Source: Micromonospora luteifusca | GTDB taxonomy: Bacteria > Actinomycetota > Actinomycetes > Mycobacteriales > Micromonosporaceae | Reading direction: 5' to 3' | Assembly (NCBI RefSeq): GCF_016907275.1 | Contig: NZ_JAFBBP010000001.1 | Span: 2,284,001 to 2,348,000, forward strand | DNA: 64,000 nucleotides | Part shown: positions 1 through 64,000 of the stretch, piece by piece | Layout of the letters: each line of letters opens with the position of its first letter | Position numbering within the stretch: position 1 is the first letter of the stretch | Position numbers and translations under genes: made by a program | The notes under the pieces: generated by a model | Database searches by the model: none | What the model saw: the letters and a program-made list of their open reading frames with translations, nothing else | What the model was told of the DNA's origin: nothing

Positions 1-504
1 CGCGCGGTCGTGCTGGTGACGCAGGAGAACCACCTGTTCAGTGGGACCGTCGCGGAGAACATCCGGTTCGGCCGCCCGAGCGCCGACGACGCGGCGGTCG
101 AGGCCGCCGCGCGGTCGATCGGCGCCCACGATTTCATCGCCGCCCTGCCCGAGGGGTACGCCACGCAGGTGCACCGACGCGGCGGCCGGCTCTCCGCCGG
201 GCAGCGGCAGCTGGTCGCGTTCGCCCGGGCGTTCCTGGCCGACCCGACCGTGCTGATCCTGGACGAGGCGACGTCGTCGCTGGACGTGCCGACCGAACGG
301 CTCGTGCAGCGGGCACTCGGCACCATCCTGCGCGACCGCACCGCCCTGGTGATCGCACATCGACTCTCCACCGTGGAGACAGCTGACCGGGTGCTCGTCC
401 TCGACGACGGGAAGGTCGTCGAGGACGGCCCACCCGGCGTGCTGGCCGAGGCCGACGGCCGGTACGCGGCCCTGCACCGGCAGTGGCGCGACTCGCTGAT
501 CTGA
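1..504 (+). CDS. ABC exporter ATP-binding subunit, 3' part only
   Basis: The reading frame is open from base 1, so the gene starts before the window; only the C-terminal ~167 residues are present. They hold the Q-loop region ([16 protein letters not shown]), an ABC signature in the form RLSAGQRQ (usual LSGGQ), Walker B plus catalytic Glu ([12 protein letters not shown]) and the switch His (AHRLST). The [13 protein letters not shown] wording and the D-loop are typical of ABC-B/C type exporters with fused membrane and nucleotide-binding domains, so the missing 5' part probably encodes the transmembrane domain. Substrate cannot be judged. It ends 55 bases before valS on the same strand. Confidence 0.9.
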
Positions 505-559
505 ACCAGCGATCCGTAACTGCGTGGCCCGACCCCCTGGTGGTGCCTACGATCGCAGG

Positions 560-3124
560 ATGACCGATACGGCGAGGACGGCCCGCGCCGGCGTCCCCGA
601 GCGTCCGACCCTGGACGGGCTCGAGGAGCGCTGGGCACGCCACTGGCAGGAGGAGGGCACGTACGCGTTCGACCGCTCGAAAAAGCGAGCCGACGTGTAC
701 TCGATCGACACCCCGCCGCCGACCGTATCGGGCGAGTTGCACATGGGGCACGTGTTCTCGTACACGCACACCGACACCGTCGCGCGTTACCAGCGGATGC
801 GCGGCAAGTCCGTCTTCTACCCGATGGGCTGGGACGACAACGGCCTACCCACCGAGCGTCGCGTGCAGAACGTCTACGGGGTGCGCTGCGATCCGGCGCT
901 GGCGTACGACCCGGTGTGGCGGCCACCGGCGACTCCGGTCGACGACGCGGCCCGCCGCGACCCCACCCCGATCTCCCGGCGCAACTTCATCGAGCTCTGC
1001 GAACGGCTGACGGTCACCGACGAGCAGGCCTTCGAGGCGCTGTGGCGACGGCTCGGGCTCTCGGTGGACTGGTCGTTGACCTACACGACGATCGGCCGGA
1101 TCGCCCGGACCACCAGTCAGCGGGCGTTCGTGCGTAACCTGCTGCGCGGCGAGGCGTACCAGTCGGAGGCGCCGACGCTCTGGGACGTCGGCTTCGCCAC
1201 CGCCGTCGCCCAGGCCGAGTTGGAGGACCGGGAGCGCCCCGGTGCCTACCACCGGCTGCGGTTCGCCGGGCCGGACGGGCGCGAGGTGCAGATCGACACC
1301 ACCCGACCGGAGTTGTTGCCCGCCTGTGTGGCACTGGTCTGTCACCCCGACGACGAGCGGTACGCCGACCTGGTGGGCACGACGGTGCGCAGCCCGCTGT
1401 TCGACGTCGAGGTGCCGGTGCGGGCCCACCCGCTCGCCGAACCGGGCAAGGGCACCGGCATCGCGATGGTCTGCACGTTCGGCGACCTGAGCGACGTGAC
1501 CTGGTGGCGGGATCTCGAACTCGACACCCGGGTGATCATCGACCGCGACGGCCGGCTGCTTCCGGAGCCGCCGGCCGGGGTGCCGGCACAGCCGTACGCG
1601 GCGCTGGCCGGGCAGACCGTCAACGGCGCCCGCCGGGAGATCGTCGGGATGCTGGCCGACGCGGGTGCCCTGATCGGCGAGCCACGCCCGATCACCCATC
1701 CGGTCAAGTTCTACGAGCGCGGCGACCGCCCACTGGAGATCGTCTCGACTCGACAGTGGTATCTGCGCAATGGCGGCCGGGACGCCGACCTGCGGGCCAC
1801 GCTGCTGGCCCGGGGCGAGGAGCTGCACTGGGTGCCGGCGCACATGAAGCACCGCTACGACAACTGGGTCGGCGGCCTGACCGGGGACTGGCTGGTCAGT
1901 CGGCAGCGCTTCTTCGGGGTCCCGGTGCCGGTGTGGTACCGGCTCGACAACACTGGCGAGCCGGACTGGTCCCACCCTCTCACGCCGGACGAGTCCGCGC
2001 TGCCAGTCGACCCGTCCAGTGACCCGGCACCCGGGTACGACGAGTCGCAGCGCGGCCACCCGGGCGGTTTCATCGGCGATCCGGACGTGCTGGACACCTG
2101 GGCGACCTCGTCGCTGACCCCGCAGATCGTCGGCGGCTGGGAGACCGACCCGGAGCTGTTCGCGCAGGTCTTTCCGATGGACCTCCGCCCGCAGGGGCAG
2201 GAGATCATCCGGACCTGGCTCTTCGACAGCGTGGTCCGTTCGCACTTCGAGCACGGGGTGCTGCCCTGGCGGGACACGGTGCTCTCCGGGTGGATCCTCG
2301 ACCCGGACCGCAAGAAGATGGCCAAGTCCAAGGGGAACGTGGTCACCCCGCTGGCGCTGTTGGAGCAGCACGGCTCGGACGCGGTCCGCTACTGGGCGGC
2401 CAGTGGCAAGCCCGGCACGGACCTGGCCTTCGACCCGGCGCAAATCAAGATCGGCCGTCGGCTGGCCACCAAACTGCTCAACGCGTCCAAGTTCGCGCTC
2501 GGGCTGGGGGCGGCGGACGCGCTGCGCGCCCCCGCGACCACGCCACTGGACCGGGCCATGCTCGCCGAGCTGGCCACCGTGGTCACCGCCGCGAGCTCCG
2601 CCTTCGACGCGTACGACCACACGGCGGCGTTGCAGGCGACCGAGGCGTTCTTCTGGCGGTTCTGCGACGACTACATCGAGCTGGTCAAGGAACGCGCGTA
2701 CGGCACCGGCGCGGCCGCCGACTCGGCGCGGGCGGCGCTGGCCTCGGCTCTGTCGGTGCAGCTACGACTGTTCGCTCCGGTGTTGCCCTACGTGACCGAG
2801 GAGGTCTGGTCGTGGTGGCGGTACGGCTCGGTGCACCGCGCGCCGTGGCCCACCACCCACGAGGTGGCCCGGACGATCGAGGGGTCGGGTGACCCGGCGC
2901 TGCTGCGGCTTGCCGGCGACGCGTTGAGCCAGGTGCGGCGGGCCAAGTCGGAGCGGAAACTGTCGATGAAGGCGGAGGTGCCGCTGGCCGAGGCGCTCGG
3001 CCCGGCGGCGCTTCTGGAACAGCTCACCCTGGTCGCCGACGACCTGCGGGCGGCCGGCCGGATCGGCAAACTCGACCTGCTCCCCGACCGCACCCCGGAG
3101 CTCGTCATCGCCTGCGCCTTCTGA
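560..3124 (+). CDS. valS: valine--tRNA ligase
   Basis: Class I aminoacyl-tRNA synthetase charging tRNA-Val in the cytoplasm. The 854-residue product has the HIGH-type motif as HMGH (residues 61-64), the KMSKS-type motif as KMAKS (about 586-590), a CP1 editing domain between them and an anticodon-binding domain after the second motif. Wording around the catalytic core (GWDDNGLPTERRVQN, SVDWSLTYTTIG) resembles the archaeal-like ValS subtype found in many actinobacteria rather than the E. coli type (judged from memory). ATG 560 is chosen; an in-frame GTG at 524 would add 12 residues, and neither has a clear ribosome-binding site. A strong hairpin follows the stop. Confidence 0.95.
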   Translation: MTDTARTARAGVPERPTLDGLEERWARHWQEEGTYAFDRSKKRADVYSIDTPPPTVSGELHMGHVFSYTHTDTVARYQRMRGKSVFYPMGWDDNGLPTERRVQNVYGVRCDPALAYDPVWRPPATPVDDAARRDPTPISRRNFIELCERLTVTDEQAFEALWRRLGLSVDWSLTYTTIGRIARTTSQRAFVRNLLRGEAYQSEAPTLWDVGFATAVAQAELEDRERPGAYHRLRFAGPDGREVQIDTTRPELLPACVALVCHPDDERYADLVGTTVRSPLFDVEVPVRAHPLAEPGKGTGIAMVCTFGDLSDVTWWRDLELDTRVIIDRDGRLLPEPPAGVPAQPYAALAGQTVNGARREIVGMLADAGALIGEPRPITHPVKFYERGDRPLEIVSTRQWYLRNGGRDADLRATLLARGEELHWVPAHMKHRYDNWVGGLTGDWLVSRQRFFGVPVPVWYRLDNTGEPDWSHPLTPDESALPVDPSSDPAPGYDESQRGHPGGFIGDPDVLDTWATSSLTPQIVGGWETDPELFAQVFPMDLRPQGQEIIRTWLFDSVVRSHFEHGVLPWRDTVLSGWILDPDRKKMAKSKGNVVTPLALLEQHGSDAVRYWAASGKPGTDLAFDPAQIKIGRRLATKLLNASKFALGLGAADALRAPATTPLDRAMLAELATVVTAASSAFDAYDHTAALQATEAFFWRFCDDYIELVKERAYGTGAAADSARAALASALSVQLRLFAPVLPYVTEEVWSWWRYGSVHRAPWPTTHEVARTIEGSGDPALLRLAGDALSQVRRAKSERKLSMKAEVPLAEALGPAALLEQLTLVADDLRAAGRIGKLDLLPDRTPELVIACAF

Positions 3125-3129
3125 CCCGC

Positions 3130-3166
3130 GTCCGCCGCCGCCCACCCCGCCGGGGCGGCGGCGGAC
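3130..3166. terminator. bidirectional terminator hairpin between convergent genes
   Basis: Fourteen-base-pair perfect GC stem (3130-3143 with 3153-3166) and 9-base loop, directly after valS and before the 3' end of the convergent gene at 3173. There is no U-tract, as is common for actinobacterial hairpin terminators. Confidence 0.7.
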
Positions 3167-3172
3167 CGGTCA

Positions 3173-3817
3173 TCACCAGCCGCGCAGGAAACGCAGCCCG
3201 AGCAGGAATGCGATCACAGCGGGCCCCACCAGCAGGGTGATCGCCTGGAGGCGGTACGGCATCCGGTGCCGGGTCAGCTCGCCCGCGTTGCCGAGCACGA
3301 TGGCCCCGGCCAGCATCAGGAACGCCCCCCACCAGCCGGTTTCCAGGTCGAGCAGATCCACCCGGATCAGTTGCAGGGTCAGGCCGAGCAACGCGCCGGT
3401 CAGCGCGAGCAGGGCCACCGCCCGGTGCAGGCCCCGGGCCAGCGGGTGGGCTGCCCGCCAACCGTAGGTGCCGGCGACCGCCAGGCAGGGCAGCACCACC
3501 ATCAGCGGCCAACCCCGCCCCATCACGCCGAACATCAGCAGCGCGCCCACCGCGAACACCAGGGTGCCGACGCAGGCGAGCATGTAACCGGCGAAGGCCC
3601 GGCCACCACCCCGGGCCAGCAACGGCCCGCCGCTGGCCGCGATCAACGCGGCCGGGATCAGGATGAACACGGCCCACCAGTGGAACTGGCCGCTGCCCTG
3701 GGCAGCCGTGGCGACCGTGGCGCAGGCCAGCCCGGCGACCGCCAGGCTGGTCAGCCACGGCCGGCTGCTCCGGGAGTACGGCTCAGCCAACGACGTCCGC
3801 TCCGCTTCGACGCTCAC
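3173..3817 (-). CDS. multi-pass membrane protein, function unknown
   Basis: About 214 residues with roughly six hydrophobic segments (e.g. LTSLAVAGLACATVATAA, WAVFILIPAALIAASGG, FLMLAGAIVLGNAG, ITLLVGPAVIAFLLGL) and a basic C-terminus. No family recognised. GTG 3817 is chosen (protein VSVEAERTSL...); an upstream start at 3847 is possible. It lies about 90 bases downstream of the ABC operon at 3911-7412 on the same strand, so it may be read through from it, but nothing in the sequence proves a shared role. Confidence 0.7.
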   Translation of the reverse strand: MSVEAERTSLAEPYSRSSRPWLTSLAVAGLACATVATAAQGSGQFHWWAVFILIPAALIAASGGPLLARGGGRAFAGYMLACVGTLVFAVGALLMFGVMGRGWPLMVVLPCLAVAGTYGWRAAHPLARGLHRAVALLALTGALLGLTLQLIRVDLLDLETGWWGAFLMLAGAIVLGNAGELTRHRMPYRLQAITLLVGPAVIAFLLGLRFLRGW

Positions 3818-3910
3818 ACCCGACAGCCTGGCCCGACGGGGCCCCACCGGTCCATCCGGCCAGCCCTACCGCCGGACGGTGGCTGGCCGGAACACCGCTG
3901 CGCACCGGTC

Positions 3911-4621
3911 TCAGCTCGTTTCGCCGGCCACGCTGAACGAGCGCAGACGGTCGATGGCCAGCACGGTGAAGCCGACACTCACCAGCGCGGTCATCACCGA
4001 CGCCACCGGCACCGACACGGTGGTCTCCAGCAGCCCGGTAGGGGCGATCCGATCGGCGAGGGCGATCACGTACTGCTGGATGGAGAGCACCTTGGTGCCG
4101 CTGACGAAGTTGCCCAGCAGCCCCTCCCAGATCAGCACGTACACCAGGCCGAGCAGCACCGGCCGCCTGGTGACCAGGCTGAGCGCGAGGAACAACGCCG
4201 AGTACGCCAGCGCGCCGAGCGCCGCCGAGACCGCCAGCGCCAGACCGAGGCGTACCGAATCGGCCAGCACGCCTGCGACGTAGAGCGGCACCGCGACGGT
4301 GACCGCGGTGACCCCGGCGGCCACCGCGAGCTTCGGCAGCACGATCTGCCAGCGCGGCAGCGGCTTGGTCAGGATGTGCACGACCGTGCCGTCGTCGATC
4401 TCCGCGCCCAGCACGCCCGTGCCGATGATCAGCGCAACCACCGGCAGCACCACGGCCAGCCCGAGGCCGACCAGCACCGGCGGCCCCCACTCGCCCGGGT
4501 CCACCCCCAGCGACCGGCAGAGCACGGCCAGCCCGAGCAGCACCACCGGCAGCGGGAGCAGCAGCAGGAACCGCCGCCGGCCGAACAGCCCGCGCGCGGT
4601 GATCCAGGTAATGGTCGACAT
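3911..4621 (-). CDS. ABC transporter permease (ABC-2 type)
   Basis: Product of 236 residues with about six transmembrane helices and the cytoplasmic segment GAEIDDGTVVHILTKPLPRW typical of ABC-2 membrane subunits (the sequence between helices that introduces the coupling helix). It is the last gene of a minus-strand operon of two ATPase/permease pairs (6498-7412, 5600-6505, 4689-5600, 3911-4621). The 67-base gap to the upstream ATPase is occupied by a linker repeat that recurs in the peptide ABC operon. Substrate unknown; the pair structure suits an exporter of a lipid, peptide or antibiotic. Confidence 0.85.
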   Translation of the reverse strand: MSTITWITARGLFGRRRFLLLLPLPVVLLGLAVLCRSLGVDPGEWGPPVLVGLGLAVVLPVVALIIGTGVLGAEIDDGTVVHILTKPLPRWQIVLPKLAVAAGVTAVTVAVPLYVAGVLADSVRLGLALAVSAALGALAYSALFLALSLVTRRPVLLGLVYVLIWEGLLGNFVSGTKVLSIQQYVIALADRIAPTGLLETTVSVPVASVMTALVSVGFTVLAIDRLRSFSVAGETS

Positions 4622-4629
4622 GTCAGCTT

Positions 4630-4685
4630 CTTTCGTTCGTGACTGCGGGGCTCACTCGCTGCGCTCGTTCACTCCTCGCACTCAC
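4630..4685 (-). repeat. intra-operon linker repeat, copy A
   Basis: On the minus strand this reads GCGAGGAGTGAACG, AGCGCAGCGAGTGAG, then CCCCGCAGTC ACGAACGAAAG, ending just before the permease start. Blocks of the same sequence in the same order occur at 19329-19376 between oppC and oppD of an unrelated operon. Confidence 0.75.
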
Positions 4686-4688
4686 TGG

Positions 4689-5600
4689 TCAGGCCTCCAC
4701 GAGATAGGAGAAGACGCTCTCCAGAGACTCGTCGGACGGCACCAGTTGGCGCACCCGGATGCCTTGCTTGAGCGCGATCCGGGGCAACGCGCGGGTGAAG
4801 GCGCCATAGTCGCCGGCCCGCACGGTCAGGCCCGTCGGGTCCAACTCGACCCCACTCACCGACGGCTCGGCGATCAGCGCGACAGCCAGCGCCCGGTCGT
4901 CGGTGGAGCGCACCGCGAAGACGTGCGGGCGATTGGTCATCAACCGGCGGATGGTCCGGAAGTCGCCGGAGGCCGCCAGCCGGCCGGCCACCATCACCTG
5001 CACCGTCCCGGAGACCTGCTCGACCTCCTCCAGGATGTGCGAGCTGAACAGGATCGTCCGGCCGGCGTCGCCCAACGTGTGCAGCAACTGCATCATGTGC
5101 AGCCGCTGGCGCGGGTCCATCCCGTTGAACGGTTCGTCGAGCAGCAGCACCTGCGGGTCGTGCACCAACGCGGCGGCCACCCGGGCCCGCTGCCGCATGC
5201 CCTTGGAGTACGTGCCGATCCGGCGGTCCTGCGCCGCCTCCAGCTCCACCAGGTCGATCGCCCGTCGGGCGGCCGCCGCCGGGTCGGCCAGCCGGTGCAG
5301 CTTCGCGCTGGCCAGCACGAACTCGTACGCGGTGAGGAAACCCTGCACCGCTTCCCGTTCGCTGACCAGCCCCAACCGGCGATAGACGTCCGGGTTACGC
5401 CAGGTCGGCTCGTCGTCGAGGGTGACCGTGCCACGTGACGGCGCGAGGAACCCGGCCATCATGTGCAGCAGCGTGGTCTTGCCGGCGCCGTTCGGGCCGA
5501 GCAGGCCGGTCACGCCCGGCCCGAGGGCCATGCTGATGTCGTTCACCGCGACCACGTTGCCGTACCACCGGGACACCCCGGTCAGACTCAGCGTGCTCAT
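4689..5600 (-). CDS. ABC transporter ATP-binding protein
   Basis: A 303-residue nucleotide-binding subunit. Walker A is GPNGAGKTT, the signature is YSKGMRQR (a variant of LSGGQ common in ABC-2 exporter ATPases), Walker B is VLLLDEPFNGMDP and the switch His is in SSHILEE. A ~90-residue C-terminal extension follows the ATPase core, as in many drug/lantibiotic-type ATPases. ATG 5600 is chosen: it overlaps the upstream permease stop by one base (TGATG), implying translational coupling. Its partner is probably one or both permeases in the operon. Confidence 0.9.
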   Translation of the reverse strand: MSTLSLTGVSRWYGNVVAVNDISMALGPGVTGLLGPNGAGKTTLLHMMAGFLAPSRGTVTLDDEPTWRNPDVYRRLGLVSEREAVQGFLTAYEFVLASAKLHRLADPAAAARRAIDLVELEAAQDRRIGTYSKGMRQRARVAAALVHDPQVLLLDEPFNGMDPRQRLHMMQLLHTLGDAGRTILFSSHILEEVEQVSGTVQVMVAGRLAASGDFRTIRRLMTNRPHVFAVRSTDDRALAVALIAEPSVSGVELDPTGLTVRAGDYGAFTRALPRIALKQGIRVRQLVPSDESLESVFSYLVEA

Positions 5601-6505
5601 CAGGAGGCGACCTTCCGGTAGCGGGCCAGCAGGAGGGCGGTCGCGCCGGCGACCAGCAGCACCGCGGCCAGGGCGTAGACCGGACCGAAACCGCCGATCA
5701 TCATCTCGCCCGGATCGCCCTCGACCAGGAGGTCGCCCAGCGACCAGATGCCGACCCCCTGCACCAGGGTGGAGGGGGAGGCGAGCCCGGCCAGCTCGTT
5801 GGCCGCCCGCGACGGCAGGATGCTCAGCACGCCCACGATCGGGGTGGTCATGAGGAAGACCGCGACCACGCCGCCTGCGGCGAAGGCCCGCTTGCCGGTC
5901 AGCGACGCGACCAGCAGCCCGATCGAGGCGAAGACCACCGCCCAGAGGCCGGCGTAGAGCAGCCCGGGCAGCAGGTCGAGCAGCTCGTTCCAGACCCCGC
6001 GCATGCCGTCCTTGGTGGTGAAAGCGGCACCCAGGAACATCACCAGCTGCGGACCACCGAGCAGCAGCCAGAGCGCGGTGACGAGCGCCAGCAGCTTGGC
6101 CAGCGCGTAGTCGGTGCGCGGCAGCGGTCGGGAGAAATACAGTGGCAGCACCCCGCTGCGCAGGTCGCGGGAGACCAGCTCGGGCGCGGCCACCGCGACG
6201 AAGAAGATGACCAGCCAGCTCATCGCATCGGCGAACTGGGCGTACGTGGCGACCACCTCGCCGATCTGGCTGCGGACGGCCGCGAGGGCCACCGCGACCA
6301 GGGTGACGATGCCGACCACCAGCCACGGGAAGATCTTGGCCTTGGCGCTGCGGCCGAACCCGAACGTGGTGCGCAGCCCGTGCAGGTAGAGCGCGCCGAA
6401 GACGTGCCGGCGGCCCAGCCTCGGCCCCTCGTAGCGCTGGTAGCCGATGTCATGGATGACGCCGGTCGGCGCGGGGCGCACGGCGGCGGAAGACGGCTCA
6501 GGCAT
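5600..6505 (-). CDS. ABC transporter permease (ABC-2 type)
   Basis: A 301-residue integral membrane protein with a ~50-residue cytoplasmic N-terminus (containing GYQRYEGPRLG, a wording often seen in actinobacterial ABC-2 permeases) and about six helices. The segment APELVSRDLRSGVLPLYFSR corresponds to the cytoplasmic coupling region. It overlaps the upstream ATPase gene by 8 bases and the downstream ATPase by one, so it sits in the middle of a tightly coupled operon. Substrate unknown. Confidence 0.87.
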   Translation of the reverse strand: MPEPSSAAVRPAPTGVIHDIGYQRYEGPRLGRRHVFGALYLHGLRTTFGFGRSAKAKIFPWLVVGIVTLVAVALAAVRSQIGEVVATYAQFADAMSWLVIFFVAVAAPELVSRDLRSGVLPLYFSRPLPRTDYALAKLLALVTALWLLLGGPQLVMFLGAAFTTKDGMRGVWNELLDLLPGLLYAGLWAVVFASIGLLVASLTGKRAFAAGGVVAVFLMTTPIVGVLSILPSRAANELAGLASPSTLVQGVGIWSLGDLLVEGDPGEMMIGGFGPVYALAAVLLVAGATALLLARYRKVAS

Positions 6506-7412
6506 TGGTGAGCTCCCTCGTGGCGAAGAGTTCGGCCACCCGGTGCCGGCGCTGGTCCAGTCGGTGCAGTGGCAGGTCCAGTTCGGCGACCGCGCCCAGG
6601 ATCAGGTCGTAGGTGCGGTCATCGGCGAGCGGTACGAGTAGCAGACGCCCGTCCCGCGCCACCGGCAGCTTGAGCGCCGTGAGCCGGGCGGCGAGCTCCT
6701 CGGTGCCCTCACTGACCTCCACGGCGAGCACGTCGGTGGCCGTGGTCATCGCCGAGATGTGGTCGGCGCGCAGCAGCTTGCCGCCGTCGATGGCGATCAG
6801 CGTGTCGCAGATCCGCTCCACCTCGCCGAGCAGGTGTGAGCAGACCAGCACGGAGATGCCGAACTCGGTGCCGATCCGGTGCACCAGGGCCAGCATGGCG
6901 TCGCGGCCGGCCGGGTCCAGACCGTTGGTCGGCTCGTCGAGCAACAGCAGGTCGGGGTCGTGCACCAACGCCTGGGCCAGCTTGACCCGTTGCTTCATGC
7001 CGGTCGAGTAGCCACCGACCGGGCGGTAACGCTCCTCGTAGAGGCCGACGTGCCGCAGCGCCTCCGACGCCCGCTCGCGGGCGGCGGTGCGGGGCAGGCC
7101 ACTCATCCGGCCGAGGTGGGTGACCAGCTCGGCGGCGGACAGGTCCGGCGGAAGACAGTCGTGCTCGGGCATGTAACCGACGCGGGCACGTACCGCCGCC
7201 GGGTCGGCGGTCGGGTCGATGCCGAGCACCGAGACCTGACCGCTGGTCGGGGCGATCAGGCCGAGCAGGATCTTGATCAACGTGGATTTTCCGGCGCCGT
7301 TCGCGCCCACCAGGCCGATGATCCCGGGCTCGACGGCGACGGTGAGGTCGGCCAACGCGGTGACCCGACCTCCGTACGTCTTGGTGAGCGACTGGGTCGC
7401 GATCAGTGTCAC
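6498..7412 (-). CDS. ABC transporter ATP-binding protein, first gene of operon
   Basis: A 304-residue nucleotide-binding subunit: Walker A GANGAGKST, signature YSTGMKQR, Walker B LLLLDEPTNGLDP, switch His in CSHLLGE, and a C-terminal extension (~210-304) beyond the core. First gene of the minus-strand transporter operon. Start ATG 7412 gives the expected N-terminus (ATQSLTKTYGGRVTAL). The second ATPase of the operon (4689-5600) is only distantly similar, so this looks like two distinct transporters or a heteromeric one rather than a recent duplication. Confidence 0.9.
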   Translation of the reverse strand: MTLIATQSLTKTYGGRVTALADLTVAVEPGIIGLVGANGAGKSTLIKILLGLIAPTSGQVSVLGIDPTADPAAVRARVGYMPEHDCLPPDLSAAELVTHLGRMSGLPRTAARERASEALRHVGLYEERYRPVGGYSTGMKQRVKLAQALVHDPDLLLLDEPTNGLDPAGRDAMLALVHRIGTEFGISVLVCSHLLGEVERICDTLIAIDGGKLLRADHISAMTTATDVLAVEVSEGTEELAARLTALKLPVARDGRLLLVPLADDRTYDLILGAVAELDLPLHRLDQRRHRVAELFATRELTNA

Positions 7413-7795
7413 GCTGCCCAGCGTAGGGAGTCGATGCCCACCACGGACACCGGCACGCCCCCGGCGCTCCCCTGATCATTGCCGGTGCGGACCCCTAAGG
7501 TCCCTCGCCGGGGCGGCGGTTGGATCATCGTCGCCGTACGCGGCCGGCACGACCCCGCCTCGGGAAAGGCCCATCCGGGGTGACACCATTCACCTCCCGG
7601 CCGGCTGGCCGTCGCGCCCGCGTCACGGACGTGTCGAGCGAGTTCCTCTTCGCCGCCGGGGACCGGTTCGATGTGGAGCCGGGTGCGATCGGCGGCGCCG
7701 GCGTTGATCCGCCCGTAGGGGTCGTGGAGTGGCGCCCTCGACCGATCGGCGGTCGGCTGCGAAACTGTGTGCCGGTCAGCGAGTGGGGGGTGTGG
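7413..7795. other. divergent intergenic region
   Basis: 383 bases between the divergent ABC ATPase and the APS-kinase gene. The plus-strand frame stays open from 7520, but its translation is Arg/Pro-rich and unlike a protein. No riboswitch or convincing promoter pair was recognised. Confidence 0.4.
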
Positions 7796-9325
7796 ATGAG
7801 CAACGGCTGGGTGCTGCCCGACGAGGTGCTACGGGACGCACCGGCGTACACGCCGCGTCCCGGTGAGCTCGCGGATCTGGAGCTGCTGCTGACCGGTGCG
7901 TACGCCCCTCTGACTGGCTTCATGACCCGCGCCGACCTGGTATCGGTCAGCCGGCGCGGCCGACTGGCCGACGGCACTCCGTGGCAGGTCGCTGTGACGC
8001 TGCAGGTGCCGACCGCGCTGGCTCAGGGTTTCGATCCGCGCGACCCGGCCCGCCGGGCGCTGGTGCTGACCGACGGCGAGGGCGCACCGGCGGCCGCCCT
8101 CGACGTGGCGGACGTCTGGCAGGTGCGCGAGGGCGTGGCAGGAGTGGGCGGCCAGATCCGACGGCTGGGCGACGGTGGGCACGGCCCGTTCCAGCGACTG
8201 CGCCGCAGCCCCGAGGAGGTCCGCGCGTTGCTGCCCCCGGGCCGGGTGCTCGGGGTGATCGCCGACCGGCCGCTGCATCGTCCGCAGCTCGCCCAGATCG
8301 CCCACGCCGCCCGTACCCTGGCCGCGCACCTGCTCGTGATGATCCCGGTCGGTGAGGGTGGCGCGGGTGGGCTCCCGCCGGAGGCGCTGGTACGCACCGT
8401 CTTCGCCGCCCGGGACCGGATGCCACCCGCCACCGTGGTCGCGGTGCCGCTGTCGCACCGACGGGAAGAGATCAGCGACGCGCTGCTGCGCGCCCGGGTC
8501 TCCGCCGCGTACGGAGTCACCCACCTGCTCTCCACCGGCGAGATGCTCTCCGGCGCCGGGCTACGGGTGCTGGTGCCACGCGAACTCGCGTACGACAACC
8601 GGGACGGGCAGTGGCGCTGGCGGGAGGACATCCCACCGCGCAACCGGCGGCTCGCGCTGACCCAGCAGGAGATCGACGACCTGCTCGACCGGGGCTTCCC
8701 GTTGCCGGAGTGGCACACCCCGCCGGCCGTGGCGAGGGAGCTGGCCCGGGCCCGGCCACCGCGCCGGCACCGCGGGTTGGTGGTCTTCCTGACCGGCCTC
8801 TCCGGCTCCGGCAAGTCGACAATCGCCCGAGGCCTGGCGGACGCGTTGCGGGAGAGCGGTGATCGCACGGTGACCCTGCTCGACGGGGACGTGGTGCGCC
8901 GGGAACTCTCCGCCGGGCTGGGCTTCACCAAGGCCGACCGGGATCTCAACGTCCGGCGGATCGGGTGGGTGGCTGCCGAGATCGCGCGGCACCGGGGGGT
9001 GGGCATCTGCTGCCCGATCGCCCCGTACGCGGCGGCCCGCACAACCGCCCGTGAGATGGCCCTGGCCGCCGGGGCGGGTTTCGTGCTGGTGCACGTCGCC
9101 ACTCCGCTGGAGGTGTGTGAACGTCGGGACCGGAAGGGTCTGTACGCGCGAGCACGAGCCGGCCTGCTGACCGGGATGACCGGCATCGACGACCCGTACG
9201 AGGAGCCGGCCGACGCCGATCTGGTGCTCGACACCACCGACCTGAGCGTCGCGGACGCGGTGCAGGCAGTGCTGCACCATCTGACCGAGACCGGTTGGGT
9301 GGAGCTGAAGGTCGCGTCCGCCTGA
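7796..9325 (+). CDS. adenylylsulfate kinase with N-terminal ATP-sulfurylase-like domain
   Basis: A 509-residue fusion. Residues ~1-310 resemble ATP sulfurylase (LTGAYAPLTGFM near residue 40), but the usual QxRNPxH nucleotide-binding motif is IADRPLHRPQ and the second GRD-containing motif is absent (THLLSTGEMLSGAG). Residues ~325-509 are APS kinase: P-loop GLSGSGKST (334-342), LLDGDVVRRELS, the lid region RKGLYARARAG and TGIDDPYEEP. The kinase makes PAPS from APS in sulfate activation and is predicted active; the sulfurylase half is predicted inactive or changed. ATG 7796 lies 3-4 bases after a GTGGGGGGTG stretch. No other sulfur gene is adjacent. Confidence 0.88.
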   Translation: MSNGWVLPDEVLRDAPAYTPRPGELADLELLLTGAYAPLTGFMTRADLVSVSRRGRLADGTPWQVAVTLQVPTALAQGFDPRDPARRALVLTDGEGAPAAALDVADVWQVREGVAGVGGQIRRLGDGGHGPFQRLRRSPEEVRALLPPGRVLGVIADRPLHRPQLAQIAHAARTLAAHLLVMIPVGEGGAGGLPPEALVRTVFAARDRMPPATVVAVPLSHRREEISDALLRARVSAAYGVTHLLSTGEMLSGAGLRVLVPRELAYDNRDGQWRWREDIPPRNRRLALTQQEIDDLLDRGFPLPEWHTPPAVARELARARPPRRHRGLVVFLTGLSGSGKSTIARGLADALRESGDRTVTLLDGDVVRRELSAGLGFTKADRDLNVRRIGWVAAEIARHRGVGICCPIAPYAAARTTAREMALAAGAGFVLVHVATPLEVCERRDRKGLYARARAGLLTGMTGIDDPYEEPADADLVLDTTDLSVADAVQAVLHHLTETGWVELKVASA

Positions 9326-9371
9326 GGCGTCGCCGTACCCCGTTTCTTCCGGCGCTGCCCGCTACGCGCTA

Positions 9372-9393
9372 GTGTTCATCTTTGTTGGAACAC
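9372..9393. promoter_or_regulatory. candidate DeoR-type operator
   Basis: Inverted repeat GTGTTC-N10-GAACAC, 45 bases before the regulator start, in an AT-richer stretch of the 9326-9437 gap. Position suits autoregulation by the DeoR protein of the regulator-galT operon. Confidence 0.4.
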
Positions 9394-9437
9394 GTTTGAC
9401 CGCGTGAGAGTACGTGGACCCCCGGGAGGCACGGCGA

Positions 9438-10262
9438 ATGCTCGCTCAACAGCGGCAGGCGGCCATCCTGGAGCGGGTCCGGTCGACGGGCGGCGTCCGG
9501 GTGAGTGAGCTGGCCGGCGAGTTCGGTGTCTCCGACATGACCATCCGGCGCGATCTGGAGGCGCTGCACGAGCGTGGCCTGCTGGCCAAGGTGCACGGCG
9601 GTGCCACGACAGCCGGGTCGAGTTCGACCGACGAGCCGGGCTTCCACGCCAAGTCGGTCCGCCAACTGTCGGAGAAGGCCGCCATCGCGGACCGGGCGGC
9701 CCAACTGGTCCAGCCTGGCGCGGCTATCGCGCTGTCCGCCGGCACCACCACGGCCGAGCTGGCCCGGAGGCTGGTGGACGTGCCCGGCCTGACAGTGGTG
9801 ACCAACTCGTTGCCGGTGGCCGAGATCCTGCACGCCGGAGGTCGACCGGACCAGACGGTGGTGCTCACCGGCGGCGTACGCACGCCGTCGGACGCGCTGG
9901 TCGGTCCACTCGCGGTCGGAGCCGTCCGGTCACTGCATTTGGATCTGCTCTTCCTGGGCGTCCACGGCATCACCGAGCGGGCCGGCTTCACCACTCCGAA
10001 CCTGATGGAGGCGGAGACCGACCGGGCACTGGTGGCTGCGGCGGATCAGCTGGTGGTGCTCGCCGACCACACCAAGTGGGGCACGGTGGGCATCTCCTCG
10101 ATCGTCGAGCTGGCAGCAGCACACGTACTGGTCAGCGACGACCGGTTGCCTCCGCCCGCGCGACGGGTACTCGGCGAGCAGGTAGGCGAATTGATCATGG
10201 TAAAGGCAACAGGGGCGGACCGCGCGACGCGCACGCCGACAAGTGAGGGGGCGGCGCAGTGA
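9438..10262 (+). CDS. DeoR/GlpR-family transcriptional regulator
   Basis: Product of 274 residues. The N-terminal DeoR winged helix-turn-helix (about residues 4-58: ILERVRSTGGVRVSELAGEF, SDMTIRRDLEAL, HGGA) is followed by the DeoR C-terminal effector domain, which belongs to the sugar-phosphate-isomerase-like fold (SAGTTTAELARRL, TNSLPVAEIL, FLGVHGI). ATG 9438 is chosen because GGGAGG lies 8 bases upstream; GTG 9414 would add eight residues without a better site. The stop overlaps the galT start by four bases, so it probably controls galactose use in response to a phosphorylated sugar. Confidence 0.9.
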   Translation: MLAQQRQAAILERVRSTGGVRVSELAGEFGVSDMTIRRDLEALHERGLLAKVHGGATTAGSSSTDEPGFHAKSVRQLSEKAAIADRAAQLVQPGAAIALSAGTTTAELARRLVDVPGLTVVTNSLPVAEILHAGGRPDQTVVLTGGVRTPSDALVGPLAVGAVRSLHLDLLFLGVHGITERAGFTTPNLMEAETDRALVAAADQLVVLADHTKWGTVGISSIVELAAAHVLVSDDRLPPPARRVLGEQVGELIMVKATGADRATRTPTSEGAAQ

Positions 10263-11335
10263 AACGCACCGCGATCGACCTGGCCGACGGCCGGGAGCTG
10301 ATCTATTTCGACGAGCGCGACGACGCGGTCCGCGACCAGCCGGACCGCCGCGACCTGCCGCCGCCGCCCCCGGCGTCCCAGCTGCGCTACGACCCGCTGA
10401 CCGACGAGTGGGTGGCGGTCGCCGTGCACCGGCAGACCCGCATCTTCCTCCCGCCGGCGAGCGAGTGCCCCCTCGACCCGTCCGAGGGCGACCGGCTGAC
10501 CGAGATCCCCGCTCCCGACTACGACGTGGTGGTCTTCGAGAACCGGTTCCCGTCGCTGAGCGGCCGAGTGGCCGACGAGCCCGGAGAGATCACCCCGTTC
10601 ACACCGGCTCGACCGGGGCTCGGGCGGTGCGAGGTGGTCTGCTTCACCTCGGACCACAACGCCTCCTTCGCCAGCCTGCCCCCGCGCCGGGTCCGCACCG
10701 TGCTGGACGCACTCGCCGACCGCACCGAGGTGCTCGGTGAACTGCCCGGTGTGGAGCAGGTCTTCTGCTTCGAGAACCGGGGCGTCGAGATCGGCGTCAC
10801 CCTGCACCACCCGCACGGGCAGATCTACGCGTACCCCTTCGTGACGCCGCGCACCCGCGCGCTGCTGGGTGCGGCACGCCGACACGCCGAGCGGACCGGC
10901 GGAGGCAACCTGTACGCGGACGTGCTGGCCGCCGAGCGCGCCACCGGCGACCGGGTGGTCGCCGAGAACGAACACTGGACGGCGTTCGTGCCGGCGGCCG
11001 CTCGCTGGCCGTTCGAGGTGCACGTCGCGCCGCATCGCGTGGTGCCGGACATCCCGGCCCTCAGCGACAGCGAGCGGGACGCTTTCGGGCCGCTCTACCT
11101 GGATCTGCTGCGCCGCTTCGACGGCCTGTTCGACATGCCGATGCCATACATCTCGGCCTGGCACCAGGCGCCGGTGCGGATCGACCGGGAGTTGGGCCAC
11201 CTGCACCTACAGCTGTTCAGCATCCGGCGAGCCACGGACAAGCTGAAGTACCTGGCGGGCTCCGAGTCCGGAATGGGTGTCTTCATCAACGACATCGCTC
11301 CGGAACGTGCCGCCGAATTGCTCCGCGCCGCCTGA
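10259..11335 (+). CDS. galT: galactose-1-phosphate uridylyltransferase
   Basis: Leloir-pathway enzyme exchanging UMP between UDP-glucose and galactose-1-phosphate. The 358-residue product has the catalytic histidine-triad-like motif HHPHGQIYAYP and a C-terminal half with PFEVHVAPHR and HLHLQLFS, as in the two-domain GalT family. GTG 10259 overlaps the DeoR stop (GTGA), so the two genes are translationally coupled. No galK or galE follows; a strong hairpin closes the operon 24 bases after the stop. Confidence 0.93.
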   Translation: MKRTAIDLADGRELIYFDERDDAVRDQPDRRDLPPPPPASQLRYDPLTDEWVAVAVHRQTRIFLPPASECPLDPSEGDRLTEIPAPDYDVVVFENRFPSLSGRVADEPGEITPFTPARPGLGRCEVVCFTSDHNASFASLPPRRVRTVLDALADRTEVLGELPGVEQVFCFENRGVEIGVTLHHPHGQIYAYPFVTPRTRALLGAARRHAERTGGGNLYADVLAAERATGDRVVAENEHWTAFVPAAARWPFEVHVAPHRVVPDIPALSDSERDAFGPLYLDLLRRFDGLFDMPMPYISAWHQAPVRIDRELGHLHLQLFSIRRATDKLKYLAGSESGMGVFINDIAPERAAELLRAA

Positions 11336-11358
11336 CGAAGGCACCTGGGGAACAGGGC

Positions 11359-11386
11359 GCGGGGGGCCCGGGACAGGGCCCCCCGC
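11359..11386 (+). terminator. terminator after galT
   Basis: Perfect 11-bp stem (11359-11369 with 11376-11386) of G and C only, 6-base loop, 24 bases after the galT stop; no U-tract. Confidence 0.7.
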
Positions 11387-11566
11387 AGGGAAGGGACGGC
11401 TGGCTGTGCACGGCACAGCCGGGAAGGCTGGCTGATCGGCGCACGGGTGCCGCGGGTCGACCGTGGTCAACCTTCCTCGGACGTGACTGGCATCTCGTCC
11501 ATCCTGGTCAACGAGGCGCGCCGACGGCGGTGACGCCAACCGGCGCGTCGCGGCCAGAAACGCCGA

Positions 11567-11592
11567 AGCCCGCCGGCAGGTGCCGACGGGCT
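11567..11592 (-). terminator. terminator after icd
   Basis: Inverted repeat AGCCCGCCGGCA / TGCCGACGGGCT with one mismatch and a very short loop, 23 bases beyond the icd stop on the minus strand. Confidence 0.55.
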
Positions 11593-11614
11593 CCGATCAT
11601 GCGGTACGCCTGGA

Positions 11615-12832
11615 TCAGGCGCCGATCTTGCGGGCCAGGTTCTCGTCGAGCGCGTTCATGAACTCGTCCGTGGTCAGCCACGGCGCGTCGCGCGAGATGA
11701 GCAGCGAGAGGTCCTTGGTCATCTGGCCGCCCTCGACGGTGTCGACGATGACCTGCTCCAGGGTGTTGGCGAACTCGGTGACCGCCGGGGTGCCGTCCAG
11801 CTTGCCCCGGTGGGCCAGGCCCCGCGTCCAGGCGTAGATCGACGCGATCGGGTTGGTCGACGTCTTCTCACCCTTCTGCCACTGCCGGTAGTGCCGGGTG
11901 ACCGTGCCGTGCGCGGCCTCGGCCTCGACGGTCCGGCCGTCCGGGGAGAGCAGAACCGAGGTCATCAGACCCAGCGAGCCGAAGCCCTGCGCGACGGTGT
12001 CGGACTGCACGTCACCGTCGTAGTTCTTGCAGGCCCAGACGTAGCCGCCCTCCCACTTGAGCGCGGCGGCGACCATGTCGTCGATCAGCCGGTGCTCGTA
12101 GGTGATGCCGGCGGCGGCGAACTCGGCCTTGAACTCGGCCTCGAACACCTCGGCGAAGATGTCCTTGAACCGACCGTCGTACGCCTTGAGGATGGTGTTC
12201 TTCGTGGACAGGTAGACCGGGTAGTTGCGGTCCAGCCCGTACCGGAACGACGCCCGGGCAAAGTCCCGGATCGACTCGTCGTAGTTGTACATGCCCATGG
12301 CGATGCCGCCGCCCGGGAAGTTGGCGACCTCCATCTCCATCGGCGCGCCGCCGTCGGCCGGCGTGTAGGTGATGGTCACCGTGCCCGGGCCGGGGACGAC
12401 GAAGTCGGTGGCCTTGTACTGGTCACCGTGGGCGTGCCGGCCGATGATGATCGGCTTGGTCCAGCCGGGGACCAGCCGCGGCACGTTGGACATGATGATC
12501 GGCTCGCGGAAGACGACGCCACCGAGGATGTTGCGGATGGTGCCGTTGGGCGACCGCCACATCTTCTTCAGGCCGAACTCCTCCACCCGGGCCTCGTCCG
12601 GGGTGATGGTCGCGCACTTGACACCGACGCCGTGCTCCTTGATGGCGTTGGCGGCGTCAATCGTGACCTGGTCGTCGGTCTCGTCGCGGTGCTGGATCGA
12701 CAGGTCGTAGTAGTGCAGGTCGACGTCGAGGTAGGGCAGGATCAGCTGCTCCCGGATCTGCTTCCAGATGATCCGGGTCATCTCGTCGCCGTCGAGTTCT
12801 ACGACCGGGTTGTTTACCTTGATCTTCGCCAT
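11615..12832 (-). CDS. icd: NADP-dependent isocitrate dehydrogenase
   Basis: TCA-cycle enzyme converting isocitrate to 2-oxoglutarate with NADPH formation. At 405 residues it matches the homodimeric type II (eukaryote-like) IDH, with the N-terminus [21 protein letters not shown], the substrate loop [14 protein letters not shown], and the metal/nucleotide region [16 protein letters not shown] and [15 protein letters not shown] 12832 has GGAG-like sequence upstream. It is divergent from a truncated metallo-hydrolase fragment and followed by mdh and folD on the same strand, so central carbon and one-carbon genes are clustered. A palindrome sits ~35 bases before the start. Confidence 0.97.
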
Positions 12833-12866
12833 CGGCCGGCGCTCCTCTCGGGGGACACGTGCTCAA

Positions 12867-12884
12867 GCAGTACGAGCGTACTGC
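12867..12884. promoter_or_regulatory. palindromic operator candidate upstream of icd
   Basis: Perfect 18-base inverted repeat GCAGTAC-GAGC-GTACTGC, 35 bases upstream of the icd start, where a promoter would lie. No regulator is recognised. Confidence 0.4.
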
Positions 12885-12970
12885 AATGGGGCCGGCAGCT
12901 CCCAGCCGGCCTCGACCGGCCGGCGGAAACCGGGCTGCACGACGCAGGATTTCGCTGGCAGGATCGCCCG

Positions 12971-13099
12971 ATGCCACTGAGCCGCACCCTCGGGTCTATC
13001 ACGGTCACCGCACTCACCGACGGCGAGGGGGCCTTCTTCACCCCCACCCCGGTTGATCATGAAGTTATTGCCTCAACTCGCCGACATGACTGGCAATAA
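12971..13099 (+). pseudogene. 5' fragment of an MBL-fold metallo-hydrolase gene
   Basis: ATG 12971 opens a 42-codon frame whose first 27 residues (PLSRTLGSITVTALTDGEG then AFFTP) read like the conserved N-terminus of an actinobacterial metallo-beta-lactamase-fold hydrolase family (from memory, no search). The next codons are the palindromic repeat at 13052-13112, which also supplies the stop. The HxHxDH metal-binding region and the remaining ~230 residues are absent; mdh terminator and gene follow directly. It appears to be a truncated remnant divergent from icd. Confidence 0.5.
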
Positions 13100-13112
13100 C
13101 TTCATGATCAAC
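13052..13112. repeat. dispersed palindromic repeat, family 1 copy 1
   Basis: Perfect 21-bp arms (13052-13072 with 13092-13112), core GTTGATCATGAAGTTATTG, with a 19-base loop. Similar elements occur at 21474-21534 and 49814-49874. The AT-rich arms stand out from the surrounding GC-rich DNA. Confidence 0.85.
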
Positions 13113-13143
13113 AAAGCTGGCGGGGTGGGTGGGGGCTGGACGG

Positions 13144-13178
13144 CGAAGGGCGCCCCGGCGAAGCCGGCGCGCCCTTCG
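13144..13178 (-). terminator. terminator after mdh
   Basis: Nested hairpin CGAAGGGCGC / GCGCCCTTCG (13144-13153 with 13169-13178) with an inner CCGGC/GCCGG stem, 22 bases beyond the mdh stop. Confidence 0.7.
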
Positions 13179-13200
13179 GTGGTGCTGCGGTTCGGGGGAA

Positions 13201-14151
13201 CTACATGCTGGAGATGTCGCCCTGCTTGGCGCGGACGGCTTCGGCGGCCGCCAGGAGGCTGGCGCGCTCGTCGGCGTCCAGGTCGGTCTCGACGACCCGC
13301 TTGACGCCTTCAGCGCCGATCTCGGCCTCGACACCGAGGTAGACGCCGGAGATGCCGTACTCGCCGTCGACCCAGGCGCAGACCGGCATGACCTCGCCGG
13401 AGTCCTCGGCGACGGCCTTCGCCATCCGGGCCGCGGCGGCGGACGGGGCGTAGTACGCCGAGCCGGTCTTGAGCAGCGCAACCACCTCGGCGCCGCCGTT
13501 ACGGGTCTTGACGACCAGTTCCTCGATCTGCTCGGCCGGCATCGCCTCACGCAGCGGCTTGCCGTTGACGGTGCTCTTCGACGGCACCGGGACCATGGTG
13601 TCGCCGTGCGAGCCGAGCGTCAGCGTGCGTACCGACGCCACCGGCACGTTCAGTGCCTCGGCGACGAAGTTGCTGAACCGGGCGGAGTCCAGCATGCCGG
13701 CCTGGCCGAGCACCCGGTTCTTCGGGAACTGGGTGGCGAGCTGCGCGAGCGCGGTCATCTCGTCCAGCGGGTTGGAGACCACGATGACGACGGCGTTCGG
13801 GGCGTACTTGGCGACGTTCTCGGCGACCTGGCGGACGATCTTGGCGTTGGTCTCCAGCAGGTCCATCCGGCTCATGCCGGGCTTCCGCGGCAGACCGGCG
13901 GTGATCACGACGACGTCGGAGCCCTCGATGTTCTCGTAGCCCTCACCGTTGGGGCCGGTGGTCACGCCGACCACCTTGGTCTCGAAGCCCTCGATGGCCC
14001 GGGACTGGTTGAGGTCGAGCGCGAGACCCGCGGGCTTGCCCTCCACGATGTCGGTGATCACTACGGTGTCGAAGACGTCGTACTCGGCGAGGCGCTGTGC
14101 GGTGGTGGAGCCGTAGAAGCCAGCCCCGACGACAGTGACCTTCTTACCCAT
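13201..14151 (-). CDS. mdh: malate dehydrogenase (LDH-like type)
   Basis: NAD-dependent oxidation of malate to oxaloacetate in the TCA cycle. The 316-residue product has the Rossmann motif VGAGFYGS at the N-terminus, the Arg-containing active-site loop GLPRKPGMSRMDLL, SNPLDEM, and the catalytic His in LTLGSHGDTMVP. Length and wording fit the tetrameric lactate-dehydrogenase-like MDH group. ATG 14151 (MGKKVTVVGAG) is preferred over the longer frame from 14202 because GGGAG lies just upstream and the protein aligns with the family from this Met. Between icd and folD on the same strand, with its own terminator. Confidence 0.95.
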   Translation of the reverse strand: MGKKVTVVGAGFYGSTTAQRLAEYDVFDTVVITDIVEGKPAGLALDLNQSRAIEGFETKVVGVTTGPNGEGYENIEGSDVVVITAGLPRKPGMSRMDLLETNAKIVRQVAENVAKYAPNAVVIVVSNPLDEMTALAQLATQFPKNRVLGQAGMLDSARFSNFVAEALNVPVASVRTLTLGSHGDTMVPVPSKSTVNGKPLREAMPAEQIEELVVKTRNGGAEVVALLKTGSAYYAPSAAAARMAKAVAEDSGEVMPVCAWVDGEYGISGVYLGVEAEIGAEGVKRVVETDLDADERASLLAAAEAVRAKQGDISSM

Positions 14152-14247
14152 GGTCGTCCCACTCCCTGCTAACCAGTCGGTTTTCCGGACCGTATCAGCC
14201 ATCCTGGCACCGATCAGGTCAGGGTCGGACGGTTACGGCTTTACACC

Positions 14248-15108
14248 TCAACCGCGCTCGGCGCGCTCCACGACGTTGGTGAGCAGCATGGCCCGGGTCA
14301 TCGGACCCACGCCGCCGGGCATGGGGACCAGCGCGCCGGCCGTCTCGGCCACCTCCGGGTCCACGTCGCCGGTGTAGCGGCCCTTGCCGTCCGCGCCGAT
14401 CACACGGGTGATGCCGACGTCCACCACGACCGCGCCGGGGTGGATCATGTCGCCGGTGAGCAGGCCCGGCACGCCGGCCGCGACGATGACGATGTCAGCG
14501 GCCCGAGTGTGCGAGGCGAGGTCGAGGGTGCCGGTGTGGCACAGGGTGACCGTGGCGTTCTCGCTGCGCCGGGTGAGCAGCAGGCCGAGCGGGCGGCCGA
14601 CGGTGTTGCCCCGACCGACCACCGCGACGGTGGCGCCGCGCAGCGCCACGTCGTGCCGGCGGAGCAGCTCCACGATGCCGCGCGGGGTGCAGGGCAGCGG
14701 ACCGTCGTAGCCGAGGACGAGCCGGCCCAGGTTGACCGGGTGCAGGCCGTCGGCGTCCTTGTCCGGGTCGATCAGCTCCAGCACCCGCTGGGTGTCGAGG
14801 TGCGCCGGCAGCGGCAACTGGACGATGTAGCCGTGGCACGCCGGGTCGGCGTTCAGCTCGGCCAGCACGTCGTCGACCTGCTGCTGGGTGGCGTCGGCCG
14901 GCAGTTCTCGGCGGATCGAGGCGATGCCCACCTCTGCGCAGTCACGGTGCTTGCCGTTGACGTACGCCTGACTGCCCGGGTCCGCCCCGACCAGGACCGT
15001 GCCGAGCCCGGGGGTGATGCCGCGTTCCGCGAGTGCCTTCACCCGTATCCGCAGCTCGTCCTTGATCTCTGCCGCGGTTGCCTTGCCGTCCAGAAGCGTC
15101 GCCGTCAC
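14248..15108 (-). CDS. folD: methylenetetrahydrofolate dehydrogenase/cyclohydrolase
   Basis: Bifunctional cytoplasmic enzyme interconverting 5,10-methylene-, methenyl- and 10-formyl-tetrahydrofolate, which supplies formyl donors to PurN and PurH encoded 6 kb away. 286 residues, the usual length. Visible motifs: [17 protein letters not shown] with the catalytic Tyr and Lys, GYIVQLPLP, the NADP-binding [13 protein letters not shown], and the C-terminal [10 protein letters not shown]. About 97 bases upstream of mdh on the same strand; co-transcription is possible since no terminator is visible between them. Confidence 0.96.
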
Positions 15109-15556
15109 GACCTGATCGTCTCACGACCACCGCTCGCGGTTCAGACGACCTCGCTCGGGCGGCCCACCGACACCTGACTGTCGCCGGACGGGTGTGACGT
15201 TCCGTGACGTGTCGCTAGTCACTCTCAGTCACATTTTGTGGATTCGGTCACTGTCGAACCAGACATCAGGGCCGAGGGCGGCAGAGACCGGACGACCAGC
15301 CGAGATGGTGCGAACCGCACTGCGGGCGGCACAGCTTGCACTGCATCCGGCCGAACAATCACAGGCCAGAGACGTTTGAACCGCTTTTCGCTAGCAGGTC
15401 CGCCGGCCCTGAGCAAGCCGGGACGGCCCGGACCGTTACCCACCCGCAACCGCCTCGTTGCCGAAGACCCGTCGCCGACCTACCGTTGCCGCTTGTTGCG
15501 CAGCGTAAACCCAGCGTCGGGCCTGACTGCGCAGCGTGAGGAGATGAGGAGGCTCA
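15109..15556. other. regulatory region upstream of peptide operon 1
   Basis: 448 bases between divergent folD and the binding-protein gene. It contains the phased GTGAC/GTCAC array at 15194-15232 with a further GTCAC at 15247, and a direct repeat of TGCGCAGCGT near 15498 and 15527. No protein-like frame seen. Confidence 0.5.
15194..15232. promoter_or_regulatory. phased GTGAC/GTCAC operator array
   Basis: GTGAC at 15194 and 15204, then GTCAC at 15218 and 15228: two direct pairs at exact 10-base spacing arranged as mirror images (N5, N9, N5 between). The symmetry suggests binding of a regulator dimer or pair of dimers on one DNA face upstream of the peptide operon or folD. Confidence 0.5.
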
Positions 15557-17158
15557 ATGCGAGTTCGTAGACTCGCCGCCTGGACCGCCCTCCCGCTCGC
15601 GGTGACGCTGGGCCTCGCGGCCTGCGGCAGCGGCGGAGACGGTGGATCCGGCGGCAGCGGCAGTTCGGCGGTCAGCATCCAGATCGCCGAGCCGAAGCAC
15701 CTGGTTCCCACCAACACGACGGAGACGTCCGGGGCGCAGGTGCTCACCGGCCTGTTCAGCCCGCTCGTCGACTACGACGCCCAGAACAAGCCGTACGAGG
15801 TCGCGGCCCAGTCGGTGACCTCGTCCGACAACAAGGTCTGGACGATCAAGCTCAAGGACGGCTTCACCTTCCACAACGGTGAGAAGGTCACGTCCGAGGA
15901 CTACATCAACGCCTGGAACTACGGCGCGTACGCCCCCAACGGTCAGGACAGCAACTACTTCTTCGAGAAGATCGCTGGCTACACGGACCTGCAGGGCAAG
16001 GCGCCGAAGGCCAAGGAGATGTCCGGTCTGAAGAAGGTCGACGACCTCACCTTCACCGTGACGCTGTCCGACCCGTACATCGACTTCAAGACGGTGCTCG
16101 GCTACACCGCGTTCTACCCGATGCCCGACGCCGCGTTCTCGGCCCCGGGCGTGCTCAAGGACTCCTACGAGCAGGCACCGATCGGGCAGGGCCCCTTCAA
16201 GATGAAGGGCACGTGGCAGCACGACAGCAAGATCGATGTCGAGCGCTACGACGCGTACCCGGGCGAGAAGCCCAAGGTCAAGAACATTGAGTTCCGGATC
16301 TACCAGCAGCTGACCGCGGCCTACGCGGACGTCCTGGCGGACAACCTGGACGTGCTGCCCACGATCCCGTCCGAGAGCCTGAGCACCGCGCCGAGCGACC
16401 TGGGCGACCGGTACAAGACGAGCCCGATGTCGTCGTTCCAGTTCCTGGCGTTCCCGACGTTCGACAAGGACTACAGCAACCCGGACGTGCGTAAGGCCAT
16501 CTCGATGGCGATCGACCGTGAGGAGATCACCAAGTCGGTCTTCAAGGACTCGCAGCAGCCGGCGCGCTCCTTCGTCTCGCCGGTCCTGCCGGGCTACCGG
16601 GAGAACACCGCGGGCAAGGCCGGGGAGTTCAACCCGACCGAGGCCAAGAAGCTCTACCAGGCCGCGGGTGGTCCGTCGAAGATCGTCATCTCCTACAACG
16701 GCGACGGCGGTCACAAGGACTGGGTCGACGCCACGGTCAACCAGCTGAAGGCCAACCTGGGTGTCGACGCCGTCGGTTCGGCCGAGCCGAAGTTCGCCGA
16801 CCTGCTGACCAAGGTCGAGAAGAAGCAGCCGGTGGGTATGTTCCGGATGGCCTGGGTCATGGACTACCCGACCATGGAGGACTACCTCGGCCCGCTGTAC
16901 ACCACGAACGGCTCGTCGAACTACTACGGCTACAGCAACCCGGACTTCGACCGACTGGTCAAGGAGGGTTCCGCCGCCAAGACGCAGGACGAGGCGATCG
17001 CCAAGTACCAGCAGGCGGAGGACATCCTGGCCAAGGACATGCCGGTGATCCCGCTCCGCTTCGGCGAGAACGTGTTCGGCACCTCGTCCAAGGTCAAGAA
17101 CGTGCAGATGGACCTGTTCCAGCGGGTCAACCTCGTCAAGATCGAAGCAGCCAGCTGA
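15557..17158 (+). CDS. oppA: peptide ABC transporter substrate-binding lipoprotein
   Basis: Extracellular lipoprotein that captures oligopeptides for import. The 533-residue product has a signal peptide with lipobox LAAC (Cys at about residue 22), a Gly/Ser-rich linker and the family-5 solute-binding fold (GFTFHNGEKVTSEDYINAWN, PIGQGPFKM, PDVRKAISMAIDREEITKSVF). A clear GAGGAGG precedes ATG 15557. First gene of the operon A-B-C-D-F to 21435. A strong hairpin at 17173 separates it from the permease genes, probably giving excess binding protein. Substrate preference cannot be read from sequence. Confidence 0.93.
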   Translation: MRVRRLAAWTALPLAVTLGLAACGSGGDGGSGGSGSSAVSIQIAEPKHLVPTNTTETSGAQVLTGLFSPLVDYDAQNKPYEVAAQSVTSSDNKVWTIKLKDGFTFHNGEKVTSEDYINAWNYGAYAPNGQDSNYFFEKIAGYTDLQGKAPKAKEMSGLKKVDDLTFTVTLSDPYIDFKTVLGYTAFYPMPDAAFSAPGVLKDSYEQAPIGQGPFKMKGTWQHDSKIDVERYDAYPGEKPKVKNIEFRIYQQLTAAYADVLADNLDVLPTIPSESLSTAPSDLGDRYKTSPMSSFQFLAFPTFDKDYSNPDVRKAISMAIDREEITKSVFKDSQQPARSFVSPVLPGYRENTAGKAGEFNPTEAKKLYQAAGGPSKIVISYNGDGGHKDWVDATVNQLKANLGVDAVGSAEPKFADLLTKVEKKQPVGMFRMAWVMDYPTMEDYLGPLYTTNGSSNYYGYSNPDFDRLVKEGSAAKTQDEAIAKYQQAEDILAKDMPVIPLRFGENVFGTSSKVKNVQMDLFQRVNLVKIEAAS

Positions 17159-17172
17159 GCTGACCATGGTGC

Positions 17173-17204
17173 GGGCCACCTGGGCGACGACGCCCGGGTG
17201 GCCC
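17173..17204 (+). terminator. hairpin after oppA (partial terminator or mRNA stabiliser)
   Basis: Fourteen-bp stem (17173-17186 with 17191-17204, one G-U pair) and 4-base loop, 14 bases after the oppA stop inside the operon. Likely attenuates read-through into the permease genes or protects the oppA message. Confidence 0.65.
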
Positions 17205-17355
17205 GGACCGCACCACCGGGGCCGGGCCGCAGCAGCGGACCCGGCGTCGGTGGTGCCGGCTCCCCCGGGCCGGACGGAATGTCTCGGATATTTCGGGTAC
17301 GACCAGAGATGCCGTCCTGCGACCCTTTCGCACATTTCCGGAGAGACTGCTAAGC

Positions 17356-18294
17356 ATGTTCCGCTACATCTTGCGGCGCCTACTGCAGATGGTCCTGGCG
17401 TTCTTCGGGACCACCCTGATCGTCTACGCGCTGACATTCGCCGGGCAGGGCGACCCCATCCAGGCGCTCGCCGGCGAGCGGCCGGTGACGCCAGCCCAAC
17501 GGGCCTACCTGACCGAGAAGTACCACCTGGACGCCACCGGCGTCGGCGGCTTCTTCTACCGCTACTTCGACTACGTGAAGAACCTCCTCCAGGGCAACCT
17601 GGGCGAATCGCTGACCGGTCGGAACATCGGTGACATCCTCCAGCAAGCTTGGCCGGTCACCGTTCAACTCGCGCTCATCGCCCTCGCCGTGGCGATCATC
17701 TTCGGCGTCAGCGCCGGCGTGATCGCCGGTATCCGCCGGGCCAGCATCTTCGACAACTCGACGCTGGTGCTCACCCTGCTGGTGCTGGGCATCCCGACCA
17801 TCGTGCTGGCACCGCTGGCGCAGTACTTCCTGGGCGTCAAGTGGCAGCTCTTCCCGCCCACCGCCGGCTCCGACCCGACGTTCTACGCGCTCCTGCTGCC
17901 CGGCATCGTGCTCGGCTCGCTGTCGCTGGCCACGGCGCTGCGGCTCACCCGCGCCTCGGTGGCGGAGAACCTGCGCGCGGACTACGTCCGGACCGCCCGG
18001 TCCAAGGGCCTGGTCAAGCGCCGGATCGTCGTCGTCCACGTGCTGCGCAACTCGCTCATCCCGGTGGTCACCTTCCTCGGTGTGGAGCTGGGCAACCTGA
18101 TGAGCGGCGCGATCATCACCGAGGGCGTCTTCAACATCCCCGGCGTGGGCTTCAACCTCTTCCGCGGCATCCGCACCGAGGACGGCCCCCTGGTGGTGGG
18201 CATCGTCAGTGTGCTCGTCGTGGTCTACCTGGTCTCGAACCTGGTGGTGGACGTCCTGTACGCCGTACTCGACCCGAGGATCCGCTATGAGTGA
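17356..18294 (+). CDS. oppB: peptide ABC transporter permease
   Basis: Inner-membrane subunit, 312 residues, six predicted helices. N-terminus FRYILRRLLQMVLAFFGTT is typical of DppB/OppB, and the EAA-type cytoplasmic loop reads ENLRADYVRTARSKGL with downstream RNSLIPVVTFLG. C-terminus YAVLDPRIRYE is the family hallmark. It follows the hairpin after oppA; its stop is followed by a short AGCGCAGCGA-rich linker before oppC. Confidence 0.95.
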   Translation: MFRYILRRLLQMVLAFFGTTLIVYALTFAGQGDPIQALAGERPVTPAQRAYLTEKYHLDATGVGGFFYRYFDYVKNLLQGNLGESLTGRNIGDILQQAWPVTVQLALIALAVAIIFGVSAGVIAGIRRASIFDNSTLVLTLLVLGIPTIVLAPLAQYFLGVKWQLFPPTAGSDPTFYALLLPGIVLGSLSLATALRLTRASVAENLRADYVRTARSKGLVKRRIVVVHVLRNSLIPVVTFLGVELGNLMSGAIITEGVFNIPGVGFNLFRGIRTEDGPLVVGIVSVLVVVYLVSNLVVDVLYAVLDPRIRYE

Positions 18295-18362
18295 GCGCAG
18301 CGAACGAATCGTCAGCGCAGCGTGCCCCGGCTCTCCTGCCGGCACCGAGCGCAGCGAGGTGG
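18291..18362 (+). repeat. intra-operon linker rich in AGCGCAGCGA units
   Basis: The oppB-oppC junction carries GTGAGCGCAGCGAACGAATC, then CAGCGCAGCG and GAGCGCAGCGAGG. The AGCGCAGCGA unit is shared with linker copy A (4630-4685). Confidence 0.5.
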
Positions 18363-18366
18363 CGGC

Positions 18367-19323
18367 ATGAGTGATTTTGAAACGGTGGCGGCCAGCGAGA
18401 ACCAGGCCGCGCGGCGTGGCCCCTCGGGCGAGCCGGGCGCACCCAACCAGGTCGGCGCCCCGCACAAGCCTCGCAGCCTGGCCGGAGACGCCTGGCGCGA
18501 CCTGCGCCGCAACCCGATCTTCTGGATCTCGCTGGCACTGGTCGTCACCTTCACCCTGATGGCGCTGTTCCCCGGCGTGTTCACCGCCAACAACCCGAAC
18601 GACTGCGTGCTCTCCCGGCAGCACGCCGGACCGTCCGGCGGGGCCATCTTCGGGTACGACTTCCAGGGCTGCGACACGTTCTCCCGGGCGGTCTACGGCA
18701 CCCGGGCCTCGCTGGTGGTCGGTGCGCTCGCCGCGCTCGGCACCGGGATCATCGCGCTGGTGGTCGGCATGCTCGCCGGCTACTTCGGCCACTGGGTCGA
18801 CGCGGTGCTCTCCCGGGTGATCGACGTGGTGCTCGGCATCCCGCTGCTGCTGGCCGCGATCGTGCTGCTCAAGCGGGTGTCCAGCGACAGCCAGTGGGCA
18901 CGGATCGGCGCGGTCGTCTTCGTGCTTGCCCTTCTCGGCTGGACGACCGCCGCCCGGGTGGTGCGTTCCTCGGTGATCACCGCGAAGGAGCAGGACTACG
19001 TCGCGGCGGCCCGGATGCTCGGCGCCGGCAACGGCCGGATCATGTGGCGGCACATCCTGCCGAACTCACTGGCCCCGGCCATCGTCGTACTGACCATCGC
19101 GCTCGGGTCGTTCATCGCGGCCGAGGCGACGCTCTCGTTCCTCGGCATCGGGCTGAAGGCACCGACCATCTCGTGGGGCCAGGACATCGACACCGGCCGG
19201 ATCCACATGCGCGAGGCGGCCACGCCGCTGATCGTCCCGTCCGCGTTCCTCGCGCTGACCGTGCTGGCGTTCATCATGCTCGGCGACGCGATCCGTGACG
19301 CCTTCGACCCGAAGCTCCGGTGA
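18367..19323 (+). CDS. oppC: peptide ABC transporter permease
   Basis: Second membrane subunit, 318 residues. A ~50-residue cytoplasmic N-terminus (LAGDAWRDLRRNPIFWISLA) precedes six helices; the EAA loop is KEQDYVAAARMLGAGNGRIM followed by RHILPNSLAPAIV, and the C-terminus IRDAFDPKLR is the DppC/OppC signature. ATG 18367 (MSDFET) is chosen over the longer frame from 18322, which reads into linker repeat sequence. Confidence 0.95.
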   Translation: MSDFETVAASENQAARRGPSGEPGAPNQVGAPHKPRSLAGDAWRDLRRNPIFWISLALVVTFTLMALFPGVFTANNPNDCVLSRQHAGPSGGAIFGYDFQGCDTFSRAVYGTRASLVVGALAALGTGIIALVVGMLAGYFGHWVDAVLSRVIDVVLGIPLLLAAIVLLKRVSSDSQWARIGAVVFVLALLGWTTAARVVRSSVITAKEQDYVAAARMLGAGNGRIMWRHILPNSLAPAIVVLTIALGSFIAAEATLSFLGIGLKAPTISWGQDIDTGRIHMREAATPLIVPSAFLALTVLAFIMLGDAIRDAFDPKLR

Positions 19324-19328
19324 GACAT

Positions 19329-19376
19329 GCGAGCGCGAGGAGTGAACGTAGCGAGCCCCGCAGTCGCGAGCGAAAG
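19329..19376 (+). repeat. intra-operon linker repeat, copy B
   Basis: Reads GCGAGGAGTGAACG, TAGCGAG, CCCCGCAGTC, GCGAGCGAAAG between oppC and oppD: the same blocks in the same order as copy A at 4630-4685, with two short deletions. Confidence 0.75.
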
Positions 19377-19388
19377 GCAGGCACTGTC

Positions 19389-20420
19389 ATGACCGTTCAA
19401 CCCACGCCCGCCTCCGCAACTCCAGAAGGCGGCCACCTGCTGGAGTTGCGGGACCTGCACATCGAGTTCCGCACCAACGAGGGTGTGGCCCAGGTGATCA
19501 ACGGCGTGTCGTACCACCTCGACGCCGGCGAGACGCTGGCCGTGCTCGGTGAGTCGGGGTCCGGCAAGTCGGTCACCGCTCAGGCGATCATGGGCATCCT
19601 GGACACGCCGCCCGCGTTCATCCGTTCCGGCCAGATCCTTTACCAGGGTCAGGACCTGCTCACCCGTTCCGAGGAGCAGCGCCGGCAGATCCGCGGCACG
19701 GAGATCGCGATGATCTTCCAGGACGCGCTCTCCGCGCTGAACCCGGTCTTCCCGGTCGGTTGGCAGATCGGCGAGACGCTGCGCCAGCGCGCCGGCATGT
19801 CCCGGGCCGACGCCCGGCGCCGGGCCATCGAGCTGATGGACCTGGTCAAGATCCCGGGTGCCGCCAAGCGGATCGGCGACTACCCGCACCAGTTCTCCGG
19901 CGGTATGCGGCAGCGCGTCATGATCGCGATGGCGCTGGCGCTGGACCCGAAGGTGCTGATCGCCGACGAGCCCACCACGGCCCTCGACGTCACCGTGCAG
20001 GCCCAGATCATGGACCTGCTGGCCGACCTGCGCCGGGAATTCAACATGGCGATGATCCTGATCACCCACGACCTGGGTGTGGTCGCCGGTGTCGCCGACC
20101 GGATCGCGGTCATGTACGCCGGCCGGATCGTCGAGCACGCCGACGTCCGCTCGCTCTACAAGGCGCCGGCCCACCCGTACACCAAGGGGTTGTTGGAGTC
20201 GATCCCGCGGTTGGACGTCCGTGGCCAGGAGCTGTCGACGATCAAGGGATTGCCGCCGAACCTGATGCGCATCCCGTCCGGCTGCCCGTTCCACCCCCGC
20301 TGCCCGTACGTCCAGCAGGTCTGCGTGGACGTCGTGCCGCACGACCTGGTCCTCGGCGACGGCCGGACCAGCGCTTGCCACTTCGCGCAGGAGGTCCGTG
20401 ATGACAGCGTCGCCCGCTAA
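19389..20420 (+). CDS. oppD: peptide ABC transporter ATP-binding protein
   Basis: Cytoplasmic ATPase, 343 residues: Walker A GESGSGKS, signature FSGGMRQR, Walker [15 protein letters not shown], switch His in ITHDLGVV, then the oligopeptide-type C-terminal domain with the Cys cluster [14 protein letters not shown] characteristic of OppD/DppD. ATG 19389 (MTVQPTPAS) is chosen; longer frames run into the linker repeat. It overlaps oppF by 20 bases. Confidence 0.94.
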
Positions 20421-21435
20421 CTCCACAAAGGTCCGTGGCGAGACCATCCTCTCCGTGGACAACCTGGTGAAGCACTTCCCGATCACTCAGGGCGTGCTGT
20501 TCCAGCGGCAGATCGGCGCGGTCAAGGCCGTCGACGGGGTGAGCTTCGAGCTGCGCCGGGGCGAGACGCTGGGCGTGGTCGGCGAGTCCGGCTGCGGCAA
20601 GTCCACCCTCGCCCGGTTGCTGATGCGGCTGGAGACGCCCACCTCCGGGCAGGCAACCCTGGAGGGCCGGGACCTGTTCAAGGCATCCGGGGGTGAGCTG
20701 CGCCGGCTGCGCCGCAACATGCAGATGGTGATGCAGGACCCGTACACCTCGTTGAACCCGCGGATGACCGTCGGCGACATCATCGGCGAGCCGTTCGAGA
20801 TCCACTCGGATGCCGCACCGAAGGGCAGCAAGCAGAAGCGGGTCCAGGAACTGCTCGACCTGGTCGGTCTCAACCCGGAGCACATCAACAGGTACCCGCA
20901 CCAGTTCTCCGGCGGTCAGCGTCAGCGCATCGGCATCGCCCGCGCGCTCGCGCTGCGGCCCGAGATCATCGTCTGTGACGAGCCGGTGTCGGCCCTGGAC
21001 GTCTCCATCCAGGCCCAGGTGATCAACCTGCTGAAGCAACTGCAGGACGAGCTCGGGCTCTCGTACATCTTCATCGCCCACGACCTGTCCGTGGTGCGGC
21101 ACATCGCCGACCGGGTCGCGGTGATGTACCTCGGCCGGATCGTGGAGATCGGCACCGATGACGAGATCTACGAGCGGGCCACCCATCCGTACACCCAGGC
21201 TCTGCTCTCCGCAGTGCCGGTGCCGGACCCGGAGGCCCGCGAGCAGCGCAACATGATCCGGCTGGTCGGCGACGTGCCCAGCCCGGCCGACCCGCCGAGC
21301 GGTTGCCACTTCCGGACCCGCTGCTGGAAGGCCCAGGACATCTGCGCCATCGAGGACCCGGCAACGGTCCCCCGCGCAGCGGATCCGCACCCCTCCGCCT
21401 GCCACTTCGCCGAGCTCCGCCCCGCAACCCCCTAA
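20401..21435 (+). CDS. oppF: peptide ABC transporter ATP-binding protein
   Basis: Partner ATPase, 344 residues: Walker [10 protein letters not shown], signature FSGGQRQR, Walker [15 protein letters not shown], switch His in IAHDLSVV, C-terminal oligopeptide domain with [20 protein letters not shown] lies exactly six bases before ATG 20401, which decides this start over the GTG at 20398; the start lies inside the oppD 3' end. Last gene of peptide operon 1. The second operon has a close paralogue at 35033-36046. Confidence 0.94.
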
Positions 21436-21473
21436 CCCCGCCCGCCCCCTGCCGGCCGCACCCCGCCACCCCC

Positions 21474-21534
21474 GTTGATCATGAGGTTATTGTCCCGACA
21501 CTCCGAGTGGCCGGGCAATAACCTCATGATCAAC
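21474..21534. repeat. dispersed palindromic repeat, family 1 copy 2
   Basis: Nineteen-bp perfect arms (21474-21492 with 21516-21534), core GTTGATCATGAGGTTATTG. Compared with copy 1 one A-T pair has become G-C in both arms, so pairing is kept. It lies between the convergent oppF and purH stops and may also terminate transcription. A GGGCA microsatellite-like run follows at 21541-21563. Confidence 0.85.
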
Positions 21535-21568
21535 GAGGCAGGGTAGGGCAGGGCAGGGCAGGACGCGG

Positions 21569-23140
21569 TCAGTGGAAGAAGTGCCGGGTCTTCGTCAGGT
21601 ACATCGTGACGTTGGCCTTCTTGGCTGCTTCGATGACCTCTTCGTCGCGGATTGAGCCACCAGGCTGGACGATGGCGCGGACGCCCGCGTCGATGAGGAT
21701 CTGCGGACCGTCGGCGAACGGGAAGAACGCGTCCGAAGCGGCGACCGAGCCGCGCGCCCGATCGGCACCCGCGCGGCTGACCGCGAGCTGTGCCGAGTCG
21801 ACCCGGTTGACCTGACCCATGCCGACGCCGACGGTGGCGCCGTCCTTGGCGAGCAGGATCGCGTTGCTCTTCACCGCGCGGACCGCCCGCCACGCGAACG
21901 CGAGGTCGCGCAGCAGCTCCTCATCGGCCGCCTCGCCGGTCGCCAACTGCCAGCTCGCCGGGTCGTCACCGGGTGCGTCCACGCGGTCGGCGACCTGGGT
22001 CAGCACGCCACCGGTCACCGGCCGCCACTCGACCTTCGCCGGGCTCCAGGCCGGCGCGCGCAGCAGCCGGATGTTCTTCTTGCCCTGCAGCACCTCGACC
22101 GCACCCTCGTCGAAGCCGGGGGCGACCACCACCTCGGTGAAGATGTCGGCGACCTGCCGGGCCAGCTCGACCGAGACCGGCCGGTTGACCGCGATCACGC
22201 CCCCGTACGCCGACACCGGGTCGCAGGCGTGCGCCTTGCGGTGCGCCTCGGCCACGTCCGCGCCCACCGCGATGCCGCACGGGTTGGCGTGCTTGATGAT
22301 CGCCACGGCGGGCTGGTCGGCGAAATCGTTCGCGGCCCGCCACGCGGCGTCCGCGTCGACGTAGTTGTTGTACGACATCTCCTTGCCGTGCAGCTGCTCG
22401 GCCTGGGCCAGCCCCGCCGGGGCGTCCGGGTCCGTGTAGAGCGCGGCCGGCTGGTGCGGGTTCTCCCCGTAGCGCAGCACCGTCGACTTGCGCAGCGCCG
22501 ACCCGGTGAACGCCGGCCACGAGTCGTCGGCCGGGGCCAGCTCCTGGGCGCACCACTGGGCAACCGCCACGTCGTACTCGGCGATGTCGGCGAACGCCCG
22601 CGCTGCCAACGCGCGACGCTGGGCCAGGGTGAAGCCGCCCTCGTCGAGCGCGCCGATCAGCGCCGGGTAACCGGTCGGGTCGGTGAGCACGGCGACCGAA
22701 GCGTGGTTCTTGGCGGCGGCCCGCACCATGGCCGGGCCACCGATGTCGATCTGCTCCACGCACTCCTCGACACCGGCGCCGGAGGCGACGGTCGCCTGGA
22801 AGGGGTAGAGGTTGGAGACCAACAGGTCGAACGCCGCCACCCCCAGCTCGTCGAGCTGCACGACGTGCGTGTCCTTGCGCAGGTCGGCGAGGAGACCCGC
22901 GTGCACCTTCGGGTGCAGGGTCTTCACCCGGCCGTCGAGCACCTCGGGGAACCCGGTCACCGTCTCCACCGGCGTCACCGGCACACCGGCGGCGGCGATG
23001 GTGCCCGCCGTGCTGCCGGTGGACACGATCTCCACGCCGGCGGCGTGCAGGGCCTGGGCGAGCTCGACCAGCCCGGTCTTGTCGTAGACGCTGACCAGCG
23101 CCCGCCTGATCGGGCGACGCCCGTCCTGAGTGGGACTCAC
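21569..23140 (-). CDS. purH: bifunctional AICAR formyltransferase/IMP cyclohydrolase
   Basis: Catalyses the last two steps of de novo IMP synthesis. 523 residues: N-terminal cyclohydrolase (MGS-like) domain ([35 protein letters not shown]) and C-terminal formyltransferase with the catalytic KHANPCG and [14 protein letters not shown]. It overlaps purN by four bases and follows it, matching the purN-purH pair of other actinobacteria. Formyl donor comes from FolD products. Confidence 0.97.
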
Positions 23141-23757
23141 GGAACCGTGACCTTCCTTCCGGTGATGGTCCAGCCTTCGCGGACCAGGCGACCGACCTGC
23201 TCGACGAGCTGGCGCCGCTCAGCTTCCTTGATGCGCTCGGTGAGCGTGTCCACGTCGTCGTCGTCGAGCACCGGCACCGCGACCTGCGCGACGATCGGCC
23301 CGGTGTCCATGCCGGCGTCGACGAAGAAGAGGGTGGCCCCGGTGAGCTTCACGCCGTAGGCGAGGGCGTCACGCGGGCCGTGGATGCCGGGGAACGCCGG
23401 CAGCAGGGTGTTGTGGGTGTTCAGGTAGCGGTCGCCGAAGGCAGCGAGGAACTGCGGCCCGACCAGCTTGAGGAAACCGGCGGAGATGACCAGGTCGGGT
23501 TGGTGCTTCGCGACGTGCGCGGTGAGCGCGGCGTCCCAGTCCGCCCGGGTGTCGTGGTCACGGACCCGCTCGACGAAGGTCGGCACCCCGGCCGCGGCGG
23601 CCCGGTCCAGGCCGGCGATGCCGTCGCGGTCCGCGCCGACCGCGACGACCTGCGCGCCGTACGCGGGATCGACGGAGGCATCCAACAGCGACTGAAGGTT
23701 GCTTCCGGAGCCGGAGACGAGGACGACGATGCGGGCGACAGACGCGGGCTCGGTCAC
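23137..23757 (-). CDS. purN: phosphoribosylglycinamide formyltransferase
   Basis: Transfers a formyl group from 10-formyl-THF to GAR, step 3 of purine synthesis. 206 residues, the usual length. N-terminal [16 protein letters not shown] binds the substrate phosphate; the catalytic region reads [12 protein letters not shown] and [15 protein letters not shown], then DAGMDTGPI with the conserved Asp. Its stop overlaps purH by four bases. Position next to perM is as in M. tuberculosis (Rv0955-Rv0957). Confidence 0.96.
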
Positions 23758-24088
23758 CGGGCCACCCTATCGGGCAGGTCAGCCCGCCCTTCGGCTGGGC
23801 GGCGCGCCGATCTTGATAGTGCCGACGAGCATCGACCCGGTACGCTGCCGCTCGCCTGGGGCCGAACGCCGCGCCGACCCGCCCCCGTCACTGACCCGGC
23901 ACGCCAGCCGGTTCGCTGAACTGAGGAGCGCCGATGCCGCCCGGTCCCCACTCCCAACGACAGCCGTCGATCGAGGGCAATATGGCGATGTCGTCGTGTT
24001 GCTGTGCTGTCCATTCGGAGGACTGGCAGCGATCATGGTTGGAAACAAACAGCAGCAACTGACGGAACCAGTTCAAGGAGCTTCTCGA
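23758..24088. other. intergenic region upstream of the Pro/Gln-rich membrane protein
   Basis: 331 bases between divergent purN and the gene at 24089. The plus frame is open through it but has no coding character. No regulatory element recognised beyond the CAAGGAG site before ATG 24089. Confidence 0.35.
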
Positions 24089-24640
24089 ATGCAACCCGGT
24101 AACCCCGGCCAGGACCCGTACGGCCAGCAGCCCAATCAGGACCCGACCGCTCCCCAGCCGCCGCACGACCCGTACGCCCCGCCGCCCGGCGCCCCGTACG
24201 GCCAGCAGCCGGCCGCCCCGTACGGCCAACAGCCGGCGGCCCCGTACGGCCAGCCGCCGGTCTCCGGTCAGCCCTACGGCCAGCAGCAGCCGTACCAGGA
24301 CCCGTACGGCCAGCAGCAGCCTCCGTACAGCGGCGGCCCGACGTACCCGAACGCCGGATACCCGCAGGCGCAGGGGCAGAACAACACCCTCGGCCTGGTG
24401 GCGCTGATCCTCGGTATCGCGTCGATCCCGCTGTCGTGCTGCCCCTTCCTGGGCATCCCGGTCGGCATTGGTGGCCTGGTGACCGGCTACCTCGCCCGCC
24501 AGAAGGTCGCCCAGGGTCAGGCCAGCAACGCCGGGCAGGCCAAGGCTGGCCTGATCTGTGGTGCGGTCGGCGTCGCGCTCGGCATCATCGGGATCATCCT
24601 GAGCGTCGCGCTGAACGTCGGCCTGCCGACCCAGCCCTGA
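24089..24640 (+). CDS. DUF4190-like membrane protein with PYGQQ repeats
   Basis: 183 residues. The first ~95 are a disordered Pro/Tyr/Gln/Gly tract with PYGQQ-type repeats, followed by two hydrophobic hairpin segments (LGLVALILGIASIPLSCCPF and LICGAVGVALGIIGIILSVA) around a cytoplasmic loop (YLARQKVAQGQAS), the DUF4190 pattern. CAAGGAG lies 8 bases before ATG 24089. In M. tuberculosis a Pro/Gln-rich membrane protein (Rv0954) occupies the equivalent place beside perM, so a link with envelope growth is plausible but inferred. Confidence 0.8.
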   Translation: MQPGNPGQDPYGQQPNQDPTAPQPPHDPYAPPPGAPYGQQPAAPYGQQPAAPYGQPPVSGQPYGQQQPYQDPYGQQQPPYSGGPTYPNAGYPQAQGQNNTLGLVALILGIASIPLSCCPFLGIPVGIGGLVTGYLARQKVAQGQASNAGQAKAGLICGAVGVALGIIGIILSVALNVGLPTQP

Positions 24641-24695
24641 CGGATCCAGCACACCTGGGGCGCTCCGGATTCGTCTGGGGCGCCCCGCGCTCGAT

Positions 24696-25985
24696 CTACT
24701 GAGCGGAGGCGCGGGTAAGCGCTCGGGTGGCGGCGGCGCCGAGCAGTGCGCCGACCGCGATGACACCGGCCGCCACCGCCCCGACCTGCCAGCCCACCGG
24801 CCCGACCTGCGCCAACCGACCGGCACCGAGCGGCCCGCCGGACACTGCCGCGGCCACGCCGAGCAGCACGCCGGCCACCGGCCCGGCCAGCGCCGCCGAC
24901 GCCAGCAACTCGGCCCAGCGCTGCGGGGCACGCTCCGGCCCGGCGAGTCGAGCCACCCGGCGTGCGAGCAACCAGCCGGCGATCATCCCGGCCAACACCG
25001 GCACCGCGAGCAGCAGGGCGCCGAAGCCGTCCACCGGGCCGCGCGGCAGGCCGGCGAGCAATGGCACGGCCGGCAGCGCGCCAACCGACACCTCACTGGT
25101 GCGAACCACGGTGTCGGTGCCGACCGCGAAGCCCGGCCCGAGCAGGTAGCTGGCGGACCAGATCGCCGCGTTCGGCGCGTACGCGACGCTGACCAGGGTG
25201 ATGCCGGCCTGCCCGGCAACCCCGGTCCGGTACGCGCCGATCATGTCCGCCGCGTCGCCGCCGCCGGTTGCCACGGCCAGGCCGGCCGCGCCGGCGCCCG
25301 CGCCGAGCAGCAGCAGCCCAGCCACCAGACCGGTGCGAATGCCGTCGCGCACCGGTCCCGGTATCCGAGTGACGAGTAGCCGGGTCACGGCGGTGATGCG
25401 GGTCGCGCCGACCAGCGCGGCGAGTGTGCCGATCACCGCGAAGGTGGCTCCCGCCCGGAGCACGGACGCATCCGGCCCGCCGGTGCCGACCAGCACGGCC
25501 GCGAGCGCGCCGAGCAGCGCGTACGCGATGCCGACCGCGCCCGCGGCGAGCAGGGCCCGGCGCGGTGAGCGGGTGTCGCGGGCGCCGATCGCGCGGCTGA
25601 CGTGCACACCGGCCCGGGTCAGTCGCCAGAGCGCGAGCACGGTCAGCGCCAGCGGGGCGAGCCCGAGTGGGCCGGACTCGGTGTGCAGTGGCACGCCGTG
25701 CCCGAGCAGCCAGCCGGCCAGCGCGGTGCGCAGGGTGCTGGTCAGGGTGGTGGAATCCGTGCCGAGCTGGACCAGGCCGAGCACGATGGCGACCGGCAGG
25801 TAGGAGGTGAGGGCAGCCCAGCCGGCAGCCACCCCGGCGGCGACGGGCAGCGGTGCACGCCCGCGTGGTGACCCACCCGCGCGGGGCGCGGGCACCCGTC
25901 GGGCCGGCGCGGCACGGTCGACCGGCCGGTCGTCGGCGCGCACACCGCCGGGACGGCTGGGACGGTCAGGGGTGACGGGGGACAT
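24696..25985 (-). CDS. perM: PerM-like cell-division membrane protein (DUF6350)
   Basis: 429 residues with a basic, Pro-rich N-terminus (~55 residues) and about nine to ten hydrophobic segments. Assignment rests on the membrane pattern, the wording (GHGVPLHTESGPLGLAPLALT, YAPNAAIWSASYLLGPGFAVG) and its position between sucD and purN, as in M. tuberculosis where Rv0955 (PerM) is involved in division under stress. The PNAAIWSASYLLGPGF segment looks like the most conserved part. Convergent with the gene at 24089. Confidence 0.75.
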   Translation of the reverse strand: MSPVTPDRPSRPGGVRADDRPVDRAAPARRVPAPRAGGSPRGRAPLPVAAGVAAGWAALTSYLPVAIVLGLVQLGTDSTTLTSTLRTALAGWLLGHGVPLHTESGPLGLAPLALTVLALWRLTRAGVHVSRAIGARDTRSPRRALLAAGAVGIAYALLGALAAVLVGTGGPDASVLRAGATFAVIGTLAALVGATRITAVTRLLVTRIPGPVRDGIRTGLVAGLLLLGAGAGAAGLAVATGGGDAADMIGAYRTGVAGQAGITLVSVAYAPNAAIWSASYLLGPGFAVGTDTVVRTSEVSVGALPAVPLLAGLPRGPVDGFGALLLAVPVLAGMIAGWLLARRVARLAGPERAPQRWAELLASAALAGPVAGVLLGVAAAVSGGPLGAGRLAQVGPVGWQVGAVAAGVIAVGALLGAAATRALTRASAQ

Positions 25986-26185
25986 CCGCTCTACTCTGGC
26001 ACGTCGTGCGGGCGGTGGCAGTCCGTTAACCCGTCCGGAGGGCGGCGAGTTGACCGAACCTGAGTCCAGACCGCCTGGTCGGGTCTAGCCTCGGCCCTGA
26101 AGGGGGCGCGAATCGCCGCCACCGGGTCGGGTCCGCCGGTCACGGTCCGGGTCGGCACGCCGCCCACGACCACCCGGAGGAAGCC

Positions 26186-26452
26186 GTGACGACGCCATAC
26201 CCGCCACCACCGCCGCCACCGGCCCAGGGACGGGACCGGACCACGCTCTGGGGCGTGCTGGGCATCGTGTTGGGGCTGATCTGCTGCGGCATCCTCGGCA
26301 TCATCTTCGGGTACCTGTCCATCCGGGATGCGCGGCGGTACGGGCAGTCACCGTTGCTCGGCTACCTCGCCGTCGTCTTCGGCGTGATCAACATCATCGG
26401 CGGGGCGATCCTGCGCGCGACCGGCAACTACCCGTTCTGGAACAACGACTGA
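26186..26452 (+). CDS. small DUF4190-like membrane protein
   Basis: 88 residues: a short Pro-rich N-terminus (TTPYPPPPPPPAQ) and two hydrophobic segments (LWGVLGIVLGLICCGILGII, LLGYLAVVFGVINIIGGAIL) joined by FGYLSIRDARRYGQSP. GTG 26186 has CCCGGAGG five bases upstream, which supports the start. Resembles the C-terminal half of the protein at 24089 in layout. Function unknown. Confidence 0.8.
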   Translation: MTTPYPPPPPPPAQGRDRTTLWGVLGIVLGLICCGILGIIFGYLSIRDARRYGQSPLLGYLAVVFGVINIIGGAILRATGNYPFWNND

Positions 26453-26498
26453 GCGGGCTGGCCGACCACCGACGAGACGCGCCGGCAACGCGGGTACG

Positions 26499-26536
26499 CC
26501 GAAGGGGGCCGACCGGCTGCGGTCGACCCCCTTCGG
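26499..26536. terminator. terminator after sucD (bidirectional)
   Basis: CCGAAGGGGG / CCCCCTTCGG stem (26499-26508 with 26527-26536) with an inner GACC/GGTC helix, between the convergent DUF4190 gene and sucD. Confidence 0.75.
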
Positions 26537-26551
26537 TGTTGCCTGGCCGGC

Positions 26552-27439
26552 TCAGCTGCCGGACATGATCTCCCGCATGAGGCGGGCGGTCTCGGTCGGC
26601 GTCTTGCCGACCTTGACTCCGACCGCCTCCAGCGCCGCCTGCTTCGCCTCGGCGGTGCCGGCCGAGCCGGAGATGATCGCCCCGGCGTGACCCATGGTCT
26701 TGCCGGGAGGAGCGGTGAAGCCGGCGATGTAGCCGACCACCGGCTTGGTGACGTTGGCCTTGATGAACTCGGCGGCCCGCTCCTCGGCGTCGCCACCGAT
26801 CTCACCGATCATGACGATGGCGTCGGTCTCCGGGTCGGCCTCGAACGCCGCGAGCGCGTCGATGTGGGTGGTCCCGATGATCGGGTCACCGCCGATGCCG
26901 ACGCAGGTGGAGAAGCCGATGTCGCGCAGCTCGTACATCATCTGGTAGGTCAGCGTGCCGCTCTTGCTGACCAGGCCGATCCGGCCGGAGCCGGTGATGT
27001 CGGCCGGGATGATGCCGGCGTTGGACGCGCCGGGCGAGGCGATGCCGGGGCAGTTCGGCCCGATGATCCGGGTCTGCTCACCCTTCGCCACGTTGTACGC
27101 CCAGAACGACGCGGTGTCGTGCACCGGGACGCCCTCGGTGATCACCACGGCCAGGCCGATCGCGGCGTCGATCGCCTCGACCACGGCGGCCTTGGTGAAC
27201 TGCGGCGGCACGAAGATGACCGTGACGTCGGCTCCGGTCTCGGCCATCGCGTCCGTGACGGACGCGAAGACCGGCAGCTCGGTGCCGTCGAAGTCGACCT
27301 TCTGGCCCGCCTTGCGCGGGTTGACGCCGCCCACCACGTTCGTGCCGGCGGCGAGCATCCGCCGGGTGTGCTTGGAACCCTCGGAACCGGTCATCCCCTG
27401 GACGATGACCTTCGAGTCCTTGGTCAGCCAGATAGCCAT
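26552..27439 (-). CDS. sucD: succinate--CoA ligase, alpha subunit
   Basis: TCA-cycle enzyme subunit carrying the phosphohistidine. 295 residues: CoA-binding Rossmann domain ([19 protein letters not shown]), [11 protein letters not shown] and the active-site His in [13 protein letters not shown]. Two bases after the sucC stop, so co-translated with the beta subunit. Ends at a strong hairpin. Confidence 0.97.
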
Positions 27440-27441
27440 GA

Positions 27442-28620
27442 TCAGACCCCCGCAGCTGCCAGCTCGGCGGCCCGCTCGGCCGCACCGTCCATGGTGTCCA
27501 CCCGCTGCACGAGCGGGTTGTTCGCGCTGTCCAGGATCGCCCGGCCAGCCTCGGCGTTGTTGCCGTCGAGACGGACGACGAGCGGCTTGGTGACCTGCTC
27601 GCCGCGCTGCTCCAGCAGGGCCAGCGCCTGGATGATCCCGTTGGCGACCTCGTCGCAGGCGGTGATGCCGCCGAAGACGTTGACGAAGACGCTCTTCACG
27701 GCCGGGTCGGAGAGCACGATCTCCAGCCCGTTCGCCATCACCGCGGCGCTCGCGCCGCCGCCGATGTCGAGGAAGTTGGCCGGCTTGACGTTGCCGTGCC
27801 GCTCACCGGCGTACGCGACCACGTCGAGGGTCGACATGACCAGACCCGCGCCGTTGCCGATGATGCCGACCTCGCCGTCGAGCTTGACGTAGTTGAGGTC
27901 CTTGGCCTTGGCGGCCTGCTCCAGCGGATCCACCGCGGCCTGGTCGACCAGCGCCTCGTGGTCCGGGTGCCGGAACGCCGCGTTCTCGTCCAGGCTGATC
28001 TTGGCGTCGAGCAGGAGCATCCGGCCGTCGCCGTTCTTGGCGAGCGGGTTGACCTCGACCAGGGTGGCGTCCTCGGCGACGAACGCCTGCCACAGGCCGA
28101 CGGCGATCTCGACCACCTGGTCGGCGACCTCGGCCGGGAAGCCGGCAGCGGTCACGATCTCGCGGGCCTTGGCCTCGTCCACGCCCTTCACGGCGTCGAT
28201 CGGGGCCTTCACGACCTTGTCGGGGGTGTCGGCGGCGACCTGCTCGATGTCCATGCCGCCGGCGACGCTGGCGATGCAGAGGAAGGTGCGGTTCGCTCGG
28301 TCGAGCAGGTACGAGAAGTAGTACTCCTCGGCCACGTCCGCGGTCACCGTGATCATGACCTTGTGGACGGTGTGGCCCTTGATGTCCATGCCAAGGATGT
28401 CGGTGGCGCGGGCCACCGTCTCCTCGGCGCCCTCGGCGAGCTTGACGCCGCCGGCTTTACCTCGGCCGCCGACCTTCACCTGCGCCTTGACGACCACGCG
28501 ACCGCCGAGGCGTTCGGCGATCGCACGGGCCTCTTCCGGGGTAGTGGCGACGCCGCCGGCCAGCACGGGCAAGCCGTGCCGCTCGAACAGGTCCCGCCCC
28601 TGGTACTCGTACAGGTCCAC
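27442..28620 (-). CDS. sucC: succinate--CoA ligase, beta subunit
   Basis: ATP-grasp subunit of succinyl-CoA synthetase, 392 residues: N-terminus [20 protein letters not shown], nucleotide-binding [21 protein letters not shown], the metal/substrate region EVNPLA and [10 protein letters not shown], and the C-terminal IVNVFGG-like block [18 protein letters not shown]. First gene of the sucCD operon; ATG 28620 has a G-rich upstream. Neighbourhood with uvrD1 and an M23 peptidase is conserved with M. tuberculosis. Confidence 0.97.
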
Positions 28621-29081
28621 GATTGCGCGTCCCGTCCCGTCTCCGCGGCGCGCCGTCGCGCCGCCACCAGCGTTCAGAAAACAGTTTGACGCCTGTCATC
28701 AGTTGAAACAGGCCATTGGCCGCAGCCTAGCGAGGTCGGCACCACCGGCAACCGAGCGGGTGCACGGTGTGCGGTAATGCACAACCGGGCATCGAATGCG
28801 ACAGGTTTCCGGCCATGACTCGGCCGACATCCACCGTCCGGACGATGTTGACAGGGTTGCGTAACCCGGCCGTGGGGGCGTCGTTGAGTCAGGTGTCGGA
28901 GCGCTGAGAAGCGTGACGACGGGAGACGGCCGATGCCCTGTCGGTCGAGGGGTGGCGGCGGGGCATCGTGCATAGAGGGGCCGGACGTGTGAGGGGTGCG
29001 TCCGGCCCCTCCCCCGTGCCCGGAACCCGGTCGCCGACGCCCGTTTACGGCCTGCCGTGGCAAAGCCCTTGGCGGCCCGCC
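28621..29081. other. intergenic region upstream of sucC
   Basis: 461 bases. Contains a small hairpin GCCTGT-N11-ACAGGC near 28693, a GGGTTGCGTAACCC palindrome near 28855 and the terminator at 28975-29011. The minus frames that stay open here are Arg/Pro-rich and not protein-like. Confidence 0.4.
28975..29011 (-). terminator. terminator after the B12-binding gene
   Basis: Perfect 13-bp stem GAGGGGCCGGACG / CGTCCGGCCCCTC with 11-base loop, 70 bases beyond the stop of the gene at 29082. Confidence 0.65.
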
Positions 29082-29486
<405 letters not shown>

Positions 29487-29933
29487 CAGCGCACACCTTT
29501 CACCGGCTTCACGGCCTTCACCTGAACGAACGGTAACCCGGCCGAGCGAGCGCAGGAAATCCGGGCCGGGAAACGGGTCCTCGTGCCGGTCAGTGCGCGG
29601 GGCGACCAGCAGGCAGCCGGGGGAGTCCTTGCCGCTGCTCCCGGCACCGCCCGCAGTCAAGCCGGACGACTCCGCCGGACCGGTCACGCTCGGCGACGAA
29701 CGGGCAGCAACGGGGGCACCGTTCAGCGCCGCGATGCATGACAATCATGGACGCAAACGGACAGATCGACACGCCAATTTGGCGGTCTAGCTTGTGGCTG
29801 GCCTGGTGGTTGGCTAACGTGTCCACGGTTGTCATCAGGTCCATGGACGGGTGACGACGCGGTCAGCGGACGTTCATCGCAGCTTCGCGAACGTCCACCG
29901 GCCGCTTCGGAACCCCGACAACGGAGGGTGTGC
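29487..29933. other. divergent region upstream of the M23 peptidase
   Basis: 447 bases. Holds the weak Cys-rich frame at 29590-29748 and a GGACGTTC/GAACGTCC inverted repeat near 29870-29900, about 35-60 bases before the peptidase start. I looked for a ydaO (c-di-AMP) riboswitch, common before such peptidases, and did not recognise one. Confidence 0.4.
29590..29748 (-). CDS. possible small zinc-ribbon-like protein
   Basis: A 52-codon frame from ATG 29748 with paired cysteines CPRCC and LDCGRC about 20 residues apart, the spacing of a zinc ribbon. No clear ribosome-binding site and no recognised family; it could be chance. Same strand as, and 103 bases upstream of, the B12-binding gene. Confidence 0.25.
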
Positions 29934-30641
29934 GTGCGCCAGCGCCTGTCGTCTGAGCCCGATAGATATCGCGGTCGTCGCCGCGTGCCCACCCCGCCGC
30001 GTAGCCGTTACGCCGCTGTCGTCACCACCGCGTTCGTCGGGGCCGGCATCGTCGCACTCGGCGCGAGCGCCCTGCCGGATGCCAAGGACGTCAGCCCGAC
30101 GGTGCTCGACGAGCTCAAGCAGGCGTCGGTCACCAGTCAGGAAGCGGCGGAACGCGCGGACCACGCCGACCGCGCCTCCCGGGACAGCCGCAGCAAGGAC
30201 AGCGCCGAGCCCGAGGTGTGGCTGCTGCCGCTGCAGGGCTACGACTTCAACTCCCCCTACGGGATGCGCTGGGGCAAGCTGCACACCGGCGTGGATCTGG
30301 TCGCCGGCGAGGGCACCCCCTATGTGGCGATCCACGACGGCCTGGTCACCAAGGCCGGCTGGTTCGGCGGGTACGGCAACGCCGTGATCGTCCAGCACGC
30401 CGACGGCAGTGAGGCCATCTACGGCCACTCCTCCGCGGTGAGCGTCAAGGAAGGCCAGCAGATCAAGGCGGGCGACCAACTCGGCCTGGTGGGCCAGACC
30501 GGCCACGCCTACGGCACCCACCTGCACCTGGAGATCCATGTCAAGGGCCAGCCGGTCGACCCGGTGCCTTACCTCCAGCAGCGCGGAGTGGACATCAAGC
30601 TGCAAGTCGAGGCAATTTACAGCGAGGTAGCCGCGTCCTGA
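29934..30641 (+). CDS. M23 family metallopeptidase, membrane-anchored
   Basis: Peptidoglycan endopeptidase-like protein, 235 residues: basic N-terminus, one transmembrane/signal segment (AAVVTTAFVGAGIVALGASA), a ~70-residue charged stalk and a C-terminal M23 (LytM) domain. Zinc ligands: HTGVDL (HxxxD), and HLHLEIH (HxH); GYGNAVIVQHADG is the usual core. GTG 29934 lies six bases after GGAGG. In position it corresponds to Rv0950c of M. tuberculosis, next to sucC and uvrD1. Ends at an excellent intrinsic terminator. Confidence 0.9.
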   Translation: MRQRLSSEPDRYRGRRRVPTPPRSRYAAVVTTAFVGAGIVALGASALPDAKDVSPTVLDELKQASVTSQEAAERADHADRASRDSRSKDSAEPEVWLLPLQGYDFNSPYGMRWGKLHTGVDLVAGEGTPYVAIHDGLVTKAGWFGGYGNAVIVQHADGSEAIYGHSSAVSVKEGQQIKAGDQLGLVGQTGHAYGTHLHLEIHVKGQPVDPVPYLQQRGVDIKLQVEAIYSEVAAS

Positions 30642-30660
30642 CGCTACGTACCGACCGTTG

Positions 30661-30693
30661 ACCGCCCGGATCTGTCGATCCGGGCGGTTTTTC
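30661..30693 (+). terminator. intrinsic terminator with U-tract
   Basis: Perfect 11-bp stem ACCGCCCGGAT / ATCCGGGCGGT, 6-base loop, followed by TTTTTC; 19 bases after the M23 stop. Confidence 0.9.
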
Positions 30694-30721
30694 GTTGCCC
30701 GACTCGGCCCGATGTCTGCCA

Positions 30722-30743
30722 GGTCACAACCGGGATTGTGACC
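30722..30743. promoter_or_regulatory. palindrome upstream of second M23 gene
   Basis: GGTCACAA-CCGGGA-TTGTGACC, perfect 8-bp arms, in the 273-base gap before the gene at 30915. Operator or small hairpin. Confidence 0.35.
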
Positions 30744-30914
30744 GGCGACACCCAACAGCATGATCGCTTTTCCGGATGGAGCATCGCAGAGCGGGTCATA
30801 TTCGGGCACGCGGCCCACCGCCCATCGCCCGGCCGCTCGGTCCCCCTACCGGCCTCCGCTCGGCCCGACACCAGTATTTCGAGGTCAAGTGCCCCTCGAC
30901 TGTGAAGGCCCGCC

Positions 30915-31688
30915 GTGCAGGAAGACAGCCCCGTCCAGAACGAGAACACCCCCGACACCACCACCCGGATCGAGCAGCTGCAGCGCGCCGGCCGGCGCAA
31001 CCGCCTCATCGTGCTCGCGGCCGCCGCTCTGGTGGCGCTCGGTATCGGCGGCGTCGCCGTCGCCACCACCGGCAACAACCACCCGGCCCCCACCGCCGTC
31101 TCCCTCGACGCGCAGTCCCGGGTCGAGGCCGCCAGCCGGGCAGACCGTTCCGCTCGCGAGTCGAGCACCCCGGTCACCCCCTCGGCGAGCCCGACGACGA
31201 GCCCGTCAGCGGCAAGCGCCAGCCCGACACCCACGAAGACGGCCGCCGCGAAGGCCAAGCCGAAGCCGAAGAAGACCACCAAGCCCACGCCCGCCTGGGT
31301 CGACCCGATGCCGGGCGCCTCGGTCACCTCCTGCTACGGGCAGCGCTGGGGCGCCCTGCACGCCGGCATCGACCTGGCGCTGCCCTCCGGCACGCCGATC
31401 CGCGCCGCAGCCGCCGGCACCGTGACCCAGGCCGGCGACGCCTCCGACGGGTACGGCAACTCCGTCTTCATCGACCACGGCAACGGATACCTGACCCACT
31501 ACGCCCACCAGAGCCGCATCGCGGTCACCGTCGGCCAGAAGGTCAAGGCCGGCCAGGTCATCGGCTACGAAGGCGCCACCGGCGACGCCACCGGCCCGCA
31601 CCTGCACTTCGAGGTGCACCAGGGCATGTGGAACCAGATCGACCCCGCCCCGTTCATGCGGTCGCACGGCGTGGATCTGGGCTGCTGA
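30915..31688 (+). CDS. M23 family metallopeptidase, membrane-anchored
   Basis: 257 residues: ~30-residue cytoplasmic start, one transmembrane helix (LIVLAAAALVALGIGGVAVA), a Ser/Pro/Thr/Lys-rich wall-spanning linker (~80-125) and a C-terminal M23 domain with HAGIDLALPSGTPIRAA (HxxxD) and HLHFEVH (HxH). GTG 30915 has GAAGG upstream. Tandem paralogue of the gene at 29934, but with a distinct promoter region since a strong terminator separates them. Predicted to cleave peptidoglycan cross-links outside the membrane or to activate amidases. Confidence 0.9.
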   Translation: MQEDSPVQNENTPDTTTRIEQLQRAGRRNRLIVLAAAALVALGIGGVAVATTGNNHPAPTAVSLDAQSRVEAASRADRSARESSTPVTPSASPTTSPSAASASPTPTKTAAAKAKPKPKKTTKPTPAWVDPMPGASVTSCYGQRWGALHAGIDLALPSGTPIRAAAAGTVTQAGDASDGYGNSVFIDHGNGYLTHYAHQSRIAVTVGQKVKAGQVIGYEGATGDATGPHLHFEVHQGMWNQIDPAPFMRSHGVDLGC

Positions 31689-31739
31689 GGCAGAGCGCAA
31701 CAACGCCGCGCGACCGCCCCCGCGTGGTCCGCGCGCAAC

Positions 31740-31789
31740 ATCAAGGTAAGAGTGGCCTCGGCGTTGCCGGAGGCCATTCTTACCTTGAT
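31740..31789. repeat. long inverted repeat between convergent genes
   Basis: Twenty-bp arms (31740-31759 with 31770-31789, one G-U pair) and 10-base loop; outer part ATCAAGGTAAGA is AT-rich for this genome. It lies between the M23 and uvrD1 stops, so it may terminate both, or be another repeat family. Confidence 0.75.
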
Positions 31790-31833
31790 TCAGTGCGATC
31801 TCGCGGGCGGCGGCGCCGACCCAGCCGGTCGGG

Positions 31834-34239
31834 TCAGAGCTTGTCGACCGGGGCGTGCCGCAACACCAGCCACATGGTCTGGTCACCGAAGTCGATCTGC
31901 GCGCGGGCGCCCGGGCCGTGCCCCTCGACGGCGAGCACCCGCCCCAGCCCGTACCGCTGGTGATTGACCCGGTCGCCGGCAGACACCTTCGGCCCCTGCG
32001 GCAGCTCGCTGGCCGTGGTCAGCCGGCTGGCGTCCACGCCGAGCCGCTGGGCCAACTGGGCCGCCTTCGGCGTGCCCCCGGTGAAGGTGCCCCGCCCGCC
32101 GGGCGCCCGGTCCGCACGACCGCCGACGCCGCCGCCTCCGCCGGCCCACGAGGTGTACGACCCTTCGGTGCGCTCCCAGTGCACCAACTCGGTCGGCAGC
32201 TCCTCCAGGAACCGCGACGGCGGGTTGTAGGACGGCTGCCCCCAGGCCGAGCGGGTCACCGCCCGGGAGAGGTAGAGCCGCTGCCGGGCGCGGGTGATGC
32301 CGACGTACGCCAGCCGGCGCTCCTCCTCCAACTCGCGGGTGTCGCCCAGCGAGCGCAGGTGCGGGAAGACGCCGTCCTCCAGCCCGGTCAGGAAGACCAC
32401 CGGGAATTCCAGCCCCTTCGCGGTGTGCAACGTCATCAGGGTGACCACGCCCTGGTGGTCGGGGTCGTCGGAGGGGATCTGGTCGGCGTCGGCGACCAGC
32501 GCCACCTGCTCCAGGAAGCCGGCCAGGGTGGCCCGCTCCCCCTCCTCGCCCAGTGCCTCGATCCGCTCGGTGTACTCCCGGGCCACACTGACCAGCTCCT
32601 GGAGGTTGTCCACGCGGCCGGCGTCCTGCGGGTCCAGGCTCTCCTCCAGCTCGGTGAGGTAGCCCGAGCGGGTCAGCAGCGCCTCCAGCACCTCCTCCGG
32701 GGTGCCGGTCTCGGCCAGCTCCCGGGCACCGTCGAGCAGCGCCACGAAGTCGGCGATGCCGTTGGCCGCCCGGCTCGAGATGCCCGGTGCCTCCCGGGCC
32801 CGGCGCAGCGCCGCGCCGAACGAGATCCGGTCCCGGCCTGAGAGCGCCTCGACACACGCCTCGGCGCGGTCGCCGATCCCCCGGCGAGGGGTGTTGAGGA
32901 CCCGCCGCAGGCTCACCGTGTCGTCGTCGTTGACCACCGAACGCAGGTACGCCAGGGCGTCGCGAACCTCCTTGCGCTCGTAGAAGCGCACACCGCCGAC
33001 CACCTTGTAGGGCAGGCCGACGCGGATGAACACCTCTTCGAAGACACGCGACTGGGCGTTGGTGCGATAGAAGACCGCGACGTCGCCGGGACGGGTCTCG
33101 TCGGCGTCGACCAGCCGGTCGATCTCGCGGGCCACCCAGTCGGCCTCGGCGTGCTCGGTGTCGGCCACATAGCCGACGATCTGCTCACCGGCGCCGGCCT
33201 CGCTCCACAGCCGCTTGGGCTTGCGGGAGGTGTTCCGGTCGATGACTGCGTTGGCCGCGTTGAGGATGGTCTGCGTGGAGCGGTAGTTCTGCTCCAGCAG
33301 AATCGTCCGCGCGTCGGTGAAGTCCCGTTCGAATTCCAGGATGTTGCGGATCGTCGCACCACGGAACGCGTAGATCGACTGGTCGGCGTCGCCGACCACG
33401 CACAGCTCGGCGGGGTCCAGCCCGTCGGTGCCGGAGACCAGCTCCTTGATCAGCGTGTACTGCGCGTGGTTGGTGTCCTGGTATTCGTCCACCAGCACGT
33501 GCCGGAACCGCCGACGGTAGCTCTCCGCGACGTGCGGGTGGGACTGGAGCAGGTGCACCGTGGTCATGATCAGGTCGTCGAAGTCCAGTGCGTGCGCCTC
33601 ACGCAGCCGGCGCTGGTAGAGCGTGTAGGCCTCGGCCAACGCCCGCTCGTTGGGCCCGGTGGCCCGCGCCGCGAACTGCTCCGGGTCGACCAGCTCGTTC
33701 TTGAGATTGGAGACCTGGGCGGCCAGCCCGCGCGCCGGGTAGCGCTTCGGGTCGAGATCGAGCTCGCGGGTGACCAACTGCATCAGCCGGCGGGAGTCGT
33801 CCGCGTCGTAGATCGAGAACGTCGACTTGAGGCCGGCGTGCTCGTGCTCGGCGCGCAGAATCCGGACGCACGCGGAGTGGAACGTCGACACCCACATCAG
33901 GCGGGCCCGAGGGCCCACCAGCGCGGCGACACGCTCTTTCATCTCGCCGGCAGCCTTGTTGGTGAAGGTGATCGCGATGATCTCCCCCGGATGAACGTCC
34001 CGTGCGGCGAGCAGGTAGGCGATCCGGTGGGTGAGCACCCGGGTCTTGCCGGACCCGGCGCCTGCCACGATCAACAACGGGGAGCCGGCGTGGCTGACGG
34101 CGTCGCGCTGTGGCCCGTTCAGCCCAGCGAGCAGCTGCTGCGGATCGAGGCGCGCAGCGGCCGGCCCAGGTCGGTGCGGGCGGGCCGGCGCGGACTCCGG
34201 CGCAGGCGGGGACGCGGGAATGTCGAAGAGAGGATGCAT
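31834..34239 (-). CDS. uvrD1: UvrD/PcrA-type DNA helicase
   Basis: Superfamily 1A 3'-5' helicase for repair and replication restart. 801 residues: N-terminal Pro/Ala-rich tail, Walker A GAGSGKTR, Walker B/motif II VDEYQDTN, motif III DADQSIYAFRGA, motif IV QNYRST, motif V TLHTAKGLEFPVVFLTG and motif VI VGITRARQRLYLS. The C-terminus (VSAGDRVNHQRYGLGRVLAV) is the Tudor-like domain of actinobacterial UvrD1/PcrA, which contacts RNA polymerase or Ku in studied homologues. Divergent from chorismate mutase as Rv0949 is from Rv0948c. Confidence 0.96.
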   Translation of the reverse strand: MHPLFDIPASPPAPESAPARPHRPGPAAARLDPQQLLAGLNGPQRDAVSHAGSPLLIVAGAGSGKTRVLTHRIAYLLAARDVHPGEIIAITFTNKAAGEMKERVAALVGPRARLMWVSTFHSACVRILRAEHEHAGLKSTFSIYDADDSRRLMQLVTRELDLDPKRYPARGLAAQVSNLKNELVDPEQFAARATGPNERALAEAYTLYQRRLREAHALDFDDLIMTTVHLLQSHPHVAESYRRRFRHVLVDEYQDTNHAQYTLIKELVSGTDGLDPAELCVVGDADQSIYAFRGATIRNILEFERDFTDARTILLEQNYRSTQTILNAANAVIDRNTSRKPKRLWSEAGAGEQIVGYVADTEHAEADWVAREIDRLVDADETRPGDVAVFYRTNAQSRVFEEVFIRVGLPYKVVGGVRFYERKEVRDALAYLRSVVNDDDTVSLRRVLNTPRRGIGDRAEACVEALSGRDRISFGAALRRAREAPGISSRAANGIADFVALLDGARELAETGTPEEVLEALLTRSGYLTELEESLDPQDAGRVDNLQELVSVAREYTERIEALGEEGERATLAGFLEQVALVADADQIPSDDPDHQGVVTLMTLHTAKGLEFPVVFLTGLEDGVFPHLRSLGDTRELEEERRLAYVGITRARQRLYLSRAVTRSAWGQPSYNPPSRFLEELPTELVHWERTEGSYTSWAGGGGGVGGRADRAPGGRGTFTGGTPKAAQLAQRLGVDASRLTTASELPQGPKVSAGDRVNHQRYGLGRVLAVEGHGPGARAQIDFGDQTMWLVLRHAPVDKL

Positions 34240-34306
34240 CGCCCGACAAGTCTATGCCGCCGGCCAGACACTTCCCCTTTCGCTGCGCCGGGGTATGGGG
34301 AAGGCC

Positions 34307-34336
34307 TTGCGCGCCCGATGCCGACGTGGGCATACT
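34307..34336 (+). promoter_or_regulatory. candidate promoter of the chorismate mutase leader
   Basis: TTGCGC (34307-34312) and CATACT (34331-34336) with 18-base spacing. A start 7-8 bases after the -10 would fall on or next to the leader GTG at 34344, giving a leaderless leader peptide. Confidence 0.4.
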
Positions 34337-34343
34337 CGACAGC

Positions 34344-34409
34344 GTGATCGCTGCGCGCTACTACTTTTACTATGGCACCGGGAGTCCGGCTGCCGTAGGT
34401 CGCGCCTGA
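34344..34409 (+). CDS. attenuator leader peptide rich in Tyr/Phe
   Basis: A 21-codon frame, GTG to TGA, encoding MIAARYYFYYGTGSPAAVGRA: five consecutive aromatic codons (TAC TAC TTT TAC TAT, 34359-34373). It is followed by mutually exclusive RNA structures and then the chorismate mutase gene, the arrangement of a classical ribosome-mediated attenuator. Scarcity of charged tRNA-Tyr or tRNA-Phe would stall the ribosome on the aromatic run. Too short for usual gene callers. Confidence 0.8.
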   Translation: MIAARYYFYYGTGSPAAVGRA

Positions 34410-34440
34410 TCGATTCAGACCTGCTAAAGCCCCGGGCTCC
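34381..34440 (+). promoter_or_regulatory. predicted antiterminator helix
   Basis: GGAGTCCGG (34381-34389, within the leader frame just after the aromatic codons) can pair over nine bases, one G-U, with CCGGGCTCC (34432-34440), which includes the left arm of the terminator. A ribosome stalled on YYFYY leaves 34381-34389 free; one reaching the stop would cover or pass it. Confidence 0.7.
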
Positions 34441-34458
34441 TGGAGTCCGGGGCTTTTT
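34426..34458 (+). terminator. attenuator terminator before chorismate mutase
   Basis: AAAGCCCCGG (34426-34435) pairs with CCGGGGCTTT (34447-34456) and is followed by TT, 47 bases before the chorismate mutase start. One of the few U-rich hairpins in the window. Confidence 0.85.
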
Positions 34459-34505
34459 CCGTCCCGGGTTTCGGGCACCGGGCACCCCAGTGCGAGAGGT
34501 ACCCG

Positions 34506-34901
34506 ATGATGACAGACGTGATGGAGCAGAGCGGCGGCCCGATCCGACCGAAGGCTGAGCAGCCCGGGGCGAACGGGAGCGAGCCGGCGGTGTCCGCGTC
34601 GCCCGCGGTCCAGAACGCGGGGCCGGCCGAGCCACCGACCGGCACCGAGGAGCCAGCCGCGTCCGCGCGGATCCTGCAGATCAGGGAACGGATCAACGAG
34701 ATCGACCACGCGCTGATCGCGCTGTGGCAGGAGCGGGCCGGGTTGTCCCAGGAGGTCGGGGCCACCCGGATGGCGTCCGGCGGGACACGTCTCGTGCTCT
34801 CCCGGGAACGGGAGGTCCTGGAGCGGTTCCGGGTCGCGCTCGGCGCCGACGGTACCCAGTTGGCCCTGCTGCTGCTCCGAGCCGGCCGCGGCCCGCTGTG
34901 A
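34506..34901 (+). CDS. chorismate mutase, AroQ-delta type
   Basis: Converts chorismate to prephenate, the committed step to Phe and Tyr. 131 residues: a disordered Pro/Ala/Glu N-terminus (~50 residues) then the short all-helical AroQ domain as in M. tuberculosis Rv0948c (IRERINEIDHALIALWQERA, RMASGGTRLV-SRE, C-terminal LLLRAGRGPL). In the Mycobacterium enzyme the C-terminal RLGRG segment matters for activation by DAHP synthase; it is kept here as RAGRG, so the same complex is likely. GAGAGG precedes the ATG pair 34506/34509. Controlled by the upstream attenuator. Confidence 0.92.
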   Translation: MMTDVMEQSGGPIRPKAEQPGANGSEPAVSASPAVQNAGPAEPPTGTEEPAASARILQIRERINEIDHALIALWQERAGLSQEVGATRMASGGTRLVLSREREVLERFRVALGADGTQLALLLLRAGRGPL

Positions 34902-34915
34902 GGCTACACCGCTAG

Positions 34916-34956
34916 CAGTGGGCCGCACGGCCGCTGAAGCCACGTGCGGCCCGCTG
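34916..34956 (+). terminator. terminator after chorismate mutase
   Basis: Fourteen-bp stem (34916-34929 with 34943-34956, one G-U), 13-base loop, 15 bases after the stop. Confidence 0.65.
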
Positions 34957-34985
34957 TAAGCCCGCTCCAGGTCCTGGACAGACGA

Positions 34986-35024
34986 AACCGCCTGCCGTCG
35001 TCGTGGTGACGGCGGCAGGCGGTT
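34986..35024 (-). terminator. terminator after peptide operon 2
   Basis: Seventeen-bp stem (34986-35002 with 35008-35024, one G-U) and 5-base loop directly after the oppF paralogue stop on the minus strand. Confidence 0.7.
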
Positions 35025-35032
35025 CGGTTGAC

Positions 35033-36046
35033 TCAGGCCTCGTGGCTGGCGACGATCTCGCGCCGCTCCGCGAAGTGGCAGGCGCTCGGGTGGTCCGAGT
35101 CCCGCCGGATCTCCAGCAACGGGACCTGCTCGGCGCAGATGTCCTGCGCCTTCCAGCAGCGGGTCCGGAACCGGCAGCCCGAGGGCGGGCTGATCGGCGA
35201 CGGCACGTCACCCGTGAGCCGGATGATCGTCTTGTTGTTCCGCTGCGTCGGGTCCGGCACCGGCACCGCGGAGAGCAGAGCCTGGGTGTACGGGTGCGTC
35301 GGCCGCTCGTAGATCTCGTCCTCGGTGCCGATCTCTACGATCTTGCCGAGGTACATCACCGCGACCCGGTCCGACAGGTGGCGGACCACCGACAGGTCGT
35401 GCGCGATGAAGACGTACGAGAGCCCGAACTCGCCCTGCAGCTGCTCCAGCAGGTTCATCACCTGGGCCTGGATGGAGACGTCCAGCGCCGACACCGGCTC
35501 GTCACAGACGATGATCTCGGGCCGCAGCGCGAGCGCGCGGGCGATGCCGATGCGCTGACGCTGACCGCCGGAGAACTGGTGCGGGTACCTGTTGATGTGC
35601 TCCGGGTTGAGCCCGACCAGGTCGAGCAGCTCCCTGACCTTGGCCCGACGGCTGCCCTTCGGCGCCACCTCCGGGTGAATCTCGAACGGCTCACCAAGCA
35701 GGTCACCGACGGTCATCCGCGGGTTCAGCGAGGTGTACGGGTCCTGCATGACCAGCTGGATCTGCCGGCGAAGGCGCCGCAGCGCCCCGCCGGACAGCTT
35801 CGAGGTGTCCTGGCCCTTGTAGACCACGCTGCCGGCGGTCGGCTTCTCCAGGTTCATCAGCACCCGGGCGAGGGTCGACTTGCCGCAGCCGGACTCGCCG
35901 ACCACGCCGAGCGTCTCACCGGCGCGCAGGCCGAACGAGACCCCGTCGACCGCTTTGACCTGACCGACGGTCTTCTTGAACACCACACCCTGGGTGACGG
36001 GGTAGTGCTTGACCAGGTCACGGACCTCGAGGATGTTCTCAGTCAC
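35033..36046 (-). CDS. oppF: peptide ABC transporter ATP-binding protein
   Basis: 337 residues: Walker [10 protein letters not shown], signature FSGGQRQR, Walker [16 protein letters not shown]-terminal Cys cluster [14 protein letters not shown]. Very similar in wording to the oppF of operon 1 (20401-21435), including [15 protein letters not shown], so the two operons share a recent or conserved ancestor. GTG 36046 overlaps the oppD stop by 8 bases. Last gene of peptide operon 2. Confidence 0.94.
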
Positions 36047-37082
36047 GGTTCACCAGCTCCTCGGCGAAGTGGCAGGCGCTGGCCCGGCCGCTGCCCACCT
36101 GCAGCAGCGGCGGGACCTTCTCCCGGCACACCGGCTGAGCCATGGGGCAGCGCGGGTTGAACGGGCAGCCCGGTGGGATGTTCATCAGGTTCGGCGGGAG
36201 GCCCTTGATCGTCCGGAGCTGCTGCCCCTTCTCATCCATACGCGGGATCGAGTCGATCAAGCCCATCGTGTACGGGTGCGCCGGCTTGGCGTACAGGTCG
36301 TAGACGTCGGCTTCCTCGACGATCCGGCCCGCGTACATGACCGCGATCCGGTCCGCGACGTCGGCGACAACACCGAGGTCGTGGGTGATCAGGATCATGC
36401 CCATCTGCCGCTCACGCTGAAGCTCCGCCAGCAGGTCCATGATCTGGGCCTGCACGGTGACGTCGAGCGCGGTGGTCGGCTCGTCCGCGATCAGCACCTC
36501 CGGGTCGAGCGCCAGCGACATCGCGATCATCGCGCGCTGCCGCATACCGCCGGAGAACTGGTGCGGGTAGTTGTTGAACCGACCCTTGGCGTTCGGGATC
36601 TTGACCTGGTCGAGCATGTCGATCGCGCGCTTCTTGGCCTCCGCGCGACCCATGCCCCGCCGGACCCGGAACTGCTCGGCGATCTGGAACCCGACGGTGA
36701 AGACCGGGTTCAGCGCGGAGAGCGCGTCCTGGAAGATCATCGCGATGCCCTCACCGCGGATGCGGCGGCGCTCCTCGCTGGACATGCCGAGCATGTCCTT
36801 GCCGTGGAAGCGGACCTGCCCACCGGTGACGAAGCCGGGTGGCGTGTCGAGGATGCCCATGATGGTCTGCGCCGTGACGCTCTTACCGGAGCCGGACTCG
36901 CCGAGCACGGCGAGGGTCTCCCCCGCGTCGACGTGATACGTGACCCCGTTGATGACCTTTGCGACGCCGTCCCGGGTGCGGAACTCCACCCGCAGGTCGT
37001 CGACCTCGAGCAGCCGACCGGAGGGACGTCCGGACCCGCCGGATCCCGGCGCGGACTGCTCAGACACGAGAATGTCGGACAC
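36039..37082 (-). CDS. oppD: peptide ABC transporter ATP-binding protein
   Basis: 347 residues: Walker A GESGSGKS, signature FSGGMRQR, Walker [15 protein letters not shown], switch His ITHDLGVV and C-terminal [14 protein letters not shown] cluster. GTG 37082 is chosen: it lies 10 bases after the oppC stop with AGGGG upstream, whereas the longer frame from 37133 would overlap oppC. Paralogue of the gene at 19389. Confidence 0.93.
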
Positions 37083-37092
37083 TGGATATCCC

Positions 37093-38058
37093 CTAGCGGA
37101 GTTTCGGATCGAGGGCCTCGCGGACCGCCTCACCGAGCATCACGAAGCTCAGCACTGCGGTGACGAGGAACGCGGCGGGGAAGAAGACCAGCCCTGGCGC
37201 AACCCGGATGAAATCCTTACCGCCGCTGATCATGATGCCCCAGGACACCACCGGCGACTTCAGGCCGACGCCCAGGAACGACAGGGTGGCCTCGGCGCCG
37301 ATGAACGAGCCGACCATGATCGTGCCGTAGACCAGCAGCGGGGCCAGGCAGTTCGGCAGCAGGTGCTTCAGGATGATCCGGCCGGTGCCGGCACCCAGGG
37401 CGCGGGCCGCGACGATGTAGTCGGCCTCCTTGGTGGCGAGCACCGAGGAGCGCATCAGCCGCATGACGACCGGCCAGCTCAGCACGATCAGCGAGACGAT
37501 CACCAGGCTCATGATCTGGGCCTTGCTGTTGCCGGAGCCCGAATTGTTGAACGTGGTCAGGATGACGATCGCGCCGAGCACGAAGGGCAGACCGAAGAAG
37601 ACATCGGCGATCCGGCTCAGCAGACCGTCCACCCAGCCACCGCGGTAGCCGGCGATGATGCCCATGGCTCCACCGACGAGCAGGGTGCCGATCACGGAGA
37701 GCACGGCGACGATGATGGAGGCCCGCGCACCGTAGATGGTCCGGGCGTAGACATCGCGGCCCTGCACGTCGTAGCCGAACCAGCCATCGGCGGACGGCTT
37801 CTTGAGGCTGTTCGTCAGCGATCCGTTGACGGCGTCGCCGGGCGCGAACAGCGACGGGAAGGCCGCCATCAGAAGGAAGATCACGATCAGGGTGACCGAG
37901 ATCCAGAACAGCGGCTTGCGCCGCAGGTCCCGCCAGGCGTCACCGAGCAGGCCACGCGGCTTCTCGTTGCTCTGCGGCTGGCCTGCGGCGGGGGCGGCGG
38001 ATTCCGTCGGCTGCGCGGCAGGGGTACTGACGATCGATGCGGTACTCGGGTCACTCAT
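37093..38058 (-). CDS. oppC: peptide ABC transporter permease
   Basis: 321 residues. Cytoplasmic N-terminus with GLLGDAWRDLRRKPLFWISV, six helices, EAA loop KEADYIVAARALGAGTGRII and C-terminus VREALDPKLR, all DppC/OppC features. ATG 38058 overlaps the oppB 3' end by 8 bases. Paralogue of the gene at 18367. Confidence 0.95.
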   Translation of the reverse strand: MSDPSTASIVSTPAAQPTESAAPAAGQPQSNEKPRGLLGDAWRDLRRKPLFWISVTLIVIFLLMAAFPSLFAPGDAVNGSLTNSLKKPSADGWFGYDVQGRDVYARTIYGARASIIVAVLSVIGTLLVGGAMGIIAGYRGGWVDGLLSRIADVFFGLPFVLGAIVILTTFNNSGSGNSKAQIMSLVIVSLIVLSWPVVMRLMRSSVLATKEADYIVAARALGAGTGRIILKHLLPNCLAPLLVYGTIMVGSFIGAEATLSFLGVGLKSPVVSWGIMISGGKDFIRVAPGLVFFPAAFLVTAVLSFVMLGEAVREALDPKLR

Positions 38059-38977
38059 AACGAATCCTCGGGTCCAAGGCGGCGTAGAGCAGGTCAACCA
38101 GCAGGTTCATCACGAGATAGACCAGCACTAGGACGACCACGATGCCCACCACGGTGGCGCTTTCCTTGGTCACGATCGCGCGATACACCGAGCGGCCGAT
38201 CCCGTTGATGCCGAAGATCCCCTCGGTGACGATCGCGCCGCCCATCAGGGCGCCGAGGTCGGTGCCGAGCAGGGTCACCACCGGGATGAGCGAGTTGCGC
38301 AGCAGGTGAACGCCTACCACCCGGCGCATCGGCAGGCCCTTGGCGATGGCAGTACGCACGTAGTCCGCGCGACGGTTCTCCGCGATGCTCGTACGTGCCA
38401 CCCGGGCTATGTACGCCACTGACGCGCTGCCGAGCACGAAGCCCGGCACGATCAGCTCGGACCACCGCATCTCGGAGGAGACGGTCGGCTTGACGATGTG
38501 CCACTGCACACCCAGCAGCCACTGGAGCACGAAGCCGACCACGAAGACCGGAAGCGCGATCAGGAAGAGGGTGGAGACCAGGACCAGGTTGTCCAGGAAG
38601 CCGTTGCGCCGCAGACCGGTCAGCACGCCGGCGCCGAGGCCGATCACGGCCTCGATGGCGAGCGCCACCAGGGCCAGCTTCAGCGTGTTCGGGTACGCGG
38701 TCGCGATGATGTCGCTGATCTCTTGCTGCGAGAAGGTCTGACCGAAGTCACCCTGGACCAGGTTCTTCATGTAGTTGGCGTATTGCACGAAGACGTTCTG
38801 GTCCAGGTGGTACTTCTCGGTCATGAAGGCGATGTACTGGTCCGGGCAGCGACGCTCGCCGCACTTTCCTGCAAACGGGTCGCCGGGGACAGCCCAGACG
38901 AGCCAGTAGATCAGGAACGTCGTACCGATGAAGACCGGCACGAGTTGCAGCAGCCGTCTCAACAGATAACGGCCCAT
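38051..38977 (-). CDS. oppB: peptide ABC transporter permease
   Basis: 308 residues with N-terminus GRYLLRRLLQLVPVFIGTT, six helices, EAA loop ENRRADYVRTAIAKGLPMRR then RNSLIPVVTLLG, and C-terminus YAALDPRIRYE. ATG 38977 is preceded by GGAGGACC. A long periplasmic loop after helix 1 contains KCGERRCPDQYIAF with two Cys. It follows a strong hairpin after oppA. Confidence 0.95.
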   Translation of the reverse strand: MGRYLLRRLLQLVPVFIGTTFLIYWLVWAVPGDPFAGKCGERRCPDQYIAFMTEKYHLDQNVFVQYANYMKNLVQGDFGQTFSQQEISDIIATAYPNTLKLALVALAIEAVIGLGAGVLTGLRRNGFLDNLVLVSTLFLIALPVFVVGFVLQWLLGVQWHIVKPTVSSEMRWSELIVPGFVLGSASVAYIARVARTSIAENRRADYVRTAIAKGLPMRRVVGVHLLRNSLIPVVTLLGTDLGALMGGAIVTEGIFGINGIGRSVYRAIVTKESATVVGIVVVLVLVYLVMNLLVDLLYAALDPRIRYE

Positions 38978-39069
38978 GGGGTGGTCCTCCAGACAGGGGG
39001 CGCGTCGGACGGCCGACACGGTGGTGACAACGTGCGAGTGGAGTGTTGTAACACCCCCTCGCGGAACGG

Positions 39070-39111
39070 CCCCGGGTCGGGCTCACCGGATATGGCGAGC
39101 CCGACCCGGGG
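39070..39111 (-). terminator. hairpin after oppA of operon 2
   Basis: Perfect 15-bp stem (39070-39084 with 39097-39111), 12-base loop, 15 bases after the oppA stop and 93 bases before oppB. Same position as the hairpin in operon 1 though the sequence differs. Confidence 0.7.
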
Positions 39112-39125
39112 TCAGACCGTTCGGA

Positions 39126-40763
39126 TCAGAGCTCGACCGAGGTGATGTCGAGCTCGCCGACGTTGTTCAGCTCGAGCTTCTTGATCTTCTCCGAGTGGCC
39201 AGACTGCTGACCGTAGAAGTAGATCGGGATGCTCGGAACGTCCTGGTCGACCTTCTCGACGGCCTTGGAGAACGCCTCGTGCGAGGCCTCCAGGCTCGGC
39301 GCGGCGCTGGCTTCCTTCGCCAGGGCGTCGACCTCCTTGTTGCTGTACAGGCCGTCGTTCGAGGAGCCACCCGTGACGTAGAGCGGGTTGATCCAGTTCT
39401 CGACGTCCGGGTAGTCCTGCTGCCAGGCAGCGCGGTACGGGCCCTTCATCGCGTGGGCGTTGACGTTCTGGCGGAAGACCGCGAAGGTCGGCACACCCTC
39501 GGCCCGAGCGTTGATGTTGAGGTTGGTCTTGATCTGCTGCGCAACGGCGTCCATCCAGTCCCCGTGGCTGGAGTCGGCGTTGTAGTAGAAGACCATCTCA
39601 CCGGTGAAGCCGCCGGCCTCGGCCAGCAGCGTCTTGGCCGTGGCCGGGTCGAACTTGCAGGCGGTGCAGTTGCCCGGCTTGGCGCCCGGGGTCAGCGGGT
39701 TCGCCCAGCTGTCGGCCGGCTTGCGGGTGCCGAAGAAGATCTTGTCCGAGATCTCCTGCCGGTTGATCGCCAGCGACACGGCACGACGCAGCTTCGCGTT
39801 CTGGAAGCGCTTGTCGTAGAACGGGAACGCGATCAGCGCGGTCGACGGCGTGACGGTCGACAGGCCCCGCTCACCGAGGTCGGTCTTCCACTTGTCACCG
39901 GCGAGCGCCGAGGTGGGGACAACCTCCATGAAGTCGAGGTTGTTCGCCAGCAGGTCGGCGTAGGCGGCCGTCTCGTCCTGGTACAGCTTGAGGTCGACGT
40001 CCTTGATCTTCATCTTGTCGCGCAGGTTGTAGTCGTCGAAGCGCGTCAGCTTGATGAGGACGTTGTCGCTCCACGACACGAACTTCACCGGGCCGTTGCC
40101 GATCGGCTTCTTGCCGAACTCCTCGGGCTTCATGGTGAAGAAGGCGTCCGGCAGCGGCATGAAGGCGCTGTAGCCGAGCTTGGTCGGGAAGACCGCGGTC
40201 GGCGCTGCCAGGGTGACCTCGAAGGTCTGGTCGTCGACGACCTTCAGGCCGGACAGCTTCTCAGCCGTCGGCGCCGGGGCCTTCTTCGGGCCGTCCGGGC
40301 CGTCCGGGTCAGACGTGTAGGTCTGGTCGAAGCCCGCGATGTCCGCGAAGAAGGTGCCGTTCTGCGCGCCGTTCGGCGAGTAGGCGGCCCAGTTCCAGGC
40401 GTCGACGAAGTTCTTCGCCTTCACCTCGGTACCGTCGTGGAACTTGGTACCCTTCTTGATCTTGATGGTGAAGACCTTGGAGTCCGTCGTGGTGATGGAC
40501 TCGGCCAGCGCGTTGCGCGGGGCCCCACCGTCGTTCGGGTACTCGACCAGGCCGGTCCACAGCCAGTCGACGACCTTGCCACCGCCGGTCTCCGTGGTGT
40601 TCGACGGAACCAGCGGGTTCTCCGGCTGGACACCGTGGACGACAATCGCGCCGTCCGCGCCGGCGCCAGTTTCGCCGTCGCCACCGCTCGAGCAACCGCT
40701 CGCGACAAGCGCGGCAGCCGCGCTGAGCGCGATCGCGCTCGTCGCCCGCTTCGAGACTCTCAT
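39126..40763 (-). CDS. oppA: peptide ABC transporter substrate-binding lipoprotein
   Basis: 545 residues: signal peptide with lipobox-like ASGC (Cys at about residue 24), Gly/Asp/Ser linker and the family-5 solute-binding fold (GTKFHDGTEVKAKNFVDAWNW, KPIGNGPVKFVSW, LRRAVSLAINRQEISDKIF). Extra Cys pair NCTACKFDP near residue 365 is not in the operon 1 protein. First gene of peptide operon 2; the distinct binding protein suggests a different peptide range. ATG 40763 has GGAGG-like AAAGAGGAGG upstream. Confidence 0.93.
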   Translation of the reverse strand: MRVSKRATSAIALSAAAALVASGCSSGGDGETGAGADGAIVVHGVQPENPLVPSNTTETGGGKVVDWLWTGLVEYPNDGGAPRNALAESITTTDSKVFTIKIKKGTKFHDGTEVKAKNFVDAWNWAAYSPNGAQNGTFFADIAGFDQTYTSDPDGPDGPKKAPAPTAEKLSGLKVVDDQTFEVTLAAPTAVFPTKLGYSAFMPLPDAFFTMKPEEFGKKPIGNGPVKFVSWSDNVLIKLTRFDDYNLRDKMKIKDVDLKLYQDETAAYADLLANNLDFMEVVPTSALAGDKWKTDLGERGLSTVTPSTALIAFPFYDKRFQNAKLRRAVSLAINRQEISDKIFFGTRKPADSWANPLTPGAKPGNCTACKFDPATAKTLLAEAGGFTGEMVFYYNADSSHGDWMDAVAQQIKTNLNINARAEGVPTFAVFRQNVNAHAMKGPYRAAWQQDYPDVENWINPLYVTGGSSNDGLYSNKEVDALAKEASAAPSLEASHEAFSKAVEKVDQDVPSIPIYFYGQQSGHSEKIKKLELNNVGELDITSVEL

Positions 40764-41355
40764 TCCGAGGGGCCTCCTCTTTCTAACCAGGTTCCGTCGT
40801 GGGTTTCACGCACGTTTGGGGGTGACACCGCCCGACCACCCCGGGGCGCGGGTCGCCGGGACCACAGGGAAGTTGGGGACACCCCTGATGTTCCGATCCG
40901 CCGGGCTCCCCCGCCAACGAGGCGCGACACGACGCAGAAGGCACGGCCACGAACCGTCGTGATCGACGAGGACATGGGCATGGGCCGTACGGAGTGCCAC
41001 ACACCGATGGTGAGGTGCTGCCACTGTGACACCCACTGGCCGCTTCCGTGAAGGTGCCGTTATCAAGCCGTTAGTTGCCCGCCACGTTGCCGATACTTGA
41101 AAAATGATCATAAAGCGGTCGAGGTGGGCAGCTCTGACCAGGAAATACGTTTGCGCACCCGAGCACCCAGGCTCCGCCCGGACTCAAGCCCGGTGCGCCA
41201 CCCGGGTCCCACTCCTGTCCAATAAGACGTCCGTCAGCGTTCGCGTTTCGACCCATCCGGACAGGTCGACTACGGCCCTACGGGCACGATCACCGACTGG
41301 GTGGGGGAGGGTGCGGAGATCACTTGTCTGATCACTCAGCCAGCGCGACGCGACG
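40764..41355. other. regulatory region upstream of peptide operon 2
   Basis: 592 bases without a protein-like frame. An AT-rich stretch at 41048-41115 contains, on the minus strand, TATGAT (41107-41112) that could be a -10 element, implying a ~340-base untranslated leader. No known riboswitch recognised. Confidence 0.4.
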
Positions 41356-42048
41356 TCACACGAGCCGGCGATCGGCCGCCCAGCGGGAAAGCTCGTAACG
41401 GTTGGACATCTGAAGCTTGCGCAGGACGTTCGACACGTGCGTCTCCACCGTCTTGATGGAGATGAACAGCTCCTTGGCGATCTCCTTGTACGCGTACCCC
41501 CGGGCCAGCAGCCGCAGCACCTCCCGCTCACGGTTGGTGAGCTGATCCAGCTCGGGGTCTGCCACCGGGGCGTCCGGTCGGGCTGCGAAGGCGTCCAACA
41601 CGAACCCGGCCAGCCGTGGGCTGAACACCGCGTCCCCGTCCGCCACCCGGCGGATCGCCGCGGCGAGCTCATCCGGGGAAATGGTCTTGGTGACGTAACC
41701 CCGGGCACCGGCACGGATCAACCCGATCACGTCCTCGGCCGCATCGGAGACGCTCAGCGCCAGGAACTTGACCTGCGGGTGGGTACGCCGCATCGCCTCC
41801 AGCACCGCGCGTCCGCCGCCGTCGGGCATGTGCACGTCGAGCAGCACCACGTCGGGTCCGACAGCGGCGATCCGGGTGACCGCCTCGGCCACGGTGCTCG
41901 CCTCGCCCACCACCTCGACGTGGGCGCCCAACTCCGCGCGCACCCCCGCCCGGAACATGGCGTGATCGTCCACCAGGAACACCCGCAGCCGCTCGGGGCG
42001 GGCATCCGCCTGGTCGAGGTGCTCGGTCGACTGCTCGGCCATGGTCAT
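41356..42048 (-). CDS. LuxR/NarL-family response regulator
   Basis: 230 residues. Receiver domain (about 21-140) with phospho-acceptor Asp71 (VVLLDVHMPDGGG), acidic pair VDDH, Thr/Ser LSVSD and Lys TKT; C-terminal LuxR helix-turn-helix (LTNREREVLRLLARGYAYKEIAKEL, TVETHVSNVLRKL). It overlaps the kinase gene upstream by four bases, so the pair forms one two-component system. Likely binds the CTCAGGG repeats upstream of the PspC genes (inference). Confidence 0.95.
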   Translation of the reverse strand: MTMAEQSTEHLDQADARPERLRVFLVDDHAMFRAGVRAELGAHVEVVGEASTVAEAVTRIAAVGPDVVLLDVHMPDGGGRAVLEAMRRTHPQVKFLALSVSDAAEDVIGLIRAGARGYVTKTISPDELAAAIRRVADGDAVFSPRLAGFVLDAFAARPDAPVADPELDQLTNREREVLRLLARGYAYKEIAKELFISIKTVETHVSNVLRKLQMSNRYELSRWAADRRLV

Positions 42049-43370
42049 CTGTTCCTCTCCGCTGCGGACGAGTCCCGGGAGATCGGCAGGATCAACCGGA
42101 CCTCGGTCCCCTCCCCCGGGCCGGACCGGATTTCGGCCCGTCCGCCGTGCCGCTTCATCCGCCCGATGATCGAGCCGCGTACGCCGTGCCGGTGGTCCTC
42201 CACGGTATCCGGATCGAAGCCCTTCCCCCGGTCCCGGACGAAGACGCTGACCTGATCGGGCTCCACCTCGGCGTAGAGCGACACGGTCTGCACGCCGGCA
42301 TGGCGTGCCGCGTTCACCAGTGCCTCCCGCGCGGCCGCGACCAACGCCCCGACCTTCTCGTCGGTCTCCCGGTCTCCCACCACCACCGCCTCCACCGTGA
42401 TGGCGTAGGTGTCCTCGACCTCGGCGGCGGCCTGCTCCAGCGCGGCGGCGAAACGTTCGCTCGGCGACGCGGTGGGCTTGTAGAGCCAGTTGCGCAGCGA
42501 CCGTTCCTGCCCTCGGGCCAGCCGCTGCACCATCTTGACGTCGCCAGCGTTGCGTTGGATCAGTGCCAACGTGTGCAGCACCTGGTCGTGCACCATCGCG
42601 GCCAACTCGGCGCGCTCCTGCTCACGGATGCGCCCCTCGCGCTCCGAGCGGAGCTGGCTGTACGTCCGCCAGAGCACTGGCGCGGCGACCACGCCGACGC
42701 CTGCCAGCCCGACCAGCGCGAAGATCACGCCGTTGATCACCGCATCGAAGTTCTGCGCTGGCGAGTAGACGGCCGCGACGCCGATGATGCCGACCGCGAC
42801 CAGCACTCCCCCGCCGATGAAGCGGAGCACGAACGCCCGCCGGTCGCTCTCCTCGACGACCGCGCCGAGCCAGGGCACCGGCATCGCCTCACCCCACTGC
42901 CGCCGCCGCTCCGGCGCGGACTGGTGCCAGATGACCCCGGCGCCGACCGCGATGATGGCCACCAGCCAACCCGCGGTGCCGGCCGCACCCACCGAATCGA
43001 AGACCATCACCTGGATCAACAGGACACCGAGCCCGATCCCGACGAACGGCAGGAGTTGGGCGACGTCACGCCGGGGCGGCACCCCGGTGTCACCGGGCCG
43101 CAGCGGCACCACCGCCCAGAAGGCCGCGTAGAGCAGCAGGCCGAGCCCGCTCAGACCGAGCAGCACCATGAACGCGACGCGCACCCGCAGCACCGAAATG
43201 CCGAGATGGTCGGCGATGCCGGCGGCGACGCCGGCGGCCATCCGGTGCTCGGGGGCGCGGTAGAGGCGCGGGGGCGGAGTCACGGTGCTGATCGGAGGCT
43301 CCCAGGTGACGGTGGCGGGTTGGTCGAGGTCGGTGATCCGATCGTCACACGCTGCGCCGCCCACGACCAC
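42045..43370 (-). CDS. sensor histidine kinase with N-terminal PspC domain
   Basis: 441 residues. N-terminal PspC domain (about 34-92: LYRAPEHRMAAGVAAGIADHLG) supplies membrane helices, followed by about five further helices to ~235, then a HisKA_3 domain with phospho-acceptor His261 (MVHDQVLHTLALIQRNAG) and a HATPase_c domain (EALVNAARHAG, VRDRGKGFDPD, GSIIGRMKRHGG). Envelope-stress sensing is likely by analogy with PspC/LiaS-type systems. GTG 43370 is the longest start; the CTCAGGG motif lies 32-50 bases before it. Divergent from another PspC gene. Confidence 0.93.
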   Translation of the reverse strand: MVVGGAACDDRITDLDQPATVTWEPPISTVTPPPRLYRAPEHRMAAGVAAGIADHLGISVLRVRVAFMVLLGLSGLGLLLYAAFWAVVPLRPGDTGVPPRRDVAQLLPFVGIGLGVLLIQVMVFDSVGAAGTAGWLVAIIAVGAGVIWHQSAPERRRQWGEAMPVPWLGAVVEESDRRAFVLRFIGGGVLVAVGIIGVAAVYSPAQNFDAVINGVIFALVGLAGVGVVAAPVLWRTYSQLRSEREGRIREQERAELAAMVHDQVLHTLALIQRNAGDVKMVQRLARGQERSLRNWLYKPTASPSERFAAALEQAAAEVEDTYAITVEAVVVGDRETDEKVGALVAAAREALVNAARHAGVQTVSLYAEVEPDQVSVFVRDRGKGFDPDTVEDHRHGVRGSIIGRMKRHGGRAEIRSGPGEGTEVRLILPISRDSSAAERNR

Positions 43371-43401
43371 GGGGAGGCCCCCGACATTCCGGCCGCCGTA
43401 T

Positions 43402-43420
43402 CTCAGGGTGGGGTCAGGGT
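43402..43420. promoter_or_regulatory. 19-bp CTCAGGG-N3-GGTCAGGGT operator, site 1
   Basis: Direct repeat TCAGGG at 11-base spacing in the 95-base divergent promoter between the PspC-kinase operon and the PspC/LiaF-like gene. Sixteen of 19 bases match site 2 at 51774-51792. Confidence 0.65.
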
Positions 43421-43465
43421 CGGGTCCTGAGGTCGCTCGGGTTCACCTGGCAGCAGTATCGAAGC

Positions 43466-45292
43466 ATGACCGAGGAAGCTGCCCCGCCGCCCCGACCGGG
43501 GTCGGCACAGTCGGGCGGTTCGACACCGCCCCCGCCAGCCGCGACGCCCACCCAATGGACCGAGCCCACCACGTTCGGCCCGCACACCGGCCCCGGCCCG
43601 GCCGCCGACGGCACACCAGCCGCCGGCTACGGTCCGCCCGCCCACGGCCCGGCTGCGGGATTCGCGGCCGGCACCGGCTACGGCGCCGGCGGGGCTGGGG
43701 GCACACCACCTGGGCAGGGTGGTCCCGGTCCGTCCGTGCCGCCACCGCCGCTGGGCGGCGCTGGTTTCACCTCGCGGTACGGGCTGGTCCGACCGCGTGA
43801 GGGGCGGTATCTGGCCGGCGTCTGCGCGGCGATCGGACGAGCCACCAACACCGATCCGGTCCTCTGGCGGGTGCTGCTCGCGGTGCTCGGGTTCTTCGGG
43901 GGCATCGGCATCCTGGTGTACGTCGCCGCCTGGTTGATCATCCCGAACGAGGGCGACACCGCGTCCCCGGTCGAGTCCATGCTCGGGCGAGGCCGCTCCA
44001 GCATGTCGCCGGTGACCGTGATCGTGCTCGGCATCCTGGTCGCGGCCAGCTTCGGCTACATCGTCACCGACGCCTTCCGCGCGGTGCTGCTCGGCGCGGC
44101 CATCCTGGTCGCCGGCGCGCTGCTGCTCAACCGGGACAGCCGCAACAACCCACAGGCGGGCCCCCCGGGTGGGCCGGCACCGTCCGCACCGTCCGGCACC
44201 CCGCCGGGTCCGGTACCGCCGGTGACCTGGCCCGCACCGTCGTACGGCGCGGTCCCATCGACCGGTCCGCTGCCGACCGCGCCGATGGCCAGCGGTGGTC
44301 CGGCGTACGCCACCGCGACGACGGGGGCGCCGCCCACCCTCACCACCCCGGCGTACGACGTGCCGCCGACCGCCGTGCCGCAACCGTCCGCCACGACGCA
44401 GCCGATGTCCGACATGGGCCGGGTGTCCGGGCAACCGGCCGGCTCGACGACTGTCGGGGCAGGCTGGCCGGCACCCACCACGGGCTGGCCGAGCACCAAC
44501 ACGCCCAGCGCCGGGTGGCCGTCGGCACCGGTGACCGGTCCACCCGCTGCCCCGCCCAGCTATCCGACCGCCGCGCCGTCATCCGGATACCGTCCCCCGT
44601 TCGCGCCGCACGGCCCGTACGCCTCGCCGGCCCCGGCCGCCGCCCCGCCGCCCAAGCCACCGAAGCCGCCGAAGCGCCCCCGGGAGCGTTCGCCACTCGG
44701 CGCGGTGACCTTCTCGCTGATCTTCCTGGTCCTCGGTGTGGTCGCCCTGCTCGACCTGCTGGACGTCTTCGCCATCAGCGCCTCGGCGTACTTCGCGGCC
44801 GCGTTGGCCACGATCGGGCTGGGACTGCTGGTCGGCACCTGGTTCGGGCGGGCCCGCTGGCTCATCGCGCTTGGCCTGGTGACCGCAGCGGCGCTGGGCA
44901 CGGCCACGGTCGCCGAGTCCTACGACCGGATCCGCGGGGTCGACGGCGCGGTGACCTGGGCACCGACGGACTACCGCGACCTCGCCGACCGGTACGAGAA
45001 CAGCTTCGGTGACGCCGTGCTCGACCTGCGGGGGATCGACTTCGCGAAGCGGGAGAGCCAGGTGACGGTCGCGGTCAACTTCGGCAAGGCGACCGTGGTC
45101 GTGCCGCCGAACGTGGACGTCACCACGGTGGCCGACGTCAACGCTGGCGACGCCACCATCTTCGGCAACCGATCCGGCGGGCTGGACGGCCGCCTGCAGG
45201 AGAGCACCGACCTCGGCGTCGACGGTGCCGGCGGCGGGAAGCTGCGCCTGTACATCCATGTCAATGCTGGCAACCTGGAGGTGACCCGGTGA
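43466..45292 (+). CDS. PspC-domain and LiaF-like membrane protein
   Basis: 608 residues. Pro/Gly/Ala-rich cytoplasmic N-terminus (~1-95), PspC domain (~100-155: LVRPREGRYLAGVCAAIGRA, GILVYVAAWLIIP), two more helices, a long Pro/Thr/Ser-rich linker (~230-405), three helices (~410-490) and a C-terminal beta-rich domain (ENSFGDAVLDLRGID, VNFGKATVVVPPNVDV) like the LiaF/DUF4097-type exterior domain. Overlaps the next gene by four bases. With the divergent PspC-kinase and regulator it looks like a Lia-type envelope-stress module. Confidence 0.85.
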   Translation: MTEEAAPPPRPGSAQSGGSTPPPPAATPTQWTEPTTFGPHTGPGPAADGTPAAGYGPPAHGPAAGFAAGTGYGAGGAGGTPPGQGGPGPSVPPPPLGGAGFTSRYGLVRPREGRYLAGVCAAIGRATNTDPVLWRVLLAVLGFFGGIGILVYVAAWLIIPNEGDTASPVESMLGRGRSSMSPVTVIVLGILVAASFGYIVTDAFRAVLLGAAILVAGALLLNRDSRNNPQAGPPGGPAPSAPSGTPPGPVPPVTWPAPSYGAVPSTGPLPTAPMASGGPAYATATTGAPPTLTTPAYDVPPTAVPQPSATTQPMSDMGRVSGQPAGSTTVGAGWPAPTTGWPSTNTPSAGWPSAPVTGPPAAPPSYPTAAPSSGYRPPFAPHGPYASPAPAAAPPPKPPKPPKRPRERSPLGAVTFSLIFLVLGVVALLDLLDVFAISASAYFAAALATIGLGLLVGTWFGRARWLIALGLVTAAALGTATVAESYDRIRGVDGAVTWAPTDYRDLADRYENSFGDAVLDLRGIDFAKRESQVTVAVNFGKATVVVPPNVDVTTVADVNAGDATIFGNRSGGLDGRLQESTDLGVDGAGGGKLRLYIHVNAGNLEVTR

Positions 45293-45888
45293 AGGCTCAC
45301 CGCACGGATCTGGTGTCGTTCGCCTTCGGGCTCGTGTTCCTGGCGCTGTCCGCCTGGTGGTTGCTCGGCCAGATACTCGGGCTCGCGCTACCTGCGGTCG
45401 GCTGGTTCCTGGCCAGCGCACTGATCCTGATCGGCGTCTTCGGGCTGGTCGGTGCGCTGCGCTCCGGTCGATCGGGCCGGCCGGAGCAGACCGCCGAGGC
45501 CGGCGCCGCCGAGGCCGTCACGCCGGTTTCCGCTGCGTCCGCGCCGACCTCCGGTGCCGCCGCGCCGACCTCCGGTGCGGCTCTGCCAGCCTGGGAGGCC
45601 CAACAGTCCACCTGGGACGCTCCCCTGCCGGGATCGACACCCGAGACGTCGACCACGGAGGTACGAGCGCCGGAGGCACCGACCGACGTGATCCACCCGG
45701 CCTGGCTCGCTCACCCGCCGTCGGAGCCGCAGACCGCCCCGGTCCCCGGCCAGCCCGACGAGCCGACCATCGGAACTTTCCGAGCGACGCCGGTGGAGGG
45801 GGATGAACCGACCCGGTCCGATCATCCGGTCGAGGCGGTCGACGACGAACCGGGCAACGAGCGGGAGGGTCGGCGCGGGGAGGTCTGA
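45289..45888 (+). CDS. small membrane protein with Pro/Ala-rich tail
   Basis: 199 residues: two N-terminal helices (LVSFAFGLVFLALSAWWLL, AVGWFLASALILIGVFGLVG) and a long acidic, Pro/Ala/Thr-rich cytoplasmic or exported tail with no fold recognised. GTG 45289 overlaps the upstream stop (GTGA), so it is translated with the PspC/LiaF-like protein and probably works with it. Confidence 0.8.
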   Translation: MKAHRTDLVSFAFGLVFLALSAWWLLGQILGLALPAVGWFLASALILIGVFGLVGALRSGRSGRPEQTAEAGAAEAVTPVSAASAPTSGAAAPTSGAALPAWEAQQSTWDAPLPGSTPETSTTEVRAPEAPTDVIHPAWLAHPPSEPQTAPVPGQPDEPTIGTFRATPVEGDEPTRSDHPVEAVDDEPGNEREGRRGEV

Positions 45889-46057
45889 CGTCGAGCGCCC
45901 GGCCCGCGTCGGCCTACTCCACCGCCACGGCGGTGCGGCTGGCGCGGACGGGCGCATATGCTGGCCGGTGGAGATCTCGCCTCCGCCGGCCGGTCCGTCC
46001 CGCCATGGCGGTCCCGCCGCGATTCCCGTCTCTACCCCCGTCAGGAGCCCGCCCGAC

Positions 46058-47317
46058 ATGACCCAGTCCCCCGCCGTGCGTACCACCGGTCGGTCCGGTC
46101 CGGTCCGCATCGGCGAGCGAGCCGCCCGTACCCTCGTCTCCGAACTGGCCCGGATCAACGACCCCAAGGCCGCCCTGCTGGTCGGGGTGGGCCCGGAGTC
46201 CGCGGTGCTGGCCGCGGCGATCGAGGCGCTGCTCCCCGGTGACCGGCTCACCGTGGTGCCCGCCGAGCCGCTCGGCGCTGCCGCGCTCCGCGCGCACGTC
46301 ACCGCCCAGGGCGGCTGGGTGGCCGACCGGGTGAGCGTCATCGACTCCCTGGCCGAGGCCAAGGCCGAGGCCGCCGAGGTCGTCATCGCCGGCGAGGTGT
46401 TCAGCGGCACCACCGAGGAGACCCGCAGCGGCATCGAGGGCCTGGCCAAACACCTGTCCGACGGTGCCGTGCTGAGCGTGGCGACCATCGCCACGCCCGG
46501 CCGGACCACCGGTGCCGCCGCCGAGCTGGCCCGGCAGGACGCCCTCTACGGCGTGGGCGCCGACCTGGTGCTGCGCAACAACCCACCGGTACGGGTCTAC
46601 CGACTGCGCTTCACCCCCGCCAGCCCCGCCACGGCCGACAGGTTGACCCCCGCGCACCGGCCGTCGAGCGTGCCGCTGACCCGCGGCATGCACATCGACT
46701 CCAACGGCGTGGCCGCCGCCGGCATCGCGCTGGGCCTCGCGGCACTGACTCGGGTGGCGCGTCCCTCCTCCAAGCTCTGGCTACTGCCGGCGCTGGCCGC
46801 CGGGCCGGTCGCCGCGTTCTTCCGGGATCCAGAGCGGGACGTGCCGGAAGACCCGACCGCCGTCGTCGCCAGCGCGGACGGAAAGGTCCTGTCGGTGCAG
46901 CGCCTGCACGACGAGCGTTTCGGCGACGGCGAGTGGCTGCGGGTCGCGGTCTTCCTGTCGGTGCTGGACGTGCACGTCAACCGTGCCCCGGTCGCCGGCA
47001 AGGTGGTGGACTACTTCGTCGCCGACGGCGGATTCGTCAACGCCATGAAGCCGGACGCCGAGCACAACGTGGCGGCGTACACCGTGCTGGACACCGCTCG
47101 TGGCACCGTGGTGGTCGCGCAGCGCACCGGGCTGATCGCCCGCCGGATCGTCCAGCGCGCGCCGATAGGCGCACTGCTGGCCAAAGGCGAGCGCTTCGGG
47201 TTGATCCGATTCGGCTCACGGACCGACGTCTACCTCCCGGCCGAGGCTGCGGACCCGCTGGTCGGGCCGGGCGACAAGGTGGTCGGCGGGTCCACGGTCA
47301 TCGCCCGCTGGCGCTGA
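46058..47317 (+). CDS. psd: phosphatidylserine decarboxylase with N-terminal methyltransferase-like domain
   Basis: 419 residues. The C-terminal ~205 are a short-type phosphatidylserine decarboxylase, forming phosphatidylethanolamine: FFRDPERDVPEDP, DGKVLSVQ, LSVLDVHVNRAP and the self-cleavage site RFGSR (Gly386-Ser387), where Ser becomes the pyruvoyl group. The N-terminal ~200 (AALLVGVGPESAVLAAAIEA, LTVVPAEPLGAAAL) read like a Rossmann-type SAM methyltransferase fold without a clear catalytic motif. ATG 46058 (MTQSPAV) has CAGGAG upstream. Convergent with pssA, its metabolic partner. Confidence 0.88.
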   Translation: MTQSPAVRTTGRSGPVRIGERAARTLVSELARINDPKAALLVGVGPESAVLAAAIEALLPGDRLTVVPAEPLGAAALRAHVTAQGGWVADRVSVIDSLAEAKAEAAEVVIAGEVFSGTTEETRSGIEGLAKHLSDGAVLSVATIATPGRTTGAAAELARQDALYGVGADLVLRNNPPVRVYRLRFTPASPATADRLTPAHRPSSVPLTRGMHIDSNGVAAAGIALGLAALTRVARPSSKLWLLPALAAGPVAAFFRDPERDVPEDPTAVVASADGKVLSVQRLHDERFGDGEWLRVAVFLSVLDVHVNRAPVAGKVVDYFVADGGFVNAMKPDAEHNVAAYTVLDTARGTVVVAQRTGLIARRIVQRAPIGALLAKGERFGLIRFGSRTDVYLPAEAADPLVGPGDKVVGGSTVIARWR

Positions 47318-47328
47318 CCCACAAACGC

Positions 47329-47363
47329 AGAACGGGGCGCCGCTGTCCGCGACGCCCCGTTCT
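47329..47363. terminator. bidirectional terminator between psd and pssA
   Basis: Perfect 11-bp stem AGAACGGGGCG / CGCCCCGTTCT (47329-47339 with 47353-47363), 13-base loop, between convergent stops. Confidence 0.8.
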
Positions 47364-47374
47364 GACTGCTGAAA

Positions 47375-48388
47375 TCAGGCGGTACGACGCTGCCGCAGCC
47401 AGAGCACCGGCCCGCTGACGAGGTAGCCCACCACGATCAGTGCGAACGTGAGCCGGATGTCGACCAGCGCGCCGATCACCGGGGCCAGCCACAGCCACGG
47501 CGGCAGCTTCACCAGGCGGGCGAGCTTGGCGTACGGGAAACTCGAGACCATCGCGAAGGCGAGCAGCGCGACCCCGGCGACCAGCACGGCACCGGGAACG
47601 GGCAGGCCGATCGCCACGGTCACGGCGAGCACCGCGGCGGCCATGGTGGTGGGCACGCCGCAGAAGAAGCGGCCGTCCTTCGGCGAGACGTTGAAGCGGG
47701 CCAGTCGAATCGCGGCACACGCCGCGACCAGGGCGCACGCCACCGCCGCGGCGGCCGTGGAGACGGAGCCAGCGAGCGAGGCGTAGACCACGACCGGTGC
47801 CGCGAGGCCGAAAGAGCACATGTCGGCCAGTGAGTCCATCTGCGCGCCGAACGGGCTGGCCACGCCGAGCCGGCGGGCCAGTGCGCCGTCCAGCCCGTCG
47901 AAGCCGACGCAGGCGATCAGGCAGAGCGCGGCGATCCGCACCTCGCCCTGCATGGCCAGGAAGATGGCCAGCATGCCGAGCATCAGGCTGGCCAGCGTGC
48001 AGGCGTTGACCAGGCCGAACTTCATCCGGCGGGCGATGGTCCGCTCGCCGGGGAGCAGCGGGATCGACCGCGATGAAGCCTCGTCGGCATGCGCCATCGG
48101 CGGCATCGCCGGGCTGATCGGCATGACCGCCTCGATCTCCGTTCGGCCGACGCCCAGTGTCGGTCGGCTGAGCCGGTCCAGGCCGTAGCGACGGCGCTGC
48201 CGGTCGGCGTACCGACGCTCGGGCTGGGCCACGTCGGTCGCGTGCAGGTCGCCGTCACGGCGACCGACCCGGACCAACAGCACCTGGCGGGCGAACGTGC
48301 TGCTGCGGCGCAACCGGCCCGCCCAGCGTCGCCCTGCGGGGCGCGGACTGTCAGTAGTACGACGCCGGCGCCATGGGGCTCTCGGCAC
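47375..48388 (-). CDS. pssA: CDP-diacylglycerol--serine O-phosphatidyltransferase
   Basis: Makes phosphatidylserine, the substrate of Psd. The membrane core has the CDP-alcohol phosphatidyltransferase motif DG-AL-AR-x8-G-x3-D-x3-D (within FDGLDGALARRLG and GAQMDSLADM) and six to seven helices. GTG 48388 is chosen because GGAGG lies four bases upstream and codons keep actinobacterial third-position bias from soon after it, giving 337 residues with a basic N-terminal tail; ATG 48124 would give the more usual 249 residues. A 62-codon upstream frame ends just before the start. Confidence 0.88.
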   Translation of the reverse strand: MPRAPWRRRRTTDSPRPAGRRWAGRLRRSSTFARQVLLVRVGRRDGDLHATDVAQPERRYADRQRRRYGLDRLSRPTLGVGRTEIEAVMPISPAMPPMAHADEASSRSIPLLPGERTIARRMKFGLVNACTLASLMLGMLAIFLAMQGEVRIAALCLIACVGFDGLDGALARRLGVASPFGAQMDSLADMCSFGLAAPVVVYASLAGSVSTAAAAVACALVAACAAIRLARFNVSPKDGRFFCGVPTTMAAAVLAVTVAIGLPVPGAVLVAGVALLAFAMVSSFPYAKLARLVKLPPWLWLAPVIGALVDIRLTFALIVVGYLVSGPVLWLRQRRTA

Positions 48389-48398
48389 GTTTCCTCCA

Positions 48399-48587
48399 TC
48401 ACCGGATCGGCTGGCCGCCGTGGGGCGGGGTGTCCGGCTGTCTCGTGCCGGACCCTGCGTGGCCCGGCAGCCGTTTTGCGGAGTACACCATCGCATAGGG
48501 GAACGTGGCTTGGCGATAGCTGCCGGCGGTACTTCCAACTGGTTGAAACCGCTCGAACCGCTCGCTTATTCCCATCCCGGGCTTCAT
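48399..48587 (-). CDS. possible upstream ORF of pssA
   Basis: 62 codons from ATG 48587, nine bases after GGAGG, with its TGA overlapping the pssA ribosome-binding site. Codon use is not typical of the genome (many A/T third bases), so it may be a regulatory uORF rather than a functional protein, or chance. The 12-base sequence GATGGAGGAAAC is repeated exactly before both starts. Confidence 0.25.
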   Translation of the reverse strand: MKPGMGISERFERFQPVGSTAGSYRQATFPYAMVYSAKRLPGHAGSGTRQPDTPPHGGQPIR

Positions 48588-48662
48588 CGCCCGTTTCCTC
48601 CATCATTCCCGCCTTTGACTGTACCGGAGGGTCACCATCCCGGCTCGTCGGGCGACGTGCTA

Positions 48663-49730
48663 TCAACCACTCTGTCCGATTGCCAAGGCAGCGATGTCGC
48701 TCAACGGCAGGTCAAGCGCCTGGGCGCGGGTGAACCAGCCAGCCCGCGCCGTCGAACCCCCGGCGGATTCGGTGACCACCGCATCCGTAGGTACGTCCAC
48801 CAGCATCCGATAGATCACCCGAACGCCATGCCAGTCCAACGGCCGACCCTCCGGGCCCAACGCGGCCGGATTGTGCAGATTGTCCACACCGAGAAGCTCC
48901 ACCACCCGGCCCAGTTGCCCACCCTCCTCGACCAACTCTCGGAGCAGCCCAACCGTCGGCTGCTCGCCATGATCGGTGCCACCGCCGGGGAGGTGCCACT
49001 GGCCCGCACCCGGATAACCGGCCGCGATCTGCGTGAGCAGGATCCGCCCGGCCGGGTCGGTCACCAGCCCGTACGCCCCGAAGCGCAGCCTGCGGTCGGG
49101 ATGCGGCGGCGGAAACGGCTCGTACGACCGGTGCGTACCGGAGGGTAGCGGGGTGACCGGCAGGCCGAGCGCCTCGGCACTGAACGGCGCCAACGGCAGC
49201 CGCGCCACCTCCGGCAGGGTGAGCCATTGAGCCTGGTCCACCGAGCCACCGCCACCCTTGCCCGACGCGCCGTCACCCAGTGCGCCGCCCCCCAGTGCGC
49301 CGTCCCCCACTACGCCATCGCCCGACGCGCCGTGGCGCAATGCACCGTCGCCCGATGCGCCGTCCCCCTGCGCGCCGTCCCCCGATGCGCCGTCCCCCTG
49401 TGCGTCGTCCCCCTGTGCGCCATCGCCCGATGCGCCGTCGCGGGCGCTGAGTTCGAAGAGCAGCCGGTCGGTGTGCTGCGCGACATCGTCCTCCGGGTAG
49501 GTGGTCACGTCGGCTAGCACTGCCCGCAGCGGGCCCACGGTCACAATCAGCCCGGCCTGTCTGGCGACCTCACGGACCACAGCGCGCTCCGGGTGCTCGG
49601 CGTGCGCGACGGCACCACCTGGCAGCCGCCAAACCCCCGGGAACTCACCCTCGACCCCGTCCCGAACCACCAGAACCCGGCCCGATTCCCACAAGATCCC
49701 GTAAGCCCCGACGCGCCGCACAAGTTCCAT
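48663..49730 (-). CDS. double Nudix-domain protein with GDGAx repeat linker
   Basis: 355 residues, two Nudix hydrolase domains. The first Nudix box (about 39-61, GAVAHAEHPERAVVREVARQ) has Arg-Gln where the metal-binding Glu-Glu should be, so it is probably inactive; the second (about 249-271, GGTDHGEQPTVGLLRELVEE) is essentially complete. Between them (about 97-158) is a tract of twelve five-residue GDGAx units encoded by 15-bp repeats. The substrate is unknown (nucleotide diphosphate derivative expected). Paralogue of the gene at 50754, which lacks the repeat tract. Confidence 0.85.
   Translation of the reverse strand: MELVRRVGAYGILWESGRVLVVRDGVEGEFPGVWRLPGGAVAHAEHPERAVVREVARQAGLIVTVGPLRAVLADVTTYPEDDVAQHTDRLLFELSARDGASGDGAQGDDAQGDGASGDGAQGDGASGDGALRHGASGDGVVGDGALGGGALGDGASGKGGGGSVDQAQWLTLPEVARLPLAPFSAEALGLPVTPLPSGTHRSYEPFPPPHPDRRLRFGAYGLVTDPAGRILLTQIAAGYPGAGQWHLPGGGTDHGEQPTVGLLRELVEEGGQLGRVVELLGVDNLHNPAALGPEGRPLDWHGVRVIYRMLVDVPTDAVVTESAGGSTARAGWFTRAQALDLPLSDIAALAIGQSG
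49257..49442 (-). repeat. 15-bp in-frame minisatellite in Nudix gene
   Basis: About twelve imperfect copies of a 15-bp unit encoding GDGA plus Ser, Gln or Leu. Unit length is a multiple of three, so copy changes alter only linker length. Confidence 0.8.
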
Positions 49731-49754
49731 CCCAGCCCACTCCGCTTCCCCCGT

Positions 49755-49815
49755 CGAACTGCCCGTCGACCTGCCCGTCGACCTGCCCGTCGACCTGCCC
49801 TGTCGAACTGCCCGT
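49755..49815. repeat. CTGCCCGTCGAC tandem repeat
   Basis: Five adjoining imperfect 12-base units of CTGCCCGTCGAM just upstream of the Nudix gene and running into palindrome copy 3. Confidence 0.7.
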
Positions 49816-49874
49816 CGATCATGAAGTTATCGCCGTCCATCTCGGCGTGTCCTGACAATAACTTCATGATCAAC
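49814..49874. repeat. dispersed palindromic repeat, family 1 copy 3
   Basis: GTCGATCATGAAGTTATCG (49814-49832) opposite CAATAACTTCATGATCAAC (49856-49874): same family as copies 1 and 2, with two mismatched pairs, so a decayed copy. Confidence 0.8.
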
Positions 49875-49910
49875 CCCGAGTGGGGAGCGGGCGGGCCGAG
49901 GAGGGAGGCG

Positions 49911-50106
49911 GAAGGGGGACGGGAAGGCAGGGGCCGGGGCCGGGCGGAGGACCAAGCGGGGCGGGGCGAGGACCAAGCGGGGCGGGGCGGGGCGAGGACC
50001 AGGCGGGGCGGGGCGGGGCGAGGACCAGGCGGGGCGGGGCGGAGGCCGGGCGGGGGCGAGGCGGAGGCCGGACGGGGGCGGAGCGGGGGCGGGGGCGGGG
50101 CGGGGC
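49911..50106. repeat. G-rich tandem repeat region
   Basis: Imperfect repeats of CGAGGACCAAGCGGGG followed by GCGGG and GGGGC runs, almost free of T on the plus strand. Many adjacent G4 runs could form quadruplexes. No coding character; part of the 1-kb gap between the two Nudix genes. Confidence 0.8.
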
Positions 50107-50171
50107 TGACTTGGCCGGCCGGCCGACCTGGTTGGGTTCGGCTCGTGCCAGACGAAGGCGCAAGGAACGTT

Positions 50172-50245
50172 GATCGACTCCATTTCGCCGATGTTGCGGT
50201 ATGCCGGCGCTGGGATACCGCAATGTCGGCGAAATGGAGTGGATC
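50172..50245. repeat. 34-bp-arm inverted repeat
   Basis: Arms 50172-50205 and 50212-50245 pair over 34 positions with two mismatches and two G-U pairs around a 6-base loop. Begins GATC, core ACTCCATTTCGCCGA and TTGCGGTAT. Confidence 0.85.
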
Positions 50246-50444
50246 AGTCGGCCGCGCCGCTTTTCCGCGGGCTTCCTGCCGATCGCACCCCCGATAGGCC
50301 ACGACCCAGACCGTCCGGGAGCGCGACCGCCCGCACATCGGCACCCCAGCGCACGACCACACGCGCGGATCACCGCCCGCTGAACGACACCCCGACGCAC
50401 GGCCGCCCGCATGCACGAGCCCCGACAACCAACGCAAGACCACA

Positions 50445-50640
50445 CGCAGCCACGACCACACACAGCCACGACCAACACACAGCCACGACCAACACAGCCA
50501 CGACCACACACAGCCACGACCACACACAGCCACGACCACACGCAGCCACGACCACACACAGCCACGACCAACACACAGCCACGACCAACACAGCCACGAC
50601 CACACACAGCCACGACCACACACAGCCACGACCGCACGCA
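50445..50640. repeat. AC-rich satellite with 96-bp higher-order unit
   Basis: Twelve copies of AGCCACGAC separated by 5-7 base variable spacers. The order of spacers (ACACGC, ACACAC, AACACAC, AACAC, ACACAC, ACACAC) occurs twice, giving two tandem 96-bp higher-order units starting at 50445 and 50541. Confidence 0.85.
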
Positions 50641-50753
50641 GGCAGGGGCACCCCGACCATCGACCCGTCCACGCACCAACGCCGGGCCGCCCGCCCGGGC
50701 CCGCCCCCATTCGGAGCCGAGCGGCCGAGCGGCGAAGCGGGGAACGGCCCGGG

Positions 50754-51704
50754 TCAGGTGAGCTGGGCGGCTTGGACTGCTTCGGCGGTCACCTCGGTGA
50801 GGTGATGGGTGGGTAGTGCACCCAACTCCTCGCGGGCGAACCAGCGGGCTTCGCAGGTGGACCCGCCCACGTCGGCCACGGTCAGCGGGTTGGGCTGGTC
50901 GACCACGACCCGGTAGAAGGCGCGGACGCCGTGCCAGTCGATCGGGTAGCCCTCTGGGCCGAGCGAGGCGGCGTCGCGGTGGCTGGCCACCCCGAGCAGT
51001 TCGACGAGGCGACCAGCTTGGCCGGTCTCCTCGATCAGTTCCCGGATCAGCGCGGCGCCGGGCTGCTCGCCGTAGTCGGTGCCGCCGCCGGGCAGGTGCC
51101 AGCAGCCGGCGCCCGGGTAGCCGTCGGAGATTCGGGTGAGCAGCACGCGACCGGCCGGGTCGGTGCACACCGCGTACGCGGCGAATCGCTGTGCGCGGTG
51201 CAGCCCGTCGGGGCCGGGCACCGCGTAGAAGGAGGGGAATTCGGGTGCTTCGTCGGGCACCACGTCGGCCGAGGAGGCGGGTAACCCGAGGGCGCGTGCG
51301 GTGAACGAGCGCAGCGGCAGCTCGCGCGCCTCGTCGAGGGTGTACCAGCGGGCCAGGTCGGTGGGGCGCTCGCCGACCCGGTCTGCGAGGGTGCCGCCGC
51401 GCACCGCCACGCGGTAGATCAGCCGGTCGGTGTGGATGGTGATGCCGCGCTCCGGCAGCGCCCGCATGTCGGCGAGCACGTCGGCCAGGCCGGAGACGGC
51501 GACGGAGAGGCCGGTTTCGGCGGCGGTTTCGCGGACCACTGTGTGGTTCGGGTCCTCGCCGTGGTCGACCGCCCCGCCGGGCAGGGACCACGTGCCGGGG
51601 GTGCCGGAGCGCTCGGACGCGCGGACCAGCAAGACTCGGCCCTTTGAATCAGCACAGACTGCGTATGCCGCGATCCTGCGGAGCGGCTCCAGCAAGGTGG
51701 TCAC
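50754..51704 (-). CDS. double Nudix-domain protein
   Basis: 316 residues, two Nudix domains. First box (about 44-66, GAVDHGEDPNHTVVRETAAE) has Ala-Glu in place of Glu-Glu; second box (GGTDYGEQPGAALIRELIEE then TGQ) is complete. Close paralogue of the gene at 48663 on the same strand (shared IDWHGVR/LDWHGVR and WHLPGGGTD blocks), without the repeat linker. The tandem arrangement with ~1 kb of repeats between suggests an old local duplication. Substrate unknown. Confidence 0.87.
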   Translation of the reverse strand: MTTLLEPLRRIAAYAVCADSKGRVLLVRASERSGTPGTWSLPGGAVDHGEDPNHTVVRETAAETGLSVAVSGLADVLADMRALPERGITIHTDRLIYRVAVRGGTLADRVGERPTDLARWYTLDEARELPLRSFTARALGLPASSADVVPDEAPEFPSFYAVPGPDGLHRAQRFAAYAVCTDPAGRVLLTRISDGYPGAGCWHLPGGGTDYGEQPGAALIRELIEETGQAGRLVELLGVASHRDAASLGPEGYPIDWHGVRAFYRVVVDQPNPLTVADVGGSTCEARWFAREELGALPTHHLTEVTAEAVQAAQLT

Positions 51705-51773
51705 GGAAGCAAATTCTCCCCGCGCCGCGTTACCGGAACGGAAAAGAGTCGGATTCCTGACTATCTGACCCTG

Positions 51774-51792
51774 CTCAGGGATTGGTCAGGGT
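51774..51792. promoter_or_regulatory. 19-bp CTCAGGG-N3-GGTCAGGGT operator, site 2
   Basis: TCAGGG direct repeat at 11-base spacing, 55 bases before the PspC gene at 51848. Matches 16 of 19 bases with site 1 at 43402-43420. Confidence 0.65.
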
Positions 51793-51847
51793 AAGGATCC
51801 GGGCGGTCACCGAGGGCGGGCCGGGCCCCGGCGCGGACCGTGGACGT

Positions 51848-52216
51848 ATGACATCCACCACCGCTTCCCACGCCCCGTACCGGCAGCTCCGCCGACCCAC
51901 CACCGACCGCATGGTGGCGGGGGTCGCCAGCGGCGTCGGCCGTTACTTCGCCATCGATCCCACCCTGGTCCGGGTGATCTTCGCGGTCAGCGGCCTGCTC
52001 ACCGGCGGGCTCGCGCTGTTCGCGTACCCGATCATGTGGTTCCTGATGCCGGAGGAGCCCACCGGCGCGCCGGCCTGGCCGCACGCGGCGGGCGTCGCGC
52101 CGCAGGCGGGCCCGCCGCCCACCGCCGGGCCCGCGCCGGGTGGGCCGGAGCCGGGGTACGCCCCGACGCCGCCCTACCCGCCGACAAGCCCGTCCAGCAC
52201 TCCGCCGGCTGCCTGA
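51848..52216 (+). CDS. small PspC-domain protein
   Basis: 122 residues: PspC domain (about 10-68: LRRPTTDRMVAGVASGVGRYF, VIFAVSGLLTGGLALFAYPI, WFLMPEEP) and a Pro/Gly-rich tail. ATG 51848 (MTSTTASHAPY) fits the family; the longer frame from 51782 starts within the operator. Stops 7 bases from the guaA 3' end, convergent. The shared operator ties it to the PspC two-component module at 41-46 kb. Confidence 0.87.
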   Translation: MTSTTASHAPYRQLRRPTTDRMVAGVASGVGRYFAIDPTLVRVIFAVSGLLTGGLALFAYPIMWFLMPEEPTGAPAWPHAAGVAPQAGPPPTAGPAPGGPEPGYAPTPPYPPTSPSSTPPAA

Positions 52217-52220
52217 GCCG

Positions 52221-53780
<1,560 letters not shown>

Positions 53781-53847
53781 GTGCACAAAGCCTACCGACA
53801 GTCACGACCACCCCCGGCACCGGCTCGCCGCCCAACCCCCGCCTTCC

Positions 53848-53918
53848 GCGATCTTGCACCTACGGTCCCGCCAAAAGCCGCATCTGCCACATAACGACGA
53901 CCGAAACTGCAAGATCGC
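53848..53918. repeat. inverted repeat upstream of guaA
   Basis: GCGATCTTGCA (53848-53858) and TGCAAGATCGC (53908-53918), perfect 11-bp arms, with a further CGGTC/GACCG pairing inside after 4x4 internal loop. Lies between the GMC gene stop and guaA start. Confidence 0.65.
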
Positions 53919-53930
53919 CGCAGGGGGCGT

Positions 53931-55628
53931 TCAGGGACGCAGCGCCCCCGGGGCGTTTGCCGGCACCGCCGGGTGGTTCGGGGGTACGGGGGCCAGCCGG
54001 CGGTACGGGGAGCCGAGCGGGGGGCGGGGGTCCTCCGCGCCCTTGTTGGGCCAGAAGGACATCGCCCGTTCCGCCTGTGCGGTGATCGTCAACGACGGGT
54101 TCACGCCGAGGTTGGCCGAGACCGCCGCGCCGTCGACCACGTGCAGCCCCGGGTGGCCGTACACCCGGTGCCAGGGGTCGATCACCCCGTCGGCTTCGGT
54201 GGCGCCGATCACCGCCCCGCCCAGGATGTGCGCAGTGATCGGGATGTCGAACGGCTCGGTGAGCGAGCCGCCGGGCGTACCGCCGATCTCCTCGGCGAGC
54301 AGCCGGGTGGCGGTGTTGCCGGCCGGGATCCAGGTCGGGCTCGGGGTGCCGTGGCCGGGCCCGGTGACCAGCCGACGACCGAAGACCCCGCGCCGCCAGC
54401 GGGTGGTCAGCGAGTTGTCCACCGACTGCATCACCAGGGCGATCACCGTCCGCTCCGACCAACCGCGCACGGACAGCATCCGGGCGGCCAGCCCCGGCTG
54501 TCGCACGATGCTGCCCAGCCAGCGCCGCACACGGTGCGGGCCGCCGTCGACGAGCAGCGACTGGAGCAGCCCCATGGCGTTGGAGCCGCGCCCGTAGCGG
54601 ACCGGCTCGATGTGGGTCTGCGGGTCGGGGTGGAACGAGCTGGTGATCGCCACCCCCTCGGTGAAGTCCAGCCGCTCGGACCGGGCTCGTTGCCGCGGCA
54701 CCGAGGCGCCCAGGATCGCCTCCGAGTTGGTGCGGGTCAGCTCGCCGAGTCGGGGCGAGAGCCCGGGCAACACGTCGTCGGCCTTCATCTCGTGCAGCAG
54801 CCGTTGGGTGCCGAGCGCCCCGGCGGCGAAGACCACCTGGTCGGCGTGGACCACCTGCCGTCCCCTGCGCAGCCAGCTGCCGGTGCGGACGGTGTGCACC
54901 TCGTACCCGCCGTCGAGGGCCGGCCGGACGGCCGTGACCGTGGTCAGCGGGCGCACCGTGACGCCGAGCCGCTCCGCGAGCCAGAGGTAGTTCTTGACCA
55001 ACGTGTTCTTCGCCCCGTGCCGGCAGCCGGTCATGCACGAGCCGCAGTGCAGGCAGCCGGTGCGCTCCGGGCCGGCACCACCGAAGTACGGGTCGGCGAC
55101 CCGCTGCCCAGGACGGCCGATGTGCACGCCCACCGGGGTGGCGTGGAAGGTGTGCCCCACCCCCATCCGCTCGGCCACCGCCCGCATGGCGCGGTCCGCG
55201 GCGGTGTCCAGGGGGTACGTGGTGACGCCGAGCATCCGCTTCGCCTGGTCGTAGTGGCGGGCCAGTTCGTCGCGCCAGTCGGTGATGTCGCGCCACTGCG
55301 GGTCGGTGTAGAAGGCCGGCAGCGGCTCGTAGAGGGTGTTCGCGTAGACCAGGGAGCCGCCGCCCACCCCGGCGCCGGAGAGCACCAGCACCCCGGTGCC
55401 CGAACGCCGGCCGGCCGGGCGGAGCAGGGTGAGCCGTTGAATGCCGTAGCAGCCCAGCTTCGGCGCCCAGAGGAACCGACGGGCCCGCCAGGACGTCTGC
55501 GGGAACTCGTCGTCGGCGAAGCGCCGGCCCGCTTCCAGCACAGCTACCGAATAGCCCTTCTCGGCCAGCCGGAGCGCCGTGACGCTGCCGCCGAAGCCCG
55601 ACCCGATGACGACCACGTCGTACCGCAT
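53931..55628 (-). CDS. GMC-family oxidoreductase, ChoD-like
   Basis: 565 residues. N-terminal FAD-binding motif VVVIGSGFGGSVTALRLAEK, then SGAGVGGGSLVYANTLYEP, and the C-terminal HILGGAVIGATEADGVIDPW and NPSLTITAQAERAM blocks of the GMC/cholesterol-oxidase-like family. Residues 192-202 hold CLHCGSCMTGC, a CX2CX2CX3C cluster. In M. tuberculosis the related ChoD (Rv3409c) is encoded next to guaB3; here it is on the other side of guaA. Sterol as substrate is not established. ATG 55628 gives MRYDVVV. Confidence 0.85.
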   Translation of the reverse strand: MRYDVVVIGSGFGGSVTALRLAEKGYSVAVLEAGRRFADDEFPQTSWRARRFLWAPKLGCYGIQRLTLLRPAGRRSGTGVLVLSGAGVGGGSLVYANTLYEPLPAFYTDPQWRDITDWRDELARHYDQAKRMLGVTTYPLDTAADRAMRAVAERMGVGHTFHATPVGVHIGRPGQRVADPYFGGAGPERTGCLHCGSCMTGCRHGAKNTLVKNYLWLAERLGVTVRPLTTVTAVRPALDGGYEVHTVRTGSWLRRGRQVVHADQVVFAAGALGTQRLLHEMKADDVLPGLSPRLGELTRTNSEAILGASVPRQRARSERLDFTEGVAITSSFHPDPQTHIEPVRYGRGSNAMGLLQSLLVDGGPHRVRRWLGSIVRQPGLAARMLSVRGWSERTVIALVMQSVDNSLTTRWRRGVFGRRLVTGPGHGTPSPTWIPAGNTATRLLAEEIGGTPGGSLTEPFDIPITAHILGGAVIGATEADGVIDPWHRVYGHPGLHVVDGAAVSANLGVNPSLTITAQAERAMSFWPNKGAEDPRPPLGSPYRRLAPVPPNHPAVPANAPGALRP

Positions 55629-55774
55629 GGACGCATCATTACTCGCGAGTAGCGCTCGCGCCAGCGACCGTTTTTGCGCGATCATGCACCGGCCTACCGA
55701 CCCGACGCCCCTCCGGCCGCAACCCGGAGCACCCGTCGGAGCGTTGTTCACCAGACGGGTGGAAGGAATCCAAG

Positions 55775-56893
55775 ATGACCATCGGGTCGATGGCACCGCG
55801 CCGGCGGTGGCTGCTGCTGGGCCTGGTGGCCCTCGCCGCCGTCGCGTTGATCGCGGCTGGTGCGGCGGTGATCACCCGGCTGACCGGCGACAGTAAGCCC
55901 GGCGGCCCCCCGCTCGCCGGCTCACCGACCCCGTCGCCGATCGTCACGCCCACCCCGAGCCCGAGCGGCCCACCGCCGGGCGCGGACATCACCGGCCCAC
56001 TCAACCTGCTGCTGGTCGGTGTGGACACCCGGGTCAGCGTGCCCGGCTGGGAGCCGCACGCGGACGCCGTGCTGGTGTTGCACGTACCCAAGGGGTTGGG
56101 TCGGGCGTACCTCTTCTCCCTCCCCCGCGACCTGCTGGTGGACATCCCGGCGTTTCCGAAGGCTGACTACAAGGGCGGCAAGACCAAGCTCACGCACGCG
56201 ATGAGCTTCGGCAGCCGGGTGCCGGGCAAGCCCAAACAACCAAGCACCGCCCAGGGGTACGAGCTGCTGCGCAGCACGGTCAGCGGATACACCGGGCTGC
56301 GCATCGACGCCGGCGCGGTGCTCACGTTCAACGGGTTCGACAAGCTGGTCGACACCCTCGGCGGGGTGGACATCTACGTCGACCAGCGGGTCGCCTCGCT
56401 GCACCGCCGGCCGGACGGCAAGTATCGGGAGAGCGCGCCCGGCGGCTACAAGGGGCCGCAGCAGGTCTACGAGAAGGGCAACCAGCACCTCAACGGGTGG
56501 CAGGCGCTCGACTACGCGCGGCAGCGCTACATCACCGGCGGCGACTACGCCCGGCAGCGTCACCAGCAGCAGCTGGTCCGGGCGCTGACCCGCAAGATCC
56601 TGGACGAGGGCCTGGCCCGGCAACCGGAGCGGGTCGACCAGGTGGTCGCGGCGTTGGGTGACACCCTCGTCTACGCGGGTGGTCCCCGGATCGTCGACGT
56701 GGCGTACGCCCTGGGTGGGGTGCCGGAGAACCGCTTCACGCTGGTCGGCCTGCCCGGTTCCGGCGTCGGCAAGGGCAGCGCCTACCGCGGCGAACAGCTC
56801 ACCAACGACGGCCGGAAGTTCATCACCGAACTTCGCGCCGGCCGCGCGGATGCCTACCTGGCAGCCCACCCCACCCTGATCGTCAAGAACTGA
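55775..56893 (+). CDS. LytR-CpsA-Psr (LCP) family protein
   Basis: 372 residues: short cytoplasmic start, one transmembrane helix (WLLLGLVALAAVALIAAGAA), Pro/Thr/Ser-rich linker and an extracellular LCP domain (LNLLLVGVDTRV, LFSLPRDLLVDIP, GYTGLRIDAGAVLTFNGF, DYARQRYITGGDYARQRHQQ). LCP enzymes transfer undecaprenyl-linked polymers to peptidoglycan; the conserved Arg and Asp residues of the phospholipid pocket are present. A second ATG 12 bases downstream is possible. Convergent with the M1 peptidase. Confidence 0.92.
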   Translation: MTIGSMAPRRRWLLLGLVALAAVALIAAGAAVITRLTGDSKPGGPPLAGSPTPSPIVTPTPSPSGPPPGADITGPLNLLLVGVDTRVSVPGWEPHADAVLVLHVPKGLGRAYLFSLPRDLLVDIPAFPKADYKGGKTKLTHAMSFGSRVPGKPKQPSTAQGYELLRSTVSGYTGLRIDAGAVLTFNGFDKLVDTLGGVDIYVDQRVASLHRRPDGKYRESAPGGYKGPQQVYEKGNQHLNGWQALDYARQRYITGGDYARQRHQQQLVRALTRKILDEGLARQPERVDQVVAALGDTLVYAGGPRIVDVAYALGGVPENRFTLVGLPGSGVGKGSAYRGEQLTNDGRKFITELRAGRADAYLAAHPTLIVKN

Positions 56894-56899
56894 CCCCGG

Positions 56900-58354
56900 T
56901 CAGAGCCGCTTGGGCGTTGAAGGCTTCCTGGTGCCGTAGAGCCAGGCATCGAAGAGCGCGTCGAGCTGCTTGCCGGAGATGCGCTCGGCGAAAGCCACGA
57001 ACTCGGCCGTGGTGGCGGTGCCGTTGCGCTTCTCCGCCGCCCAGGTCTTGACGATCTCGAAGAACGCCTTGTCGCCAACGGCCACCCGCAGGGCGTGCAG
57101 GGTCATGCCACCACGCTGGTAGACCGACTCGCTGAACAGCTCCTTCACCCCCGGCTTGCCCGGCGGCGTCTTCCACACCTGCGCGGATGCCCTCGCGTAC
57201 GCGGTCTCGAACGCCTCTTCGGCGGTGTACTTCCTGGTGTGCTCGGCCCACAGCCACTCCGCGTACGTGGCGAAACCCTCGTTGAGCCAGATGTCCTCCC
57301 ACTTGGCCAGCGCGACGCTGTCGCCGAACCACTGGTGCGCCAGCTCGTGGGCGACCACCTCGGTGTTCGCGCCCTGCCGGAAGAAGCTGGCGGCGTAGAC
57401 CGGACGGCTCTGCGTCTCCAGGGCGTAGGAGATCCGGCTGTCGGTGACCACCACACCGCCGTACGCGTCGAACGGGTACGGCCCGAACACGGTCTCCAGG
57501 TAGTCGGCGACCTTGGTGGTCTCGGCGATCGACGAATCCGCGGAGCCGTTGGCCGCGATCGCGACCGCGCTGTAGACCGGCTTTCCCCGGTGGGTGGCCG
57601 TGGTGATCCGGAACTCGCCGATCACCACCGTGCTCAGGTAACTCGCCATCGGCGACTTCTCCGACCACTTCCAGGTGGTCCAGCCGTCCTTGCTGGCCTT
57701 CCCGCCCGGCACGCCGTTGCTGACCGCGGTCAGACCGTCCGGAACGGTGATCTCGAAGTCGTAGGCCGCCTTGTCGGACGGGTGGTCGTTGACCGGGAAC
57801 CAGGTGCTGGCCGACTCGGGCTGCCCCAGCGCGATGGCACCGTCCGAGGTGTGCAGGAACCCGCCGTCACCGAGCGTCTCGTTCTTCAACGGCTTCGGCA
57901 CACCCTCGTAGGTGATCTCCGCGACGAACCCGTTGCCGTTGATCAGGCCGGAGGCCGGCTTGATCACCAACTCGTTCCGCTCCCGGCGGTGGGTTGCCGG
58001 TGCGCCGTCCACGGTGACCGCGGTGACGGTCAGGCCGGCCAGGTCGAGGTTGAACGTCGACAGGTCGGCCGTCGCGGAGGCCTGCACGGTGGTCGTACCG
58101 GTGAGCTGGTCCTTCTCCGGGTCGTAGCGCACCTTGACCGTGTACCGGTCGACGTCGTAACCGCCGTTGCCGTAGCTCGGAAAGTAGGCGTCCCCGATCC
58201 CCGCGGCACCCGCCGTGAAGGTCCGCGACGGCGTGGGGGACGCGCTCGGTGCCGGCTCCGCCTCCGTGCCCGTCGAGTCGCATCCGGACAGTGCGAGTGC
58301 CCCGGTCACCAGCAAGGCGGTACCCATCCGCAGTCTTTGCCGCGTCACCCGCAT
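56900..58354 (-). CDS. M1 family metallopeptidase, lipoprotein
   Basis: 484 residues. Signal peptide with lipobox LSGC; N-terminal beta domain (YGNGGYDVDRYTVKVRYDPE), zinc site HELAH (336-340) with third ligand Glu359 in NEGF, and the short C-terminal helical part. ATG 58354 has GGGAGGG upstream. Predicted extracellular aminopeptidase attached to the membrane. It and the next gene (58464-59879) are tandem paralogues on the same strand. Confidence 0.92.
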   Translation of the reverse strand: MRVTRQRLRMGTALLVTGALALSGCDSTGTEAEPAPSASPTPSRTFTAGAAGIGDAYFPSYGNGGYDVDRYTVKVRYDPEKDQLTGTTTVQASATADLSTFNLDLAGLTVTAVTVDGAPATHRRERNELVIKPASGLINGNGFVAEITYEGVPKPLKNETLGDGGFLHTSDGAIALGQPESASTWFPVNDHPSDKAAYDFEITVPDGLTAVSNGVPGGKASKDGWTTWKWSEKSPMASYLSTVVIGEFRITTATHRGKPVYSAVAIAANGSADSSIAETTKVADYLETVFGPYPFDAYGGVVVTDSRISYALETQSRPVYAASFFRQGANTEVVAHELAHQWFGDSVALAKWEDIWLNEGFATYAEWLWAEHTRKYTAEEAFETAYARASAQVWKTPPGKPGVKELFSESVYQRGGMTLHALRVAVGDKAFFEIVKTWAAEKRNGTATTAEFVAFAERISGKQLDALFDAWLYGTRKPSTPKRL

Positions 58355-58463
58355 CCCACACCCTCCCGCATACGGTGGCGGTGGCGGCCCAGGCCGCTCC
58401 GCGCGAGCGGGCGTCTCCCCGCCGTCCCCGGCGGCAGCATATCGACCGACCATCGCGGCGTCG

Positions 58464-59879
58464 TCAGGGCAGTGTGGGCGCCGACCCACCCACCAACCAG
58501 GCGTCGAAGAGGGGTCGCAACTGTCGACCCGCCACCCGTTCGGCCAGCGCGACGAGGTCCGAGGTGCGCGCGTTGCCCGCCGCCCGCTCGGTGGTCCAGG
58601 TACGCAGGATCCGGAAGAACATCTCGTCACCGACGGTCCGTCGCAACGCGTGCACGGCGAGCGCCCCGCGCTTGTAGACGGCCGTGCCGAACATCCGCTC
58701 CCGGCCCGGCTCGACCGACGGCTGCGACCAGTCGGTCGTCGCGTACTGAAGTTCGAAGTTGCGCTGGGCGGTCCGGCCGCCGTCGTGCTCCTCCCACAGC
58801 CACTCGGCGTAACTGGCGAAGCCCTCGTTGAGCCAGATGTCGCTCCACCTGCCTACCGACACGCTGTCGCCGAACCACTGGTGGGCCAACTCGTGCGCGA
58901 CGACGCTCAGGTTGGGCTTGTCGTCGCTGAAGAAGGCCGGCCCGTAGACCGGGCGCGACTGGGTCTCCAGCGCGTACCCGATCCGATCGTCGGCGATCGC
59001 GATCCCGCCGTACGAGTCGAACGGGTACGGGCCGAAGCGGCTGGCCAGGAAGTCGGCGATCGCACCGGTGCGGGCCAGTGAGGTGGCCGCGCCACCGGCC
59101 GGCGGCAGGCTCGCCGCCACCGCGGTGACCATCGGCCGGCCGGCGTGCGTGCCGACCACCACCCGGTAGTCACCTATCACCAGTGTGCTCAGGTAGCTGG
59201 CCATCGGGGCGCGCTCCGACCAGCGCCAGGTGGTCCAGCCGCTGGCGCTGCTCTTCGGCCCGGGCACCCCGTTGCTCAGCGCGGCCAGGCCGTCCGGGAC
59301 GGTCACCGCCAGGTCGTAGGTCGCCTTGTCCGAGGGGTGGTCGTTGACCGGGAACCAGGTGGCCGCCGAGTCGGGTTGGCCGATCGCGACCGCGCCGTCG
59401 GCGGTGTGCAGGAAGCCGCCGCTGCCCAACTCCCCATCGACGACGGGGGTCGGCACACCCCCGTAGTCGACAGTCACGGTGAACTGCCGACCACGCGCAA
59501 GCCCGTCGCGCGGGGTCACCACCAACTCGCCGTCGCCGCGACGGTGGTCGGCCTGCGCGTCCCCCACGGTGACAGCGCCGACGTCCAGGCCGGCCAGGTC
59601 CAGATTGAACCGGGACAGGTCCTGAGTGGCCGTGGCGGTGATGACAGCTCGGCCGGTCAACCGGTCCGACGACGGGTCGTAGCGGACGTCCAGGCCATAG
59701 TGCGTAACGTCGTAACCGCCGTTGCCGCGCCCCGGCACGTACGGGTCGCCAGCGTCGGCCGCACCGGGCCGGAAACCGGCACCGTCGTCACCCGTACAAC
59801 CGGTCGCGACCAACCCGATGACACAGGTCAGCGCGACGGCGAGCCGACGGCCAGCCGGTCCCCGTCGGGTCAGGACCAT
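58464..59879 (-). CDS. M1 family metallopeptidase, lipoprotein
   Basis: 471 residues. Signal peptide with lipobox VATGC; GRGNGGYDVTHYGLDVRYDP, zinc site HELAH (329-333) and NEGF Glu 19 residues on. ATG 59879 lies after GGAGGAG; the GTG two codons earlier is too close to it. 109 bases upstream of its paralogue, so an operon is likely. It probably differs in substrate specificity from the neighbour. Confidence 0.92.
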   Translation of the reverse strand: MVLTRRGPAGRRLAVALTCVIGLVATGCTGDDGAGFRPGAADAGDPYVPGRGNGGYDVTHYGLDVRYDPSSDRLTGRAVITATATQDLSRFNLDLAGLDVGAVTVGDAQADHRRGDGELVVTPRDGLARGRQFTVTVDYGGVPTPVVDGELGSGGFLHTADGAVAIGQPDSAATWFPVNDHPSDKATYDLAVTVPDGLAALSNGVPGPKSSASGWTTWRWSERAPMASYLSTLVIGDYRVVVGTHAGRPMVTAVAASLPPAGGAATSLARTGAIADFLASRFGPYPFDSYGGIAIADDRIGYALETQSRPVYGPAFFSDDKPNLSVVAHELAHQWFGDSVSVGRWSDIWLNEGFASYAEWLWEEHDGGRTAQRNFELQYATTDWSQPSVEPGRERMFGTAVYKRGALAVHALRRTVGDEMFFRILRTWTTERAAGNARTSDLVALAERVAGRQLRPLFDAWLVGGSAPTLP

Positions 59880-60212
59880 GCACACTCCTCCTGCGGCGAT
59901 CCGGCCTCTTGCGGCATCCGGTCAGGACGAGCGTAGTCAGCGCGGCCGGCCGCGCGACCCGTATTGAGGGTCATCAGCATCTTTCGTTGAAACCTGCAAA
60001 AGTTGTCATCGATCGACACTTTCTTTTGACTTAGACCGTCGTTAGTGTCTGTTTCCAAGATGTAACGAGCTCGGAACATTCACGCCGATCACGGCTGGGA
60101 CGGCACACCCGTCTCCTGGCCTCACGGGCGCTCGGCGGCGCCCAGCGACCAGACCTCGTCGCGTCTCTGCTGATCGTGATCGACGGCAACCGCCGTCGCG
60201 AAAGGTGGAACC
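59880..60212. other. AT-richer divergent promoter region
   Basis: 333 bases. Contains TTTC-GTT-GAAA (59982-59992) and an imperfect palindrome around GATCGATC-like sequence (about 59998-60021, AAAGT ... ACTTT), both resembling LacI-type operators before a sugar gene. TTGACT near 60026 could be a -35 element. Confidence 0.35.
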
Positions 60213-61322
60213 ATGCCCGACCACACCACCCCCGATGCCTCCCCCACCGGCCGGCTCAGCCGCCGGTCCCTGCTCGCGGCCTCGGCCGGCGCCGCCGCCG
60301 CGATCGGCGCGGCCGGCCTGCCGGTTCTCGCCACCGGCACCCCCGCGCTCGCCAACCCGAAGAGCAAGCTGCGGGTCGAGCCGCTGATCCCGGCCAAGAA
60401 CCGCGGCATCATCCTCTACAGCGTCCGCGACCGGATCACGGCCGCGCCCGACGACAGCGGGGTGCCCTACGGCTTCGAGCGCGTCCTCGCACGGCTCGCC
60501 GAGATCGGCTACAAGGAGATCGAGTTCGCCGGCTACACCCAGAGCACCGAGATCCTCGGCCGGCAGATCACCCCCGCCGAGATTCGCAAGATCCTCGACG
60601 ACAACGGGCTGGTGGCCAACGGCACCCACGCCTCGATCCAGCCGGCCACCTTCCAGCAGCAGCTGGACATCGCCGAGGAACTCGGCATGAAGAACATCGG
60701 CACCGGCAGCGACCCGACCAACAGCGCGTACAAGGCCGAGTGGGACGCCGCCGCGGACATCTGGAACGAGCTGGGCCGACAGGCCCGAGCCCGGGGCATG
60801 CGGCTTTACACGCACAACCACGACACCGCGTACAGCTTCCTGATCGACCGTGGCCCGCGCGACGCGCAGGGCCGGCAGACCCGGTCCTCCGGCGTCCGCC
60901 GCCTGGAGTACTTCTTCGAGATCACCGACCCGCGGTACGTCTTCTTCGAACTCGACATCTACTGGGCCTACGTTGCCCGCTACCGGCACCAGAAGTACGT
61001 CAACCCGGCCGGCCAGGAGGTGACCGACCTGTTCGACCCGATCCTCACCGTGGCCGACCGGACCACCCGGTTCCCGCTCTTCCACGCCAAGGACGGCGAC
61101 CGGGACACCAGCGTGCCCAACGGTTACCAGATGACCCCGCTGGGCGAGGGCGACCTCAACTTCCAGCAGTTCTTCCAGACCATCGGCGAGCGCAACTTCC
61201 ACCACGCCAACTGGGAGATGGACACCGCCCCCGGTGGCACCGAGAACAGGGGACAGTCGCTCGACTTCGCGGCGACCAGCTACCGCAACATGTCCGACCT
61301 GACCATCTACCTCGACAAGTGA
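60213..61322 (+). CDS. Tat-exported sugar phosphate isomerase/epimerase-like protein
   Basis: 369 residues. Twin-arginine signal (RLSRRSLLAASAGAAAA, Arg17-Arg18) ending near ALA-NPK, then an AP endonuclease 2/xylose-isomerase-like TIM barrel (ERVLARLAEIGYKEIEFAGY, GTHASI, RLYTHNHD, FFELDIYWAYV, FPLFHAKDGDRD, NWEMD). Putative metal ligands Glu, His, Asp at strand ends are present. AAAGGTGG precedes ATG 60213. Likely an extracytoplasmic carbohydrate-modifying enzyme; substrate unknown. Confidence 0.88.
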   Translation: MPDHTTPDASPTGRLSRRSLLAASAGAAAAIGAAGLPVLATGTPALANPKSKLRVEPLIPAKNRGIILYSVRDRITAAPDDSGVPYGFERVLARLAEIGYKEIEFAGYTQSTEILGRQITPAEIRKILDDNGLVANGTHASIQPATFQQQLDIAEELGMKNIGTGSDPTNSAYKAEWDAAADIWNELGRQARARGMRLYTHNHDTAYSFLIDRGPRDAQGRQTRSSGVRRLEYFFEITDPRYVFFELDIYWAYVARYRHQKYVNPAGQEVTDLFDPILTVADRTTRFPLFHAKDGDRDTSVPNGYQMTPLGEGDLNFQQFFQTIGERNFHHANWEMDTAPGGTENRGQSLDFAATSYRNMSDLTIYLDK

Positions 61323-61492
61323 TCCCGGCGCGACCGGTGTCCAGCGGGCACCGGTCGCGCCCTCTCCGCCGGGCCACCGCGCCGGTTTGCACAGACGGAC
61401 CGTACGACAGCGGCCCGGTCACCCGCGATCAGCGGCCTCGTCAACCTGAACTGGGTCGAGGTTCACCGAGGGCTGACACCCCCGGTGCGCCA

Positions 61493-61526
61493 AAGGCCGG
61501 CCCCGCAGCGTGGGGGCCGGCCTTTC
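61493..61526. terminator. terminator between sugar isomerase-like gene and guaB3
   Basis: Perfect 13-bp stem (61493-61505 with 61514-61526), extended by CGCC/GGCG pairing, then TTTG on the plus strand; 8-base loop. Confidence 0.75.
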
Positions 61527-61544
61527 GGCGTTTGACGGGATTGG

Positions 61545-62663
61545 TCAGCGGTCGAGGACCAGGCCGACCTTCTGGAACTCCTTCAGGTCGCGGTAGCCGC
61601 ACTTGGCCATGGCCCGACGCAGCCCCCCGAACAGGTTGAGCTGACCGTCGGCCTCGTCCGCCGGGCCGAAGAGCAGCTGCTCCATCGACCCGAGCGGCTC
61701 ACCGGCAACCTCGAAGGCACCCCGGGGCAGCGACGGGTGGCTCGCCGCCGAGTGCCACCAGGCACCACCGGCGGGTGCCTCGTCGCAGAGCGACAGCGGC
61801 TCGCCGAGCATCACCGCGTCCGCGCCGCAACCGAGCGCCTTGGCGATGTCGCCCGAGGTCTGGATGTCGCCGTCGGCGATCAGGTGCACGTACCGGCCGC
61901 CGGTCTCGTCGAGATAGTCGCGGCGGGCCGCCGCCGCGTCGGCGATCGCGGAGGCCATCGGCACCCGGATGCCCAGCACCGACTCGGTGGTCGACCACTC
62001 GTCGCCACCGATGCCCACGATCACGCCGGCTGCACCGGTACGCATCAGGTGCAGAGCGGTCTTGTAGTCCGTGCAACCGCCGACGATCACCGGCAGGTCG
62101 AGGTCGGCGATGAACTCCTTGAGGTTCAACGGCTCGTCGGTGGTCGACACGTGCTCGGCCGAGACGATGGTGCCCTGGATGACCAGGATGTCCACCCCGG
62201 CGTCCAGGATCACCGGCGCCAGCGCGAGGGTGTGCTGCGGAGAGACCCGCACCGCCACCGTCCCGCCACCGGCGCGCAGCTCGCGGACCCGCTCGGCGAT
62301 GAGGTCCGGGCGGATCGGCTCCGCGTACACCTCCTGGAGCCGCTTGGTGGCGCGGGCGTCCTCACCGAGGCCAGCCAGTTCGTCCAGCACCTTGGTCGGG
62401 TTCTCGTAGCGGGTCCAGAGCCCCTCGACGTTGAGCACGCCGAGACCGCCGAGCTGACCGAGCCGCACCGCCGACGAAGGGCTCATGGTGGCGTCGGAGG
62501 GGTGGCCGACGCACGGGATGCCGAACGGGTACGCGTCGAGCTGCCACGAGGTCGAGACGTCATCGACGTCCCGGGTACGGCGGCTCGGCACGATGGCGAT
62601 GTCGTCCAGGTGGTAGCCGCGCTGCGCGGTCTTGCCCAGCCCGATCTCGACCACGTCACGCAT
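61545..62663 (-). CDS. guaB3: GuaB3 family IMP dehydrogenase-related protein
   Basis: 372 residues, an IMPDH/GMP-reductase-fold TIM barrel without CBS domains, as in actinobacterial GuaB3. Substrate region VIVGIGGDEWSTTESVLG replaces the GPGSICTTR loop of true IMPDH, so the catalytic Cys is missing; [23 protein letters not shown] binds phosphate. Activity is uncertain: GMP reductase activity has been reported for a cyanobacterial GuaB3 (recalled). Follows guaB by 30 bases in the same order as M. tuberculosis guaB2-guaB3. Confidence 0.93.
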   Translation of the reverse strand: MRDVVEIGLGKTAQRGYHLDDIAIVPSRRTRDVDDVSTSWQLDAYPFGIPCVGHPSDATMSPSSAVRLGQLGGLGVLNVEGLWTRYENPTKVLDELAGLGEDARATKRLQEVYAEPIRPDLIAERVRELRAGGGTVAVRVSPQHTLALAPVILDAGVDILVIQGTIVSAEHVSTTDEPLNLKEFIADLDLPVIVGGCTDYKTALHLMRTGAAGVIVGIGGDEWSTTESVLGIRVPMASAIADAAAARRDYLDETGGRYVHLIADGDIQTSGDIAKALGCGADAVMLGEPLSLCDEAPAGGAWWHSAASHPSLPRGAFEVAGEPLGSMEQLLFGPADEADGQLNLFGGLRRAMAKCGYRDLKEFQKVGLVLDR

Positions 62664-62693
62664 GGGGGACTCCAGGTGGTTGGGGGTGGTGGG

Positions 62694-64000
<1,307 letters not shown>

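Follow-up and report, generated by a model that had tools for sequence, protein, structure and literature searches.

The window analysed here, a 64,000-nucleotide stretch of DNA corresponding to positions 2284001 to 2348000 of genome G000, carries on its forward strand an AroQ-type chorismate mutase (CM) gene (34506-34901), whose open reading frame matches the Pfam family CM_2 (PF01817) with 36.3 bits against a cut-off of 27; the assignment of a CM gene 47 bases beyond the candidate element, made from the letters alone, is thereby borne out. CM, the presumed controlled gene, catalyses the first step of the phenylalanine and tyrosine branch, which leads to the very amino acids that would be sensed. 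Divergent from the leader lies a UvrD/PcrA-like gene on the reverse strand (31834-34239), its family name coming from a reading of the protein. The leader frame itself, VIAARYYFYYGTGSPAAVGRA, runs on the forward strand, as do all features described below, through 21 codons from GTG at 34344 to TGA at 34407-34409, and holds the sensor codons Tyr-Tyr-Phe-Tyr-Tyr (TAC TAC TTT TAC TAT; 34359-34373), just as the original prediction had described it. When frames were screened for at least four consecutive aromatic codons with a start at most 15 codons before and a stop at most 25 after, this leader was the sole frame to pass on either strand of the 64 kb, and in 100 first-order Markov copies such frames averaged 0.02 per copy and never had five or more consecutive aromatic codons; its run of five is unique in the window.

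Upstream, a promoter predicted by eye (34307-34336) consists of a -35 element, TTGCGC (34307-34312), an 18-nt spacer and a -10 element, CATACT (34331-34336), and both TTGCG and GGCATACTC are invariant columns in an alignment of 30 genus sequences. The leader GTG begins 7 nt after the -10 hexamer, and our reading of the promoter agrees with the earlier claim that transcription would start at or adjoining this codon. The leader frame (34344-34409) is probably leaderless, a property that had been called unusual but is not so in this phylum: leaderless trp, leu and ilv leaders are described for S. lividans in the part of PMC8079986 available to us.

The RNA of this region can be resolved into a set of competing helices. 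A protector hairpin, P1 (segments 1:2; 34371-34397), pairs TATGGC with GCCGTA and CCGG with CCGG in the minimum-energy fold and is supported by covariation; its first bases are those of the last Tyr codon, and it sequesters the antiterminator strand GGAGTCCGG (segment 2; 34381-34389). The same strand can pair throughout, with one G-U, to CCGGGCTCC (segment 3; 34432-34440), a pairing that covaries across families, and segment 3 is, by pairing and covariation, common to this antiterminator and to a predicted intrinsic terminator (segments 3:4; 34426-34458). The terminator arms AAAGCCCCGGGCTCC and GGAGTCCGGGGCTTT (34426-34440 and 34442-34456) are paired throughout, again with one G-U, and their 15-bp stem is followed by five T, 47 nt ahead of the CM gene and clear of its start. 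The two mutually exclusive helices put forward originally hold in their positions and their arms pair throughout, the terminator stem being longer than first given. An accessory helix, P2, joining GTAGGTC (34395-34401) to GACCTGC (34418-34424), is nested within the antiterminator, holds the leader stop codon in its loop and is seen in the stalled folds of the window. As modelled, P1 (1:2), the antiterminator (2:3) and the terminator (3:4) correspond to the four segments of a classical attenuator; the analogy with pheA-like attenuator logic drawn in the original prediction, which lacked P1 and P2, is supported by conservation and covariation. The region 34344-34503 is more stable than its shuffles, with a z score of -3.05 and 0 of 200 shuffles as good.

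Our genus sample comprised the best 30 CM loci of 61 same-genus genomes, the window's own locus included, and the leader is present at all 30, each time ending in SPA(A/V)VGRA. Among the 24 of these loci on which the covariance model R1 was built, all lettered cells of the terminator pair, and P2 is paired in every cell, with one compensatory change from UA to CG. Covariation restricted to the genus was discarded as uninformative, the helices barely varying there, and diverse relatives were needed. Within the family, R1 matched 248 of 250 genomes, the two misses being 69 and 77% complete; CM was matched in 99 of the 101 genomes searched. The element occurs once in the window's genome, where a second R1 match proved to be the opposite strand of the same terminator. 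A search for frames of 7-44 codons with at least two consecutive aromatic codons, covering some 800 bases upstream of this genome's single match to type II DAHP synthase and of its single match to prephenate dehydratase, found no second aromatic leader.

A DNA pattern describing the leader and P1 alone, and blind to CM, returned at least 120 stretches from named genomes, including Micromonospora, Paractinoplanes, Dactylosporangium, Amycolatopsis, Pseudonocardia, Saccharopolyspora, Saccharothrix, Lentzea and others, and further Nakamurella, Klenkia, Rhodococcus, Mycobacterium and Mycolicibacterium. Among the matches listed, 117 of the 120 named loci have CM downstream on the strand of the leader, and in the other three (L251, L259 and L304) only 93-140 bases remain after the start of P1; in 110 of these 120 an in-frame start is preceded at 6-7 nt by a -10-like hexamer, and the divergent UvrD-like gene lies upstream of the element, as in the window, in 102. 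Judged by this gene order, the UvrD-like gene and the element form a stable gene neighbourhood. An alternative in which the frame encodes a small functional protein, placed by chance before a terminator, could appeal to the frame being open and conserved in the genus, but the overlapping helices constrain its bases, its C-terminus differs between families and it precedes CM at the 117 named loci counted above, such that we regard this explanation as exceedingly improbable. Among the named loci, seven from mycobacteria (L220, L222, L225, L233, L258, L260 and L265) have the hexamer and the start codon 57-60 bases ahead of P1, against the usual 27, with a longer leader peptide and the same FFYG sensor. 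A further locus, L214, lies on a contig titled Candidatus Melainabacteria that carries an actinobacterial leader, CM and UvrD-like gene; this contig is probably mis-binned.

Covariation was assessed in an alignment of 48 sequences hand-picked for spread. It excluded loci missed or mis-read by the parser (L074, L077, L081, L093, L101, L129 and L143), loci with no clear CM element or with an element not before CM (L137, L144 and L150), a variant that escaped the parser (L156), loci with divergent P1 (L139, L147, L148 and L154) and numerous sequences close to rows already included; because the divergent-P1 loci were omitted, the covariation describes loci that keep P1. For P1 and the terminator, 87.2% of cells are paired across the 48 sequences and changes on both sides involve 13 pairs and 93 cells, compared with shuffled means of 7.8 and 38.9; none of 500 shuffles, which ignore relatedness, reached any of five measures, and slid controls were 34-47% paired. 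The antiterminator is likewise paired in 87.2% of its cells, 28 of them changed on both sides (shuffled mean 14.5), and in shuffle tests of the same kind 0 of 500 matched it on four measures, its four pairs changed on both sides being reached in 95 of 500; slid by -1, 68% of its cells still pair. In 41 of 48 sequences the antiterminator strand forms a stronger duplex with the terminator arm of its own leader than with the arms of other families, and in families f9 and f12 pairing is better with foreign arms. The original prediction had staked itself on relatives sharing the aromatic run and the alternative helices, and both are found to be kept, the two helices covarying as well.

These comparisons also bear on what is being conserved. 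Were the ribosome stalled by a small molecule acting through the leader peptide, as in nascent-peptide arrest, uncharged tRNA would not be the signal, and the strong retention of the peptide within genus and family (for example GTGSPAAVGRA) is in keeping with such a mechanism. Past Tyr-Gly, however, the peptide differs by family (TPAPVIA, AVPVV, PVSVTAG, RPTGCHGRAA) and P1 pairing persists with compensatory changes, so that it is the bases that are held and not the peptide; the residues preceding the aromatic codons vary as well. We therefore consider peptide arrest very unlikely.

We read the element with high confidence as an attenuator of the classical ribosome-mediated type, acting on transcription, sensing charged Phe/Tyr-tRNA and controlling CM. 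Transcription would start at or adjoining the GTG at 34344 and a ribosome would load on the leaderless leader. When Phe- and Tyr-tRNA are ample, it would pass the aromatic codons and leave, upon which P1, according to the computed folds, would form and hide GGAGTCCGG; with P1 formed, the terminator is predicted to fold and transcription would end ahead of CM. When either charged tRNA is short, the ribosome would halt on the aromatic codons and cover the 5' arm of P1, freeing GGAGTCCGG in the computed folds; the freed strand would pair with the terminator's 5' arm, no terminator would form and CM would be transcribed. The predicted features comprise what is expected of an attenuator: a leader frame with a cluster of end-product codons, a protector, exclusive covarying helices, an in-silico switch and a pathway gene downstream.

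The switch was folded in silico for 48 sequences, 47 of them rows of the covariation alignment and L104 replacing L152. In free leaders, folded at the point where transcription has just completed the 5' arm of the terminator, P1 prevails in 44 of 48 and the antiterminator exceeds a probability of 0.5 in three (L107, L112 and L113), neither fold being seen in L119. Placing a ribosome on the penultimate aromatic codon brings the antiterminator above 0.5 in 44 of 48; it is absent from the stalled folds of L133, L135, L138 and L151. When the A site was scanned along the leader, with offsets counted in nucleotides from the first base of P1, the antiterminator peaked at -6, -3 and 0 (above 0.5 in 40, 42 and 32 of 48), positions that coincide with the conserved aromatic codons; Phe or Tyr stands there at frequencies of 0.98, 0.83 and 1.0, the search rule having fixed such a codon at 0 and partly at -3 and left -6 free. 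Upstream of the sensor codons the response is intermediate (22-26 of 48), and from +6 to +30 no sequence exceeds 0.5. In the window, the antiterminator results from a stall at any of codons 6-10. Between +33 and +39, where most stop codons fall, the antiterminator again exceeds 0.5 in 20-25 of 48, and a ribosome at the stop codon permits it in the window's model as well; termination would therefore need P1 to form first, or the ribosome to be released and P1 to refold. The same modelling was applied to 24 leaders of the mycobacterial and Streptomyces-like genera; 20 were parsed and 17 of these switch.

In the full transcript the terminator fold dominates in 48 of 48 sequences. This result, together with the long stem and five T that lie clear of the CM start in the window, weighs against a switch that in some lineages acts mainly on translation or through Rho instead of by intrinsic termination, an idea to which the mycobacterial terminators, whose U run is poor, GTCTCTTGTGT or similar standing in its place, lend some substance. 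We regard such a switch as unlikely, and retain transcription attenuation at an intrinsic terminator as the preferred reading.

Beyond the family, match tallies are not counts of verified elements, since many weak matches sit elsewhere in the genome. With this proviso, which covers the order, class and genus figures alike, R1 matched 104 of 200 genomes of the order, some of them falsely. We also read 20 CM loci from relatives in the order, chosen mostly for the absence of an R1 match at their CM. At 18 of the 20, a script detected a short frame containing consecutive aromatic codons ahead of CM; by eye a Phe/Tyr leader is likewise present at 18, with P1 divergent or lost in L139, L147, L148 and L154. 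One leader, that of L156, is a variant (EFPYG) overlooked by the script, and in L144 the presence of the element is unclear by eye. At L150 (genus g20, in the family of mycobacteria), CM is present and no aromatic leader was seen upstream by eye, possibly through loss or replacement of the element; the locus has instead a short frame beginning MVCPFVKQPL after a -10-like hexamer. As judged from these alignments and readings, the genus, the family and most of the families sampled in the order retain the aromatic run, terminator and antiterminator.

A second covariance model, R2, built on 48 diverse sequences, matched 110 of 296 genomes of the class, the weak ones including chance matches; in the best 30 class loci CM lies directly downstream in all 30. 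R2 also matched 58 of 61 genomes of a genus that we take to be Streptomyces and 52 of 60 in the genus to which G067 belongs, taken to be mycobacterial because four of the seven leaders read there are identical to leaders of named mycobacteria; the remaining three and eight genomes gave no R2 match, for some of which stricter filters may account. This distribution suggests that the element is probably ancestral to much of the class. On present sequence evidence the finding is real and the earlier reading right, and the element is far more widespread than the single lineage in which it was first noted, a breadth that the original prediction understated.

On the allosteric side of this pathway, mycobacterial CM is controlled through a complex with DAHP synthase; an RNA layer would add to the control of an enzyme known so far for that allosteric form. 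E. coli pheL, too, works by antiterminator and terminator logic, and the pheA gene behind it encodes a CM-prephenate dehydratase. By comparison, the element described here would act on a stand-alone AroQ CM, gives Tyr codons as much prominence as Phe codons and probably has a leaderless leader. As a broad RNA family with covariation support it could serve genome annotation, and it is relevant to strains that make antibiotics derived from aromatic precursors. The likeness to pheL-pheA lies in an upstream leader peptide, control by charged Phe-tRNA and the same biochemical step (available part of PMC11802643).

Closer relatives are found among actinobacteria. In the parts of the sources available, the C. 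glutamicum aroR leader (Neshat et al. 2014, as recounted in PMC11802643) precedes the aroF operon for DAHP synthase, is ribosome-mediated, carries Phe-Tyr-Phe (also in PMC4046766) and responds to Phe and not to Tyr (PMC11802643). It shares the phylum with our element and differs in the gene controlled, DAHP synthase and not CM; given that aroR carries Phe-Tyr-Phe yet answers to Phe alone, the amino acid sensed here is unreadable from codons alone. The C. glutamicum CM is likewise described as controlled through a complex with DAHP synthase (PMC11802643), and the available portions of PMC11802643 and PMC4046766 mention no CM leader for this species. The Streptomyces trp, leu and ilv leaders resemble the element in being short leaderless frames that carry regulatory codons and are accompanied by attenuator hairpins (PMC8079986 and PMC1262725, in the parts available) and differ in sensing other amino acids; the eight leaders named for S. 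lividans in the accessible text of PMC8079986 include none for Phe or Tyr. The survey of Seliverstov et al. (2005), in the part of PMC1262725 available, reported no conserved RNA structure upstream of actinobacterial Phe/Tyr operons, and the element would bring RNA control to this branch in the same phylum; the survey predates most genomes used here. In the window, Rfam including Phe_leader gave no match at gathering thresholds; at E values up to 1, 10 loci gave 13 matches, all to unrelated families and below gathering scores, and a T-box riboswitch covariance model matched neither the window nor these 10 loci. We recognised no report of an attenuator on actinobacterial CM in the literature searched, mostly outside subscription papers. 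Within that literature the kind of element is known, and its target, breadth and covariation support appear to be new.

The sensor codons carry further information. At the position 6 nt before P1, left free by the search rules, 193 of 203 distinct leaders have Phe and 9 Tyr. The Phe codon in the window's run is TTT, as are 247 of the 369 Phe codons in the 203 leaders, and four frames of the window taken as genes use TTC for all 43 of their Phe codons and TTT for none; a slow Phe codon might sharpen sensing. Trp occurs in one of 202 leaders of the first set and in five of the 118 distinct leaders among the 120 named loci, all five at 12 nt before P1, when the four codons before the last two sensor codons are counted; neither parser nor pattern could accept Trp at those last two, and Trp is therefore a weaker discriminator.

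All three aromatic amino acids draw on DAHP synthase, and only Phe and Tyr on CM. In a phylum-level sample of 17 loci, 16 of them outside the class, tblastn found CM in none; 11 have an aromatic leader before a type I DAHP-synthase-like frame (L312, L314, L318, L319, L320, L321, L322, L323, L324, L325 and L328, all outside the class) and six do not. Each of these 11 leaders, located around base 1500 of its locus as oriented by the match, is followed by a terminator. Pfam DAHP_synth_1 (PF00793) matched in L312 and L324, the two on which it was run, and the other nine frames were assigned by reading. Trp lies inside the aromatic run in seven of the 11 (L312, L314, L319, L322, L324, L325 and L328), for example in FGDWFFYGG and RYFWFFGTSG. 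The contrast in Trp between CM and DAHP synthase leaders is suggestive, bearing in mind that the loci are related and the CM search rules not neutral to Trp.

On balance we lean, by a little over even odds, towards a scenario in which one inherited CM attenuator predates the split of mycobacteria, Micromonospora and the Streptomyces-like genus and provides the principal transcriptional control of the Phe/Tyr branch in Actinomycetes, as a complement to the allosteric CM-DAHP synthase complex; deeper in the phylum a similar leader would sit on DAHP synthase with Trp codons added, the sensor codons tracking where in the pathway the gene stands. A separate observation comes from within the order, where the R1 match of L137 (121-300; family f10) proves to be a leader, MQAQRWYGFPDRDSRSGAV, whose codons include Trp, Tyr and Phe and which precedes a frame read by eye as DAHP synthase and not CM.
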